A stretch of 54,927 nucleotides of DNA from a virus, in the IMG/VR virus record IMGVR_UViG_3300021425_000048, positions 1 to 54,927 of that record, one strand, 5' to 3'. Positions 1 to 54,927 of the stretch are shown in pieces. Each line of letters starts with the position of its first letter. The first letter of the stretch is position 1. Under the pieces are notes generated by a model. It ran no database searches and had not been told where the DNA came from. It saw only the letters and a list, made by a program, of their open reading frames with translations. The position numbers were made by a program, and so were the translations under genes.

Positions 1-80
1 GTGAGTCTAAGAGAGGAGTCTAGTAATCGTAAGTCTAGTCCAGAAATTTTTTCATCCTGTAAAAAAAAGAGCTCTAGAAA

Positions 81-110
81 CTTTCAGATACTCCGCGTAC
101 CTGTTATAAT
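81..110 (+). promoter_or_regulatory. Early-type promoter, copy 1
   Basis: CTTTCA at 81-86, a 17-base spacer, then TTATAAT at 104-110. The same architecture recurs at 967-996, 3315-3344, 8747-8776 and 13195-13224, each time just before a gene. The 18-base string TGTTATAATTATACTGTA at 102-119 is repeated exactly at 3336-3353. It would drive the small gene starting at 139. The promoter role is inferred from recurrence and position. Confidence 0.6.
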
Positions 111-138
111 TATACTGTATCAATCAAACAATATACAA

Positions 139-297
139 ATGAATAACTTTTTAATTGATCATACAAACCAGGCGCAGGCCCTCGCCTCCATCGCGGATTC
201 CCTTTCCGCGATCAGTGTATGTGCTCAATGGGCTACTGTAACTCTAATCATGGTCACTATTGCTCGTTTCGCTCAGTGGCTAACAACCGAAGCTTAA
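139..297 (+). CDS. Small membrane protein, unknown function
   Basis: The gene encodes 52 residues. I chose the ATG at 139 because it follows the promoter at 81-110 and an A-rich leader. The open frame extends upstream to position 1, but that extension reads through the promoter and is lysine/serine rich, so it is probably not translated. The N-terminal half is polar; residues about 30-48 (CAQWATVTLIMVTIARFAQW) form one hydrophobic segment, suggesting a single-pass inner-membrane protein. The stop is four bases before the next ATG, so the two genes are probably co-transcribed. I do not recognise the family. Confidence 0.55.
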   Translation: MNNFLIDHTNQAQALASIADSLSAISVCAQWATVTLIMVTIARFAQWLTTEA

Positions 298-301
298 CCC
301 T

Positions 302-691
302 ATGAAACTCTTGTACTGTAATACTTGCGGTGATACCTTCGGCCTATCGTATACTACCAAGACCTGCCAGTGCGGCGAGTGTGGTGGACATTACGAGAGA
401 GACGGTCTAAATGCAACGGCCTACGGTAACGCCACGCCACTCGGATTTGCTAATAGCTCTTTCAGGGACGCAAGGGAGACCCAACCAGAGTGGGGAGCCG
501 GTCGTGAATTTACTGCCTTTGTTATTCCTAAGGTTTGTCCTACCTTTAAACTGGTACCTTACGAGGAATACATACCCTCGGATGGTAACGACTACGGAGA
601 CGCCTTTGATGAACTAATGGATAAGGCAACACTGGACGCAAAATGGTCTAAGATAGAAAACGTCTTTAGGGGCGGTGATAGCGAATACTAA
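302..691 (+). CDS. Zinc-ribbon-containing small protein
   Basis: The gene encodes 129 residues. The N-terminus has four cysteines spaced as CNTC and CQCGEC (residues 6-9 and about 22-27), a pattern expected of a zinc ribbon that would bind one Zn2+ and often nucleic acid or a protein partner. The remainder is acidic and has no motif I recognise. It lies in the early region, directly after the small membrane gene. A regulatory or host-takeover role is only a guess from size and location. Confidence 0.6.
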   Translation: MKLLYCNTCGDTFGLSYTTKTCQCGECGGHYERDGLNATAYGNATPLGFANSSFRDARETQPEWGAGREFTAFVIPKVCPTFKLVPYEEYIPSDGNDYGDAFDELMDKATLDAKWSKIENVFRGGDSEY

Positions 692-703
692 TAGAATAGA
701 ATC

Positions 704-871
704 ATGAAAAGAATGACAAAGACTACAATTACCCGCTGGGCAGAACTGGCGGTATGGGGAATTGCTAATGCGATCTTAGGACTGCTGGTTTGCTGTATAG
801 GATTTGCAATGGCTGTTGCGTTTTGCCATGTGGTGGGATTGGACACTTCCTGGGCGCAAGGGATCCTATAG
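704..871 (+). CDS. Small membrane protein, unknown function
   Basis: The gene encodes 55 residues, starting MKRMTKTTITRW after an AT-rich leader (AATAGAATAGAATC), twelve bases after the previous stop. A basic N-terminus is followed by a long hydrophobic stretch at residues about 14-45 with two cysteines, consistent with one or two membrane passes, positive end inside. It is in line with the two genes upstream and is probably the last gene of that small operon. No family recognised. Confidence 0.5.
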   Translation: MKRMTKTTITRWAELAVWGIANAILGLLVCCIGFAMAVAFCHVVGLDTSWAQGIL

Positions 872-966
872 AGACTAGGGGAACTATGTGCTGCAGTGTG
901 CGACCGCCATTAGATAATGTGCCGACCATCTAAGAACTAGAAAAACAAAACTTTTTACTTTAGATT

Positions 967-996
967 CTTTCAGAATAAACTTTTAGTAGTTATAAT
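967..996 (+). promoter_or_regulatory. Early-type promoter, copy 2
   Basis: CTTTCA at 967-972, 17-base spacer, TTATAAT at 990-996, in front of the gene at 1045. It shares the GTTATAATTA block with copies 1 and 3. The 173 bases between 872 and 1044 hold nothing else I can assign. Confidence 0.55.
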
Positions 997-1044
997 TACT
1001 ACAAATAACAATAACACTTTTATTTACTCTTAAATTTTTAAACC

Positions 1045-1281
1045 ATGTCACGAAACTTAAATGACTGGATGATTACCGAACCTATTAAAGGTAATCACTA
1101 TAAGCTTTGGAAACTCCTCCCTGGCTCCGTGTTTGCTATCTCTACCCCTATGGGACCCTCTATGTTTGAGGTTATCTCTCAACGAGGTACACTTACTAAA
1201 TGCAAAAGCGGAGATACCGTTACTATGATTGATTCTTCTAATGAAGTGATCTATGAAGTAATGGGTACCGAGGCGGAGTAA
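1045..1281 (+). CDS. Hypothetical protein
   Basis: The gene encodes 78 residues starting MSRNLNDWM behind an early-type promoter and a T-rich leader. The sequence is soluble and mixed alpha/beta in character, with no cysteine motif, signal peptide or membrane segment. It is the only gene between that promoter and the first tRNA, so transcription probably continues into the tRNA. No family recognised. Confidence 0.55.
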   Translation: MSRNLNDWMITEPIKGNHYKLWKLLPGSVFAISTPMGPSMFEVISQRGTLTKCKSGDTVTMIDSSNEVIYEVMGTEAE

Positions 1282-1346
1282 CCTTAAACACTCACACACT
1301 TTTCGAGTTCTGCACCTCTACATAAAATTTTAGGTGCTATCAATCT

Positions 1347-1420
1347 GGGGATGTAGCTCAGTTGGTTAGAGCAGGACTCTTATACAGTCAAGGTCATGGG
1401 TTCAAGTCCCGTCATCCCTA
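1347..1420 (+). tRNA. tRNA-Ile (anticodon UAU)
   Basis: A 74-base cloverleaf. The acceptor GGGGATG pairs with CATCCCT (terminal G-U); the D stem is GCTC/GAGC; the anticodon loop CTTATAC gives UAU at 1381-1383; the T arm has loop TTCAAGT. The top pair of the anticodon stem is a G-A mismatch. The discriminator is A at 1420 and CCA is not encoded. UAU reads AUA directly, whereas bacteria normally use a CAU anticodon modified to lysidine. AUA is frequent in the AT-rich genes of this window. Confidence 0.88.
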
Positions 1421-1446
1421 CAACTCGCGTGTGAGGTTTAAAGCGA

Positions 1447-1613
1447 CCGTGCGCTTAACCACGGATTTACTAAAAAGGTCTAGGTGATTCCTTTTAAGCC
1501 TAGTCCATAAAATTAATAAAGGATGCAAGCAATAGCATTACCTGTTAACCTATTGCCTAAAGATATTATTACGGGTGTACTCCGATACTCGTGGAGGACT
1601 ATAACATCGAGTA
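1447..1613 (+). ncRNA. Run of hairpins, candidate structured RNA
   Basis: Between tRNA-Ile and the gene at 1689, four stem-loops follow one another: CCGTG/CACGG (1447-1451 with 1460-1464), GGTCTAGG/CCTAGTCC with one mismatch (1477-1484 with 1499-1506), GCAATAG/CTATTGC (1529-1535 with 1550-1556) and TACTCG/CGAGTA (1586-1591 with 1608-1613). None is followed by a T-run, so they are not ordinary terminators. A conserved phage RNA or a processed tRNA-operon spacer are both possible. A 40-codon frame at 1523-1645 overlaps part of it. Confidence 0.3.
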
Positions 1614-1645
1614 GAGAAGGTGAAGCGTGTATGCCACTGTCCTGA
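1523..1645 (+). CDS. Possible 40-residue protein
   Basis: An ATG after the A-rich leader AATTAATAAAGG opens 40 codons ending TGA at 1643-1645; the product begins MQAIALPVNLLPKDI. It resembles nothing I know. The leader looks like those of neighbouring genes, but the frame overlaps two strong hairpins, so it could equally be chance. Confidence 0.25.
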   Translation: MQAIALPVNLLPKDIITGVLRYSWRTITSSREGEACMPLS

Positions 1646-1688
1646 AAAGGCAGGCGCACACCAACTCGATTATTAATATTTTTAAAAA

Positions 1689-1928
1689 ATGTATGATAAA
1701 GAAAAAGACCCTGCCTTTATTGACAATCCGTATCTGACTGATTATGATCTAATGATGAGTCCTTGTGATAACCCAAACCCCCCATCATGGTGTGAAGGGA
1801 CAGGCGGTCCGTGTAACAACCCAAATCATGGACCATATTGCGATGGTGTACATAGTGTTCCAATTGATGGTGGATTTTTACTTTTGACTATTTCTATGAT
1901 TTATGGTATGTACTTAATTCGTGCGTAA
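1689..1928 (+). CDS. Cys-rich small protein with VPIDGG membrane tail
   Basis: The gene encodes 79 residues. A polar N-terminus is followed by two tandem copies of a cysteine motif, C-[DN]-N-P-N-x3-[WY]-C-[ED]-G, offset by 16 residues (CDNPNPPSWCEG and CNNPNHGPYCDG). The C-terminus is VPIDGG followed by about 18 hydrophobic residues and a final arginine. From memory, Pro-Ile-Asp-Gly-Gly followed by one membrane segment is a common ending of small flavobacterial proteins of unknown role, so the gene probably came from a host or mimics one. It has no N-terminal signal peptide. It sits alone between two tRNA genes. Confidence 0.6.
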   Translation: MYDKEKDPAFIDNPYLTDYDLMMSPCDNPNPPSWCEGTGGPCNNPNHGPYCDGVHSVPIDGGFLLLTISMIYGMYLIRA

Positions 1929-1960
1929 GTAAAAAAGCTTATCATTATCAAATTTGATAT

Positions 1961-2034
1961 AACCTCGTAGCTCAGTTGGTTAGAGCATCTCACTTTTAAT
2001 GAGAGGGTCCTGGGTTCGAGTCCCAGCGGGGTTA
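1961..2034 (+). tRNA. tRNA-Lys (anticodon UUU)
   Basis: A 74-base cloverleaf. The acceptor AACCTCG pairs with CGGGGTT with one G-U; the D stem is GCTC/GAGC; the anticodon stem TCTCA/TGAGA is perfect around loop CTTTTAA, giving UUU at 1995-1997; the T arm is CTGGG-TTCGAGT-CCCAG. The discriminator is A at 2034, with no encoded CCA. Confidence 0.93.
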
Positions 2035-2110
2035 CTTAATTTAAACTAAGTATAAATGCATAGTAAAAGTAGAGGCTCGCCTAATGTTTGATTTTCCTTA
2101 AATCAAAACA

Positions 2111-2317
2111 ATGCGTAAGTTACGTAAATGGCGAGTAGAGATTATCCATGTTAATGGGTACACCGCTCCCTCCATACCTGTCTGGACTGAGGGTGACAGA
2201 TTATGGAAAGCAGAAGCTAATGCTATTGAGACTGCAAAGTCACAAAGCAGATTGGCTGACTTTTCTCAGTATACCTTTAAGGCGGTTCACTTAAACCCTG
2301 AACCTTCTGAGGAGTAA
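2111..2317 (+). CDS. Hypothetical protein
   Basis: The gene encodes 68 residues starting MRKLRKWRVEII, with a basic N-terminus and an acidic end (EPSEE). It has no membrane segment or known motif. It lies between tRNA-Lys and a hairpin that probably ends the transcript at 2321-2354, and reads as the last gene of the tRNA-Lys unit. No family recognised. Confidence 0.55.
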   Translation: MRKLRKWRVEIIHVNGYTAPSIPVWTEGDRLWKAEANAIETAKSQSRLADFSQYTFKAVHLNPEPSEE

Positions 2318-2320
2318 ATC

Positions 2321-2354
2321 AATTGGGTGGTCGGTTTCTATCGGCCACCCAATT
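2321..2354 (+). terminator. Long perfect hairpin after the 68-residue gene
   Basis: AATTGGGTGGTC (2321-2332) pairs along all 12 bases (one G-U) with GGCCACCCAATT (2343-2354) around a 10-base loop. It begins three bases after the stop codon. There is no clear T-run, so it may be an mRNA end-stabilising structure rather than a classic intrinsic terminator. Confidence 0.6.
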
Positions 2355-2386
2355 AAACTAAATAATAGTTAATCAATATAATAATA
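2353..2386 (+). promoter_or_regulatory. Second-class promoter candidate, copy 1
   Basis: TTAAAC at 2353-2358, 18-base spacer, TATAATAATA at 2377-2386, immediately before the operon that starts at 2396. A similar arrangement is seen at 5002-5030, 20572-20601 and 29062-29090. The promoter role is inferred. Confidence 0.4.
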
Positions 2387-2395
2387 AACAAAGTT

Positions 2396-2710
2396 ATGGC
2401 AAAGCTACTAAAGAAAAAATACCGCAGGGAAAAAGACGAGTTAATTAATGCTCTTCTTAAGGAAGATCGAAGAACTGTTGTTCTAGGTATTGAAGTTTTA
2501 GAAACATCTAAGTTAAAAGGGTACCTCATCTATGAGTGCACATACCTAGATGCTGGTAAAGAAAAGGTTATCAATATCATTGCACAAGATATTACTGATG
2601 CTATGTCAAAGCTGGAAAATATACTAGGTTCAGGAATTCCTGCACAAACCGCTAGTCTTATACTAGGTAATGAGAAATTTGCAAACATACCAAAAACTCC
2701 TCTAGGATAA
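2396..2710 (+). CDS. Hypothetical protein
   Basis: The gene encodes 104 residues, starting MAKLLKKKYRREKDEL, with a strongly basic N-terminal 16 residues followed by a soluble alpha/beta region. The basic tail could bind nucleic acid. It is the first gene of a packed operon that continues with a 40-residue protein, thioredoxin and a membrane protein, with overlaps between the last three. No family recognised. Confidence 0.6.
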   Translation: MAKLLKKKYRREKDELINALLKEDRRTVVLGIEVLETSKLKGYLIYECTYLDAGKEKVINIIAQDITDAMSKLENILGSGIPAQTASLILGNEKFANIPKTPLG

Positions 2711-2715
2711 ATAAA

Positions 2716-2838
2716 ATGGTTGTATATAAGATCACAGCAAACGGTGTTACACAAAGCACTACAACAGGTGTCGAGCTATACGCATCGATACTGGATAAGT
2801 TTAATATTGAATATAAAATAGAAAAAGAAAATGACTAA
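2716..2838 (+). CDS. 40-residue protein upstream of thioredoxin
   Basis: ATG at 2716, five bases after the previous stop, opens 40 codons ending TAA at 2836-2838. The last eight bases overlap the start of the thioredoxin gene (ATG 2831), the usual sign of translational coupling. The product begins MVVYKITANGVTQ. With this size and its position next to a thioredoxin it could be a partner of that protein, but no motif supports a function. Confidence 0.5.
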   Translation: MVVYKITANGVTQSTTTGVELYASILDKFNIEYKIEKEND

Positions 2839-3109
2839 AGAAGATTTTAAAGGCCCTAAAGTATTAGTTGACTTTTGGGCTGAATGGTGTGGCCCATGTA
2901 AAATGATGAAGCCACGCATAGAAAAGTTTGCAGAAGAAAACCCAGATGTTAAGGTTATCTTTTGTAATGTAGATGAAGAGCATGAAATGGCACAACATTT
3001 TGGTATTAGAAGCATTCCCACACTCGTCTATTTTGAAGACGGTGAAGTCATAGGTAAAAAAATAGGGTCTGTTAGTGATATTCAAATTAAAGAACTTGTT
3101 GGAGTATGA
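2831..3109 (+). CDS. trxA: Thioredoxin
   Basis: The gene encodes 92 residues, slightly shorter than the usual 105-110. The active site WCGPC is at residues 19-23, preceded by the conserved VDFWAEW strand and followed by the cis-proline loop (RSIPTLVYF, about 59-67) and the C-terminal G-x3-G region. All catalytic residues are present, so it should be an active dithiol reductant. In phages such proteins supply reducing power to ribonucleotide reductase or serve in polymerase complexes; which applies here cannot be seen. It overlaps both neighbours and belongs to the 2396-3303 operon. Confidence 0.93.
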   Translation: MTKEDFKGPKVLVDFWAEWCGPCKMMKPRIEKFAEENPDVKVIFCNVDEEHEMAQHFGIRSIPTLVYFEDGEVIGKKIGSVSDIQIKELVGV

Positions 3110-3303
3110 ATCTGATTCAATATATTACGATATACTTTTTGGTTGGAGTTGCATGTTCATTTTCATTTGAAACGATCTATCGCAAATTAGGAATGGATGA
3201 ACCTAGTACTGGTGAAAGATTCTATTGGCTATTTCTTTGGCCTATCTTTGTCCTCGTTTTTATATGGGGTGCATTTTTCTTTAATGATGATGACGATAAT
3301 TAA
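3106..3303 (+). CDS. Small membrane protein, two predicted passes
   Basis: The gene encodes 65 residues, overlapping the thioredoxin stop by four bases (ATGA). Hydrophobic segments lie at residues about 4-22 and 40-58, separated by a polar loop containing RKLGMDEPSTGERF, and the protein ends in an acidic tail (NDDDDN). Coupling to thioredoxin may mean a membrane-side partner, but there are no cysteine pairs to suggest electron transfer. No family recognised. Confidence 0.55.
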   Translation: MNLIQYITIYFLVGVACSFSFETIYRKLGMDEPSTGERFYWLFLWPIFVLVFIWGAFFFNDDDDN

Positions 3304-3314
3304 TTTCAGTTTTT

Positions 3315-3344
3315 CTTTCACTTCATATCCATACTTGTTATAAT
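3315..3344 (+). promoter_or_regulatory. Early-type promoter, copy 3
   Basis: CTTTCA at 3315-3320, exactly 17 bases, TTATAAT at 3338-3344, 27 bases before the ATG at 3372. The string at 3336-3353 is identical to 102-119. It serves the 75-residue gene and probably tRNA-Leu behind it. Confidence 0.6.
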
Positions 3345-3371
3345 TATACTGTAACAAACAATTTAATAAAA

Positions 3372-3599
3372 ATGAAAAATTACACTGCAACTGCTTCTGC
3401 TGCATTTCTTCTTATTATTGGAGGTCTTGCTATAACGCTGCTACTTACGTGGCCAATGCAAATCCTTTGGAACATATGCTTAGTACCGGCAATTGATCCT
3501 ATCAATGAAATTACATTTTGGCAAGCATTAGGAATAAATGTTTTATTCTCAATAGTCTTCGGTAAAACTGGCCTAACAAGTAAAAAGTCTACAAAATAA
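3372..3599 (+). CDS. Small membrane protein, two predicted passes
   Basis: The gene encodes 75 residues with hydrophobic segments at about 9-35 (ending in TWPMQILW) and 46-66, and a lysine-rich end (TSKKSTK). It follows its own promoter and lies eight bases before tRNA-Leu, so the two are probably co-transcribed. It has no cysteines of note and no family I recognise. Several such tiny membrane proteins cluster in this part of the genome. Confidence 0.55.
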   Translation: MKNYTATASAAFLLIIGGLAITLLLTWPMQILWNICLVPAIDPINEITFWQALGINVLFSIVFGKTGLTSKKSTK

Positions 3600-3606
3600 A
3601 ATGAAT

Positions 3607-3695
3607 GCCGCTGTGGTGAAATTGGTAGACACGAGGGACTTAAAATCCCTTTCGCCGAACGGTGAGTGCCGGTTCGAATCCGGCCAGCGGTACCA
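3607..3695 (+). tRNA. tRNA-Leu (anticodon UAA), CCA encoded
   Basis: A type II tRNA with long variable arm. The acceptor GCCGCTG pairs with CAGCGGT (one G-U); the anticodon stem AGGGA/TCCCT holds loop CTTAAAA, giving UAA; the variable arm lies around TTCGCCGAACGGTGAGT; the T arm is GCCGG-TTCGAAT-CCGGC. The discriminator is A at 3692, followed by an encoded CCA (3693-3695), unlike the other tRNAs here. Confidence 0.93.
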
Positions 3696-3712
3696 ATCTT
3701 AAATTAATAATT

Positions 3713-3973
3713 ATGAAAAAATTTAAAAAGGACGACAAAGTCAAATGGATTTCTAAAATGACTATTGTTCCACACCCTGAAGGAAAGACTGACCGTAAAG
3801 GTGAAGTACTTCCAGTATTCCGTGATAAAGAATGCTATGGTCGAATCATTAGCGAAACCTCTAGGGGCCGATGGACGGTAAGACCAGACTGGGCAGAGGA
3901 GTACAAAGATAAAATGTGCGGTGAACGCTATTATGATAAAATGATTAAAGAATCTGAACTTACCCTTATCTAA
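3713..3973 (+). CDS. Hypothetical basic protein
   Basis: The gene encodes 86 residues. The ATG at 3713 (MKKFKKDDKVKWISK) is preferred, since an upstream in-frame start would lie inside tRNA-Leu. The protein begins very basic and contains GRIISETSRGRWTVRPDW, a pattern of short beta strands like small SH3/KOW-type folds (D-x-V-x-W start, G-x-I at mid). That fold is a weak inference. It overlaps nothing and is followed after two bases by the next gene, so the pair is probably an operon. Confidence 0.55.
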   Translation: MKKFKKDDKVKWISKMTIVPHPEGKTDRKGEVLPVFRDKECYGRIISETSRGRWTVRPDWAEEYKDKMCGERYYDKMIKESELTLI

Positions 3974-3975
3974 CC

Positions 3976-4248
3976 ATGAGTATTGAAGTAAAAGAAACAC
4001 ATGAATTTGAAATGCCGATGGATATTCAAATCGAAGAATCTAAAGAAGTTTGGTGGGCATCTACTATCGAATATGATCTTACCGTTAATGGCCAAGAATG
4101 GTCTGTGAGAGTTGCTGAAACTCCTAAGGGTACTGACTTCTATTATTTTACTGAAGACGGTTGGGAACCTTTTACTGAAGAAGGCGAGGAACCTGTACTT
4201 GATGCGATTTACGAAGCATGGTCTGACGGAGAATTAATTCACGAATAA
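3976..4248 (+). CDS. Hypothetical acidic protein
   Basis: The gene encodes 90 residues and is highly acidic (many Glu/Asp) with seven tryptophans. It alternates beta-like stretches (EVWWASTIEYDLTVNGQEW) with an acidic C-terminus. Small acidic phage proteins sometimes mimic DNA or inhibit host enzymes, but nothing specific supports that here. It follows the basic 86-residue gene by two bases; the opposite charges make an interacting pair conceivable. Confidence 0.55.
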   Translation: MSIEVKETHEFEMPMDIQIEESKEVWWASTIEYDLTVNGQEWSVRVAETPKGTDFYYFTEDGWEPFTEEGEEPVLDAIYEAWSDGELIHE

Positions 4249-4254
4249 CAATAT

Positions 4255-4328
4255 GGACCAGTAGCTCAGTTGGATAGAGCATCTGCCTTCTAAGCAGACG
4301 GTCACAGGTTCGAATCCTGTCTGGTTCA
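4255..4328 (+). tRNA. tRNA-Arg (anticodon UCU)
   Basis: The acceptor GGACCAG pairs with CTGGTTC (one G-U); the D stem is GCTC/GAGC; the anticodon stem TCTGC/GCAGA is perfect with loop CTTCTAA, giving UCU, which reads AGA, the dominant arginine codon in this window; the T arm is ACAGG-TTCGAAT-CCTGT. The discriminator is A at 4328. Confidence 0.93.
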
Positions 4329-4332
4329 CAAA

Positions 4333-4423
4333 GAGAGGTATAGTGAAGCTGATCAAATTGAGAATAAGGTAAAGGTTAACCTCTCATTAATGCAGTAACC
4401 TTGAAAGACCCGAAATACCTCTC
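4333..4423 (+). ncRNA. Large closed stem between tRNA-Arg and a tRNA remnant
   Basis: GAGAGGTAT (4333-4341) is perfectly complementary to ATACCTCTC (4415-4423), closing a 73-base loop that contains a second 5-bp stem (AAGGT 4366-4370 with ACCTT 4398-4402) and the palindrome GGTTAACC. The size is close to a tRNA (91 bases), but there is no recognisable D arm or TTCGA T-loop. It could be a processed RNA or a decayed tRNA-like element. Confidence 0.3.
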
Positions 4424-4426
4424 GAC

Positions 4427-4447
4427 GGACTTTTAGCTCAGTTGGAT
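4427..4447 (+). pseudogene. Truncated tRNA 5' end
   Basis: These 21 bases match positions 1-21 of tRNA-Arg at 4255 in 18 of 21 places, including the whole TAGCTCAGTTGGAT D-arm segment, and then stop abruptly at a T-run and the late-type promoter of the next gene. No anticodon or T arm follows. It is best read as the stub left when a recombination event replaced the rest of a tRNA. Confidence 0.65.
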
Positions 4448-4453
4448 CTTTTT

Positions 4454-4462
4454 GAATATATA
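4454..4462 (+). promoter_or_regulatory. Late-type promoter element
   Basis: GAATATATA followed by an A-run, 14 bases before the ATG at 4477. The same nonamer precedes genes at 15683/15691, 22642, 30362 and 32589, and the minus-strand operon at 11251. By comparison with T4 (TATAAATA) it is a likely late promoter. Confidence 0.55.
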
Positions 4463-4476
4463 AAAAAACAAATACT

Positions 4477-4938
4477 ATGATAAACATATATGGCACAAAT
4501 GCAGGTGGCACTCCTACAGGATGGACCACTAAGATTACATCCCTAATGAATGTTGCTGAGTACGGAGTTTATGATTCAAAAGACTATGATCAAGCCCAGG
4601 CAAATTTACCTTGGATTGTTGCATTAGAAGATGGTGAAGACAGACTGAAAATAGCAAACAGTATATTAAAAGGATCTACCTTTTATCAATTCTTTGATGG
4701 CTGTAATAATTTAGCCGGCGTTGACTTCGGTGAAGGTTTAGTTGTTGGGTGTTGCTCTTTGATTAGACCTAATACAAAAATTGGAAATCAAGTTTATATC
4801 GGCGCAGGTACTATCATTGATATTGGTTGTACTATTGGTGATGGTGTAACTATTGGAGATAATGTAACCGTTGGAGAAAATGTTACTATTCCAGCTAATA
4901 CCGTTATACCATCCGGTTCTGTAGTTACCGCAGAATAA
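4477..4938 (+). CDS. Left-handed beta-helix (hexapeptide repeat) protein
   Basis: The gene encodes 153 residues. From about residue 82 onward it has successive hexad repeats of the [LIV]-G-x4 type (VGCCSLI, IGNQVY, IGAGTI, IGDGVT, IGDNVT, VGENVT, ending PANTVIPSGSVV), the signature of left-handed beta-helix acyltransferases and related carbonic-anhydrase-like proteins. The N-terminal 75 residues are unlike an acyltransferase and include a tryptophan-rich stretch. No catalytic histidine is visible in the repeats. A late-type promoter precedes it, so a virion role (a trimeric helix in tail or baseplate) is as likely as an enzyme. A terminator follows at 4970. Confidence 0.7.
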   Translation: MINIYGTNAGGTPTGWTTKITSLMNVAEYGVYDSKDYDQAQANLPWIVALEDGEDRLKIANSILKGSTFYQFFDGCNNLAGVDFGEGLVVGCCSLIRPNTKIGNQVYIGAGTIIDIGCTIGDGVTIGDNVTVGENVTIPANTVIPSGSVVTAE

Positions 4939-4969
4939 TATTCATAGAAAATACATTACTTAAATAAAG

Positions 4970-4999
4970 CCTAGAGTCTTATGATTCTAGGTTTTCTTT
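4970..4999 (+). terminator. Intrinsic terminator
   Basis: CCTAGA (4970-4975) pairs with TCTAGG (4986-4991), extended inward by a few further pairs, followed by TTTTCTTTT. It ends the transcript of the beta-helix gene. Confidence 0.8.
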
Positions 5000-5001
5000 T
5001 G

Positions 5002-5030
5002 TTAAACCTTTTTACATTAATGTATATAAT
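5002..5030 (+). promoter_or_regulatory. Second-class promoter candidate, copy 2
   Basis: TTAAAC at 5002-5007, 17-base spacer, TATAAT at 5025-5030 followed by AATAAAC, 19 bases before the ATG at 5050 and directly behind a terminator. The sequence around the -10 (TATAATAATAAAC) is identical to the copy at 2377. Confidence 0.5.
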
Positions 5031-5049
5031 AATAAACAAAAACTAAATT

Positions 5050-5394
5050 ATGGAAACACTTTATTTTACTTTAGGAATACTTACGGTCCTTGTTATATTA
5101 GGGGTCATTGGTATTGTTAAGGTCTGGCAGAAGGTTTCAGAATTGTCAATCATTGAAGACGATTTAAGAAACCACATTAATTTAATTGCAGATGATCTAA
5201 ATACAGAACTGCATAACTTACAAGACTTAACAACAGAGGATCTTAACAGAATCGAACGTGGCTTTATAGAAGAAACATCTGAACTATCCAGAATGGTAGA
5301 TTCTCGTTTAGACAAATTCGATCATAAGGTTAATTCTCGCTTAGATAAATTTGATTCTACATTAGGTAGTATTATAGTTAAATTTAATAAGTAA
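5050..5394 (+). CDS. Membrane-anchored coiled-coil protein
   Basis: The gene encodes 114 residues. An N-terminal hydrophobic segment at about 5-27 (ILTVLVILGVIGIVKVW) is followed by a continuous heptad-like coiled coil to the end. Near the C-terminus an 11-residue unit (SRLDKFDHKVN / SRLDKFDSTLG) is directly repeated, also visible in the DNA as a 33-base offset (5301 and 5334; 19 of 22 bases match). The layout resembles small membrane-tethered phage coiled coils used in lysis control or exclusion, but no specific family is recognised. It precedes tRNA-Gln. Confidence 0.6.
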   Translation: METLYFTLGILTVLVILGVIGIVKVWQKVSELSIIEDDLRNHINLIADDLNTELHNLQDLTTEDLNRIERGFIEETSELSRMVDSRLDKFDHKVNSRLDKFDSTLGSIIVKFNK

Positions 5395-5414
5395 TAAAAC
5401 CGTGAACGGTATTT

Positions 5415-5487
5415 TACCCCTTGGTGTAATTGGCAACACGTCTGATTTTGGTTCAGAAGAGCGTAGGTTCGAACCCTGCAGGGGTAA
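5415..5487 (+). tRNA. tRNA-Gln (anticodon UUG)
   Basis: The acceptor TACCCCT pairs perfectly with AGGGGTA; the D stem is GTGT/ACAC; the anticodon stem TCTGA/TCAGA has loop TTTTGGT, giving UUG; the T arm is GTAGG-TTCGAAC-CCTGC. The layout, including the start at a weak U1-A72 pair, is typical of Bacteroidota tRNA-Gln. Confidence 0.93.
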
Positions 5488-5491
5488 CTCT

Positions 5492-5564
5492 CGGGATGTG
5501 GCGCAGTTGGTAGCGCACCGCGTTTGGGACGCGGGGGTCCTAGGTTCGAGTCCTAGTATCCCGA
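5492..5564 (+). tRNA. tRNA-Pro (anticodon UGG)
   Basis: The acceptor CGGGATG pairs with TATCCCG (one G-U); the D stem is GCGC/GCGC; the anticodon stem CCGCG/CGCGG holds loop TTTGGGA, giving UGG; the T arm is CTAGG-TTCGAGT-CCTAG. It lies four bases after tRNA-Gln, so both come from one precursor, which ends at the terminator just downstream. Confidence 0.93.
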
Positions 5565-5570
5565 CGAAAG

Positions 5571-5599
5571 GGCTGCAGAATATTCTGCGGCCTTTTTTT
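5571..5599 (+). terminator. Strong intrinsic terminator after the tRNA pair
   Basis: GGCTGCAGAA pairs with TTCTGCGGCC (5571-5592, one G-U), followed by seven T. It closes the tRNA transcript and insulates the receptor gene downstream. Confidence 0.9.
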
Positions 5600-5613
5600 A
5601 TAAAAGGATTACC

Positions 5614-5679
5614 TTAAAGAAAGCTAACGAGTTTCACTCGCTCCTAAGCTAACTTTAATTAATCATATACTTTCTTTAA
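5614..5679 (+). promoter_or_regulatory. Structured 5' leader of the receptor gene
   Basis: TTAAAGAAAG (5614-5623) is the exact complement of CTTTCTTTAA (5670-5679), closing a loop that itself contains the hairpin CGAGT/ACTCG (5628-5640). The 3' arm is also part of a 16-base element whose perfect complement lies after the stop codon (8443-8458), so the leader could pair with itself or with the 3' end of its own mRNA. A regulatory role is inferred. I see no clear copy of the other promoter classes in this leader. Confidence 0.5.
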
Positions 5680-5682
5680 TAA
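5667..5682 (+). repeat. Left arm of 16-bp inverted repeat around the receptor gene
   Basis: ATACTTTCTTTAATAA, 21 bases before the ATG at 5704. Its perfect reverse complement is at 8443-8458, nine bases after the stop. Such a long perfect match in two roughly 100-base flanks is not expected by chance. Confidence 0.85.
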
Positions 5683-5703
5683 CTAAATTAATCAAAACAA
5701 ATC

Positions 5704-8433
5704 ATGAAGAAAACAAAACATTTAATTATTTCAGGGTTAATGACATTACTCACTACGAGTATGTTTGCCCAGATTACAGGCCAAGTAAAAGACTTGGCTA
5801 CTAATGAACCTATTCCAGGTGCTAACATTATTGTTACTGGCACACAGGATGGTACAATTACTGATATGGATGGTATGTTCAAGCTTGGAGTGGAGCCTGG
5901 GACACCATTACAAATTTCATTTATCGGTTATGCTACATTAGATGTAGAGGCTACGAATGAAATGAAAGTTTCATTATCTATATCTGATAATGTACTAGGC
6001 GAAGTTTCAATTATTGCAAACGTTGCCGATTTTGCTAAGATCAGAGAAACACCAGTTGCAGTATCAACTATTGGTCCTTCTGAAATTTCTCTAAAGATTG
6101 GAAACCAAGAATTTCCGGAAATTATGAATACCACTCCTGGTGTATATGCAACCAAACAGGGAGGTGGTTACGGTGATTCTCGGATTAGCCTTCGCGGATT
6201 TGATCAACGTAACACATCATTCCTTATTAACGGTCAACCTGTTAATGACATGGAAAACGGTTGGGTGTATTGGTCTAATTGGCAAGGTTTAACTGATGTT
6301 GCATCAGGTATCCAAATCCAAAGAGGTCTAGGTGCTTCTCGTCTTGCTGTACCTTCTGTAGGTGGAACTGTTTCTATTTCTACTCGTGCTGCTGATAAAG
6401 AAGAAGGTGGATCTGTGGCGGAGACTATCGGTAATGATGGTTATAATAAAACATCTATTGTCTATAACACAGGAAAAAATGATAATGGATGGGCATCCTC
6501 ATTCTTATTAAGTAAGTGGGCAGGTAATGGATATGTTTATAATACTTCAGGTGAAGGTTGGACATATTTCGGCGCAATAGGTTATGAACCTGAAGGTTCT
6601 AATCATAAGCTTAACTTATCCGTTTTAGGAGCTGGGCAATGGCATAATCAACGTGATGTGTGGGTTTCTATTAGAGACTTCCAAAACTTCGGCGATCCTA
6701 ATGATGATGGTATAGACCAGCGATGGAATTCCAACGGTGGTACCTTAAACGGTGAAGAATACAGTATGCGTCGTAATTTTTATAACAAGCCATTAGCCAC
6801 ATTTAACTGGGATTGGGATATTAATGAAAACCTTACTCTTAATACTTCAATTTACGGATCTGCTGGTAGAGGTGGTGGAACTGGCCCTCGAGGTAAAAAC
6901 TATGATGTTTTACCTTATCGTAAAGACTTATATGAATTTATGTATGAGGATAGTGTAACGCAATTCCGTAATGATGATGGTACTGTTAACTATGATGCAA
7001 TCGTAGCAGATAACCAAGCAGGTGCTGGTGATGGTTACGGTGTAACAGATTCATTGACATCGAGCCCATTCTACGGTCAATTAGTTGGATCTAATGGTTA
7101 TGACGAGAATGGAGTATATAGTGGTGGAATGGTTCGTAGAGCTTCCATGAATTCTCATGATTGGGTTGGTGCAATCTCAAACCGACAATATGAAAAAGGG
7201 AATTGGAGAACATCACTCGGGTTAGATCTTCGTAGGTATAAAGGTTATCACTATCGTGCTATGAATGATCTTCTTGGTTTCGATGCTTACTATTCAACAG
7301 GTAATGATAATAACAGTGGTCAATTTATTAATACTACTGTTGATGCATCACCTTTCCAAAACACTGGACTTAATGGACCTAAAATTGATTACTACAATGT
7401 AGGTAATGTTAATTGGGCAGGTGTTAATGGTTTGGTTGAATATAGCAGTGAGGATAAATTAACTGCGGTTCTCCAAGGTGGTTTATCCAATCAGTCTTAT
7501 CAGAGAGAAGATTATTTTGACCAACCTAATAACCCTATATCTGATGTTGCTAACATTGGTGGTGGATATCTTAAAGGTGGTGCCAACTATAACATAGATA
7601 ATAAAAATAACGTCTTCTTTAATGCAGGCTTTATTTCTCGTCAGCCTATGTTTGATGGTGTCTTCCCAAGCTATGCTAATAACATTAATGATGATCTTCA
7701 GAATGAAGAAATCAAATCTGTTGAATTAGGATACGGTTATATAGGAAGTGAAGTAACAGTTAAAGCAAATGTATATGCAACTACCTGGGGTAATAGATTC
7801 CGCTCTTTGTCATTAACCAATGCACAAGGCATAGACGGTTTTGCACAGTTTAGTGATATTGACGTTCAACATAATGGTATTGAATTGGAGGCTACTTATA
7901 GACCAACCAATCGCCTTAAGTTTAACGGGATGCTCTCTGCTGGTGATTGGCGATATACTAAAGATTTTACTGCTACATTATATGATGATCAGCAACAAGA
8001 AATCGGTAATGGTACTCTTTACTTAAAGGATGCTAAAGTTGGTGATGCTGCACAATTTACTGCAAATGCAGGAGTTGATTATAGAATAGGTAAATTTAAT
8101 GTAGATGCTCGCTATCGTTTCGTTGACGGTTTATATGCTGACTATGCAATTACAGATTCTGAATTTACTAATCCTGATAACTTAGGCGCACTTCAGTTGC
8201 CTTCATACGGATTAATGGATTTAGGAACAACTGCAAGGTTTGAACTATTCGGTCATGACGCTACATTTAGAGTTAATGTAAATAACGTTCTAAACACCAC
8301 ATACATTGCCGAGTCAAATACTAATATCCATGCTGATGAAACATCAGATACTTGGAATGGTGTTGATACTCGTAACTTTGTTTGGTTTGGTTTCGGAAGA
8401 ACATGGAACGCTTCACTTAAGTATAATTTCTAA
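5704..8433 (+). CDS. TonB-dependent outer-membrane receptor
   Basis: The gene encodes 909 residues. A signal peptide at 1-22 ends in the flavobacterial FAQ pattern. Residues about 24-103 form a carboxypeptidase-regulatory-like beta domain (GQVKD...PIPGANIIVTGT...DMDGMFKL...SFIGY). The plug follows at about 115-228 (TPVAVSTIG, PGVYATKQGGGYGDSRISLRGFDQRNTSFLINGQPVND, GGTVSIST), then a 22-strand-type barrel with many aromatic belts, ending in KYNF, the terminal phenylalanine needed for outer-membrane insertion. The length is normal and no domain is broken. Hosts use such receptors for TonB-driven import of siderophores, glycans or vitamins. The substrate cannot be told; no SusD-like partner is next to it. 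It stands alone between terminators in an otherwise viral region. Confidence 0.96.
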   Translation: MKKTKHLIISGLMTLLTTSMFAQITGQVKDLATNEPIPGANIIVTGTQDGTITDMDGMFKLGVEPGTPLQISFIGYATLDVEATNEMKVSLSISDNVLGEVSIIANVADFAKIRETPVAVSTIGPSEISLKIGNQEFPEIMNTTPGVYATKQGGGYGDSRISLRGFDQRNTSFLINGQPVNDMENGWVYWSNWQGLTDVASGIQIQRGLGASRLAVPSVGGTVSISTRAADKEEGGSVAETIGNDGYNKTSIVYNTGKNDNGWASSFLLSKWAGNGYVYNTSGEGWTYFGAIGYEPEGSNHKLNLSVLGAGQWHNQRDVWVSIRDFQNFGDPNDDGIDQRWNSNGGTLNGEEYSMRRNFYNKPLATFNWDWDINENLTLNTSIYGSAGRGGGTGPRGKNYDVLPYRKDLYEFMYEDSVTQFRNDDGTVNYDAIVADNQAGAGDGYGVTDSLTSSPFYGQLVGSNGYDENGVYSGGMVRRASMNSHDWVGAISNRQYEKGNWRTSLGLDLRRYKGYHYRAMNDLLGFDAYYSTGNDNNSGQFINTTVDASPFQNTGLNGPKIDYYNVGNVNWAGVNGLVEYSSEDKLTAVLQGGLSNQSYQREDYFDQPNNPISDVANIGGGYLKGGANYNIDNKNNVFFNAGFISRQPMFDGVFPSYANNINDDLQNEEIKSVELGYGYIGSEVTVKANVYATTWGNRFRSLSLTNAQGIDGFAQFSDIDVQHNGIELEATYRPTNRLKFNGMLSAGDWRYTKDFTATLYDDQQQEIGNGTLYLKDAKVGDAAQFTANAGVDYRIGKFNVDARYRFVDGLYADYAITDSEFTNPDNLGALQLPSYGLMDLGTTARFELFGHDATFRVNVNNVLNTTYIAESNTNIHADETSDTWNGVDTRNFVWFGFGRTWNASLKYNF

Positions 8434-8442
8434 AAGCTTTTA

Positions 8443-8458
8443 TTATTAAAGAAAGTAT
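8443..8458 (+). repeat. Right arm of 16-bp inverted repeat around the receptor gene
   Basis: TTATTAAAGAAAGTAT, perfect reverse complement of 5667-5682. Its TTAAAGAAAG core is also a direct repeat of 5614-5623 in the leader. Confidence 0.85.
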
Positions 8459-8462
8459 TAGG

Positions 8463-8490
8463 GAGAGGGGCAATTGCCCCTCTCTTTTTT
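8463..8490 (+). terminator. Perfect 22-base palindromic terminator
   Basis: The stem from GAGAGGGGC to GCCCCTCTC (8463-8484) is fully self-complementary and followed by six T. It ends the receptor transcript, so the receptor is a monocistronic unit. Confidence 0.95.
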
Positions 8491-8541
8491 GTCAATAAAC
8501 AATCGTGAAATATTCAATATAAATATTAATAAATACCAATT

Positions 8542-8742
8542 ATGATAATAGTAAGAAACAATGGTAAAGAATCTATCGATAAGATGCTTAAAAGGTATAA
8601 AAACAAAACCAAGAGAGTTAAGCAAATTCAATCAATAAGAGATAGAAAAGAGTATGAAAAACCATCAGCAGTTAAGAGAAAGAAAAAACTGAAGGCAATT
8701 TACAAACAGAGCATTAAAGATAAAGTTGAAAAAAGTTCCTAA
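8542..8742 (+). CDS. rpsU: Small ribosomal subunit protein bS21
   Basis: The gene encodes 66 residues and matches bS21 over its full length. It starts MIIVRNNGKESIDKMLKRYKNK (the family consensus is MI.V..ENESID.ALKRFK.K), followed by the basic helix with E-KPS-x-x-KRKKK. bS21 is the last protein to join the 30S subunit and sits by the anti-Shine-Dalgarno end of 16S rRNA. In Bacteroidota, bS21 with bS18 and bS6 is known to help hide that sequence. A phage copy could therefore exchange with the host protein and change which mRNAs start. The gene lies directly behind the receptor terminator and has no Shine-Dalgarno sequence; TATAAATA at 8518-8525 may be its promoter. Confidence 0.9.
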   Translation: MIIVRNNGKESIDKMLKRYKNKTKRVKQIQSIRDRKEYEKPSAVKRKKKLKAIYKQSIKDKVEKSS

Positions 8743-8746
8743 AAAA

Positions 8747-8776
8747 TTTTCAATTCCCAAATATATTTGTTATATT
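8747..8776 (+). promoter_or_regulatory. Early-type promoter, copy 4
   Basis: TTTTCA at 8747-8752, 17-base spacer, TTATATT at 8770-8776, 19 bases before the ATG at 8796. The block from TTGAAAAAAGT (8727) to AAAAATTTTCAATTC (8742-8756) is shared with the ligase promoter at 13174-13204: 26 of 31 bases, same spacing. Confidence 0.65.
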
Positions 8777-8795
8777 TAAATAAATCAAATAAAAT

Positions 8796-9293
8796 ATGGA
8801 CAACGTATCTTTTACCCTTGATGGGAACCAAAACACAGTTATCTTTGATCTTGACGGAACTATCGCAGATATCAACGATCGGAGGTCTATTTCCACAAAG
8901 GATAGCGGTAAGATGGACTGGGATAAGTTTTTTGATCCTGATAACATTGCATTAGATAAGCCTAATGTACCTGTTATTCAGATGATGAAGATCCTTAAGT
9001 CTCAAGGGCATTTTATTGTAATCTTTTCCGGCCGAAGTAAAGCAACTAAGGATGCTACAAAAAATTGGCTCTCTCAATTTGATGTACCATTTGACGTACT
9101 AAAGATGAGACCGACCGGCCATCCCTGGGCATTTATGCCGGATGATAAACTCAAGCAACACTGGTTAGATACCCTGTTTCCTGATGACAAGAAAAATGAT
9201 ATTCTTTGCGTCTTTGATGATAGGGATAAGGTAGTTAAGATGTGGAGAGATAACGGATTACACTGCTTCCAGGTTGCTGAAGGCAATTTCTAA
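8796..9293 (+). CDS. Polynucleotide 3'-phosphatase-like HAD protein
   Basis: The gene encodes 165 residues. HAD motif I is FDLDGTIAD with catalytic Asp18 and Asp20; motif II is FSGRS (about 76-80); motif IV is VFDDRDKVVKMWRDNGLHCFQVAEGNF at the C-terminus. The last stretch closely resembles the phosphatase domain of T4 polynucleotide kinase (PseT). The kinase half (P-loop) is absent, so it would only remove 3'-phosphates from DNA or RNA ends, preparing them for ligation. A DNA ligase sits 4 kb downstream under a near-identical promoter, fitting a shared repair role. Repair of host-cleaved tRNAs is another T4 precedent. Confidence 0.85.
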   Translation: MDNVSFTLDGNQNTVIFDLDGTIADINDRRSISTKDSGKMDWDKFFDPDNIALDKPNVPVIQMMKILKSQGHFIVIFSGRSKATKDATKNWLSQFDVPFDVLKMRPTGHPWAFMPDDKLKQHWLDTLFPDDKKNDILCVFDDRDKVVKMWRDNGLHCFQVAEGNF

Positions 9294-9303
9294 ATCTTAC
9301 TCT

Positions 9304-9477
9304 ATGCTAACGACTAAAAAACTATATCGCCAAGGTGGATACATCGGCGGTGTATGTGAAGGACTAGGTGAATGGAGCGGAATCCCCAGTATCTTATGGA
9401 GGATTCTGTTCCTATTTACCCCTGGATCATTCTGGGCATATTTATTAATCTGGATATTTACTAAAGAAAAAGAATAA
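9304..9477 (+). CDS. PspC-domain small membrane protein
   Basis: The gene encodes 57 residues. It starts at ATG 9304, eleven bases after the phosphatase stop; an in-frame start further upstream would lie inside that gene. The sequence shows the PspC signature: a basic start (KKLYRQ), GGYIGGVCEGLGEWSGIP, then WRILFLFTPGSFWAYLLIWIFT as membrane segment and a KEKE end. In hosts PspC-type proteins sense or buffer inner-membrane stress. A phage copy placed directly before an envelope-acting glucosaminidase may protect the membrane until lysis, which is inference. Only three bases separate it from the next gene. Confidence 0.85.
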   Translation: MLTTKKLYRQGGYIGGVCEGLGEWSGIPSILWRILFLFTPGSFWAYLLIWIFTKEKE

Positions 9478-9480
9478 GTT

Positions 9481-10053
9481 ATGTTTTTTAAATTCGATAA
9501 AGACAAGCTTCTATTTGATGAGGTTTGTTTAAAGACATGGACACTTTACCTAGCAGCTATTTTAATTGCAATTGGATCTCTTGGATACTTTATAGGTAAG
9601 TCAAAAGCAAAGGAAGTTGTAGTTAAACAATTACAAGAAGGCGAGGTTGAAATTATTATTGCTGAAGTGGATAGCTTTAATGTTGAATCTTTTATACAGA
9701 TGCTAAAAGATCTTAATGTACAATACCCACATATAGTTATGGCACAGTCAATCGTTGAAACTGGTCATTGGAAAAGTCATATCTTTTTAGAGAACCATAA
9801 TCTCTTTGGTATGAAACAGGCAAGACGTAGGATCACTACTGCCGAAGGCACCTCAAGAAATCACGCATACTATAATCATTGGAGGGAATCCGTGTATGAC
9901 TATGCATTTTACCAATGTAGGTATTTAAGTAAGATTAATTCTGAGGAAGAGTATTTTCAGTACCTAGATGCAAGTTATGCAGAAGCCAATAACTATGTAG
10001 GTTCTCTAAAGGTGGTTATTGAAAAAGAAAAACTAAGAGAGCTATTTGAATAA
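9481..10053 (+). CDS. Membrane-anchored glucosaminidase (endolysin candidate)
   Basis: The gene encodes 190 residues. One membrane segment lies at about 19-39 (TWTLYLAAILIAIGSLGYFIG), without a cleavage site. The C-terminal domain (about 65-190) matches the FlgJ/GH73-type N-acetylglucosaminidase fold: YPHIVMAQSIVETGHWKS with catalytic Glu93, NHNLFGMK at 105-112, and YNHWRESVYDYAFYQ. It should cut the glycan backbone of peptidoglycan from the periplasmic side of the inner membrane. The N-terminal anchor recalls signal-anchor endolysins, which are held inactive until released, although this segment is quite hydrophobic. It is followed by a bidirectional terminator. No holin is obvious nearby. 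Confidence 0.88.
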   Translation: MFFKFDKDKLLFDEVCLKTWTLYLAAILIAIGSLGYFIGKSKAKEVVVKQLQEGEVEIIIAEVDSFNVESFIQMLKDLNVQYPHIVMAQSIVETGHWKSHIFLENHNLFGMKQARRRITTAEGTSRNHAYYNHWRESVYDYAFYQCRYLSKINSEEEYFQYLDASYAEANNYVGSLKVVIEKEKLRELFE

Positions 10054-10056
10054 ACT

Positions 10057-10086
10057 AAAAAGGAACCTTTCGGTTCCTTTTTTTTA
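10057..10086 (+). terminator. Bidirectional terminator between converging genes
   Basis: GGAACC (10062-10067) and GGTTCC (10072-10077) form a tight hairpin, flanked by A on the left and a long T-run on the right, so it works on both strands. It separates the plus-strand lysis-type genes from the minus-strand operon. Confidence 0.92.
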
Positions 10087-10500
10087 TTTCTCTAATTCAG
10101 CTCTTAAGTAATGCTTAGCCTTGACTAAGTATTCTTTGGCTAGGATAACTTTTGATTGCCACCAATGAGGTAAATCTACTTCACCTTGCATTTCTAATTG
10201 CTTCATCATTTCACCTAGTTCTTTGGCGTATCTTTCAATTACACTAAGGTCATTGGCTAACATACCAGGTTCATTATCAACATGACCTACATCAGTGTCT
10301 TCTGTTACATTTGAAGTTTTCCAGTGTTCACTATCATTAGCACCGCGAGTTGGGTGTACATCATTAAAGCCTTGGTATTCAGGAGTTCCAAATGCATTGG
10401 TTTCTGTACCTGCCATTTCATCCCAGTAATTCTTAAAGTCTTTTACGGTTCCTTTATAATGACGGATTTTATTTAAATCTTCTCGTTCTTGATTATCCAT
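10084..10500 (-). CDS. Virion-associated protein candidate (minus-strand operon, gene 3)
   Basis: The gene encodes 138 residues, last of three minus-strand genes; it overlaps its upstream neighbour by one base. The C-terminal helix has DLPHWWQSKVILAKEYLVKAKHYL, a pattern I associate with small conserved proteins of T4-like marine phages, often annotated as structural. The middle is polar and rich in Asp, Asn and Thr. The operon has a late-type promoter at 11269-11277, which supports a virion or assembly role. No enzyme motif is visible. Confidence 0.6.
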   Translation of the reverse strand: MDNQEREDLNKIRHYKGTVKDFKNYWDEMAGTETNAFGTPEYQGFNDVHPTRGANDSEHWKTSNVTEDTDVGHVDNEPGMLANDLSVIERYAKELGEMMKQLEMQGEVDLPHWWQSKVILAKEYLVKAKHYLRAELEK

Positions 10501-10748
10501 TACTTTCCAAATTTTTGTTTTAGTTTATGAATCTCCGTTTGTACCTTTAAACCCTCAAGGTCAATTTTATCCATTTTAATTTTAAGTTCATATAAAGCAA
10601 TTGCATAATTATCTCCCCTATCCTGTGCTGCTCTATATCTTTGAATGTTTTCCTGTTCTCTTGCCTTTAATCTCTTTGCAGCTGCGCTAGGATCAAACTC
10701 ATAATCTTCTGCCTCGTTTAGGTAATCATTAAATTTTACTATACTCAT
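10500..10748 (-). CDS. Coiled-coil protein with packaging-signal-like N-terminus
   Basis: The gene encodes 82 residues. It starts MSIVKFNDYLNEAEDYEFD, similar in length and charge pattern to the short capsid-targeting leader of T4 internal proteins (MKTYQEFIAEA), and continues as a charged helix with AAAKRLKAREQENIQRYRAAQ and a lysine-rich end. It lies two bases after its upstream neighbour and overlaps the next gene by one base. A scaffold-associated or injected protein is plausible, but the similarity is read by eye only. Confidence 0.55.
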   Translation of the reverse strand: MSIVKFNDYLNEAEDYEFDPSAAAKRLKAREQENIQRYRAAQDRGDNYAIALYELKIKMDKIDLEGLKVQTEIHKLKQKFGK

Positions 10749-10750
10749 AG

Positions 10751-11251
10751 TTACACTTTATAATTTTTAAGAAGTTCTTTTAACTCTACAATATCGGCAG
10801 GATTTAATTGTATATAGTTTCTGCCTACATTTATTTGCATACATTTTCTACCTAAGCCGAATGACTCAACATCCTTAGGTCCTACGAATGTAGTTACTAA
10901 TGCATTAGCATCACCTTTAGTACCTGCCTGGTTCCATTCACCTATATCAGTTCCTTCGTTAAGATTAGCTTCAGACATAGCAGAATAGCTTTCACATGCC
11001 TCATCTATCTTTTCGTTGATATGCTTCTTAGCTTCTTTAATATATGACTCTGCGGTATGTTCTGGGTTATCGTTAGTTTCATAACTATTAGCTTGCTCTG
11101 CTACATTATTTCCTAACTCTTGGACTGGACCAACTATTGCATCCATATTATAACCAGTTGCCTTATAGCTACTACCTAAACCGTACGATGTACTGTTACT
11201 TGCACCAAATCCTACTGGTACAAAATCTTCAAATAAATCTATTTTTTTCAT
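10751..11251 (-). CDS. Late minus-strand protein, first of operon
   Basis: The gene encodes 166 residues starting MKKIDLFEDFVPVGFGASNS. A short acidic/aromatic leader is followed by a Gly/Ser-rich stretch, a helical acidic middle (ESYIKEAKKHINEKIDEACESY) and a compact C-terminal domain ending NPADIVELKELLKNY. The start sits 17 bases after GAATATATA on the minus strand. The leader again resembles phage capsid-targeting peptides. No enzyme motif is visible. Confidence 0.6.
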   Translation of the reverse strand: MKKIDLFEDFVPVGFGASNSTSYGLGSSYKATGYNMDAIVGPVQELGNNVAEQANSYETNDNPEHTAESYIKEAKKHINEKIDEACESYSAMSEANLNEGTDIGEWNQAGTKGDANALVTTFVGPKDVESFGLGRKCMQINVGRNYIQLNPADIVELKELLKNYKV

Positions 11252-11268
11252 TCTATGTATATTTTGAT

Positions 11269-11277
11269 TATATATTC
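11269..11277 (-). promoter_or_regulatory. Late-type promoter element, minus strand
   Basis: Read on the minus strand, GAATATATA followed by ATC, 17 bases before the ATG of the 166-residue gene. It is the only minus-strand copy I found and it sits exactly where the only minus-strand operon begins, which strengthens the case that the motif is a promoter. Confidence 0.6.
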
Positions 11278-11322
11278 ATAAAACTAACTCTTAAATCAGT
11301 ATATAAAAATAAACAACTTATT

Positions 11323-11520
11323 ATGTCAGAATTTTTTAGAACATCGATGGGCCGTAAATTTTATGAGAGTGATATACCTCAACTTACAAAAGTTTTAGAA
11401 AAAATTGCAACCCAAATGGAAATCAGTAATAAACTTGAAGAAAAGAGATTTAGACTTGATGAAAAATTAAGAAAGCTTCAAATTAAAGATATCAATGAAG
11501 AAAGAAGTATCGATAAGTAA
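11323..11520 (+). CDS. Small charged helical protein
   Basis: The gene encodes 65 residues from the ATG at 11323. The open frame runs upstream across the divergent promoter region, but that part is tyrosine/leucine-rich and not gene-like. The product starts MSEFFRTSMGRKFYESDIP and then becomes a highly charged helix (KLEEKRFRLDEKLRKLQ). The leader contains GTATATAAAAATAAAC, a possible promoter -10. It overlaps the next gene by 26 bases. Function unknown. Confidence 0.55.
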   Translation: MSEFFRTSMGRKFYESDIPQLTKVLEKIATQMEISNKLEEKRFRLDEKLRKLQIKDINEERSIDK

Positions 11521-11773
11521 AGAAGAATTCATCAATGCTTTAAATAAAGGTAAAAAATGCTATCTAAAAAAGCCTAGATCTTGGCAGAAGGTTTGGTATT
11601 GGTGGGAGATAGATAAAGAAGATCCTGATGAAAGATGGTTTATGAATGTTTATAAATCAGAGAAAAAAGGTTTAGATAATTTTAAAGAATCGAATTGGAT
11701 AACTGCAAAGGATTTAGATACATGGTTAAATCACGCAGAAAGGAACGGGTATAAATATTACATTCATGAATAA
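11495..11773 (+). CDS. Hypothetical protein
   Basis: The gene encodes 92 residues, basic and rich in tryptophan (WQKVWYWWEID at about 30-40, SNWITAKDLDTWL near the end). It starts inside the previous gene, overlapping by 26 bases, and its own end overlaps the next ATG by eight, so four consecutive genes from here are translationally linked. The compact alpha/beta pattern has no match that I know. Confidence 0.55.
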   Translation: MKKEVSISKEEFINALNKGKKCYLKKPRSWQKVWYWWEIDKEDPDERWFMNVYKSEKKGLDNFKESNWITAKDLDTWLNHAERNGYKYYIHE

Positions 11774-12110
11774 CTTAGTACTTGCATTTATACTCTTCTT
11801 TATCGGGCAATCATTAATATGGTTTCAATCAAATGGGCAGTTTGTATGGCCTTGGTTTAAAGAACATCCATGGACAATTTCAATCTTATTTGGTACTCTC
11901 GCTAGTTATATTTTTATTAAAGCTACCGCAGTTGTAGTAACTCATTTTGATGGTGTGTTATGGCCAGGTAGGTTTATTGGTTTTTCTAGTGGCATAGTTG
12001 TGTTTGCATTATGCACTTACATTTTTCTAGGAGAAGGCATTAACCTAAAAACAATAGTATCACTTATGTTAGCATTTGCTTTATTGTGTGTGCAGATTTT
12101 TTGGAAATGA
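11766..12110 (+). CDS. Four-helix membrane protein
   Basis: The gene encodes 114 residues with four hydrophobic segments at about 3-19, 37-58, 68-88 and 94-112, and almost no loops. The size and layout resemble half of a drug/metabolite-type transporter or small multidrug-resistance proteins, though I see no conserved glutamate in the first helix. It overlaps the 92-residue gene by eight bases and the DnaJ gene by four (ATGA), so it is made together with a co-chaperone. A holin role is conceivable but unsupported. Confidence 0.6.
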   Translation: MNNLVLAFILFFIGQSLIWFQSNGQFVWPWFKEHPWTISILFGTLASYIFIKATAVVVTHFDGVLWPGRFIGFSSGIVVFALCTYIFLGEGINLKTIVSLMLAFALLCVQIFWK

Positions 12111-12919
12111 AAGACCCTTATCAAATATTAGGAGTAAACAGAAATGCATCTGATGAAGACATAAAAAAGGCATATCGAAAATTGGCAAAGGAGCACCATC
12201 CTGATAAAGGTGGTGATGAAGGTAAATTTAAAGATATTGCAGAAGCATATGATTCATTGACTAATCCTACCAAGAAGTCTCAATTTAATTCTAATCCGTT
12301 TGGTGGTTTTGATGAATCATTTTTTGAAGACTTTATTAGAACTGGTGGGTATGGTAATGATGGGTGGGCTAACAATTTTAACCAAAGGTACGGATTTAAT
12401 ACTAAGGGCTCAAACACATCAGCACAAATATACATTACAATCGAAGAGGCTTACTTAGGTTGCCAAAAGGAAATAAGATTAGGAACTAAAACGGTTAGCG
12501 TTGATATTAAGCCGGGTGTTAAACCGGGTCAAAGAATGAGACTAAAAGGATTAGGTCAACGTGGAATGACAGAAGAACAAAACGGTGATCTAATTTTAAC
12601 AGTTTTATTGAAAGATGATCCAGATTTTTATTTAGACCAAAAAGGATTACATACGATAAAGAGAATATCTTTATATGATGCATTATTAGGTAGTAAAGGT
12701 GAAGTAAAAGTATTTGATAAGACTATACAATACAATATTCCTAAATGTGTTAGAAATGGTACAATGTTAAGAGTGAAGGGTAAAGGGTTTCCTAGTTATC
12801 ATAACCCTAGTATGTGTGGGGATTTTTTTATTAATATCCTCGTGGATTTACCAACAGAGTTATCTGAAGAACAGGAAGTGCTGATTAAAAAAATGAAAGA
12901 CTTAGAAAATGGAATTTGA
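12107..12919 (+). CDS. dnaJ: DnaJ-family co-chaperone (type II, no zinc finger)
   Basis: The gene encodes 270 residues from the ATG at 12107, which overlaps the previous stop; upstream in-frame codons are GTG/TTG only and lie inside that gene. The J domain is at 1-65 with HPD at 31-33, then a short Gly/Phe-rich linker (GGFDESFFEDFIRTGGYGNDGW), then the two beta-sandwich substrate domains (about 100-260, with IEEAYLGCQKEIRLG and IKPGVKPGQRMRLKGLGQRG). The four CxxCxGxG motifs are missing, as in CbpA-type proteins. It would recruit host DnaK to selected clients, probably for virion assembly or replication. Confidence 0.93.
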   Translation: MKDPYQILGVNRNASDEDIKKAYRKLAKEHHPDKGGDEGKFKDIAEAYDSLTNPTKKSQFNSNPFGGFDESFFEDFIRTGGYGNDGWANNFNQRYGFNTKGSNTSAQIYITIEEAYLGCQKEIRLGTKTVSVDIKPGVKPGQRMRLKGLGQRGMTEEQNGDLILTVLLKDDPDFYLDQKGLHTIKRISLYDALLGSKGEVKVFDKTIQYNIPKCVRNGTMLRVKGKGFPSYHNPSMCGDFFINILVDLPTELSEEQEVLIKKMKDLENGI

Positions 12920-13166
12920 TAATGATAATGATGAATTTATGAAGTTTCTTTTAGACCAATTGGAAAATACCAGTTGGGATCAATATATGAATTTATGTTA
13001 TAATGTAATTTCAATGTTTCCTGATCAGGTATTACATTATGACGAAAGAACTGCAAAACATAAGATAGAAAGTTTAGACAGGATCTTAACCCACTTTGAA
13101 GAAAAAGAAGACTTTGAAAAATGCGCTAAGATTAAAGATATACAAGATAGGCTAAAAAATTGTTAA
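12909..13166 (+). CDS. Small protein with UVR-like motif
   Basis: The gene encodes 85 residues, overlapping the dnaJ end by 11 bases. The acidic N-terminus is followed by a helical region ending in HFEEKEDFEKCAKIKDIQDRL, which resembles the UVR motif (a 35-residue helical hairpin used by UvrB, UvrC and Clp adaptors to bind partners). It might be an adaptor working with the co-chaperone, but that is inferred from coupling alone. Confidence 0.6.
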   Translation: MEFDNDNDEFMKFLLDQLENTSWDQYMNLCYNVISMFPDQVLHYDERTAKHKIESLDRILTHFEEKEDFEKCAKIKDIQDRLKNC

Positions 13167-13194
13167 TAACTTTTTGAAAAAAGTCTAGGAAAAA

Positions 13195-13224
13195 TTTTCA
13201 ATTCTCGTTTTTATTGATTATATT
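13195..13224 (+). promoter_or_regulatory. Early-type promoter, copy 5
   Basis: TTTTCA at 13195-13200, 17 bases, TTATATT at 13218-13224, 25 bases before the ligase ATG. The upstream block AAAAATTTTCAATTC (13190-13204) is identical to 8742-8756 before the phosphatase gene. Confidence 0.65.
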
Positions 13225-13249
13225 TATAATATAATTAAACAAACGGAAT

Positions 13250-14572
13250 ATGACTGAATACACAAACCTTACTTATTTACAATCCTTCTTGGATGAAATG
13301 AGATCTTCCTCTTCAGGAAATCATAAAATTGCAACTCTTAAAAAGTATGCCGATAATTCGGATGAGAATGAAGATAGAGAATTCCTCCAGAAGGTTTTCT
13401 TCTATACTTACAATCCTTATTATAAGTACAATGTTACTCCAAAGAATTGTAGGAAGAATTCAGATCTTCTAGGACATCCTAATACTTACGGTAGCATCTT
13501 TACCTTATTGGACGATCTTAGAAACCGGGTCTGTACTGGTCACTCTGCAATTGCTAATGTAAACCGCTTTATCCAAGAGTGGCCACAATGGGAGACAATC
13601 ATTTATTCAATTCTTAACCGAGATCTGAATATGGGCTGTGGCACTACTTCTATCAATAAGGCAATCCACCCAGAACTTATTCCTACCTTTAAGGTGGCTT
13701 TGGCAAATGCCTATAACCCTAAGAGAGTGGATTTTCAAAGCGGTGAATGGTACGGTTCTAGAAAACTGGATGGTGTCCGTTGTATCTGCCGTAAAGAAAT
13801 GAATACGGTTACCTTCTTTTCAAGGAACGGTAAAGAATTTGAAACTCTAGGTAAACTTGCCGATGAAATCTCTAAGATAGGTGGAGACTTTATCTTGGAT
13901 GGAGAAATCTGTATGGTAGATAAAGATGGCAATGAAGACTTCCAAGGAATCATGAAACAGATCCGAAAGAAGAATCATCAAATTGAAAATCCTAAGTTCT
14001 TTGTATTTGATTACTTAACTTTAGATGAATTTGATGATAAGGTTGGTACCACACCTCTTACCGAAAGACTCCACAATGGATATGACCGCCTCCCAGAAAA
14101 TATTAATTCAGATATGTTAGAATTCTTACCGCAAGTTCAATTGACTACTGAAGAACAATTTACCGAAATGGCTAAAGAAGCAGAAGAGGCTGGGTTTGAA
14201 GGTATCATGGTTAGAAAAAATACCGGGTATGAAGGTAAGAGAAGTCACAATCTTCTAAAGGTTAAAAAATTCCATGATGCTGAATACACGGTATTGGAAT
14301 GCATCAACGGTACCATGAGATGGACAGAAAACGGAAAGCAGATTGAAAAAGAAGGTCTAAGTAATATCATTATTGAACATAAAGGCAATAAGGTGAGTGT
14401 GGGATCTGGCTTCTCTAAAGAACAAAGAGAACACTATCTTAACAATCATAATGAACTAATTGGTAAAACCGTAACTGTTCAATATTTTGAAGAAAGTCAA
14501 AATCAGAACGGTGGATATTCATTAAGGTTCCCTGTAGTGAAACACATATATGAGAATGGGCGAGATTGTTAA
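13250..14572 (+). CDS. ATP-dependent DNA ligase
   Basis: The gene encodes 440 residues, near T4 gp30 (487). The adenylation motif I, SRKLDGVR, places the nucleophile at Lys172; motif III is ILDGEICM (about 220-227); motif IV is EEAGFEGIMVRK (about 313-324); motif V is LLKVKKF (about 337-343). The N-terminal 140 residues match the extra helical domain of T4-type ligases, and an OB fold closes the protein. It seals nicks during replication and repair. It has its own early-type promoter, shared in sequence with the 3'-phosphatase gene. Confidence 0.96.
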   Translation: MTEYTNLTYLQSFLDEMRSSSSGNHKIATLKKYADNSDENEDREFLQKVFFYTYNPYYKYNVTPKNCRKNSDLLGHPNTYGSIFTLLDDLRNRVCTGHSAIANVNRFIQEWPQWETIIYSILNRDLNMGCGTTSINKAIHPELIPTFKVALANAYNPKRVDFQSGEWYGSRKLDGVRCICRKEMNTVTFFSRNGKEFETLGKLADEISKIGGDFILDGEICMVDKDGNEDFQGIMKQIRKKNHQIENPKFFVFDYLTLDEFDDKVGTTPLTERLHNGYDRLPENINSDMLEFLPQVQLTTEEQFTEMAKEAEEAGFEGIMVRKNTGYEGKRSHNLLKVKKFHDAEYTVLECINGTMRWTENGKQIEKEGLSNIIIEHKGNKVSVGSGFSKEQREHYLNNHNELIGKTVTVQYFEESQNQNGGYSLRFPVVKHIYENGRDC

Positions 14573-14633
14573 TCTATACATACCATACATCACCTCTAGA
14601 GAAGAGTTGTGCGTAAGACGATAAATATAACAT

Positions 14634-15221
14634 ATGAAACTATTTGAGCGGTATATGAATAACAAAAGTATCACTATATTTGATGTTGATGATACTTTAG
14701 TTGTTACTAAGAGTAAGATTAAAGTACATAATCCTAAGACAGGGTTTAAAACTGAACTTACACCGCAAGAGTTTAATACATTTCAGCAAAGGGATAATGA
14801 TAAGATGGATTTTTCAGATTTTCAAAACCCTAATATCCTTAAAGGTGGTATGATTATTGAGTGGGTTTTTGATATCTTAAAAAGAACAATAGCAAAAGGT
14901 AAACCGGTAGGTATCATTACTGCGAGAGACAGCGCTGACCTTATATATGATTTTTTATCTCATCATGGAATTAAGATTAACCCAGATTACATATTTGCTA
15001 TTAATGATCCTAAATTAGGTTTTACTGGATCTACTGCACAAAAGAAGAAAGAAGCCTTTATGAAATTTGTTCAAATGGGCTTTAGGAACTTTAGGTTCTT
15101 TGATGATGATAAAGAAAATGTCAATATTGCAAAAAAATTGGCAAGAGAGAATAAGGATATCAAAATGGATGCTACCTTAATTAAACAGAAATGGATACCA
15201 AAATTCAGCGACTTCAAATAA
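14634..15221 (+). CDS. HAD-superfamily phosphatase
   Basis: The gene encodes 195 residues. The catalytic motif FDVDDTLV has Asp17 and Asp19; motif II is GIITARDS (about 98-105), and motif IV FFDDDKENV lies near 160. It differs from the PNK-type phosphatase at 8796, so the two are separate genes with separate jobs. The N-terminus MKLFERYMNNK resembles short capsid-targeting leaders. A late-like TAAATATAA at 14622-14630 lies just before the start. It overlaps dCMP deaminase by 31 bases. The substrate (nucleotide or nucleic acid end) is unknown. Confidence 0.8.
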   Translation: MKLFERYMNNKSITIFDVDDTLVVTKSKIKVHNPKTGFKTELTPQEFNTFQQRDNDKMDFSDFQNPNILKGGMIIEWVFDILKRTIAKGKPVGIITARDSADLIYDFLSHHGIKINPDYIFAINDPKLGFTGSTAQKKKEAFMKFVQMGFRNFRFFDDDKENVNIAKKLARENKDIKMDATLIKQKWIPKFSDFK

Positions 15222-15664
15222 AGATAAACACATTTACTGATATCTTAAAAAGTATTAAAGAGTTATCTAATTCGTCTACTACTAAAGTAGGATGTATTGC
15301 ATTAAGAAAAGACTTTAGTAAAATTGCCAGTTTCGGTTATAACGGTTCTTATAGTGGAGCTGTGACTAATGATGTAACAGGTACCGAAGAGGACTCACTC
15401 ACACCTGGTGAAAGTGGGTTTATTCATGCTGAGGTGAATATGATTGCTAAGTTTAAAGAATATGATCCGCAAAATTATATTATTATGCTTACACTATCTC
15501 CGTGTAAAATGTGCACTAAAATTCTAGTCAATGCAGGGTTTAAGCATGTTTATTGGATTGAAGATTATCGAAATACTGAGCATCTCCAAATCTTCGATCA
15601 ATGCAAAATTACATACGGAAAAATTTCTAATCTTATAAATGACTACCATTCTATAAAGGGCTGA
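15191..15664 (+). CDS. Deoxycytidylate (dCMP) deaminase
   Basis: The gene encodes 157 residues. Zinc site: HAEVN with His79 and catalytic Glu81; SPCKMC with Cys105 and Cys108. It converts dCMP to dUMP for thymidylate synthesis, as T4 gene cd does. The family's usual length is 150-190. The start overlaps the previous gene by 31 bases, which is long, so an internal ATG cannot be excluded, but residues right after the chosen start look helical and family-like. The late-type promoter of the next gene overlaps its stop codon. Confidence 0.92.
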   Translation: MDTKIQRLQIKINTFTDILKSIKELSNSSTTKVGCIALRKDFSKIASFGYNGSYSGAVTNDVTGTEEDSLTPGESGFIHAEVNMIAKFKEYDPQNYIIMLTLSPCKMCTKILVNAGFKHVYWIEDYRNTEHLQIFDQCKITYGKISNLINDYHSIKG

Positions 15665-15671
15665 ATATATA
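15663..15671 (+). promoter_or_regulatory. Late-type promoter element
   Basis: GAATATATA overlapping the dCMP deaminase stop, followed by CAAAAAATAGTATG. It marks the switch from nucleotide metabolism to virion genes. Confidence 0.55.
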
Positions 15672-15690
15672 CAAAAAATAGTATGTCCTC

Positions 15691-16272
15691 TTGGTTGTTG
15701 AAGCATTAACTTTTAAGCTAGCTCTTGATTTTTTTACTTACTTAAAAAAGTATAAGATTGAAGTAGATAAGATCCGCATTGGTTTTTATGACCAAGCTGC
15801 GCAAAAAACCGAATACATTGATTTTACCGGATCTTCTCAGATGAATGAGTATTATCAAAACAATTACGTACCTTTTGATAATTGTTTTGTAGGGGATTTA
15901 GTTTCTATAGAATTATTTTTAGGTCAAAGTAATTTATATGACTTTATTACTGAATATAGAGCAGAAGACTTAACAGGAAATTTTAAATTAACTCCAAGTT
16001 CATCTTTTGATACCCAAAGGAACGCCCAACGAAAACCTTTAGTAGAAAGACAATCCGAATTTATTCGTAGGGCAGTAAAGGATTATCTAAAGTATTGGTC
16101 GGAGATCTATAGAATATATACAACAGGTATTTATTCACCGTGTTATGCAGTTCCTGGGTGGTCCGAGGGTACTTGGTATTTAAATCAATTGCGAGAGGTG
16201 TTTACTGAAAGGAGTGACATAAATGAATTTCCATATGATGATGCTAACATTATTAATGAACCACCTGAATAA
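15691..16272 (+). CDS. Virion-region protein with unusual start
   Basis: The gene encodes about 193 residues. The only in-frame early starts are TTG at 15691 or GTT-adjacent codons; the expected ATG (15683), at the right distance from the late-type promoter, opens another frame that stops after eight codons (TAA 15707-15709). Either a non-ATG start is used, or one base has been gained or lost near the start, or ribosomes shift. The product has a helical N-terminus (LALDFFTYLKKYKIEVDKI) and a C-terminal tryptophan-rich region. It immediately precedes the collagen-like fibre, so a fibre-attachment or assembly role is possible. Confidence 0.55.
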   Translation: MVVEALTFKLALDFFTYLKKYKIEVDKIRIGFYDQAAQKTEYIDFTGSSQMNEYYQNNYVPFDNCFVGDLVSIELFLGQSNLYDFITEYRAEDLTGNFKLTPSSSFDTQRNAQRKPLVERQSEFIRRAVKDYLKYWSEIYRIYTTGIYSPCYAVPGWSEGTWYLNQLREVFTERSDINEFPYDDANIINEPPE

Positions 16273-16275
16273 ATA
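16267..16275 (+). promoter_or_regulatory. Late-type element, variant
   Basis: GAATAAATA followed by an A-run, 17 bases before the fibre ATG at 16293 and overlapping the previous stop. The same string (GAATAAATAAAAAAA) precedes genes 26486 and 45121. It may instead be an A-rich translation enhancer. Confidence 0.4.
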
Positions 16276-16292
16276 AAAAAAGACTAGATTAA

Positions 16293-19200
16293 ATGGCATT
16301 CAATCTTAAAGAATATATCATTTACAGGGATGAGGTTAAACGTGAATTGTTTAATAATGAAGTAGATGAAAATTTCAAAGCAGTAGCAAATCCATGGGTA
16401 GATAATAGAACCTATGAACAGGGACACGTTGTTTATCACCCTGTTGAAATTATTAATGAGACTGGTGGTACTAGTGTAGAATCAGAAGCGTTAGCTTGGT
16501 GGAGAGCAAATAAGAGAACAACACAAGGAGTATTTGAAACTTCTGAATGGGATTTGATTGGAGGTATTGGTACAGGTGATTTAACAGTTAATTCATCAAA
16601 TGGTTTCGGTAAGATATTAGTAAACTACACTGGCGCAACGCCATCTCTTCAGGCAGGTAACGATTTTCTTATTTCTTCTACTATACCAGATGATACTTTT
16701 AGATTGATTGCTGGTGCAGGAATGAGCTTACAGTATGATGACACTGTAAATGCAATAAAGATAATTAGCACTGGTGCCAGTGGTGAAATAAACCAAGGTA
16801 CTAATATTGGCGTAGGTGGCCAAAACATTTTTGGTGGTATGTCAGGTACCACGTTAACATTTAGAGGGATAACAGCATCAAACGGCTTTGGATCTGTTTT
16901 AACAGCTACACTAGATTCTGTTAATAATAATGTAGATATTAATTTTAATGAAGCTAATATTGATTTAGCTAACCTAAACAGTGGGTTACCTAAAATAAGT
17001 ATGTTATCAGATGTAAATGCACCTTCACCTAATCCTGCAGATTTTCTACAATGGAATGGTTCAAACTGGGTTAGTATTTCAGCAGCTGCTGCAGGTTTAA
17101 CTGGTTCCATTGGTGCAACTGGTGTTCAAGGTCCACAAGGACCACAAGGACCGCAAGGTGATGCCGGACCTATAGGAGCAACTGGTGTACAAGGGCCTCA
17201 AGGTTTAACTGGTGCAACTGGCACAGGTTTAACTGGTGCAACTGGTACAGAAGGCCCACAGGGACCTCAAGGTGATATAGGTGCAACTGGTACAGGTTTA
17301 GCTGGAGCAACCGGGTTAACTGGCTCTGGCGCAACTGGCGCAACTGGTACCGAAGGACCGCAAGGACCACAGGGACCTAAGGGTGATGATGGTGGTTTTG
17401 GTGGAGCTTCATTTAGTTATCAATTTAACACGGAAACTTCGGTAACTGATCCAGGTTTTGGATATGTTGGTTTAAATGATGCCGCCCCGCAGGATAATTC
17501 AACAATAATGATGATTAATGACTTTGGTGAAACTGGAGTTGACATATCATCATTTTTACAAACTATAGATTCATCAACATCAATACCAAAAGGCCATGTT
17601 AGACTTTCTTCTGCAGCAGATCCAAGTGAATTCATACTTTTTCAAATAACTGATTTAACTGATATGGCAGGTTGGTGGGACATTGATGTTATTGCAACTG
17701 CATCAACGGATCCTAGCCCATTTACTTTAGACGAAGAACTTATTGTTTCATTTGTTGTAACTGGTGAAAAGGGAGAAACTGGTGCAACTGGTATTCAAGG
17801 TGCAACTGGTACTGAAGGTCCACAAGGCCCACAGGGACCGCAGGGCGATATAGGTGCAACTGGTTTAGGTTTAACAGGTGCAACTGGTACTGAAGGTCCA
17901 CAAGGCCCACAAGGTGAAATAGGTGCAACTGGTATTCAAGGTTTAACTGGTGCAACTGGAGTTCAAGGTCCACAAGGTGATATAGGCGCAACAGGTGCAG
18001 AAGGACCACAAGGACCACAAGGTGCTACTGGTATACAAGGATTAGTTGGTCCACAAGGACCAGAAGGGCCACAGGGACCACAAGGTGATATAGGTGCTAC
18101 TGGGTTAACTGGACCTGCTGGTTCGGTTGCTGGATCTGTGGCATACGGTGAATTAACCCAAGTCGGCGGAGTTCCTACTTTAGCATTAAGCACTACATAT
18201 CAAGGTTGGTTAGGTACAGCAGGTGAATTAAATCAAATGACTAGCGTTGCTTCTGGTGGAGGTCAACAGGGTAATACTTTAGTTATTGATGCTGACGAAG
18301 GTGGTGTATATCAAATAAGTGCTACATATAATTTAGATATTGCACAAGGAGGTCTTATTTCAGCAGCCATATTTATAGGCGGTCTAATAGATTCAGCTAC
18401 TGAAACAAGCAGAAGTTATCAAAATAATTCAAATGGATCCTTTAGTATTACTGATTTGGTTGATCTTAGTGGTGGTGATGTAGTTGATGTTAGATTTAAA
18501 ATAGATTCTGGTACTACCACAATGACACCTATTAACATTGGCTTTAATTTAACAAAGCTAGTAGGTAACGGGGATGTAGGACCGCAAGGACCACAAGGAC
18601 CAATCGGTGCAACTGGCTCCGGTGCAACTGGTGCAACTGGTACCGAAGGACCGCAAGGACTGCAAGGTTTTATTGGTGCGACCGGTATTCAAGGACCACA
18701 GGGGCCGCAAGGTTTTATTGGTGCAACCGGTATTCAAGGACCACAGGGACCGGTAGGACCACAGGGACCGCAAGGTTTTATTGGTGCAACCGGCATTCAA
18801 GGGTTTGATGGACCGCAGGGTGCAACCGGAATACAAGGACCACAAGGTGATATAGGTGCAACTGGACCGCAGGGTGCAACCGGACCGCAAGGACCACAAG
18901 GAGACCCTGGTCCACAAGGACCGCAAGGTGCAACCGGTGTTCAAGGGCCACAAGGAGATATAGGCGCAACGGGTGCAGAAGGACCACAAGGACCGCAAGG
19001 TGCAACTGGTTTAGGTTTAACAGGTGCAACTGGTGTTCAAGGTCCACAAGGCCCACAAGGTGAAATAGGTGCAACTGGTATTCAAGGCCCACAAGGACCA
19101 GAAGGACCACAAGGTAGAATTGGTGCAACTGGTGCAACTGGCATTCAGGGACCTCAAGGACCTAAGGGTGATGGTGGTGATATAGGCGCAACTGGTGTTC

Positions 19201-20570
19201 AAGGTCCACAAGGACCAACTGGTGTTCAAGGTCCACAAGGACCGCAAGGTGAAACTGGTCAACAAGGACCCCAAGGACCACAGGGTGCAACTGGTGTTCA
19301 GGGTCCACAAGGACCAGAAGGACCACAAGGTAGAATTGGTGCAACTGGTGCAACTGGTGTTCAGGGACCTCAAGGACCACAAGGTGATATAGGCGCAACT
19401 GGTGTAGGTTTAACTGGTGCAACTGGTGTTCAAGGACCTCAAGGACCACAGGGACCTCAAGGTTTTATTGGTGCAACCGGTGTAGGTTTAACTGGTGCAA
19501 CTGGTGCAACTGGTGTCCAGGGCCCGACTGGGGTAGATGGATCAAATACTCTTAGATGGGAATATGAAACTGGTAGTATTGGGACTGCACCCACAGCTAC
19601 TAAATTTAGGACGGATAACACTACTCTTACCTCTATGACTTTTCTACATATCAATTACACTGATATAAATTCTAACCTGGTTACTAATTGGGTACAAAAT
19701 ATAGGGGATGGCGATACAATATCTGCGTACCAAGTGGATGATACTAGTCAGTTTGGGGTTTGGACAATTAATGGAAACCCATCCTATAATGCAAACTCCG
19801 CATTATTTGTTTTGAGTAACATATCAGGTAATGGCACACTATCTGCAGGTGAGAACTGGGCATGGTCTTATGTTAAAGACGGTCCGTCAGGGCCACAAGG
19901 TCCGTCAGGACCACAAGGGCCGCAAGGTGATACAGGTGCAACTGGTCCTGCTGGTTCAGGTGGAGGTACATTATTATTTTCTTCTACATTTACAGCTAGA
20001 TCAGCCCCACCGATAGTTGCCAATGGTTTTACACCTATTTATAACTTTGGTGAAGTAGGTTCAGCAGTTGAACCTGGTACTGCCACTTGGCAAGATGGGC
20101 GGACATCACCATTAAATTATAGTATTGGTGCTGGGATTGCTAATGCATTTAATTGGTATGAAGCTACAGTAGGTGCGCCAGCCGGTATTGATATAACCGA
20201 TGCGGATCAATTAAGATTAAGCGGTATAGCTGGTGTTTATGTACAAAGCGATGGTGGAAATTCACCTGATATTGCCACAAGAGTTAGATTTAGTGTAATC
20301 CGACCACCTATAAACCCCTCGGCTCCTACAATTACGGATATTGTATTAGGTGGAGCTGCCTTTGCACCCAATGGGACACCAACTCTAAATTTTACCACGA
20401 CAGGTGATAACGGTACGTATGTATCGTTTGATTATACATTCAACCCCGGAGTAAATATTAGCAGCGAAGATTTGATACTGATAGGTATTGGTTGGGAGAT
20501 GGCCTCTGGTGACCCACCGCCGGCTTCCAACGAATGGCACTTTAGGGATATTGCACTTCGTAAAGTATAA
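16293..20570 (+). CDS. Collagen-like tail fibre with C1q-like insert
   Basis: The gene encodes 1425 residues. The N-terminal domain (1-268) begins [15 protein letters not shown] and probably anchors the fibre. Four collagen-type Gly-X-Y blocks follow at about 269-371, 490-613, 759-1086 and 1196-1226, built mainly from GATG and GPQG units. Between them lie globular parts: 372-489; 614-758, which reads like a C1q/TNF jelly roll ([33 protein letters not shown]); 1087-1195; and a C-terminal domain (1227-1425). Collagen plus C1q-type modules form trimeric stalks and heads, so this is most likely an adhesion or host-recognition fibre. The repetitive DNA invites length change by recombination. Confidence 0.9.
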
Positions 20571-20571
20571 C

Positions 20572-20601
20572 TTAAACAATTTCTATTTTCTTGAGTATAA
20601 T
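20572..20601 (+). promoter_or_regulatory. Second-class promoter candidate, copy 3
   Basis: TTAAAC at 20572-20577, 18-base spacer, TATAAT at 20596-20601, 20 bases before the ATG at 20622. It shares CTTAAACAATTT with the copy at 29061. Confidence 0.4.
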
Positions 20602-20621
20602 AATTACTAAAGGATAATAGT

Positions 20622-21116
20622 ATGGAAAATACAGAACAGGAAAGACTTCAGTGGATTAAAGGTGATAAGATAGGTACGGTAGAAACTGTCACAGGTACTG
20701 AAGGGGAGTGGACAATATTTGCAAGCGGAGGGAGAGTATCTACTAACCTAATAGGTGAGTTCTTAACTCCCATTCAAGGTGAGCCTATGGATTTTTCTGA
20801 CCCACCACCAAATTCTGCTTTAAAAGAAGCTGCAAAAACTTATAAGAAAAACGCTGTAAGTTTACCTATGGCTTCTCCCATTAGGACCCTTTTTGATAAA
20901 CAGAAAAAGAATGATAAAATTAAACTTAATTTATCCTTTCCTATTGAAGTTCCTAAAGAAGCTATTTATGAAATTATTAGCTCTTCATTTGATTTAGATG
21001 AAGTCAATAATGAATTAGAATCTTTTATCGTTGATCAAATATCAGACGACTTTGTTAAAGATAGTTTAATGCAAAGCATTAAGGAATTGATTTCTACACG
21101 CTATAAAATTGACTAG
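20622..21116 (+). CDS. Hypothetical protein
   Basis: The gene encodes 164 residues. The first 60 residues look like a small beta barrel (DKIGTVETVTGTEGEWTIFASGGRV), a linker with PMDFSDPPPNS follows, and the C-terminal half is helical and acidic with FDLDEVNNELESFIVDQI. AAAGGA at -13 is one of the few Shine-Dalgarno-like leaders here. It follows the collagen fibre and opens a series of small genes before the baseplate hub. No family recognised. Confidence 0.6.
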   Translation: MENTEQERLQWIKGDKIGTVETVTGTEGEWTIFASGGRVSTNLIGEFLTPIQGEPMDFSDPPPNSALKEAAKTYKKNAVSLPMASPIRTLFDKQKKNDKIKLNLSFPIEVPKEAIYEIISSSFDLDEVNNELESFIVDQISDDFVKDSLMQSIKELISTRYKID

Positions 21117-21129
21117 TCAATTTAACCTA

Positions 21130-21138
21130 TAATATATA
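21130..21138 (+). promoter_or_regulatory. Late-type element, TAATATATA variant
   Basis: TAATATATA followed by ATAAAATTAAGC, 14 bases before the ATG at 21153. The same variant lies before 28770 and 29148. Confidence 0.4.
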
Positions 21139-21152
21139 ATAAAATTAAGCAT

Positions 21153-21359
21153 ATGACACAATTACCAAATAGAAAACAGAGAAGAGCTGCTCTTAAATAC
21201 CAAGGAATACTTAAAGCTAAATCAGAAGCATCTATTAAGGAATGGACCGAATATGTAAGAGAAAATATTAAATCTGGCGAAGAGCTCCACAAATCAAACC
21301 TCGATCGCACCATAGCTGAACAAGGCGAGGCGCAAGATAAGAAAGAAGCAAATGGTTAA
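21153..21359 (+). CDS. Small basic helical protein
   Basis: The gene encodes 68 residues starting MTQLPNRKQRRAALK, a basic opening seen in many small T4-like phage proteins, followed by a charged helix. It overlaps the next gene by eight bases. A nucleic-acid-binding or assembly role is possible but unsupported. Confidence 0.55.
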   Translation: MTQLPNRKQRRAALKYQGILKAKSEASIKEWTEYVRENIKSGEELHKSNLDRTIAEQGEAQDKKEANG

Positions 21360-21681
21360 GATTATACTTGAGCCTGCTAGAAATGGCGTTATAAAAAGAG
21401 TAGTCGATGATAATCACGGTGGAGGTAAAGAGCAATGGACTTCTGTGGATGTATTTGAATTTAACGACGATCATAAGAATAAGTATGAATACATCATGAG
21501 ATTCTTTTGGGAGCTTTCAGAAGATCTAGGTTTAGATTGTGGCAACAAATTTGATAAAAATGTCTTAAAACTAAAGACAGAATGGGGTAGTCACTATGAA
21601 CCTAACCAGAAGGAAATTGAGAGTAAAATAAAAGAACTCCAGGCAGAGATCGATTTATTAACTGAATGGAAACAAGTATAG
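21352..21681 (+). CDS. Hypothetical protein
   Basis: The gene encodes 109 residues with an alpha/beta N-terminal half (MVKIILEPARNGVIKRVVDDNHGGG) and a C-terminal coiled coil (KEIESKIKELQAEIDLLTEW). It overlaps both neighbours (8 and 16 bases), so the genes from 21153 to 22615 form one coupled string. No family recognised. Confidence 0.55.
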   Translation: MVKIILEPARNGVIKRVVDDNHGGGKEQWTSVDVFEFNDDHKNKYEYIMRFFWELSEDLGLDCGNKFDKNVLKLKTEWGSHYEPNQKEIESKIKELQAEIDLLTEWKQV

Positions 21682-22055
21682 AATTTAACTTCATATATTC
21701 TAAAGATGCAATAAAGGTAAAGTCATTCTTAGGAAATGTGCCTAGAAATATTGAGTGTATTAATTACATGGATATTTTTAATAAGCTAACCAAAAATGAC
21801 TTTTATCAGCATGAACCTTCTGATGCAGTAGTTTCTTCTTATTTAATGAAACAGTTACAAACAATTTTAGATCGGTCAACCACCACATCTATTTTTTATG
21901 TTTTAGGAAATCTTAATGACCACACTATTAAAGGGATAAAAAGATATGTAGAATCTTTAACTACAAAGGATATAGTTTATAACATATATCATTCACCTGA
22001 CATTAATGTAAACGGTAGCGCTAAATTTTTTCAAAATGTAGTAGAGTTTGAATGA
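21666..22055 (+). CDS. Hypothetical protein
   Basis: The gene encodes 129 residues, soluble, with strand-helix alternation and no cysteine motif (two isolated Cys only). It overlaps the previous gene by 16 bases and the next by four (ATGA). It sits just upstream of baseplate hub genes and may be an assembly factor. No family recognised. Confidence 0.5.
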   Translation: METSIEFNFIYSKDAIKVKSFLGNVPRNIECINYMDIFNKLTKNDFYQHEPSDAVVSSYLMKQLQTILDRSTTTSIFYVLGNLNDHTIKGIKRYVESLTTKDIVYNIYHSPDINVNGSAKFFQNVVEFE

Positions 22056-22615
22056 AAGCTCATAGAATATTTACAAAAGGGCAAACTGTATATTGTCTAC
22101 TGTCATCTTTTAGCAGGCCTAATGTTCTACTTCCAGTAAAAGGTCTTATTATAGATACGCAATGGGATCCTATTAATCCATTGTACAAAATTCGTATTAT
22201 TAAGATGTATGATAATATGAAGTATCTTAAGTCTCATTTTTTTGATATGAATTTTAAATATGAGTTTGATAATAGAGCCAGAAAAATGCCTCTAAAGAAA
22301 GAAGATTTTAGAAATGTAAAATCATTAGAGGAACGATTCGATGAAAATGACAGAGAAAGGTTTTATGTAATAGTAGAATCCGTTATGTGTAAAAAAACTA
22401 AAAATGATTTACTAGGATTATTTGAAAAAGTTCAGTTTTATATAATATCAAAAAACTTAAAAGAAATAAGAGATATATCATCAAGACCTTTTTTTAAAGG
22501 TTCTCTTTCTACCGATAGCTCGCAAGAGTTTGATGTTAGATTTAAAAAAGGTTGGTCTGATAAGTTTAAAAAGGGAGATATTGATATTGATAAGTATCTT
22601 GAAAGCTTAGGCTGA
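22052..22615 (+). CDS. Hypothetical protein
   Basis: The gene encodes 187 residues, basic. The first 60 residues are beta-rich with FTKGQTVYCLLSSF and GLIIDTQWDP, like a small barrel; the rest is helical and ends GDIDIDKYLESLG. It starts in an ATGA overlap and its stop codon overlaps the late-type promoter of the tail gene at 22642. No family recognised. Confidence 0.55.
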   Translation: MKAHRIFTKGQTVYCLLSSFSRPNVLLPVKGLIIDTQWDPINPLYKIRIIKMYDNMKYLKSHFFDMNFKYEFDNRARKMPLKKEDFRNVKSLEERFDENDRERFYVIVESVMCKKTKNDLLGLFEKVQFYIISKNLKEIRDISSRPFFKGSLSTDSSQEFDVRFKKGWSDKFKKGDIDIDKYLESLG

Positions 22616-22622
22616 ATATATA
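22614..22622 (+). promoter_or_regulatory. Late-type promoter element
   Basis: GAATATATA at the end of the previous gene, 19 bases before the ATG at 22642. The surroundings (CTGAATATATACTAAAAATAG) closely match 15661-15681. Confidence 0.55.
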
Positions 22623-22641
22623 CTAAAAATAGACTCTATAT

Positions 22642-24432
22642 ATGCCATTATCTAATGCAATATCATCTGTTAATGATGCACTCTTTCCAACAAACCCTAG
22701 TAAAGCAACATCTGATAGATTAGGAGTTTTCGGTGGTGAATCGGTTGGGCTTGCACATGAAATAGAACAGGGCGTGGCTAAAAGTTTTTACCAGAACGGT
22801 GCATTACCTGATCAGTTTAGTGTATCCGAAGGTATGCAAAATATTAAGGTACCTAGATCCATTTTTAATAAATATGCTCTTTTTAATTTTAGAGGAATGT
22901 ATGGTGGTTTAGTCGGTAGCACATCAGATGCATTTTTTGACCAGGCTAACAATAGACTTACTGGTGGTAATGATTCTCATAATGTATCTATATCTAAAGT
23001 AATGGAGTTCTATAATCAGAACTACCAGAAGATATCTTACACTGCACAGGACTTTCTATATTCAAAGTATTACAAAAAGATCCCTGTTAATCATTTAATT
23101 ACATTAAGAAGGTTTCCTGTACCGGTAGAGGATAATATATTTGATTTAACTAAGTCACCTGGATCTAAAGATGGCAATACTGATGTTGCTTCGGCTAGTG
23201 TTGATTCTACTCAAACTGCTGGTGTAACTGCAATTACTTACATGGGAGAAAAACCTGGTAATAAATTAGAGGATCTTTTAAAGATGTCTTATGGTTTAAA
23301 TTACAAGGAAGTTAAATCTGAAATGGAAGATATTAGTAGCGGTGACGGTGGGTATACAACTCAGCCTTTTTATTCTAAGATGGGTGGTATTGGTAGAGCA
23401 ACTGCCGATGCATTTAAAGGTATCAGTTCAAGACAAAAGTTTGCTAGTCAATTAAACAGTACAGGTGATAAGTTAGGTACTACTTATGCTAACTTTGTAA
23501 TAGGTCCTGTTAATGTTATTGATAGTACTTACATTAGGGACCGTGGTATGAAATTTAACCAGGACATGAAACTTAATTTTGAGTATGAGCTTAAATCTCT
23601 TAATTATGTCAACCCTAAAATAGCAATGATTGATATTATAAGTAATATGTTAACTATGACTTATAACAATGGACAATTCTTCGGTGGTGGTCAAAGGTAC
23701 TATGGTAGTGCAGGTGCAGTTGCTAGTCAATTTGGGGATATTAATAAATTAAAGCAAGGTGACTTTAGTGGATATATTGGATCTGTTGTTACTGATGTAG
23801 AGACAGGTTTTAAGAACGTGTTTGGTGGTGGCACTGGTGAATTTAATTTAGATAATGGATTAGATGGTTTACTTAAAGTTGGTAAAACACTTTTAGGTAA
23901 TATGCTTGGTGGATTTTTAAGTTCCAATGTAGGTGCCGTATCAGGTACACAAGCAACTAAGGCTTTAATTAGTGCCGAGCCTACTGGAGACTGGCATGTC
24001 ACTATAGGAAATCCACTCAATCCTATCGTAATGATGGGTAATATGTATTGTGATAATTCAACGATGACTTTAGGTAATGGTTTAGGATATGATGATTTTC
24101 CAATGGAGGTGAAATTTGAACTTGATCTTAAACACGGCAAACCTAGAGATAAAGGTGATATAGAAAATATGTTCAATGCAGGGCGAGGCAGAATATACGC
24201 GTCAGCTGCTGGTGAATCTGATATACTAAATTTAGCAGGTGAAGATGTTGCAACTTATGGGTCTGTTAAAGCTGGCAATTTTTCTAAAGGATTACAGGCC
24301 ACACAAGGTAACCCTGCAAATTCATTTGGTAATTCATCTTTAACCAATCTTAAAAATACCCCTGTTGCTCAGTCAACTGGCGACACTGCTGAATACATAT
24401 CTAATATGACGAGCATGATAATAGATTCTTAA
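22642..24432 (+). CDS. Tail tube/baseplate junction protein (probable)
   Basis: The gene encodes 596 residues, rich in Gly, Asn and Ser, with no signal or membrane segment. The C-terminal third contains GDWHVTIGNPLNPIVMMGNMYCDNSTM and FPMEVKFELDLKHGKPRDKGDIENMF, the type of beta-rich tail-tube fold in which a strand describing the ring is followed by an acidic loop. It is the first gene after a late-type promoter and is followed within 2-30 bases by gp53-, gp27- and gp5-like genes, so it belongs to the baseplate hub or tube start. The exact T4 counterpart (gp48 or gp54 are candidates) is not certain. Confidence 0.6.
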   Translation: MPLSNAISSVNDALFPTNPSKATSDRLGVFGGESVGLAHEIEQGVAKSFYQNGALPDQFSVSEGMQNIKVPRSIFNKYALFNFRGMYGGLVGSTSDAFFDQANNRLTGGNDSHNVSISKVMEFYNQNYQKISYTAQDFLYSKYYKKIPVNHLITLRRFPVPVEDNIFDLTKSPGSKDGNTDVASASVDSTQTAGVTAITYMGEKPGNKLEDLLKMSYGLNYKEVKSEMEDISSGDGGYTTQPFYSKMGGIGRATADAFKGISSRQKFASQLNSTGDKLGTTYANFVIGPVNVIDSTYIRDRGMKFNQDMKLNFEYELKSLNYVNPKIAMIDIISNMLTMTYNNGQFFGGGQRYYGSAGAVASQFGDINKLKQGDFSGYIGSVVTDVETGFKNVFGGGTGEFNLDNGLDGLLKVGKTLLGNMLGGFLSSNVGAVSGTQATKALISAEPTGDWHVTIGNPLNPIVMMGNMYCDNSTMTLGNGLGYDDFPMEVKFELDLKHGKPRDKGDIENMFNAGRGRIYASAAGESDILNLAGEDVATYGSVKAGNFSKGLQATQGNPANSFGNSSLTNLKNTPVAQSTGDTAEYISNMTSMIIDS

Positions 24433-24434
24433 GT

Positions 24435-24974
24435 ATGAATATTAAATCTTTAGCATTAAAAAATAAATTAACAGAGGAAAGAACTGGTGAATTTTATTAT
24501 GATCTCACCGCACCTTCTTTTATATATGATTCTGAATTAGGCGTAAAGGCTTTGCATTATGTTAAGCTAGATCAGATAGGTCGTATTGACAAGATATCAC
24601 AAATATATTTTGGTAGTGGTGAATTCATTGATGCTATTTGTGTAGTTAATAATATCTTTAATCCTTTTTCCGTTAATGAAGGTGATGTTTTAGTTATACC
24701 TAATTTATCACGACAAGATTTAGTTTACTTAAGACCTAATCCTGCGTCTAGGCCTAATACTACACAAGAAGCATATGTTGATACTGGTAGACAAAGCGAA
24801 AAGGATCAATCAAGAATACAGAGATTGATTAAAAAGGCTAAGAGTAGTAAGTCAGGGGTTAGTCAACCTATGCCACCAAATATGCTACAACCTGGACAAG
24901 AAACCAAGGCATATGAAGGTGGTAAGATTAAGTTAGGAACTAATTTAAATAGTAGAAGTACTAAAGCAAATTAA
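24435..24974 (+). CDS. Baseplate wedge protein, gp53/LysM-like
   Basis: The gene encodes 179 residues. Residues about 55-98 (IGRIDKISQIYFGSGEFIDAICVVNNIFNPFSVNEGDVLVIPN) follow the LysM layout: an opening helix, a second helix with N-N-I-x-N-P, then G-D-x-L-x-I-P. T4 gp53, which closes the wedge ring, has this fold. The C-terminal half is Pro/Lys-rich and probably disordered. It lies two bases after the tail gene upstream and one base before the gp27-like gene. Confidence 0.75.
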   Translation: MNIKSLALKNKLTEERTGEFYYDLTAPSFIYDSELGVKALHYVKLDQIGRIDKISQIYFGSGEFIDAICVVNNIFNPFSVNEGDVLVIPNLSRQDLVYLRPNPASRPNTTQEAYVDTGRQSEKDQSRIQRLIKKAKSSKSGVSQPMPPNMLQPGQETKAYEGGKIKLGTNLNSRSTKAN

Positions 24975-24975
24975 T

Positions 24976-26457
24976 ATGTCAGCAGTAGAAAGAAACATTT
25001 TAACGGTCATAGAACCGGCAATATCACTTGACGAGCTTGAGGTTATTGATGTAGAAAGTGGAACAGAAAACTCACAAAATGTATCAATGAAGGAAAAGCC
25101 TACTAAGTTTACTTCTATGATACCGATCATTAGAATTAACGGATATGATGTACAGGGTGATAGGTTAGAAATGTTCGAACTTAGCTGTACTGAATTTTAT
25201 CCTACATGTAGGTTTTCTTTTTTTGATAGAGATGGATTATTTACTGCCAGGTTTTATCCTAAAGATGGTGATATTATTCAGGTATACATTCGTTCACAGG
25301 GTGATGAAACGACATTTAAACCTATAAGAATAGATTTTACTGTTGAGGATATTAAACCGTTAGGCGGAGGTGGCTCTACAAATATGTCGCCACAATTAAT
25401 GGTAGAGGGAAGAATGCATGTACCTAATCTATTTACAGAAAAAGTACAGTTTCAGAATAATACTAGTTGGAATTCATTACTTTCAATTGCTGAAGAACTA
25501 CAATTAGGTTATGCATCAAATGTAGAAGATACCGCAGATCAACAAATATGGACTAACCCATATGATACTTCTGAAAAATTCATACAAGATATAACATCAA
25601 ATTCTTATCTTAGTGACGATTCATTTTTTACTTCATATATTGATCCTTATTATTATTTGACATTTGTTGATGTTAATAAATTATTTAGTCAAGAAACTGA
25701 TTTAGAAACTAGCCAAATGTTTAATCAAAATGCATTGGACACTATGGGAAGTGGTGATGAGGCTGAAAGCAATTATGAATTTCCTAATATGCTAAGTAAT
25801 ATGATACAGATGCAAGGAACTGCTAGATACATATCAAAATATCAACAGGTAAATAAAAGTGGCCAAATAAGTAAAGATAATGGTTATAAGAGGTATACTC
25901 AGTATTGGGATTTGGAGGCAAAGGAATTTATCAATGAATTCGTAGATCCTTTAACAGATAACACCCCAGGCATGATACCCGTAACAAAAGGAAGAACTAT
26001 TAACGGTGAGGTTGAAGGACCAAGAAATAATCAGGTTAAATTTAAGTACCTAGGCACACAAGGTGATAATGTACATGATAATTATTATTATGCATCTATT
26101 CTTAATTTTCAAAATTTGGCAGAAATGGAAAAATTTGGAATGGTATTAGAATTAGATTCTATTAATCCTGCAATTTTAAGATTTAGTAGAATATATTGTC
26201 AAATATTAGAATTTGCCCAAAATGTAAAAAGTGTTCTTACTGCACCTGAAAATGATGAAGATGTTCCTAATGCTAGTCAAAGAAGAGAAGAAACAAAGGA
26301 TAATGTAGGAAGTGACAAGACTAGCCAAAATGGAATCATTAATGAATACCTTACCGGTTTTTATGTAATTGTCGGTATTGAATATATTTTAACTAAACCA
26401 GGAGGATTACGGCAGAGAATACATTTACGTAGAAGAGAGGTGGTTCCTTCTACATAA
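24976..26457 (+). CDS. Baseplate hub protein, gp27/gpD-like
   Basis: The gene encodes 493 residues. After a 45-residue acidic lead-in, IPIIRINGYDVQGDRLEMFELS and FYPKDGDIIQVYIRS begin the first tube-like beta barrel of the gp27/VgrG family; the second domain holds NTSWNSLLSIAEELQLGY and DSFFTSYIDPYYYLTFVDVNKLF, typical of hub proteins in other myoviruses. The C-terminus returns to beta structure (GFYVIVGIEYILTKPGGLRQRIHLRRREV). It would form the trimeric hub that carries the puncturing spike. Confidence 0.8.
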   Translation: MSAVERNILTVIEPAISLDELEVIDVESGTENSQNVSMKEKPTKFTSMIPIIRINGYDVQGDRLEMFELSCTEFYPTCRFSFFDRDGLFTARFYPKDGDIIQVYIRSQGDETTFKPIRIDFTVEDIKPLGGGGSTNMSPQLMVEGRMHVPNLFTEKVQFQNNTSWNSLLSIAEELQLGYASNVEDTADQQIWTNPYDTSEKFIQDITSNSYLSDDSFFTSYIDPYYYLTFVDVNKLFSQETDLETSQMFNQNALDTMGSGDEAESNYEFPNMLSNMIQMQGTARYISKYQQVNKSGQISKDNGYKRYTQYWDLEAKEFINEFVDPLTDNTPGMIPVTKGRTINGEVEGPRNNQVKFKYLGTQGDNVHDNYYYASILNFQNLAEMEKFGMVLELDSINPAILRFSRIYCQILEFAQNVKSVLTAPENDEDVPNASQRREETKDNVGSDKTSQNGIINEYLTGFYVIVGIEYILTKPGGLRQRIHLRRREVVPST

Positions 26458-26458
26458 T

Positions 26459-26467
26459 GAATAAATA
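26459..26467 (+). promoter_or_regulatory. Late-type element, variant
   Basis: GAATAAATA followed by AAAAAAATAAG, 18 bases before the ATG at 26486. Identical core to 16267 and 45095. Confidence 0.4.
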
Positions 26468-26485
26468 AAAAAATAAGTATCATTA

Positions 26486-27853
26486 ATGGCAGCAGATCCG
26501 CAAATTTGGAACCAAGAACCACCCGAAGCTTTAGCAAATTTGGTTGGTAATTTTCAAAAGTCATTTCCTAATAGCTATGATTATGCTAAGACATTTGTCC
26601 AAACTGCATCATCTGCGGCTGGTGGTGGTAATGGTGTTACTAGTTTAGACGACCCTACATATTTAGGGTTTAATATAAGATTTGATATAATGAGTCCTCT
26701 ATTTGCAGGAGCATTAGAAGGAAACCCAGCAATACCTCTTAGCCAAGATCCCACGTCATTTACCGGTGGTGGTGCAGACGAATTAGGTTCACACCCATCT
26801 GGTGAATCGGCCGTAGGTTATCTTAATAAAGTTGGTGAAACAAATAGAGCTACCTACCTTACTGCATTTGCCCAAGGCTTAAGAGAAATTCAACAAACTA
26901 GACCATATTACTTTCAAACAATAGAAGGATTGCAAGAAGCATGGAATAAGACAGTTACAATGACACCGTATAATGGATCAGGTGACGGTGAAGGTATCAC
27001 GGTTGGTTTATTAGAGGCAATAGATTTAAAAATGTCTGCATTATTTAGTCTTTATAAAGCTGCGTGTTACGATGTAAAATATAGAAGAACGATACTACCA
27101 ATTAACTTAATGTATTTTAATTGTTATGTTGATGTTGTAGAAATTAGAAAGTTTAGATCTACTGGAAATCTTATAAGAAACTTTATAAATTCTCAAAATC
27201 CAAATTCACCTGAAAATGAATTAAATAAATTCGTAAACGAGAATGCCTCTATGATGACATTTAAGTTTGAAGAATGCTTGTGGGATCTTAATGCAACAGG
27301 GCAAGTTTTTGCTAATGTTGCTAATGATGGTTCCAATTCATTAACTACATCTTCAATGAAATGGCAATACGGGAAGGTTGAAATAGAATCCCAGTTTGCA
27401 GGATATGATTCAGCATTAAAAGATACCGCAAATCTAAAACCAAAAACATACGGAGATTTAGCTAAAGCTGCAGGTAAGAAGTTTTTAGATAAACAATTAA
27501 CAGGAGCTACTAATTTAATCCAGAGAAAGGCCGCAGCCTTTGCACAAGGTTTAAAGTTTGGTAATGCATTCGGTTTAAGAAACGATATAATTAATGCAGT
27601 GCAAAATCCACAGGGTTTACTTAGTACATTACAAGGCGCGGCAGCACAAGAAATAACCACACCTGGATTTGATCCTTCTGTTGCTAAAGTAAGTGAAAAT
27701 ATTTTTGGTGAAGGTCCACCAGAAGAACTCTCTTTACAGTCATCTAATATTTTTCCAGAAGAACCGGCAGAAAAAGAATTCAATTCTTCAAATGCATTTG
27801 GACCAGCCCCTTCTGGACCACCACCTTTAGAATCTCAAAATTTATTTGAATAA
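26486..27853 (+). CDS. Tail tube/baseplate protein (probable)
   Basis: The gene encodes 455 residues. The central part (about 185-300) has RRTILPINLMYFNCYVDVVEIRKF and MMTFKFEECLWDL, a pattern (P-x-N-L-M, then D-V-x-E-x-R-x-F, then F-x-x-x-x-C) found in tail-tube-like proteins at the baseplate junction. The C-terminal 150 residues are low-complexity Ala/Pro/Ser-rich with repeated SSNIF, SSNAF and SQNLF motifs at intervals, probably a flexible tail. It lies between the gp27-like and gp5-like genes, so it belongs to the hub. Confidence 0.65.
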   Translation: MAADPQIWNQEPPEALANLVGNFQKSFPNSYDYAKTFVQTASSAAGGGNGVTSLDDPTYLGFNIRFDIMSPLFAGALEGNPAIPLSQDPTSFTGGGADELGSHPSGESAVGYLNKVGETNRATYLTAFAQGLREIQQTRPYYFQTIEGLQEAWNKTVTMTPYNGSGDGEGITVGLLEAIDLKMSALFSLYKAACYDVKYRRTILPINLMYFNCYVDVVEIRKFRSTGNLIRNFINSQNPNSPENELNKFVNENASMMTFKFEECLWDLNATGQVFANVANDGSNSLTTSSMKWQYGKVEIESQFAGYDSALKDTANLKPKTYGDLAKAAGKKFLDKQLTGATNLIQRKAAAFAQGLKFGNAFGLRNDIINAVQNPQGLLSTLQGAAAQEITTPGFDPSVAKVSENIFGEGPPEELSLQSSNIFPEEPAEKEFNSSNAFGPAPSGPPPLESQNLFE

Positions 27854-27856
27854 TTT

Positions 27857-28744
27857 ATGGGTAGATTAACAACTAAAGATTTAAGAACTGATAACCTAAA
27901 AGGTACTCAATGGGTAGGCGTGATAGAGGATACTAATGATGATCTTTTTGAAGGGAGAGTAAGAATTAGAGTCTTTGGTAAAATGGACCAAAGAATTGAT
28001 CCAGGTGACCCTAGTAGTGATTACATAATGCCAGTTGATTCTCTTCCGTGGGCAAGACCCTCGGTGACTTCTTCCGGTGGTAGTAATTCAGGGAGTGGTA
28101 CCTTTTCAGTTCCTAAGCTAGGTACAATCGTAAGAGTTACATTTGATAATGGTAATTATTATTCTCCTGTATACCATGAGTCTCTGTACCCATCCAATGA
28201 GGCTAAGGCGGAGATAGAAGCAGCATACCCCAATTCACACCTATTAATATATGACACGGCATTTGGTTTAACTGGTGGTGGGAATGAAGAAATTACAAAC
28301 GAAAGAGAAGGTGAAAGTATTAAAGTTTTCTTTACTGAAGAAAAGGGGCTTATGATGGATTATACCACAACCGAAGGTCCTACTACTGTTAATATTAAAC
28401 CTGATAATTCAGTTGAGATAATAAATGCAAATGGTGATTCTATTGTAATGCTTAATGATGGAAACATTACATTTACACATTCTGCTAAGTTTATAATCAA
28501 TAGTACTGATAACACTGAAATTAATTGTAAGGACGCTATCATTAACTGTGAAAATACTATCATTAATCATTCGTCATCAATAGAACTTGGAAAGGGCGCT
28601 AGAGAAAAGATTGTTTTAGGTGATACTTTCAAAGCATTCTTTAATAGCCACACTCATATTGGTAATCTTGGGGCACCGTCATCTCCGCCGATTGTGCCTA
28701 TGACAGCAGCTCAGCTTAGTAAGAAGAATGTAAAATCTCTATAA
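27857..28744 (+). CDS. Baseplate spike protein, gp5/gpV-like, without lysozyme domain
   Basis: The gene encodes 295 residues. The N-terminal OB fold (about 15-120: WVGVIEDTNDDLFEGRVRIRVFG, SLPWARPSV, FSVPKLGTIVRVTFDNGNYYSPVYHES) is typical of gp5 and VgrG. A beta-helix region follows with regular short strands (VEIINANGDSIVMLNDGNITFTH, INCKDAIINCENTIINHSSSIELG). The end has FNSHTHIGNLGAPSSPP, the metal-site-like HTH and proline pattern common in spikes. T4 gp5 has a lysozyme domain between these parts; here it is missing, so the spike pierces the outer membrane but does not cut peptidoglycan. Confidence 0.85.
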   Translation: MGRLTTKDLRTDNLKGTQWVGVIEDTNDDLFEGRVRIRVFGKMDQRIDPGDPSSDYIMPVDSLPWARPSVTSSGGSNSGSGTFSVPKLGTIVRVTFDNGNYYSPVYHESLYPSNEAKAEIEAAYPNSHLLIYDTAFGLTGGGNEEITNEREGESIKVFFTEEKGLMMDYTTTEGPTTVNIKPDNSVEIINANGDSIVMLNDGNITFTHSAKFIINSTDNTEINCKDAIINCENTIINHSSSIELGKGAREKIVLGDTFKAFFNSHTHIGNLGAPSSPPIVPMTAAQLSKKNVKSL

Positions 28745-28750
28745 TATATA
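28742..28750 (+). promoter_or_regulatory. Late-type element, TAATATATA variant
   Basis: TAATATATA overlapping the stop of the spike gene, 19 bases before the ATG at 28770. Confidence 0.35.
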
Positions 28751-28769
28751 AATTACTAAAAAATAAATT

Positions 28770-29060
28770 ATGGCATTAGTTAAACCGACATTAAACCTTG
28801 CGCTAGAGCAAGCCTTTGATAAAGCAATGTTTGTATTTGCAGAAACTATTGCAAACAGCCCACCAGGAACTGATGTTGCTAATGATGCGAGACAAGCTGC
28901 TGCTAAAGTATTTGCTGAAATTGCAACATCTGCAATTGATCTGTATATTAAATCTGCTACTATAACCGTTCCACCTGGGCAAGTCGTAGTAACAGCAGGA
29001 TCACCTGCCGCTCAGTCTGGGGCAACAACTACACCTTCAGCACCTGCTATTATTACTTAA
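28770..29060 (+). CDS. Small Ala/Pro-rich baseplate-region protein
   Basis: The gene encodes 96 residues. The N-terminal 65 residues form an alanine-rich helix pair (ALEQAFDKAMFVFAETIAN, DARQAAAKVFAEIATSAIDLYI); the end is a Pro/Ala/Thr-rich tail (SPAAQSGATTTPSAPAI). Directly after the spike gene it could be a spike-tip or chaperone protein, but it lacks the metal-binding PAAR pattern. No family recognised. Confidence 0.55.
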   Translation: MALVKPTLNLALEQAFDKAMFVFAETIANSPPGTDVANDARQAAAKVFAEIATSAIDLYIKSATITVPPGQVVVTAGSPAAQSGATTTPSAPAIIT

Positions 29061-29061
29061 C

Positions 29062-29090
29062 TTAAACAATTTAGACTTTATGGGTATAAC
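29062..29090 (+). promoter_or_regulatory. Second-class promoter candidate, copy 4
   Basis: TTAAAC at 29062-29067, 17-base spacer, TATAAC at 29085-29090. A TAATATATA late-type variant follows at 29110-29118, so the S1-domain gene at 29148 may be read from two promoters. Confidence 0.35.
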
Positions 29091-29147
29091 AATTAGATAT
29101 TAGCAAGAGTAATATATAATCTATAATCACGCTCTAATAAAAAAATA

Positions 29148-30320
29148 ATGATTGAACAAGAAATCACCGTCCAACTTAGCGACGATCCATTTGACACAAA
29201 AACAATTAAGGTACAAGTACCAAGAGGAACAAAGCTTTTAAGTAATGAACCATACACAGCAGAAGCACTAAAGATGTATGAGCTAGCCGATGAAGAGGCT
29301 GATAGGTTACAAAAATCAGAAGAACAAAATAATTACATCACACAAGGCGAAATTACTTCAATAAAAATAATTAAAGAAGTAATTGACGGAGTAGAGGTTG
29401 ATGTTAAAACAGAAGCACTCGTTGATATTTCTAAAAAGAACACTGCAGTTTGTAATTTACTTAAAGAAGATGAAGCAATCGTAGACCAATTGCAAGTTGG
29501 TATGATTATTGATATTAAAGTAAAATACAGTAAACAAGGGACTCTTTATGCTTCTATAAGCGAGGCGTTGGATGAAGTTAAACGAAATGAAATATATTCT
29601 TCAATTGGTGATAAGACCGTTGGGTTTACTGGTAAAGTAAAAGAATTAATCCACGGTGGATATTGGGTTGATGTTGGTGGTATAAAATGTTTTATGCCAG
29701 GTTCATTAGGTGGGTTAAACAAACTTCATAATTTTGAAAGTCTTATTGGCAAAGAGCTTGTTGTTATACCTATAACATATTCAAATGATAAAGATACCAT
29801 TGTAGTTTCTCATAGGGAATACTTAAGAACGATGATACCTACTACAACATCAGAGCTTAGAGAAAATATAAAAGAACATATTAGTGGGTTCGTTACAGGG
29901 ACTACTAAGTTTGGTGTATTTGCTGAATTCAATGAATGTTTAACTGGATTAATACCTAAAAACGAATTGGACGAAAATACTTTAGAATTATTTGATAATC
30001 GTTCAATTAGACCTGGGGATGAAATATCTTTCTGGCCTAAAGAAATTATTTCTGATAAAAAAATTATACTTAGTCAATTAGGACCTAAGATTGATTTATG
30101 GGATGGTGCAGATGAAAAGTATAAACCGATGATGACTACAAAAGGTAAAGTTACAAAAGTTACAAAATACGGTGCCTTTGTAGAACTCGAAAAAGGTATA
30201 AGTGGATTAATCCATAAATCTAAACTTAAGGGCGCAGAACTTGAAAAGGGTGATATGGTTGAAGTTAGAATCGGTAGTGTAAATACTAGTGATCGCAAAA
30301 TTACAATGAACCTAGTATAA
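29148..30320 (+). CDS. Protein with four S1 RNA-binding domains (bS1-like)
   Basis: The gene encodes 390 residues. After a 60-residue lead-in, four S1-type OB folds can be traced at about 64-142 (degenerate), 157-225 (FTGKVKELIHGGYWVDVGGIKCFMPGSL), 242-312 (ISGFVTGTTKFGVFAEFNECLTGLIP) and 328-390 (TKGKVTKVTKYGAFVELEKGISGLIH, the best match). Host bS1 has six; tandem S1 domains hold mRNA at the 30S platform and help start translation without a Shine-Dalgarno sequence. The gene sits between the baseplate hub and an amidoligase-like enzyme. With phage bS21 it makes two ribosome-directed proteins in one window. Transcription antitermination or RNase-type roles are alternatives. Confidence 0.88.
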   Translation: MIEQEITVQLSDDPFDTKTIKVQVPRGTKLLSNEPYTAEALKMYELADEEADRLQKSEEQNNYITQGEITSIKIIKEVIDGVEVDVKTEALVDISKKNTAVCNLLKEDEAIVDQLQVGMIIDIKVKYSKQGTLYASISEALDEVKRNEIYSSIGDKTVGFTGKVKELIHGGYWVDVGGIKCFMPGSLGGLNKLHNFESLIGKELVVIPITYSNDKDTIVVSHREYLRTMIPTTTSELRENIKEHISGFVTGTTKFGVFAEFNECLTGLIPKNELDENTLELFDNRSIRPGDEISFWPKEIISDKKIILSQLGPKIDLWDGADEKYKPMMTTKGKVTKVTKYGAFVELEKGISGLIHKSKLKGAELEKGDMVEVRIGSVNTSDRKITMNLV

Positions 30321-30335
30321 CATCTATCCTGGTTT

Positions 30336-30344
30336 GAATATATA
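30336..30344 (+). promoter_or_regulatory. Late-type promoter element
   Basis: GAATATATA followed by AACAAA, 17 bases before the ATG at 30362. It lies in the loop of a 6-bp inverted repeat ATCCTG (30326-30331) / CAGGAT (30352-30357). Confidence 0.55.
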
Positions 30345-30361
30345 AACAAATCAGGATAATC

Positions 30362-31660
30362 ATGTATACTAACGAGGAACTTAACGCTATACACTCTTCT
30401 AAGATTGGCTTTGAATTTGAATTTTTTTCAAACGAGGATTTAGATTCAACAAAGGATAGTCTTACACAAGCTCTTAATAAGAAAATCAGAGTAGAAGAAA
30501 AGGCCCATAGTGACTTTGCCCCTACCCAAGAAACCTTTAAATTAGAACCAGATAATTCTGGCGGAACCGGGATGATTGAGCTAGTCACAGGACCTCTTCC
30601 ATTTGTTGAAGCTAAGTTAGTCATGGCTAAAACTTTAAAATGGATTAGAGAAAACGGAAAGACCAATGAAAGATGTTCTATTCACGTTAACATTGCATTC
30701 GATGGAAAGAAGCTAGGTCCTATTACAAATATGTCTAAATTAGATATAGGTAAATTTGTACTTAATTTTGATGAAAACAAAGTATATGAAGCTTTCCCAA
30801 ATAGAAAAGATTCTGTTTATGCAAAATCAATAAAGTTTATTGTACCTTTGAGTGCTATGACACAACCGTCACCAGAAAAAAATCTTTGGAAGAACTATAT
30901 GTTTGTCAAAGAGAAGTATTATGGTATTAATTTTGGTAAGGTACCTAAAGGTTATATTGAATTTAGATACTTAGGTGGAAAGGATTATGAAAAGAAGTAT
31001 TCTACAATACTTTCAATGACCGAGCATTTTATTACTTCCCTATATGAAACTTTAGTTAATCCTCAATATAGTGAATCTGACTTAAAGGTTTTAGATAAGA
31101 TTTTAGAAAAACATAAAACTGTTGTTGAGTCTTATCGAACATATTCTGCCTTTAAAGAAAAATTTCCAAACATTCATTTAATGATTGATCTTCAGACATA
31201 TGATCAAATTGTTGAAATGTATTATCCTAAGATTAGAGAAAAGATTTTTGATTTAATTACAAAGGCTGATATGAATGAAGGTTTAATTAATTATGATGCT
31301 GATACAGGAAGAATACAAATTAAAGATGCAAAATTAATGAGATGCTTTGAAATAAGCGGAGTTGATATTGTTGATTCAGTTATTCAGGGTAACATTATTA
31401 ATTGTGATGTCTTTGGCTGTGATTTAAAAAATGCATCTGTATTTGAGTCTAATCTTTTTGGTGCAACTGTTGTAGAAGATTCAAAAATAGAAGAATCTTA
31501 TGTTAGTAGAAATGTAATTTGCCAAGACAGTTATGTATTTGGTAAAAGAGGTGTTTTTAGTGGCGAAATGGTTGGCGGTATCTTTAGACAAGGTAGAGCT
31601 ACTGGTCTTGCAAGATTTGGTGATAAAACTGAAATAATAGAAATAGAAAAAATTAAATAA
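30362..31660 (+). CDS. Amidoligase-like enzyme fused to a beta-helix tail
   Basis: The gene encodes 432 residues. The N-terminal part shows motifs of the amidoligase family (glutamine-synthetase/COOH-NH2 ligase fold): GFEFEF at 16-21, ELVTGP at 73-78, CSIHVN at 105-110 and EFRYLGGKDYE near 200. These enzymes use ATP to join a carboxyl and an amine, for example on peptides or cell-wall components. From about 320 a pentapeptide-like beta-helix follows (MRCFEISGVDIVDSVIQGNIINCDVFGCDLKNASVFESNLFG). A late-type promoter precedes it and only four bases separate it from a virion gene, so it may modify a virion protein. The substrate is unknown. Confidence 0.75.
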   Translation: MYTNEELNAIHSSKIGFEFEFFSNEDLDSTKDSLTQALNKKIRVEEKAHSDFAPTQETFKLEPDNSGGTGMIELVTGPLPFVEAKLVMAKTLKWIRENGKTNERCSIHVNIAFDGKKLGPITNMSKLDIGKFVLNFDENKVYEAFPNRKDSVYAKSIKFIVPLSAMTQPSPEKNLWKNYMFVKEKYYGINFGKVPKGYIEFRYLGGKDYEKKYSTILSMTEHFITSLYETLVNPQYSESDLKVLDKILEKHKTVVESYRTYSAFKEKFPNIHLMIDLQTYDQIVEMYYPKIREKIFDLITKADMNEGLINYDADTGRIQIKDAKLMRCFEISGVDIVDSVIQGNIINCDVFGCDLKNASVFESNLFGATVVEDSKIEESYVSRNVICQDSYVFGKRGVFSGEMVGGIFRQGRATGLARFGDKTEIIEIEKIK

Positions 31661-31664
31661 AGAT

Positions 31665-32531
31665 ATGGCCAGACAAAAAAGTTGGTGTAACCCAGATGCA
31701 GCTGCATGTTTAGATGAATTGATAAAAGAAATCAATGATGATTTAACAGTTGCTTGTCAAATACCGTTCACTGTACCAAAAAAGGAACTTGCTCATATTA
31801 TCCACAGAGCAAAGGATTATTTTTATAAAATATATGAAGATAGTGTAGAAGAAATGTTTATAGCATTACCTCGTTCAGCGTGGCAAGAAAAAGATTTTAG
31901 ACAAGGGATAAGTCATAATAATGAAACCGGTGATAATGTCAATAAGCTAACTGAGAAGGATGTTAATAACCCCAGAGGTATTGTAAAAATGCCTGATACT
32001 GTATGGGCAGTTAATAATGTATTTCAAATAAATGGCTTTTCTGGTGAAGATGGTGGATTTGGTGATAATTCATTTTCTGCCGGTGATGTTGATTTTTCAT
32101 TAGACAAATTTATTTACTCTGATGTATACGGTGCAGGTATAGGATCCGAAGATTTAATGTATTATGTAATTAATTCTAAGTTTATTGATGTTTCTAGGCA
32201 AGTTTTACAAGCACAAATTTCTTATAACTATAATAGATTAACTAAGAAGTTTAGATTTATGGGAGAGCTACCTAAAAATGGTGCATGTATATTTCAGGTG
32301 TATAATACTATTCCTGATTGTGATCTTTTTCAGGACGAGGCATTTATTAGATATTGTATAGGCCAAGCTAAAATACAATTAGCTAGAATTGTAGGAACTT
32401 TCCAATTTAATTTACCTGGTAACATTACCATTAATTATGATTTGATCTCATCTGAAGGAAAGGAAGAAGTTGAAGCCATCGTTGAAGAAATTAAAGGTGA
32501 TGAAGGTGTAGATTATTTCTTTACTGGATAA
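31665..32531 (+). CDS. Virion structural protein, neck or tail completion type (tentative)
   Basis: The gene encodes 288 residues. The N-terminal helical part (CLDELIKEINDDL, KKELAHIIHRAKDYFYKIY) and the C-terminal EAFIRYCIGQAKIQLARIVGTFQFNLPGNITINYDLISSEGKEEVEAIVEEI read like conserved head-tail connector or neck proteins of Bacteroidota myoviruses. It lies four bases after the amidoligase gene and just before gp25. No enzyme motif is visible. The specific role is inferred from position and size. Confidence 0.6.
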   Translation: MARQKSWCNPDAAACLDELIKEINDDLTVACQIPFTVPKKELAHIIHRAKDYFYKIYEDSVEEMFIALPRSAWQEKDFRQGISHNNETGDNVNKLTEKDVNNPRGIVKMPDTVWAVNNVFQINGFSGEDGGFGDNSFSAGDVDFSLDKFIYSDVYGAGIGSEDLMYYVINSKFIDVSRQVLQAQISYNYNRLTKKFRFMGELPKNGACIFQVYNTIPDCDLFQDEAFIRYCIGQAKIQLARIVGTFQFNLPGNITINYDLISSEGKEEVEAIVEEIKGDEGVDYFFTG

Positions 32532-32562
32532 AATATAATCTAAGACCATCAAAATTCTTAGA

Positions 32563-32571
32563 GAATATATA
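32563..32571 (+). promoter_or_regulatory. Late-type promoter element
   Basis: GAATATATA within the inverted repeat GAGAATAT (32561-32568) / ATATTCTC (32580-32587), just before the gp25-like ATG at 32589. It probably starts the long wedge-and-fibre transcript. Confidence 0.55.
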
Positions 32572-32588
32572 ATTAAAGAATATTCTCA

Positions 32589-32954
32589 ATGATTAAGGAA
32601 ATTTATAGTAGAGACATTGATGCACCTAAATATAATGATGACATTATTGAGGTCACAACTAGTCTTGAGCAACTTATTCTAAAAATTGAAAATGTTTTAT
32701 TTACAAGGAAAGGGGAGGTACTAGGCGCGCCTGACGTTGGGTGTAACTTAGACGATCTTGTTTTTTCTTTGGTATTAAATGAAGCTGTAATTGCTCAAAG
32801 AATTAATACCCAAATACAAACATATTGTTTAAACAGTAGCGATGGGAGTTTTGGTATTGATACGGTAGTAAAATTTTATAATACGGTTGAAAGAAGTGGA
32901 GCATTGGTTGATATCTTTATCAACGAACAAAGAGTAATTGGTGCGCTATTTTAA
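32589..32954 (+). CDS. Baseplate wedge protein gp25-like
   Basis: The gene encodes 121 residues (T4 gp25 has 132). The conserved core LFTRKGEVLGAPDVGCNLDDLVF at 37-59 (consensus L-x-T-x-x-G-E-x2-x-x-P-x-x-G) is the lysozyme-like gp25/gpW fold that starts sheath assembly on the baseplate. It is followed closely by the gp6-like gene, the same order as in many contractile-tail systems including type VI secretion. Confidence 0.92.
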   Translation: MIKEIYSRDIDAPKYNDDIIEVTTSLEQLILKIENVLFTRKGEVLGAPDVGCNLDDLVFSLVLNEAVIAQRINTQIQTYCLNSSDGSFGIDTVVKFYNTVERSGALVDIFINEQRVIGALF

Positions 32955-32968
32955 AAATATGTTAATGA

Positions 32969-34825
32969 ATGTCATTCTTTAGTAAAACTAGGATAAAAGC
33001 AACGGAATTATTTTTCGATGCATTTCAATATTTACAGCGCCAGTATGAGCAAGCTGGCGAGGTATTTACTCCTGCGTCTCCATTTGGACAAATACTAACG
33101 GTAGTCTCCAATCTTGGTGAATTAATACTGTTCTATATTGAAGCAGTTGCAACTGAGCTTAATATATCTAGAGCAAGAAATATTGAATCTATTTATGGAT
33201 TATCAAGATTGACCGGCCATGATCCGACTAGAGGTATTTCTGCACAAGGTATGATTGGGCTGAGGCTTAACACTAATGCCGCAACCTTAGTTAACGGTGA
33301 CTATGTTCAGATTCTGAATTTAAGTCCGTTGGAAATTGGACAAAATGGATTATCTTACTTTATAAAATTTGATAGTGATTATATTAGATTGGAAAAATCA
33401 ACAAGAGATTTTGTAAATGTACAATTAATACAAGGTGAAATTGAAGATCAGACATTTACTGGCACGGGAGAGGCATTACAAAGTTACAATTTAACAACCA
33501 AAGATCCTACTGATCAATATATGGTAGATGTTCATGTAGATGGTAAGTTGTGGAAGAATGTCAATTCTTTATATGATATGAGTAACGGTGAAGAAGCTGT
33601 TATGATTAAAACCAGTGTAAATGGTGGATTAACAGTTTTCTTTGGTAATAATCAGTTTGGCCAACCACCTGCTTTAGGTTCTATTATTAAAGTTACATAT
33701 GTAAAGACGAGAGGATCTGCAGGAAACATTGGGGGTAAGAATTTAGATATAAAGTTTAAAGATCCTGCAACAGATCCAACAGGTGAAGATGTAGATTTAA
33801 ATGAAGTCTTATCATTAAATATTGTAAGAAACCCTATGTTCGGCTCTGATAGCGAAGATCCTGCATTTACTAGATTGATTGCACCATACCAAAGCAATTC
33901 ATTCGTTTTAGCTAATCCTAATAACTATATTTACTATTTAAGTAAATATGACTTCTTTTCTTTTGTAGATGCATATAATACTAAAGACGATCAGTATTTA
34001 GATGATGACAATATTGTTTACCTATTCTTAATACCTGATATTGCAAAAAAGATTACTAGTGATACTGATTACTTTAATGTACCACAGGAAGAATTTACTA
34101 TGACTGTAGATGAAAAGGAAATGGTCTATGAAATTTTAAATGAAAGCGGTAGACAGATTGTTACCGCCGAGGTTAGAATAAATGATCCAATTATTAAAAA
34201 GTATGCTCTTAATATAGTATTAAGATATGTTGAAGGTTTTGATAAAGATGAGATTCATGCAGAGATTAGAGAACAGTTAAGTACTTATTTTATAAACATT
34301 AATAGAAGAGATAGAATACCTAGATCTGATATAATTTCAATCATAGAAAATGTTGACGGCGTTGATTCAGTTAATGTATTCTTTATATCACAAGTAAATG
34401 AGCAGGCTATTGCTGATGGTTTTTATGAGATTCCTGTTTATGGAACTGATCCTGTAACAGACCAAAAGGTACTTATTGAAACTAAGAAGATTGTTTTAAA
34501 AGAAGGAGAAGATCCTCAATTAGGTTTAGATGAATTTGGTGATGTAATTATTGGCCCAGAAGACTTAGCAATAATCAGAGGTGGATGGGATGACCGTAAT
34601 GGAACATTTTATGAAACTGTACCTAATAAGAATGCAATAAGCTCTCTTAACATATTCTTTAAAGGTACTATTCCAAATAATCTTTACAATAAGACCCAGC
34701 AGGCTAAGTTCAATGATCTTAAAAGAAATAGAGGTACTTCTATTGCAACTTCAAAAAATGCAAGGAGTACAAATACAGGAAGGTTACAAGATAACCCTAC
34801 ATTAAAAGCTATACAAGGAAGGTAA
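32969..34825 (+). CDS. Baseplate wedge protein gp6/gpJ-like
   Basis: The gene encodes 618 residues (T4 gp6 has 660). The N-terminus holds ATELFFDAFQYLQRQYEQ and SPFGQILTVVSNLGELILFYIEAVATELNI, typical of the wedge core helices, followed by GLSRLTGHDPTRGISAQG and a beta domain. The C-terminal part has IREQLSTYFININRRDRIPRSDIISIIENVDGVDSVNVFF, the signature of J-family proteins. It dimerises to form the ring round the hub. The last 40 residues are polar and probably disordered. Confidence 0.88.
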   Translation: MSFFSKTRIKATELFFDAFQYLQRQYEQAGEVFTPASPFGQILTVVSNLGELILFYIEAVATELNISRARNIESIYGLSRLTGHDPTRGISAQGMIGLRLNTNAATLVNGDYVQILNLSPLEIGQNGLSYFIKFDSDYIRLEKSTRDFVNVQLIQGEIEDQTFTGTGEALQSYNLTTKDPTDQYMVDVHVDGKLWKNVNSLYDMSNGEEAVMIKTSVNGGLTVFFGNNQFGQPPALGSIIKVTYVKTRGSAGNIGGKNLDIKFKDPATDPTGEDVDLNEVLSLNIVRNPMFGSDSEDPAFTRLIAPYQSNSFVLANPNNYIYYLSKYDFFSFVDAYNTKDDQYLDDDNIVYLFLIPDIAKKITSDTDYFNVPQEEFTMTVDEKEMVYEILNESGRQIVTAEVRINDPIIKKYALNIVLRYVEGFDKDEIHAEIREQLSTYFININRRDRIPRSDIISIIENVDGVDSVNVFFISQVNEQAIADGFYEIPVYGTDPVTDQKVLIETKKIVLKEGEDPQLGLDEFGDVIIGPEDLAIIRGGWDDRNGTFYETVPNKNAISSLNIFFKGTIPNNLYNKTQQAKFNDLKRNRGTSIATSKNARSTNTGRLQDNPTLKAIQGR

Positions 34826-34826
34826 T

Positions 34827-35096
34827 ATGAATAAGTTTACAGAAAGAAGAACCGGTATGCCAAGCGTTTATAAAGCTACTTATGAAGATGGGTGGGATTT
34901 AAAAAACTTAGGTAATGACTATAATGAAAATTTAATGAAAAATTCTTTTTCTACTTATATGTTTAGAAACGAAAGGTTAGCTTCATTCTTACAAAATTAT
35001 CTAGGCCCTATTATGTTATTCTGGATTAATAAGGTTAAGTACCTTAGAATCTATTATAATTTTGGCGTACCTAAAGATTATCAAAAAATAAACTAA
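34827..35096 (+). CDS. Small baseplate-region protein
   Basis: The gene encodes 89 residues, starting one base after the gp6 stop and ending one base before the next ATG. It is basic and aromatic-rich, with FSTYMFRNERLASFLQNYLGPIMLFWINKVKYLRIYYNFGVP. It could be a wedge component or assembly chaperone. A purine-rich AAGGAAGG eight bases before the ATG is among the strongest Shine-Dalgarno-like leaders in the window. No family recognised. Confidence 0.6.
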   Translation: MNKFTERRTGMPSVYKATYEDGWDLKNLGNDYNENLMKNSFSTYMFRNERLASFLQNYLGPIMLFWINKVKYLRIYYNFGVPKDYQKIN

Positions 35097-35097
35097 G

Positions 35098-38000
35098 ATG
35101 GCTAATAATTGGCAACATTTAAATTTCTTTGATAAGAATGGTAAGTATTATAACTTTGATTATGATTCATCCGAAGACAAGTGGACAGGCACCGTATATT
35201 TACCAGAGGTATCGATAGGCTTATTTGAAGTAGGTCAACTTTTCATATTACAAGAATTTGTTGATGCTACTACTAATACAAAAAAGTTTGGTTTTCCATT
35301 TGGTACAGAAGTTTTTACTGGCCAAACTGGTTTTACTGGTGCGACCGATGGTTTTTGTGATTGGGTTGCAGAATGGGAAACGTCAGATCCTACTGAAATT
35401 TTTCTATTTCAGTTTGATATGAATTTCAATACAGGTACCCAGACCTCATTAGAGATTGAACAAGATGGGCCGCCTTTACAAAAAGTCACTTCCCTATCCA
35501 TTCCGCTAGGTGGAGATTCATCATCCACTGTTAATCCTGAAGGCTATATAGTAACAGATAAGATTACATCTGAGGCCTTACAGATAAATGTGGCAATAAG
35601 ATCTGAATCAGAAAATACATTTAAGAGAACACTATTAATTAGAGATAAATGTACCGATGCGGTTATTGCGGAAATACTTTTTTGGGGTGAAACTGTTGGT
35701 GAGGACGAAAGATTAAGAGTTATGACCCAGAACATGGGTTATAATATATTAGAATCTGATAGCAGTGTTTTTAGAGATACTAACATTAAAGAATTATTGC
35801 CTAACTTTGCAGAAGTTAATCTTAAGAGAAAGGAAATAATGTTAGAGGGATCTAACATTTACCCATTTATCGGTTCTTACAAAGGGCTTACTAATGCTAT
35901 AAAGTTTTTTGGTTATGACACACTAAGAGTTAAAGAATTTTGGAAAAACGTAGATGCCAACTCACCACAGTTTGGTAAGTACTTCCAAAGTAATTACATT
36001 GATATATTTGATCCAACGGTGCAGCTTAATGATAAGTCTATAACTCTACCAAATAAAAAATTCAGAAAAACTAGTTTATTTAGTTTAGTATATAGAATTA
36101 ATGAAATTGTTCCGGATAAATTCGACGGTGAAGATTTACCAATAGCAACGGAGAATTATGACTTTACTATAGAAGAAATTTTAATTAAGCTATTTGGTCT
36201 TAAGAAAAAATTAGAAAAAGAATTTCTCCCTCTTAACGCAAGAATTAAAGACATTACAGGTGAAGCAGATTTCTTTGGGTTATTAGAGGTTGTAAATACT
36301 ATCAGTAGAAACGATAAAAGGGAAATAGTCGCTGGTATAGACACAAGTTTTAAACTCTCTACTGATGATTGCATTTATCTAGAAGATTTAAGATCATTTA
36401 GTTCTTTCTGTCTTGCATCAGAAGCTATAGTTGATGAAGCTATTATAAATTTTTGTAATGCATACATTGCGCCATTTTCAACTGGACTAGGTAGAAATAT
36501 TGTAGCTGGTCCTATTAATTCCACTACAGTATATCCACCTCCACCAATCGGCCCTGACGTAAACAGTCCATTAGGTTCACCTTTTGATGGAAATAATGTA
36601 ACGGTTACTGCTTTAGCTGATGCCTTTGCAGCTTATTTTACTAGGTATGCACCAAAGCTTAATAAAGTAGGTGCTTGGCCAGATGGTGAATCTTCTTATT
36701 ATTTACCAGATAAACCTGGCATACCTGTTGGTGCACTCACTACTTTAGAGAATGATTCATTTAAAAACATAACATGGGATAATGTTGACTCTACATGGAA
36801 TCAACTAAATGATGCAAATAAATTTTTTACTTTTGATGTTGACCCACAAGGAGTTGCACCAGGTGACGTCTTTTCTATTACAGACCCGGACACTGGTACA
36901 GGAGCAACATATACAGCTAGCATAGGTGATACTGATGTTACTGTTAGGGATTCTTTATACAATCAATTAGTATCATTAAAGACATCATTTGTTGAACCGT
37001 GGTTCTTTTGGGACATTTCGCAAGAGACTGTAACTACAGGGGCTGTTGTTAGAATATTTGGACAGAACGTAGATAGATTAAAAGTTTCATGTCAATCAAC
37101 AGTAGGATCGCAATTATTATTTAATCAGTTACCAGGTGAGACGCTGTTTACATGGGATGGTATCGAAAAAGGAAATTTTGATGAAATAGAGTGGACTATT
37201 TATAAAGATGCGACAGAGGTGTCCCCGGCTTATTTTAAGATATTTAGAGGACCTCTATCAGAGTATAATAAGTTACCATTAATATTACCGTATGTGGGTA
37301 CATATAGTGTTGAAATGAAGCTTTATGACTTATACAATAATATATCATCTAATGTTAAAACCGATTTTATTTGTGTTGAGTCTAGAGAAGTAGAATATTC
37401 TGGTTGGTATCAATCAAGAAAAGAAAATTACACATGGTCAAGCGAAGGGTCATATAAATGGAATGATTATGGTTCATTATGGAATTTGCCTATTGAACCT
37501 GCAATGACATGGGAAGATGAGACCCCTAGCTTATACGAATCATTGGATAGAGTCAATTCAATACTTAATAATTTTGGCTTAGGTGCATCTCCTAATTTTC
37601 AATTATTAAATTACCAAGATGATGGTGAGGTTAGTTTTAGTGGACCATACAGATGGGATAATTTAGATACTGGTGGATGGAATGATACTTTTCATTTATG
37701 GTGGGATATGACAAGTACAACAGGTGATACTCCGGCATTTTTTCAATTTAAGGAAATAATTCCAGATACTTATTTAAAGATAACTGATGTAAATGGAAAA
37801 ACCGCAGAACATTTTTTTGGTAATAATCCGATTACATTAGCTGATGCGGCAGCTAGTCTAAATACTAGTAAAAATACAATTATAAACAAATATGTGTATA
37901 ATGTAGTATATGATGCATCAAGCAATCAAAAGTATATTCAAGCAGTATGTAGATATTTTGGAGTTCACGGGGATTGGACTTACTTAGATATTGTATATGC

Positions 38001-38391
38001 AGATGGTACAAGAGCATGCCCATCAACAGGTGTCACAGGATCACCATCCCAAACAAGTGATACGGGGTGTCCTAGCTTAATTTATAGAAAAGGGTTACAT
38101 AAGGCCAGTAACCCAACATGGAATACTGCAAAGTTTATTAATGATGGAAAGACCTTGCCAAAAATGACATGGCTTATGTTTGTTTATGATAAATGTAAGA
38201 TTCCTGGTAAAGCTAATCCTAAGTGGACAATTAAGAATACAACTAACTCTAAGATGGCCGATATATATTTTGAGAGTAAATACTTAACTTATTTGTTTAA
38301 AGAATCTGGTAATTACGAGATTACACTTGAACTTACAGATACGAATGGGAATAAATATAAAAAGGATAGAAATATCTTAATAATAAAATAG
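35098..38391 (+). CDS. Large baseplate protein, probable gp7 counterpart
   Basis: The gene encodes 1097 residues; T4 gp7, also directly behind gp6, has 1032. The N-terminal 200 residues are beta-rich (VYLPEVSIGLFEVGQLFIL). The region 240-400 has helical wedge-like parts (KELLPNFAEVNLKRKEIML, IEEILIKLFGLKKKLEKEFLPL). The C-terminus (about 1000-1097) resembles an immunoglobulin/PKD-type domain (ANPKWTIKNT, FKESGNYEITLELTDTNGNKYKKDRNILII). Assignment as gp7-like rests on order and size rather than clear sequence motifs. Confidence 0.7.
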   Translation: MANNWQHLNFFDKNGKYYNFDYDSSEDKWTGTVYLPEVSIGLFEVGQLFILQEFVDATTNTKKFGFPFGTEVFTGQTGFTGATDGFCDWVAEWETSDPTEIFLFQFDMNFNTGTQTSLEIEQDGPPLQKVTSLSIPLGGDSSSTVNPEGYIVTDKITSEALQINVAIRSESENTFKRTLLIRDKCTDAVIAEILFWGETVGEDERLRVMTQNMGYNILESDSSVFRDTNIKELLPNFAEVNLKRKEIMLEGSNIYPFIGSYKGLTNAIKFFGYDTLRVKEFWKNVDANSPQFGKYFQSNYIDIFDPTVQLNDKSITLPNKKFRKTSLFSLVYRINEIVPDKFDGEDLPIATENYDFTIEEILIKLFGLKKKLEKEFLPLNARIKDITGEADFFGLLEVVNTISRNDKREIVAGIDTSFKLSTDDCIYLEDLRSFSSFCLASEAIVDEAIINFCNAYIAPFSTGLGRNIVAGPINSTTVYPPPPIGPDVNSPLGSPFDGNNVTVTALADAFAAYFTRYAPKLNKVGAWPDGESSYYLPDKPGIPVGALTTLENDSFKNITWDNVDSTWNQLNDANKFFTFDVDPQGVAPGDVFSITDPDTGTGATYTASIGDTDVTVRDSLYNQLVSLKTSFVEPWFFWDISQETVTTGAVVRIFGQNVDRLKVSCQSTVGSQLLFNQLPGETLFTWDGIEKGNFDEIEWTIYKDATEVSPAYFKIFRGPLSEYNKLPLILPYVGTYSVEMKLYDLYNNISSNVKTDFICVESREVEYSGWYQSRKENYTWSSEGSYKWNDYGSLWNLPIEPAMTWEDETPSLYESLDRVNSILNNFGLGASPNFQLLNYQDDGEVSFSGPYRWDNLDTGGWNDTFHLWWDMTSTTGDTPAFFQFKEIIPDTYLKITDVNGKTAEHFFGNNPITLADAAASLNTSKNTIINKYVYNVVYDASSNQKYIQAVCRYFGVHGDWTYLDIVYADGTRACPSTGVTGSPSQTSDTGCPSLIYRKGLHKASNPTWNTAKFINDGKTLPKMTWLMFVYDKCKIPGKANPKWTIKNTTNSKMADIYFESKYLTYLFKESGNYEITLELTDTNGNKYKKDRNILIIK

Positions 38392-38398
38392 AAAAGAA

Positions 38399-39040
38399 AT
38401 GGCAATTAGCGTAACAGAAATTCTTGGAACAGATTCTTTATCAGGATCCAGACTAGTGTTAAACGACAATTTTAACATAGTGACCAGCGAGATTAATGCA
38501 ATGGAGGTTTATTTTAATCCTACTGCAGGAACTATTACTAATTTAAATGATTTAAAAACTGAATCATTAAGAGTTGGTCTTAGCACAATTTTATTAGATG
38601 TAAATGCTTCTACATTTGACATTCTAACCAATGTTAATATGACAGGTAACCTCAATCTTAATGGTGGGGGTTTGGTTAGAAATGATGTAGATCCACAAAC
38701 ACTAAATGATACATTTGCAGCAGGTAGTCCTATAAGCGTAGGTACTAGCACGGCTGTCCCACCTTACACAGTTGAGCGTGTAGGTAATAGCTTAGGGACT
38801 ACAGTAAATATCCAGCTTAATGATGCTGTAATTGGTCAAGAAATTTTCTTTGTATATTCTGAAGCACAGACTGGTGTTATCAGTATCGCAGGGGCAGTAA
38901 CTCCATTAGTATTACCAGGTGGTACTAAAATTGAGTTAAATGCACAGGGTGAAACTGCACACTTACTTTGTGTAGATGATGGCACAGGAAATGGTGTTTG
39001 GTTCTTAGTAGGTGGAACTGGGTATACAATACAACCGTAA
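38399..39040 (+). CDS. Short tail fibre-like protein
   Basis: The gene encodes 213 residues. The start MAISVTEILGTDSLSG plus LNDNFN is shared with the fibre at 49802 (MAITIQELIASDTISQ plus INFNFD), suggesting a common attachment peptide. The rest is beta-rich, Gly/Thr/Asn-heavy, with LNLNGGGLVRND and a C-terminal bead typical of small fibre or collar trimers. It lies between the gp7-like and the coiled-coil structural gene. Confidence 0.65.
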   Translation: MAISVTEILGTDSLSGSRLVLNDNFNIVTSEINAMEVYFNPTAGTITNLNDLKTESLRVGLSTILLDVNASTFDILTNVNMTGNLNLNGGGLVRNDVDPQTLNDTFAAGSPISVGTSTAVPPYTVERVGNSLGTTVNIQLNDAVIGQEIFFVYSEAQTGVISIAGAVTPLVLPGGTKIELNAQGETAHLLCVDDGTGNGVWFLVGGTGYTIQP

Positions 39041-39058
39041 TAAAAAGAAAATCAATAC

Positions 39059-41173
39059 ATGGCAACTACGCCTTTAATTAAGACACCACAGGCAGATGGG
39101 GGAACGTTTTACACATTCTCCTCTTCAGCTAGAGATTTATCAAAGACTCTTAATAATGATAACATTAAGCTAGTCTTTTCTAAGTTTGTGCTTTTAAACA
39201 TACCAGATTTTGATAAACTAGATCCTGTTACATTTAGTAACTATGAAAACTATATGCAATTTGATACCATTGATGGTATGATTGCTAGCGGTGGACTAAA
39301 AGCAGATCCTAATGTTAACTTTACTGAAAGCCTTCAGAATTATGCGCTAAATTTAGAAGAGCTTATTATTAGTGATTCTTCGTATGATAATACTCTACAA
39401 CGATCTGTAGCCGAAAGGGTGTTTTTTAAATGGATGAAAGAAACTGGTGCTATGCGATTTCGCGAAGCTACTAATTTAGAAAAAAATCCAGGAGTAACGA
39501 GGCCACTATTTGTAGAAGAAGATGAAAATACTACAGGATCAACTCAATACCGGAGGGTAGTAAAATACATAGGTGATATTGACATTGTAAATAATGTAGA
39601 TAAAGCAGGAGAGGCTTATACAGAACTTTACATTAATGTACCTACTGAAGTTGGTGGAACACCAACAATTTTATTTGATTCTATTTCTGATGCTAATTAT
39701 CAACCAAGTTTAAAGATACAAGGTAAAGATGAATTTATTTTAGGTCGTAATGCAAGTACAGTACAGCCACAAGGTTTAAGTATTAATGCTTTTTATGATT
39801 ATGATCAACCTCTTTTAGGATTAGGCCCCGCTGGATACACTGATCCTAATGCTAATTGGATGGATGAACCAACCCCACCTAGTACAACGGATTCTTACTT
39901 TACTGAACCTATAACATTTACTAATCCAGTGAATGTTAATATAAGAAAATATCCAGGGGATTATAATAATCCTGTAGGTTTTACTGGGTCTGCTTACGTT
40001 AGATCAGAGTTAGATGGTATTTCAGTTGACTTTACATCTAATGATTACGAACAGATTGTAACCGATCCTACTATTTCTACTATTGCACAATTTAATGGTA
40101 CTGATTTAGCAAGTACATTTGAATTCAATGCTGTATTAGTGTATTATGATATGGTGGATACTAGCAATACAGCTAATACGGTTACCAACTTATATGGTAT
40201 TTTATTAGTGGATAACATTACACCAACAACTGATGGTGGGTACATACAGAGGTATCCTAAATATAAACCTAATAAAGTAACAGGGCAAAACGGTAATAGT
40301 TATGGATTTAAAATTAATTTACGATTTGATGCTTCACCAGGAACGGCTGGCATCGACACAATTGTCAATGACTATAACACATTTTCAATGCAGCTCTTCA
40401 GTGAAGCGACTGCACAACTTCAGGAATCTGCAAAAATATTCCAGACCCAACAATTAGAGATATCTACATTAGACCAAAAGGTTCAAGCGTTAGAAAATCA
40501 AATAACTAACGTTTCTGATGTAACTTCCTTACAGGCACAAATTGATAGTGTACAAGATCAACTTGATAATGCTAACCTTGCATTTGCTAATGATACAGTT
40601 TTACTTGATCTTATTGCTAAAAACTCAGATGAGATACAGGCATTAGCTACAGGTAATGTACCAATTACACTTCAGTATAATACTGATGTTATAAGACAAG
40701 GTGCTGGAATTAATGTTAATACAAATGTACCTAATCTTGTTACCATATCATTAGCTAATCAGCAGTATAACTTAACGGTACCTTTTAATAATGACCAGAT
40801 TCAAATAACTGTAGCTAATCCGCTAAACTTAAATCAAGCAACGCCTCAGGTATTTACAGCATTAAGAGAATATACTAATATGCTTAGGTTAGATACCGTT
40901 AATGAGGCTGGTGGTGATCTAAATATTTACATTAATGATACCAGTATCCAGTGGCAAACAGGGCAGACTCTACGACTAACATTTAATAACAACTTAAATA
41001 TAGGATCAAGAAATATAAGAGTATGGACTGATGCACCGAGTAGACTTAATAATGGTTCATATGGAATATCTATGGGAGTTATTGCAAATTCTGATATTTC
41101 AGAAAAACCTATCGTAGAATTTATCTGCACTGAACAAGGTGTACTGAATTTCGTATATGACATCATTAAATAA
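39059..41173 (+). CDS. Structural protein with coiled coil
   Basis: The gene encodes 704 residues. The N-terminal part carries FYTFSSSARDLSKTLNNDNIKLVFSKFVLLNIPD, a pattern I associate with large virion proteins of Bacteroidota phages. A coiled coil at about 460-530 (IFQTQQLEISTLDQKVQALENQITNVSDV...QIDSVQDQLDNA) suggests a trimer. A beta-rich head follows (VPITLQYNTDVI, ending VEFICTEQGVLNFVYDII). A baseplate-to-fibre connector is a reasonable guess. Confidence 0.65.
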   Translation: MATTPLIKTPQADGGTFYTFSSSARDLSKTLNNDNIKLVFSKFVLLNIPDFDKLDPVTFSNYENYMQFDTIDGMIASGGLKADPNVNFTESLQNYALNLEELIISDSSYDNTLQRSVAERVFFKWMKETGAMRFREATNLEKNPGVTRPLFVEEDENTTGSTQYRRVVKYIGDIDIVNNVDKAGEAYTELYINVPTEVGGTPTILFDSISDANYQPSLKIQGKDEFILGRNASTVQPQGLSINAFYDYDQPLLGLGPAGYTDPNANWMDEPTPPSTTDSYFTEPITFTNPVNVNIRKYPGDYNNPVGFTGSAYVRSELDGISVDFTSNDYEQIVTDPTISTIAQFNGTDLASTFEFNAVLVYYDMVDTSNTANTVTNLYGILLVDNITPTTDGGYIQRYPKYKPNKVTGQNGNSYGFKINLRFDASPGTAGIDTIVNDYNTFSMQLFSEATAQLQESAKIFQTQQLEISTLDQKVQALENQITNVSDVTSLQAQIDSVQDQLDNANLAFANDTVLLDLIAKNSDEIQALATGNVPITLQYNTDVIRQGAGINVNTNVPNLVTISLANQQYNLTVPFNNDQIQITVANPLNLNQATPQVFTALREYTNMLRLDTVNEAGGDLNIYINDTSIQWQTGQTLRLTFNNNLNIGSRNIRVWTDAPSRLNNGSYGISMGVIANSDISEKPIVEFICTEQGVLNFVYDIIK

Positions 41174-41198
41174 ATAATAAAAGAAAGTAAAAAGACTA

Positions 41199-44100
41199 AT
41201 GGCTGAAAACAATTCAATATCAACACTTTTACCAGAACTTCTTAGATTATTTAATAATTCATTAGAAAGTTTTGAAAAGGTTAATCAGGCCATAACTTCT
41301 AGTAATGAATCTGTAACTATCAATATTCAAAATGATGATGGGACAAATTCAAGAGTAACTATTCCTAGCTTTGGTTTTCTAAAAAATTCAGTAGATAGAT
41401 TACAATCTAATATTGATACGATAACTAATCTTAATGGTTCTGACAGTTCAATAAGACTGTCAGATGGTACTTTTAGAAAGTTAGTGCTTGCCAAAGTCCC
41501 AACAGAAGCACCTGATTTAAATTCATTAAATTCTATTGAAAGTTTTAATGTTAAATCTAATTGGTTTTTTGAAGAATTAATAAATCCTTTACTTTACATT
41601 TCTTTTGATTTAACTAACCAGGTCCCTATTGATACTGAGAGAGCAATAATCCAAAGATACATTTTAAATACAAATACTCAAACTAAAATCAATTTCTTTA
41701 ATAGTAATTTTGAAGGAAGATCGGATATTGATTATACAACTTTTTTACAAGATATTGTAGAAAGAAATATTTCATATGTATTAGATGAATCTGTTGTTGA
41801 CTTACCTCCTAGAGTAAAAAGATACACTGGAAAGTTTAGTGTATTAAGAATATCAGATGCTACAGTTACAGAGGAAATAAACGGTGTTACTGTCACTTCC
41901 CAAAAGAAACAATATAAACTAAATAAGATATTTTATACTGACTCTAATGCCGATTTTGATGACACCGTTCAACTGGCAGTAGGCGATAGTCTTGAAGTAG
42001 TAAGTAATCCTATTAACACTAGATATAAAATTACAAAATTAGATTCAAGTACTAATACTGTTATATTACAATTAGTTGAAGGATCTGAGCCGATTAGGAT
42101 TGGTGCTGATGTTTTAAAAATTGCATCAAGTATAAATGATGATATTCAAGTTGACGTCACTGTTGGTTTTAATGAAAGATGTGTTACTTTTATTAAACCT
42201 ATTGATCCGGATTCTAAAATCCCATCTGTTAATTGGTCTCCAGGTAGTGCATTTTACACGAATACACTGACCACCATTAATGCTGCAGGTGCGCAACAAA
42301 CATTAGCTGAATTTTATCAGCAAAGTGCTATTGATTTTGGATCTATGCTTTTATCATTTGCCGATGATAAGATTCCTACTACAAGAGAAGGTGTTAAACC
42401 TAATGCACCTGAATTAACAGTAGAGGACTTTGGTGTTAAGTTAATCAATGGTCAAGTTAGCGACTCACCTGCGATAGTAGAGCTAACTGATTTAAATAAC
42501 CAGAAAAATACAATAGAAGCAACTCTTAAGGAACTGGATGGTGCAATTGCACAAAGCAGAACAAAAATACAAACTACAAATTATTCAACTGAAGTTGAGA
42601 GAGATGCTGACAAAAACTCATTACAGGGATTAATTACCGAGCGGTCTTCTCAGGCTGAGTTATATGCATCGGTCGTAAAGGAAATTGATGCTAAGTCAAA
42701 AGATAATTCAGTATCTAGTATTACACCTAAGTATAGAACTAGAGGATTTTGGCCAATGCCACAGGAGAAGTCAACTCCTGCCACTGGAACGCAATCTATT
42801 GTTAAATTTAAAATAAGATACCGATATTTATCTAGTGATGGTGCAGCTAATCCTGTTGACCAATTTACATTTACTGACGGTTCAGGTACTAGCCAAGGTG
42901 CATTTTCAAATTATAATATAGTCGAAAGCGACTTAAGGCCTAGGACAAAGAACCCTATGACAGGGACTTATGAATGGGTTCCTATTAATACTGATAATGC
43001 CGACGCGGTTAATATTAATCAATTAGATATACCTATTAGAAAGGGTGAGCAGGTAGAAGTTCAAGTTAAATCTATCAGTGAGGCAGGGTGGCCATCAAAT
43101 CCATTGGAGAGTGATTGGTCAGATTCAGTCATTATACCATTTCCGGCAGATCTTAGTTCTGATAATGCAGTTGAATCAATTCTTAATCAAAATCAACAGG
43201 ATTTAGCTAAAGTTAGTCTTGAGGAAGATTTAAATGCAAAGGGCATCGATCAACATTTAAGTAGTTCATTTACGGCAAATGAAACCTATTATGCCCACTC
43301 TTCTCCGGTAATTGCCTCAGGGTTTTTGTCTGAAAATCAAACGCCTATTGATTTATTTACTAAGTTAACTGAAATGCAAAATCAATTAGATTTATTTGCA
43401 GAAATACTTAAAAATGCAGAAGGTAATTTAGTCGTAACATTAATAGACGATCAAGGTAATGTTACTAACCTTAAAAGAAATACTGATAATAAAATATTTG
43501 CTGGATTTTATTCACAAGAAGTATCTAATCTCGATGATCCTAGAGGTGCTATCATATCCAAAACATTCTTTATCAATTTAGCTAATAATGAACAGACTGG
43601 ATTGAGATTAATTTCTAGAATAGCTGGTAATAGAAACCGAATGGTTAAGCAATCAGAAAATCCAAATTATACATTAACTGAAGTTACTGGTGGAAGTACA
43701 ATTCTACCTGCTACTTATCCATGGTTAGATAATAGTCAAAACAACCAAAGTAACGGTAGAGCAACTTATACTTCTGATGATGCTGATTATAATACTATCA
43801 GGAAATATGATTTGACACCAGTTCTATTAACCAATCCTACTATTGATATTGATTGGCAATATGGACAAACCACGTCATTAGTACCTTTTCAATCTACACA
43901 AAATAAGAATCAGTTTATTAATAGTAGATTTAGTGATGTTTCATCTGAGGAAACTTTCTATAATTATAATAACCCATCAAATGAGTTTACGTTTAATTTA
44001 GATACTGCCGAAAACTTTTACGGCAGATCTACTGATAGTGCACAAATTGTAACTGGTGAGTTTATTTGGGGTGGTGCATTTAACGAGTTAGGGGAACCTA

Positions 44101-45074
44101 CTACAGCACCATCATATTTACCTGTTACTGGTGACGATACATTAGAGGTACATATCACACACCCTTTTGTTGCATCTTATGCTGCATATAAACAGGCGTA
44201 TGAAGAAAGAACTGGTGATACTACAACATTACCTGCTACTATACCGACTGGTACGTTTTTAGATTGTACTTCTACTTCAGGTAATGGTACTGCAAATGTT
44301 TTATTTAGACATTCTAAATTTATACCATTGCAGTCGGATTCACCAAAGGGAAAACAGCAAGCTATTTATTTAAATGAAAATATAGTTGAACTAAATACGT
44401 TATCAACTACTGGTCTTCTCGCGGGTGCAACATTCCCAGCAACAGGGCAAACATTAGAACCTAGCCCATCTCTATTTTCTATTACTGCATTACAAAGTGT
44501 AAATTCAGGAAATGGCTACAGTAGAAATGTTAAAGGATCATTTTCTAATTTTGATCAATATATGTTAGGAAAGCAAAGCTGTGGATCATACCTATTCTTA
44601 TCATCAGATGATCATAGCAATATTCAAGTTAATGGTGATTCAATTCAATCTGCAGAGGTTGTACAGTTTGGCCAACAAAATTCTATAAACATACCTTTAG
44701 TATTCCAATATAGAATGACTGACTATTTTGGTACAGGATCTGGTAATTCAGGCGGTATTGGAAATATTGCAGGGGACAGCACAGGTGCCACTGTTAATGT
44801 CACGTATGCCAAAAGGATAGGATTTGATATTTATCCTAATAACCAAGATGTTTATCAATACGACATTGAACTGTTTGCAAAATACAGATCTGATAATCTA
44901 AATATAGATGTATTCCCATCGCAGACAGTTACTAAAGGATTAAGTGATTTAGAAAAAGTTTTAACAACACTAAGCCCTTCGGTTACCGCAACTAGAGTAA
45001 ATCAAGTTGTTAGGACCGGTGGTAGAAATATTGAGGCTGTCACTAGAGGATCTAACGAACCTGGTTTAGGTTAA
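41199..45074 (+). CDS. Very large structural protein
   Basis: The gene encodes 1291 residues. A helical N-terminus (LLPELLRLFNNSLESFEKVNQAI) is followed by mixed beta domains; at about 425-505 there is a coiled coil (LNNQKNTIEATLKELDGAIAQSRTKIQ) and next to it, about 520-640, a fibronectin type III-like stretch (IVKFKIRYRYLSSDG, QVEVQVKSISEAGWPSNPLESDWSDSVII). The C-terminal half is rich in Asn/Thr/Gly. It lies among baseplate and fibre genes and is probably part of the distal tail. No closer assignment is possible. Confidence 0.65.
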   Translation: MAENNSISTLLPELLRLFNNSLESFEKVNQAITSSNESVTINIQNDDGTNSRVTIPSFGFLKNSVDRLQSNIDTITNLNGSDSSIRLSDGTFRKLVLAKVPTEAPDLNSLNSIESFNVKSNWFFEELINPLLYISFDLTNQVPIDTERAIIQRYILNTNTQTKINFFNSNFEGRSDIDYTTFLQDIVERNISYVLDESVVDLPPRVKRYTGKFSVLRISDATVTEEINGVTVTSQKKQYKLNKIFYTDSNADFDDTVQLAVGDSLEVVSNPINTRYKITKLDSSTNTVILQLVEGSEPIRIGADVLKIASSINDDIQVDVTVGFNERCVTFIKPIDPDSKIPSVNWSPGSAFYTNTLTTINAAGAQQTLAEFYQQSAIDFGSMLLSFADDKIPTTREGVKPNAPELTVEDFGVKLINGQVSDSPAIVELTDLNNQKNTIEATLKELDGAIAQSRTKIQTTNYSTEVERDADKNSLQGLITERSSQAELYASVVKEIDAKSKDNSVSSITPKYRTRGFWPMPQEKSTPATGTQSIVKFKIRYRYLSSDGAANPVDQFTFTDGSGTSQGAFSNYNIVESDLRPRTKNPMTGTYEWVPINTDNADAVNINQLDIPIRKGEQVEVQVKSISEAGWPSNPLESDWSDSVIIPFPADLSSDNAVESILNQNQQDLAKVSLEEDLNAKGIDQHLSSSFTANETYYAHSSPVIASGFLSENQTPIDLFTKLTEMQNQLDLFAEILKNAEGNLVVTLIDDQGNVTNLKRNTDNKIFAGFYSQEVSNLDDPRGAIISKTFFINLANNEQTGLRLISRIAGNRNRMVKQSENPNYTLTEVTGGSTILPATYPWLDNSQNNQSNGRATYTSDDADYNTIRKYDLTPVLLTNPTIDIDWQYGQTTSLVPFQSTQNKNQFINSRFSDVSSEETFYNYNNPSNEFTFNLDTAENFYGRSTDSAQIVTGEFIWGGAFNELGEPTTAPSYLPVTGDDTLEVHITHPFVASYAAYKQAYEERTGDTTTLPATIPTGTFLDCTSTSGNGTANVLFRHSKFIPLQSDSPKGKQQAIYLNENIVELNTLSTTGLLAGATFPATGQTLEPSPSLFSITALQSVNSGNGYSRNVKGSFSNFDQYMLGKQSCGSYLFLSSDDHSNIQVNGDSIQSAEVVQFGQQNSINIPLVFQYRMTDYFGTGSGNSGGIGNIAGDSTGATVNVTYAKRIGFDIYPNNQDVYQYDIELFAKYRSDNLNIDVFPSQTVTKGLSDLEKVLTTLSPSVTATRVNQVVRTGGRNIEAVTRGSNEPGLG

Positions 45075-45094
45075 TTTTTTGCCATCGCTTTGGT

Positions 45095-45103
45095 GAATAA
45101 ATA
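45095..45103 (+). promoter_or_regulatory. Late-type element, variant
   Basis: GAATAAATA followed by AAAAAAGCG, 17 bases before the ATG at 45121. It lies in the longest non-coding gap (46 bases) of the fibre region. Confidence 0.4.
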
Positions 45104-45120
45104 AAAAAAGCGAAAAATAA

Positions 45121-48100
45121 ATGGCTGAAAAACTTTTTGATAAAGCATCCTATAGTATTGTAAGAACAAATCCAAAACTTACTGGTAATGTTAAACTGGT
45201 ATCTAATGGCGATGATTTATATTTAGAATCATTTAGTGCTAACACCGCGTTAGCCGCATCTTCGTTTAAGGCCTTTAAGCTAAGCGGTAAAAATACCTAT
45301 GATAAAGATGTTTTTACATTCTTCCAGGAAGGAAAATTCCCAAAGAGATTAGCATACGAAGTTTTTCAAGAATACCAAGATGTCTCTGTCCTATCTGAAT
45401 ACCAGAATCAATATGAAATGTTTTACTCTGCCGGGACTCGTGCTGTTTCTTCATCTTCATATAATGAGGATCTAGGTATGCTAGCACCTATTTGGTTAAA
45501 TGAACAAATACCAAATAATTTTGTTATATTTAGAATAGATAATCCGGCGGCAGTTAATAACATTAATGAGTCTTTAGAAAATAACAATTATCTTGATGCA
45601 CAGACATCCGCTGCATTTACTAAAAATGTATTAGAAAATTGTACTGCAATTAAAACTTTTGATTTAACATCTAATAGCTTACTTGGATCTTATATCAGAA
45701 ATTACAGAAACCAAGAATCCTTTCCTACTTCACCTCTTAATATTACTTGGAGAAGAGATGAGCCGATTCAATGGAATGGAATTAATTATACCAAGGGTGG
45801 GTTTACATCAGCTGGTAGTTTTTCATATGATGGTTTAATTTCTAAAGATGCCACTATTATACAAAATGAATACTTTTTTACTGAAGGGTTTGAAAGAAAC
45901 AATGTATTATTAGCAAATTTAATCAATTTGGAGTTTTTATTCTCAGATGATAATGCTGAAGATTATTCTATTAATAGGTATTTTGGATTATATGTAAATG
46001 AAGTAGAAGAAGGTAAGTTTGATATATCAGGCGTTGGGTTTTACAAAAATACAGAAAAAACACAATTACCTAAGATTACTAATATTAATGAAGTATCAGA
46101 ACAACTAAATACTCCATTTGAGATGACTAATGAAAATGGTATTTTAGTCTACCTAGATCCTGAAAAAACTACCACAATTACTGGATTACCTACACCTTCT
46201 AGAGTTAATGAAGTAGAATCTATTTTTTATGTTAAGGATAAAGATAATCAATTTCATACTGTTAAGAAAGGTTCTCAGTGGGGTGATAATCAAATAAGAC
46301 TGTTTGATAAAAAAATTGACATATCAAAATTAGCCGGATTTAAAAAACCTGATGCATATGCAAATGCTGAAATTTTAAGTAGGAAAGGTAAGGCTACATG
46401 TAGCTTTAAAATCACAGAGGAGCTTACTGATGGCTTTAGAATATCATTTTTCGATGGTATAAATTCAGTTGGACAAATTTCAGCCAGTTCATCAGAGGCA
46501 CCTTCACCAGGTACTAATAAGTTTGGTTTTTTTAGCCCAGCTGGAACGGTACAAGAAATTGCAATTGCAATTTCTAATGCAATAAATATAGGAATACCTG
46601 AAGAGCAAAGATTTTTTGTAGCTTCATACAATGATGATACTGTTTACATTCAATCTAGGTATGGTGGATCAAGATTTAATAGACTTAATTTTACAATGGA
46701 TTTTATTGATTATCCACTCATGGTTAATTCAATTAAGTCTTACCCAAACACAGATTTAATTAGTCCTAATAATAATTTCGTAGGGGGTAATGATTTTGAG
46801 CAATCATTATTAAAGGTAATAAACGGAGATCAAGATAGATTTACAAAAGGCAATTATATACAAACCAAAGATGGCTTTACTCAGATTGGTGATTATGTAC
46901 CTTATTTAGAAGAACCTATAGTTAATCCTAGTGGTAAGATTATAGGATACACTGGGGTAAATGATAATGTAATCATTACTCTTAATGATAATCAAATAGA
47001 AATAACTCGCAGTGGGCAGGTCGCCGTGTATTCTGATTATAGGTCAGCATTCGGTAGATTTTCTATTTTTCCAGTTAGAGATTTTGATTATGATTTTTAT
47101 AGCACAATGTACAGTGAAATGGGTGAGCTTAATTACGAGGATGCTCATTATAATCAAACTGATGCAAATGGCAATTACATAAATATTAGTAATAATCCAG
47201 AAGTCAGAGAGTTTTATGATGATGGTGGTTTTTCTAAACTTATAGACTTATTAAAGGATGCAGACCCTGATCAAAGCTTTGATACTGTTATTAACTCCGA
47301 GTATGATAGACTTGAGGAAAATTATTTAAAACAACAAGCAGTAGCATCTAGAGTAATACCTTATATTAATAAGTGGTCATGGTTAAAAGATGGTAAAAAT
47401 GTTAGAAACTTGCCATATAGTTTAAATTTAAGTGAAGCATTTGGGCAAAATAATTTTGCCCCTTCAAAATACACGGTTGGACAGGATCCTATTGGATTTA
47501 CTCATGAATGGTATTACTTATGCGAATTCCCATATTACTTTGATGATGAAGCAATAAAAAGTTCTTGGAGTTATATTGATAATGCTCCTGTAGATTCAAC
47601 CGAGGCTAACCCTATTACTGGTGCTGTGTATGAACCAGGTACATTCCAAAAAGTAGATAAAGATTATTTTAATGATTATTTTATTGTTGATAAGTTTACT
47701 ACTGGCAATACTATAAATTTAATTGACAGGCAATTAAGATACGGTAGATTTTCAGGAGGAAACGAAAAGAACTTTGCAGAAGCATTTTTGAGAGGTGTTA
47801 GAGTTATAGCTAAACCAAAAAGTGACCCGACGCAAAAACCGAACTTTAATGCAAAATCATTATCATATGTTAATGATGGTAGATTTAATGACTATAGGTT
47901 TTCGGTAATGCTTATACCAAATGCTCCAGATAAACCTGAAACACAGATTAAATTTATTAAAAACGATAAGTGGAAAACGGTTGTTATGTTAATCTTCATA
48001 ACTCTTGATAATGAATGTATTAATAATGGATCCCAATCATTGGATAGAACTACACTATATTCGTTTGAAAGCGATTATAAAACTGGTACAGGTAATGAAG

Positions 48101-49794
48101 AATGTAATCCTCTTATAAACACAGATCAAAATTATGAATATAAGAATGGTATAGTACAGGGTGCCATCAGTTTTGTGGCGTCTTCGCTTAACCCTTCCCT
48201 TAATGCATATTTAATTCAAGGCGTACCTGATGTAAATGGTGTAAAACCTAAATTTTTAAGAGATATTACAATAGGTAGCGACGGACAGTTTAATCCTATT
48301 ATATTTGAAACTGGTGGTGTGTCTTATAAAATAGATAATATAATAAGGGTTGTATCAGATGACCAATTCTTTGTAGGTATTAATGGTATCACAGCAGACG
48401 GTAGCCCATACATACCTGGTGGCCCTATCCCAAGTTCAATTGAATTACTATCCGCAACATATACAACAATTGGCGGTGGTTTTAATACATACTCTTCTCG
48501 TTTATCAAGTATTGGGTTTGCGGACATATTTGAAAATGTAAATAAAGGAAATCCTAACATAGTTTATGAAACTATCGATAAACTAGGAAATAGGGTTATA
48601 ACTGATACTGGTGATTTAGCTCAAACATTTTCTATCGAATTACGTGCACAATCTGATATTCTTAAATCTGTGTATATCGGTGTGTTACCTGATCCTGCAA
48701 AACCTACGGTATTCAATTTAACTAATGTTATAGGTTATGACTTATCATTACAAACCAAACCTCGTATCACACCAATAGGTCGACATGCAGGTTATTATCA
48801 ACCAACCTCTTTAGACATTTTCTATTTTAGAGATCCTTATTTAAATATCAATTTTGATAATGTTACCGGGTCTACTGGCACAGGATCTACTGGCACAGGA
48901 TCTACTGGTACAGGATCTACTGGTGGCCCAATACCTGATGAAATTTATAAGTTTAAAGTTTTGGAATTATGTAGATATGCAAATACACAGTTTCACAGTT
49001 CCGATGTTAATAATTTTGGACAAATTAAGAACTTATTTTATCATAAGGTTAATGAAGAAGATCCTTCTACTGTATTAGAGCTTTCTACTGATAGTGCATA
49101 CTTAAGTTTATATCCTCTGGTTAATGAAGTAGGTATTGCAAGTAGAAACTTTTATACATTCTCATCTAACTGGGAGCCTGCATATTTTAGGAAAAGCATT
49201 GATAAATCTCAGATAGAATCAATAATTGGTACGAGAGCAATGACAGAAAGAAAATCCTTTTTTGGATCTAAGTATTTAAAGGTGCCTTCACAAATTGAAT
49301 TAGAAACTTTTTTACATGCCGATGAATTTATAAAAGATGCAATAAAACAGCCTTCATTAGTGAATGGTACATTTATGACAGAAGAAAATGAAACATTTGT
49401 TAAGTTTTATCTGTTTATCCAAAAGAGATTAATCGAATATCTGTTTGAGCCTATTAAAAATCAATTTAAGAAATATATTAAGCCTGAGTTTAGCTATAAT
49501 GATATAGAGACTTTAGATGATGATGTAATAAGATACATTCAGCAAAACATACTATCTCTATATAAGATATCTAATGTAGACTTTTATGTTAAAGAAAGCC
49601 GAGAAAAATTACCTTTGAATTATACCACAGCACTATTAACCAATTCTGAAAAGTCTGCATCCGGTTTAACAATCAACAAAGCAATCGGATCTACATTACT
49701 TAATACTAATCCATTTGATCTTAGCTTAATATATAACAAAAGGACAGGTTTTACTGAATCATTTGGCTTTAGTATAACTATAGTTAAAAAATAA
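45121..49794 (+). CDS. Giant structural protein
   Basis: The gene encodes 1557 residues, the largest in the window. The N-terminus has FTFFQEGKFPKRLAYEVFQEYQDVSVLSEYQNQYEMFYSAG, a pattern I associate with giant virion proteins of Bacteroidota phages. Many beta-rich repeats of the type LISKDATIIQNEYFFTEGFERNNVLLANLINLEFLF follow. A short Gly-Ser-Thr-Gly-Thr spacer sits at residues 1250-1269 (nucleotide repeat at 48868-48927), separating the body from a helical C-terminal domain (IEYLFEPIKNQFKKYIKPEFSYNDIETLDDDVIRYI). It is probably a tail or baseplate appendage component. Confidence 0.65.
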   Translation: MAEKLFDKASYSIVRTNPKLTGNVKLVSNGDDLYLESFSANTALAASSFKAFKLSGKNTYDKDVFTFFQEGKFPKRLAYEVFQEYQDVSVLSEYQNQYEMFYSAGTRAVSSSSYNEDLGMLAPIWLNEQIPNNFVIFRIDNPAAVNNINESLENNNYLDAQTSAAFTKNVLENCTAIKTFDLTSNSLLGSYIRNYRNQESFPTSPLNITWRRDEPIQWNGINYTKGGFTSAGSFSYDGLISKDATIIQNEYFFTEGFERNNVLLANLINLEFLFSDDNAEDYSINRYFGLYVNEVEEGKFDISGVGFYKNTEKTQLPKITNINEVSEQLNTPFEMTNENGILVYLDPEKTTTITGLPTPSRVNEVESIFYVKDKDNQFHTVKKGSQWGDNQIRLFDKKIDISKLAGFKKPDAYANAEILSRKGKATCSFKITEELTDGFRISFFDGINSVGQISASSSEAPSPGTNKFGFFSPAGTVQEIAIAISNAINIGIPEEQRFFVASYNDDTVYIQSRYGGSRFNRLNFTMDFIDYPLMVNSIKSYPNTDLISPNNNFVGGNDFEQSLLKVINGDQDRFTKGNYIQTKDGFTQIGDYVPYLEEPIVNPSGKIIGYTGVNDNVIITLNDNQIEITRSGQVAVYSDYRSAFGRFSIFPVRDFDYDFYSTMYSEMGELNYEDAHYNQTDANGNYINISNNPEVREFYDDGGFSKLIDLLKDADPDQSFDTVINSEYDRLEENYLKQQAVASRVIPYINKWSWLKDGKNVRNLPYSLNLSEAFGQNNFAPSKYTVGQDPIGFTHEWYYLCEFPYYFDDEAIKSSWSYIDNAPVDSTEANPITGAVYEPGTFQKVDKDYFNDYFIVDKFTTGNTINLIDRQLRYGRFSGGNEKNFAEAFLRGVRVIAKPKSDPTQKPNFNAKSLSYVNDGRFNDYRFSVMLIPNAPDKPETQIKFIKNDKWKTVVMLIFITLDNECINNGSQSLDRTTLYSFESDYKTGTGNEECNPLINTDQNYEYKNGIVQGAISFVASSLNPSLNAYLIQGVPDVNGVKPKFLRDITIGSDGQFNPIIFETGGVSYKIDNIIRVVSDDQFFVGINGITADGSPYIPGGPIPSSIELLSATYTTIGGGFNTYSSRLSSIGFADIFENVNKGNPNIVYETIDKLGNRVITDTGDLAQTFSIELRAQSDILKSVYIGVLPDPAKPTVFNLTNVIGYDLSLQTKPRITPIGRHAGYYQPTSLDIFYFRDPYLNINFDNVTGSTGTGSTGTGSTGTGSTGGPIPDEIYKFKVLELCRYANTQFHSSDVNNFGQIKNLFYHKVNEEDPSTVLELSTDSAYLSLYPLVNEVGIASRNFYTFSSNWEPAYFRKSIDKSQIESIIGTRAMTERKSFFGSKYLKVPSQIELETFLHADEFIKDAIKQPSLVNGTFMTEENETFVKFYLFIQKRLIEYLFEPIKNQFKKYIKPEFSYNDIETLDDDVIRYIQQNILSLYKISNVDFYVKESREKLPLNYTTALLTNSEKSASGLTINKAIGSTLLNTNPFDLSLIYNKRTGFTESFGFSITIVKK
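48868..48927 (+). repeat. 15-bp tandem repeat, four copies
   Basis: Units of the form GG[GA]TCTACTGGCACA occur four times in frame, encoding GSTGT x3 and GSTGG. Copies 1-2 and 3-4 differ by a silent C/T. It forms a flexible linker and a likely slippage site, where gain or loss of a unit keeps the frame. Confidence 0.9.
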
Positions 49795-49801
49795 GAACAG
49801 A

Positions 49802-52600
49802 ATGGCAATCACAATACAGGAATTAATAGCCTCTGATACTATTTCACAGGTAGTTGATAAGATTAATTTTAATTTTGATCAATTACTATTGAATGGTGGT
49901 GGGCCAATAGGACCAGCCGGGCCAATTGGACCTCCTGGGCCAATAGGAGGAAGAGGTGAACGAGGTACTGAATGGTATGAAGGTACTGATGATCCTAACG
50001 TTACACCACCAACATTATCGCCTTTAACTGCCGATTATTATCTGCAGGCCAATGGTGATGTTTGGGAATATACAGGTTTAACGTGGTCAAATACTGGAAT
50101 AAATCTACGAGGACCGCAAGGAGCACAAGGTATTTCGGTTGGGTGGTCTCAGTTTGGAAATAGCCCATATCCTACATATGCAGCAAATTTTCAAAATGTT
50201 TTATACCCATCACCGATAACTAGCGGTATAACAGTTAGTAACCAAGGTGTTGCCTCTACATTAATTGGTGCAGTAGGACCTAATGATGTTTCTGCAAATC
50301 CTGGGATACCTTTTACTCCTGCATATCAGCTTAATACGACAATGGCAGGTAGCATTGATTCATCTATAGTTTCAATGTTAGTTCACCAAAAAGACAGTTC
50401 TTCGCAAGCAATTAAATTTATGGGCGGTGGTGCAATTGCAGGTGATAATTTTGAACAGAGTTCAATTTCATTATTATCATCTATTTCATTAGGTGTAGAC
50501 GATTCTCTTATAGTTAATGTACCTAAAGCAATAACAGGTGCACCTGGCTCAGTATCAGATACATACGGATTTAATATATACACTCTCGAAAAAGCACAGC
50601 GGTACAGATCAGGTAGATCTATTTCATTTACTACTGGTACGATAGGGAATACTTTAACTGGACCTTATGATATATCAGATTTTACTATTGAATTAAATGC
50701 AGTTAATAATTCACAATTGCCTAAATTTGAAGTAATTGCAGTTGGGTCAGAAAGTGCATCACTAACAGTAGGAAATGTTTCGTTACCTACAACAACTATT
50801 GATACTGGTTCAATATCATTAACCGCAGGAGATATAGGATTATTAGCAGAAGGTTTAATAAGAATATCATCTTTGGCTAATGAATGGGTTTTTCCTAATT
50901 TACAAAATACTACAATTAGCCCTGTAGGTTTAGTTTCTATAGATTCTTCAGGTAGGCTAGGTACTATAACTGATAGCTCATCAGGATTTCCTACAGGTCA
51001 ACTATCATGGGATGGTTCTAATTTAGATGGGAGTCAAGGTGTTGATACCAGGGTAGTAAGATGGGACGGCAACAACAAGATAGAAAGCTCCGCATGGGAA
51101 ATAAAGGACACTGGTGAACTGTTACCAATCACATTAGCATCAACACCTAATATAGGAAGTAGCACTAATAGATTAGAAAAAATATTTTTTGGTAAAACTA
51201 ATAGAAGTGATATTAGTTCAGAGTTTCTTGGTGGTACTGAATTTTTAAATATCTTTAATAATTACCAATCAAAGGGAATACAGATAAACGGAAATGGAAC
51301 CTTTATTGGTACATATACAGGAGTTACTAATAAAGCATCTATGCAATATGCTGATAGCTCATTACAAATAAGTAGTAATCTCCAAAGTGGTAGCTATAAA
51401 GCTGGACAAATAGAATTCAAGCAATCAGGAGGTAACAGCCCTTCAGTAGAAGGGCCAATGATTATCGGTCCTATTGCTACTAGCCTCACCGATGGGCCAA
51501 CACAGGGTAATACCTTAACGATTAAAGGTGGTTCTGGGTTTACTTTGGCAAATAATTTCACAAATGGAGGTCGTGGTAGATCTATTGTAATATCAGGTGG
51601 TGATGCCCGTGCTAATCAAAGTGGTGGAACTGTTTTTATTGGTGGGGGTGAACATGGCCCTAGCACTGGCCCTACATTCAACGGCAATGTTTGGATAGGA
51701 CGGAACCCATATGCTACCTCAGGGAGTGAAACTTCTCCTAGTATTAAATTTGGTGAAACCGGTTCAGACAGCGGGTATATTACTGTAATTCAACCAAGTG
51801 ATACAAATTTATATACTGCTGGAGAAAACTACATAGCTTCATTTGTTAAGAATAGTTCAACTGCTAATGCTAAGGGCAGGCTGCAGTTAAGAGACTTGGA
51901 TGGAACGTCACAGCTTAATTTTGGCGTTAATGTAACAACTTCCGCATTTTCCTCTAATGCATTTTATACCAGGCTGGGTGATAGTTTGATATCAGCAGAA
52001 AGTGATATTAATGGTGATGAGGGTGGATTGGCTATAATTTACCAGAATAAAAAAGGTGGTATCAGACTAGATGGTCAAAACCAAAAGGTTATGATAATGG
52101 GTAATACTAACCAATCGTTGACTCAGACTGCAATTGATACTAATGCTAACGGTCAATATGATTCAACCGTTGGGGTTTACATGGAAGGTGATATTCATAT
52201 CTCGACAAATAATAATATAATTACTGCTGTAGATAAGGACAGATACATAATGTTGTCAGGTAATTATGAAGGTGATGACGTTGTGAGTGGTCAGCCGATA
52301 ACTGAATTGGAGATGAATTGGACTAGAGTAGGGCGTATTGTTACTGTTCACTTTTATTTGGTTCACACTTCGGCTAGTGGCGATAGAGTGTTACCTTTCC
52401 CTATAAATAGTTCTGGAAATAGCGGTACACCTACAAATGTGTTTGGTTCTGGGACTGCTTATAATTTTTCCGGTTCATTAACAAAACCTTTATTTGTTGA
52501 CTTGAGCGGGAACGGATGGAAATTAAACGATCAAACCGCTGGCGGTTATAGCGACCCTAACGGTAAAGCCATGGGCTCATTTAGTTACGAATTATTATAA
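49802..52600 (+). CDS. Tail fibre with short collagen-like segment
   Basis: The gene encodes 932 residues. The start MAITIQELIASDTISQ matches the short fibre at 38399. A collagen-type run (GPIGPAGPIGPPGPIGGRGERG) occupies about 36-58. A long beta-rich shaft follows with Ser/Gly/Asn-rich turns, including LTAGDIGLLAEGLIRISS, SIVISGGDARANQSGGTVFIGGGEHGP, and phage-fibre strand patterns. The C-terminal 120 residues (RVGRIVTVHFYLVHTSASGDRVLPFPI) look like a compact receptor-binding tip. It is probably a second adhesion fibre beside the one at 16293. Confidence 0.8.
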   Translation: MAITIQELIASDTISQVVDKINFNFDQLLLNGGGPIGPAGPIGPPGPIGGRGERGTEWYEGTDDPNVTPPTLSPLTADYYLQANGDVWEYTGLTWSNTGINLRGPQGAQGISVGWSQFGNSPYPTYAANFQNVLYPSPITSGITVSNQGVASTLIGAVGPNDVSANPGIPFTPAYQLNTTMAGSIDSSIVSMLVHQKDSSSQAIKFMGGGAIAGDNFEQSSISLLSSISLGVDDSLIVNVPKAITGAPGSVSDTYGFNIYTLEKAQRYRSGRSISFTTGTIGNTLTGPYDISDFTIELNAVNNSQLPKFEVIAVGSESASLTVGNVSLPTTTIDTGSISLTAGDIGLLAEGLIRISSLANEWVFPNLQNTTISPVGLVSIDSSGRLGTITDSSSGFPTGQLSWDGSNLDGSQGVDTRVVRWDGNNKIESSAWEIKDTGELLPITLASTPNIGSSTNRLEKIFFGKTNRSDISSEFLGGTEFLNIFNNYQSKGIQINGNGTFIGTYTGVTNKASMQYADSSLQISSNLQSGSYKAGQIEFKQSGGNSPSVEGPMIIGPIATSLTDGPTQGNTLTIKGGSGFTLANNFTNGGRGRSIVISGGDARANQSGGTVFIGGGEHGPSTGPTFNGNVWIGRNPYATSGSETSPSIKFGETGSDSGYITVIQPSDTNLYTAGENYIASFVKNSSTANAKGRLQLRDLDGTSQLNFGVNVTTSAFSSNAFYTRLGDSLISAESDINGDEGGLAIIYQNKKGGIRLDGQNQKVMIMGNTNQSLTQTAIDTNANGQYDSTVGVYMEGDIHISTNNNIITAVDKDRYIMLSGNYEGDDVVSGQPITELEMNWTRVGRIVTVHFYLVHTSASGDRVLPFPINSSGNSGTPTNVFGSGTAYNFSGSLTKPLFVDLSGNGWKLNDQTAGGYSDPNGKAMGSFSYELL

Positions 52601-52602
52601 TT

Positions 52603-52845
52603 ATGAATAAAAAAGAAAGAAAAGAATTAGCAAGTTTTATAGATAGGTATAAAGAAATTGAAACCTCTATAGATCTTATGCAAAAAAGTATTCAAAGTTT
52701 GGCCGAAAAGAGAGATAATCTTTTTGAAGAGCTTGATACGATGAAAGGTAAGGAAAGAAAATTTATGGATAGACTAATAGAAAAATATGGTGAAAGTGAA
52801 ATTACACCGTATAAGCTATTACAAGTCTATGAGGAAGGATTATGA
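52603..52845 (+). CDS. Small coiled-coil protein
   Basis: The gene encodes 80 residues, almost wholly helical and charged (KERKELASFIDRYKEIETSIDLMQKSIQSLAEKRDNLFEELDTMKGKERKFMDRLIEKYG). It starts two bases after the fibre stop and overlaps the next gene by four. It could be a fibre assembly chaperone or a partner of the envelope protein downstream. No family recognised. Confidence 0.6.
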   Translation: MNKKERKELASFIDRYKEIETSIDLMQKSIQSLAEKRDNLFEELDTMKGKERKFMDRLIEKYGESEITPYKLLQVYEEGL

Positions 52846-53612
52846 TAATACTTAAAAATATATTTCAATTAATAACTGACCCTAAGAATACTAGGATGTT
52901 CTTATTAGGCGGTATTGTCATACTGTTTGTTTTACTATTAAGACAATGCCAAGCAGTTGATGAAGCCAGGGGTGAGGTTACCAGAATACAAAATAATTGG
53001 AATGCTTCGTTAGATGAAATTGAAAATTATATCAATGAAAGAGGTAATGCCGAAGCTGAAGTTTTGGCGCTAAACTTGACTATTAATGAATTAGAAAAAG
53101 ATCTTAGATTTGAAAAAAATAAACCACCCGTTACTATAATTACAACTGAAACTGTTATTAAAGAGGTTATTGTTGAAGTTCCTGTAGCAGTCATTGATAC
53201 TGTTATTGGTAATTTTAATTCTGCACTTTTAATAGAAGATTCCGCTAAGTGGGGAAATAGCTCTAGAGAAATTGAAATTTTCGTACCTTATGAAGCACGT
53301 GATACTTCATTAAATTTTGGAGAGTCATCTATAAATTTAAGACAAAATATTTGGTTAACTGCATCAATACTAAGAGATAAGCAGACTAAAGAAGTTTTTG
53401 TAAATTTAGAGACTGATTATCCAGGAACCATATTTAATGAGGCAGAAGGAATATTAATTAACCAAAAAAGTAAAACCTTTAGAGATTTACAATATCATAA
53501 TCGAAAGACATTGGGTTTAGGTATACAGATCGGTGCAGGATACGGCATAGATGGAGTATCACCCTTTATCGGTTTTGGTTTAAATTACACACCTAAGTTT
53601 TTTCAATGGTAA
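52842..53612 (+). CDS. Envelope-spanning protein, spanin candidate
   Basis: The gene encodes 256 residues. A membrane segment at 18-34 (RMFLLGGIVILFVLLL) is followed by a coiled coil (about 38-98), a beta-rich middle (VTIITTETVIKEVIVEVPVAVIDTV, IEIFVPYEARD) and a C-terminal pair of outer-membrane-like strands (GLGIQIGAGYGIDGVSPFIGFGLNYTPKFF). An inner-membrane anchor, periplasmic coiled coil and amphipathic beta end is a plausible layout for a single-protein spanin joining both membranes at lysis. I associate similar proteins with Bacteroidota phages. The endolysin candidate is 43 kb away, which weakens the case. Confidence 0.6.
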   Translation: MIILKNIFQLITDPKNTRMFLLGGIVILFVLLLRQCQAVDEARGEVTRIQNNWNASLDEIENYINERGNAEAEVLALNLTINELEKDLRFEKNKPPVTIITTETVIKEVIVEVPVAVIDTVIGNFNSALLIEDSAKWGNSSREIEIFVPYEARDTSLNFGESSINLRQNIWLTASILRDKQTKEVFVNLETDYPGTIFNEAEGILINQKSKTFRDLQYHNRKTLGLGIQIGAGYGIDGVSPFIGFGLNYTPKFFQW

Positions 53613-53625
53613 ATAAATAATTAGA

Positions 53626-54927
53626 ATGAAGTCATCTAAATTTATACAAATATCGGATAATATACTTATAGAGTATATTTACACTAGTCAATCAAATCCG
53701 ACTGAGTTTAACACTGGTACACATCCGATTGAAATAATGAGAGATGGTCATACTGGGGGTAGTTACTTATTTAATACTGATTCTGTATCTGCAGAAATGG
53801 GAAATTATAGAGATATCTCGGCTGCATCAATAAGTCCTAATAATACACAATATGCATATTTAGATACAAGTATAGGTGTACCTTATAATGACTTTGATCC
53901 ATTGTTAACTGATTCTGCTAATGTATTACAGTCTTTCAGTCCTCAAATTAATGTTGCATATGATACATATAGAGTACATTTCATTGCAGGGTTTACCTTT
54001 ACGGGATATGATGGTATTATTTTTGAGGCGCTAGTTCCTAGGAGAGATGGGGTATTACTTAATCTTTCATCTATAAACTTTTTGAAAACTGATACACCTG
54101 TTTTCAATCCTGATCCTGTATTAATAAATGATAAGTTATACGCTACTTACATAGAATGGAGAATACCTTCTCTATATTTTATGAATAATCAATTTAACTC
54201 ATCAGTCCCTAACGGGGTAGGTTATAAATTAACCGAAGGGCAAGGGTTTTTAGGTACTCCTACAATTACACTTAAAGCTACTGGTATTTATGAGACTATA
54301 GTTGATAATAGTTATAGCTATTATAATGTTGAAGAAATTAATGCTGTTACTATTCCTAATAGAGATATCTATGATGATCTTTATGCGAGTGTAACAGAGT
54401 CAGATGGTGGGGATTATTTTGAATTAACTGGAGAAGTAACAGGTTCTACATTTTCAAATTTCATAGCTCAATTAAATTCATCAGGTGGTGACTATGTTGT
54501 GTTTCATGAAATAAATGTAAGTGAACAAATAAACACATCATTTATAAAAACCAGTACACAAGTCTTTACACAGACGACTAATTTTGATAATCCTATATTA
54601 TTTAGACCTATTATATTAAATAGTGCAATAGCTGCTTCATTTTCTATTAACTACTTATTAAGGTTATACAATAGGGCAGATAATACTCAAATTATAAAGA
54701 ATGCAAAATTAACTTCGTTTGATGTTAATAAGTATGGTCGAAGATTAATGAAAATAAATTTAGGAACTGTACCAACAGTTGCTAATGTCTATAATCAATT
54801 ATCTAATGATGATGGTGCAAATATTATTGTAAATAATGGTGGAGTTGGTAATGCACCTGGACAGACAACAGAAAAAATAACAGAAAAATTAGTAGTAAAA
54901 ACTAAATATGTTACATCAATCATGGAA
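53626..54927 (+). CDS. Structural protein, cut by window end
   Basis: An open frame of 434 codons from ATG 53626 runs to the last base without a stop, so the C-terminus lies outside the window. The start MKSSKFIQISDNILIEYIY and the beta-rich body (YDTYRVHFIAGFTFTGYDGIIFEALV, LYATYIEWRIPSLYF) suggest a large virion protein like its neighbours. It follows the spanin candidate after 13 bases (leader AAATAAATAATTAGA). Confidence 0.7.
   Translation, partial: MKSSKFIQISDNILIEYIYTSQSNPTEFNTGTHPIEIMRDGHTGGSYLFNTDSVSAEMGNYRDISAASISPNNTQYAYLDTSIGVPYNDFDPLLTDSANVLQSFSPQINVAYDTYRVHFIAGFTFTGYDGIIFEALVPRRDGVLLNLSSINFLKTDTPVFNPDPVLINDKLYATYIEWRIPSLYFMNNQFNSSVPNGVGYKLTEGQGFLGTPTITLKATGIYETIVDNSYSYYNVEEINAVTIPNRDIYDDLYASVTESDGGDYFELTGEVTGSTFSNFIAQLNSSGGDYVVFHEINVSEQINTSFIKTSTQVFTQTTNFDNPILFRPIILNSAIAASFSINYLLRLYNRADNTQIIKNAKLTSFDVNKYGRRLMKINLGTVPTVANVYNQLSNDDGANIIVNNGGVGNAPGQTTEKITEKLVVKTKYVTSIME

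Follow-up and report, generated by a model that had tools for sequence, protein, structure and literature searches.

TonB-dependent receptors (TBDRs) are classic phage receptors. Most described phage cargo genes and AMGs act inside the cell, in the cytoplasm or at the photosystem, and the temperate phage PA-2 carries a whole outer-membrane barrel, the passive trimeric Lc porin, which changes the host surface. Cor of the phages phi80 and N15 inactivates FhuA (PMC11436027). For a TBDR carried by a phage itself we found one precedent, the putative SusC of the marine megaphage Mar_Mega_1, which is proposed to raise carbohydrate uptake (PMC9723777).

The window, i.e. the whole stretch of DNA that was analysed, is a virus record of 54,927 bases; it is a fragment, so its gene content covers 55 kb only. 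PHROG matches include baseplate wedge and hub, a head-tail adaptor and a T4-type ligase. The open reading frame at 5704-8433 on the plus strand runs from ATG to TAA without internal stops (909 aa), and its product is an intact TBDR in a contractile-tailed Bacteroidota phage. The features of the receptor and its surroundings are:

5415-5488, plus strand: tRNA-Gln (TTG), by ARAGORN; left border of the slot, common to receptor-less relatives
5492-5565, plus strand: tRNA-Pro (TGG), by ARAGORN; directly followed by bS21 in some receptor-less relatives
5567-5596, plus strand: terminator-like palindrome with T-run right behind tRNA-Pro, by inverted-repeat search and sequence reading
5704-8433, plus strand: TBDR gene, 909 aa, by Pfam, AlphaFold2 model and fold match
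5704-5769, plus strand: signal peptide, residues 1-22 (...TSMFAQ/ITGQ), by sequence reading
5773-5979, plus strand: CarbopepD_reg_2 (PF13715), N-terminal carboxypeptidase-regulatory-like domain, residues 24-92, Pfam 1.8e-16
5992-6015, plus strand: TonB-box-like VLGEVSII ahead of the plug, about residues 97-104, by sequence reading
6040-6366, plus strand: Plug (PF07715), residues 113-221, Pfam 1e-11
6403-8430, plus strand: 22-strand beta-barrel with long outer loops L3, L4, L5 and L11, ending in Phe909, by AlphaFold2 secondary structure
8463-8490, plus strand: GAGAGGGGCAATTGCCCCTCTC followed by T6, terminator-like palindrome right behind the receptor, by sequence reading
8542-8742, plus strand: ribosomal protein bS21, by Pfam; closes the slot on the right in relatives with the empty site
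8796-9293, plus strand: PNKP-type HAD phosphatase, by Pfam; syntenic right neighbour in relatives
9481-10053, right of the receptor: lysin, by PHROG
13250-14572: DNA ligase, further from the receptor

All three Pfam matches exceed the curated cut-offs, the third being the TonB_dep_Rec barrel (PF00593; residues 371-862, 1.6e-12); the assignment of the barrel strands is our own, based on the secondary structure of the AlphaFold2 model. This model, built with 107 sequences, is a plug-in-barrel (mean pLDDT 83.9, pTM 0.80) with FhuA as the best solved structural match (E 2e-43, 15% identity). The Plug inside a 22-strand barrel that marks a TBDR is found by Pfam, in the model and through the FhuA and FecA matches, and signal peptide, TonB box and C-terminal aromatic residue are found by sequence reading and simple patterns. 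Such patterns, which are no trained predictor, detect a signal-peptide-like N terminus in 54 of 56 aligned viral homologues, a C-terminal Phe likewise in 54/56, and the TonB box in 49/56 viral and 40/51 bacterial rows. The N-terminal regulatory-like domain is missing in some phage and bacterial homologues. The preliminary description of this DNA, which had read the gene as a full-length, apparently functional phage TBDR and named structure prediction and a search against receptor families as a check, is borne out.

Membership in the SusC/RagA group was considered and rejected. The NCBIfam model TIGR04056 reaches 92.7 bits against a cut-off of 368.25 and covers residues 23-179 only, and no SusD adjoins, the immediate neighbours being the tRNAs, bS21, the PNKP-type phosphatase and the lysin. 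Because the model matches the N-terminal part alone and far below its cut-off, we call the protein a TBDR and not a formal SusC.

As to the location, tRNA genes and bS21 do enclose the receptor as was first described, whereas the ligase named with them is not adjacent. The palindrome at 5567-5596 would set the receptor apart from the tRNA operon, and similar hairpins stand behind most phage receptor copies inspected; a simple terminator scan listed neither palindrome of the window, so both were assigned by reading the sequence. No receptor promoter was identified by a simple scan that performed at chance level, and the Rfam matches in the window are tRNAs only, with no riboswitch or structured leader. 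An imperfect 21-nt inverted repeat (5667-5687/8438-8458) flanks the gene, but was set aside as a pair of mobile-element ends, being absent as a conserved feature in other phages.

Some further genes of the window deserve mention. A small PspC-domain protein (PF04024; 9274-9477), possibly related to envelope stress, is encoded near the lysin, and a PspC-like ORF was likewise seen by eye in contig L320. An S1-domain protein (29148-30320) is, like bS21 (8542-8742), translation-related. The 1425-aa collagen-repeat protein at 16293-20570 (PF01391), which contains a GC-rich repeat block, is probably a tail fibre, and a further GPIGPPGP run lies at 49901-49948. Inside the tail gene region an Amidoligase_2-like domain is found at 30362-31660, barely over the cut-off.

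The expectation that related phages carry the same gene in the same place holds for L002, L003 and L052, in which the receptor has the same neighbours and which were assembled from other metagenomes. Window and these contigs share 98-100% nucleotide identity across about 5475-8480. The flanks of L002/L003 show about 72% identity just upstream and about 80% just downstream of the block, while in L052 the high-identity block extends through bS21 and other blocks break elsewhere. As far as the alignments tell, sister phages have recombined into mosaics here. Within the block the copies differ by a few substitutions, and therefore they are not simply one sequence that the assembler used repeatedly.

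Relatives found by means of the ligase share the gene order coiled-coil-like ORF, tRNA-Gln, sometimes tRNA-Pro, bS21, HAD phosphatase and lysin. The receptor is absent in most of those that are sufficiently long; the borders of the empty site are clean, and in the cases read out 119-206 bp separate the end of the coiled-coil-like ORF and bS21. Wider spacing occurs in L172, L174, L176 and L177, and in L172 a different 291-aa gene without Pfam match (L172:2547-3422) fills the same cargo slot. Since relatives show tRNA-Gln(-tRNA-Pro) next to bS21 without the receptor, we regard it as optional cargo in a tolerated slot. Close bacterial homologues (61-69% identity) and an empty site in close relatives agree with an AMG or moron; terminator-like palindromes occur on both sides of the gene.

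The preliminary description knew of no well-described case of a lytic phage with such a gene. The receptor does not stand alone, however, but is one member of a large family carried by phages: scanning IMG/VR turned up relatives encoded in 425 viral stretches. The best 80 of these 425 span different phage backgrounds, including one with B-family polymerase, clamp loader and clamp, others with a T7-type primase-helicase or a UvsW-like helicase, and further ones. As Terminase_6N is present in just two of 46 records, PHROG replication and structural genes were taken as phage hallmarks. All 35 phage records tested have one or more Plug proteins and 34 of them exactly one; G008 (253 kb) has a second, unrelated Plug protein (661-aa frame, 233192-233494). 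Bacteroidota chromosomes usually hold many TBDRs, hence a single Plug per record argues against contamination.

The bacterial homologues comprise type B, 61-69% identical to the window receptor, and type A with 41-46%. Type B is found in chromosomes of Gracilimonas, Polaribacter, Roseivirga, Robiginitalea and Ekhidna. Scanning viral contigs with a type-A protein revealed no type-A phage copy, although rare ones may escape this pattern-based scan; the matches reach 41-47% only and are mostly the same type-B loci. Thus, within the contigs scanned, phages favour one TBDR subfamily, type B. In Bacteroidota a slot with the order M23 peptidase-pgi-TBDR accounts for 14/33 type-B and 18/35 other copies with enough flank, and the two types apparently substitute for each other in this slot (e.g. 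L088, L094, L131).

Viral and bacterial copies are intermingled in the tree, whose well-supported branches force at least 10 to 12 changes. Parsimony leaves the direction of transfer between phages and bacteria ambiguous, as 12 captures plus 4 donations tie with one capture plus about 15 donations; phages may spread the type-B subfamily among bacteria. IMP dehydrogenase (IMPDH) is encoded directly upstream of the receptor in 17-18 phage loci, and NrdA/NrdB near the receptor in some other phages. ExbD was sought in the 13 larger phage records, among them the window, and was not found.

Between pairs of phage receptors dN/dS is 0.035-0.25, with 0.45 for one near-identical pair. Judged by these ratios the viral copies are under purifying selection. 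Their average identity is 91% in the plug, 74% in the barrel strands and 75% in the outer loops, with loop borders set by us from DSSP; variation is concentrated in the periplasmic turns (50%) and in the N-terminal domain (45%), which is often lacking. The plugs of viral copies are on average about 90% identical to those of type-B bacterial copies. Conservation of plug, TonB box and outer loops suits an importer of one fixed ligand and not a variable decoy; for a decoy or escape variant one would anticipate variable outer loops and no need of a TonB box.

Behind the receptor, several phages encode a small membrane protein, a secreted S1/P1 nuclease and an AAA_28 protein (an example of the nuclease region is L038:11807-13107, with the S1/P1 enzyme at 11807-12565). 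Because starting from the receptor biases this association, we scanned viral contigs the other way round, with two phage S1/P1 nucleases, and obtained 26 contigs, 24 of which are informative in having at least 0.9 kb upstream of the nuclease. A TBDR lies upstream in 23 of these 24: 21 are of type B and two are unrelated; L309 is the sole informative contig without one. The type-B receptors are on the same strand, mostly 54-409 bp from the nuclease and in one case 1766 bp. The different TBDRs belong to L318 (L318:892-2868; 658 aa, Plug and barrel, 25% identity over 177 aa to the window receptor) and to L320, which holds the C-terminal part of an L318-type TBDR (97% identical). When the nucleases are grouped at 95% identity a TBDR accompanies 16 of 17 groups, and along the receptor tree the presence of the nuclease switches nine times.

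The zinc-site motifs are retained in the phage nucleases, whose alignment with solved S1/P1 enzymes starts at the mature Trp1. The nucleases are mostly located upstream of the AAA_28 protein, which is nucleoside/nucleotide-kinase-like: its model (pLDDT 84.9) has NadR, deoxyadenosine kinase and thymidylate kinases as nearest folds. L306 encodes in addition a secreted Endonuclease_NS upstream and a protein with a weak phosphoribosyltransferase-like match downstream. The converse fails, with an S1/P1 nuclease in only 8 of 46 TBDR-bearing phage records and none in the 55 kb of the window. In bacteria the pair is rare (2/39 type-B loci, within their flanks); bacterial L103 combines a type-B TBDR with an S1/P1 nuclease and a Na+-nucleoside transporter, with an Endonuclease_NS nearby.

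Three jobs had been suggested for the receptor: masking or replacing the receptor used by the phage, boosting uptake during infection, or acting as a decoy. TonB box, plug, outer loops and the coupling to nucleases favour uptake and make masking or decoy less attractive. The preliminary interpretation is partly supported. With all ligands taken together, energised import during infection is probably the function. The gene, a host-type accessory cargo with terminator-like borders between tRNA genes and bS21, would be expressed during infection, and its product would be inserted into the outer membrane by the Sec/BAM pathway of the host and energised by the host TonB-ExbB-ExbD system, the 13 phage records being without ExbD. 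It would then import one fixed, valuable ligand into the periplasm and in this way feed phage production. Our best guess for this ligand is oligonucleotides, nucleotides, nucleosides or their phosphate, because elsewhere this gene is paired with an S1/P1 nuclease and a kinase-like protein that lie downstream of it. That a nucleic-acid-derived ligand is imported and feeds phage production seems to us well conceivable, if not quite probable. Against such a ligand count the nuclease-less window, the 8/46 records, the bacterial pgi slot and the GH16-like neighbours; the bacterial neighbourhood as a whole gives a mixed picture, with pgi slot, GH16-like genes and nuclease plus nucleoside transporter.

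More tentatively, we propose that Bacteroidota phages carry a mobile outer-membrane module for scavenging nucleic acids, consisting of TBDR, S1/P1 nuclease and kinase-like protein, sometimes also Endonuclease_NS. The secreted nuclease beside the receptor is found in other phages and is lacking in the window, whose phage would hold the receptor part. With such a module an infected cell could feed on DNA or RNA from outside, such as that released by lysed neighbours, and turn it into phage genomes.

A somewhat doubtful alternative is that the receptor imports another nutrient during infection, such as laminarin-type oligosaccharides, iron, a cofactor or phosphate. All evidence for a working importer applies equally here, some bacterial type-B copies were seen by eye beside GH16-like or SusC/SusD-like genes (L100, L105, L107) and others follow pgi, the di-iron protein NrdB is a neighbour in some phages, and carbohydrate uptake is the role proposed for the SusC of Mar_Mega_1 (PMC9723777). 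However, the nuclease-first scan ties the phage copies to nucleases (23/24 contigs), and the neighbourhoods of the inspected phage copies, as far as they are annotated, revealed neither a glycoside hydrolase nor a SusD.

We think it unlikely that the receptor serves superinfection exclusion or receptor substitution, where a phage TBDR would rival or replace a host TBDR used as phage receptor and, in the other phages, the periplasmic nuclease would cut incoming DNA. TBDRs do serve as phage receptors which phages disable (Cor and Llp act on FhuA), the phage copies are similar to host alleles from a conserved slot of the chromosome, and destroying incoming DNA would also suit a secreted nuclease encoded beside the receptor. 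But the outer loops are among the conserved parts and not hypervariable, the TonB box is kept though a decoy needs none, and neighbours such as the kinase-like protein, IMPDH and RNR are more in keeping with nutrition. To our knowledge superinfection-exclusion proteins are small, in contrast to the 909 aa found here. PADLOC gave no defence-system match for the receptor or the S1/P1 nuclease.

Still less probable is a passive or indirectly selected cargo, i.e. a host gene moved by recombination, or a bacteriocin decoy, of little benefit for the phage. The recent, patchy block in the clade of the window, the empty site in most relatives and the ambiguous direction of transfer would suit it; purifying selection, an old all-viral clade of 27 tree rows and the recurrence of one subfamily in unrelated phage backbones speak against it. 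An assembly chimera, named beforehand as what would overturn the finding, or misfiled bacterial contigs can practically be rejected although IMG/VR records are fragments and similar genes do get misassembled, because the block recurs at about 98-100% identity with diverged flanks and in the same slot across independent assemblies, phage replication and structural genes surround the receptor, most records of even 113-276 kb have a single Plug protein, the two largest contain a terminase, and the empty site has clean borders. Returning to import as the preferred reading, our data suggest that many uncultured Bacteroidota phages remodel the surface of the infected cell for food, possibly fragments of DNA or RNA.

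The type-B phage subfamily and the nuclease module appear undescribed in the literature covered. Among 50,697 GenBank phage records there is no receptor relative above 60% identity (records very near the window may be excluded) and no match to the S1/P1 nuclease; the literature search, which left preprints and many journals outside, returned no paper on the subfamily, phage S1/P1 nucleases or the module. The SusC of Mar_Mega_1 and LR745206 resembles the window receptor in being a full TBDR of the same fold on a marine phage. The viral structure library contains a single further full TBDR, BFVD entry A0A8D9FQQ5 from an "uncultured marine phage", which represents another subfamily, being 13% identical when structurally aligned; LR745206 covers 22% of the window receptor at 35% identity. 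SusC of this type is reported in megaphages only, and the passage concerned mentions no nuclease module (PMC9723777).

The chromosomal type-B TBDRs have the same domains and 61-69% identity over the full length; they differ in being chromosomal, in standing behind M23 peptidase-pgi in 14/33 cases and in almost never adjoining an S1/P1 nuclease. FhuA, FecA and PqqU of E. coli share the plug-in-barrel fold, and FhuA is without an N-terminal regulatory-like domain of this kind; as these and other matches have 11-15% identity and span many ligands, structure is uninformative here and their ligands are not transferable. The FhuA complex with the T5 protein Llp (8a60) is also among the structural matches. 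Cor and Llp are likewise phage proteins which act on outer-membrane TBDRs in infection, but they bind and block a TBDR of the host, whereas the window phage encodes the TBDR itself. The Lc porin of PA-2 is, like the receptor, a phage-carried outer-membrane barrel, although it is passive and not TonB-driven.

With an outer-membrane importer that is widely shared and selectively maintained, phages would also reshape what the cell takes up as food, and would alter the surface on which adsorption of phages, sensitivity to bacteriocins and host range depend. A module that feeds on nucleic acids would connect lysis by phages with dissolved DNA and the cycling of phosphorus in aquatic Bacteroidota. 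The preference for one subfamily and its physical link to a secreted nuclease in several lineages make ligand and purpose testable. With AMGs and morons the receptor has in common that it is a host-type accessory gene with terminator-like borders and variable presence at a cargo slot; compared with them it would extend phage-directed nutrition to the outer membrane.
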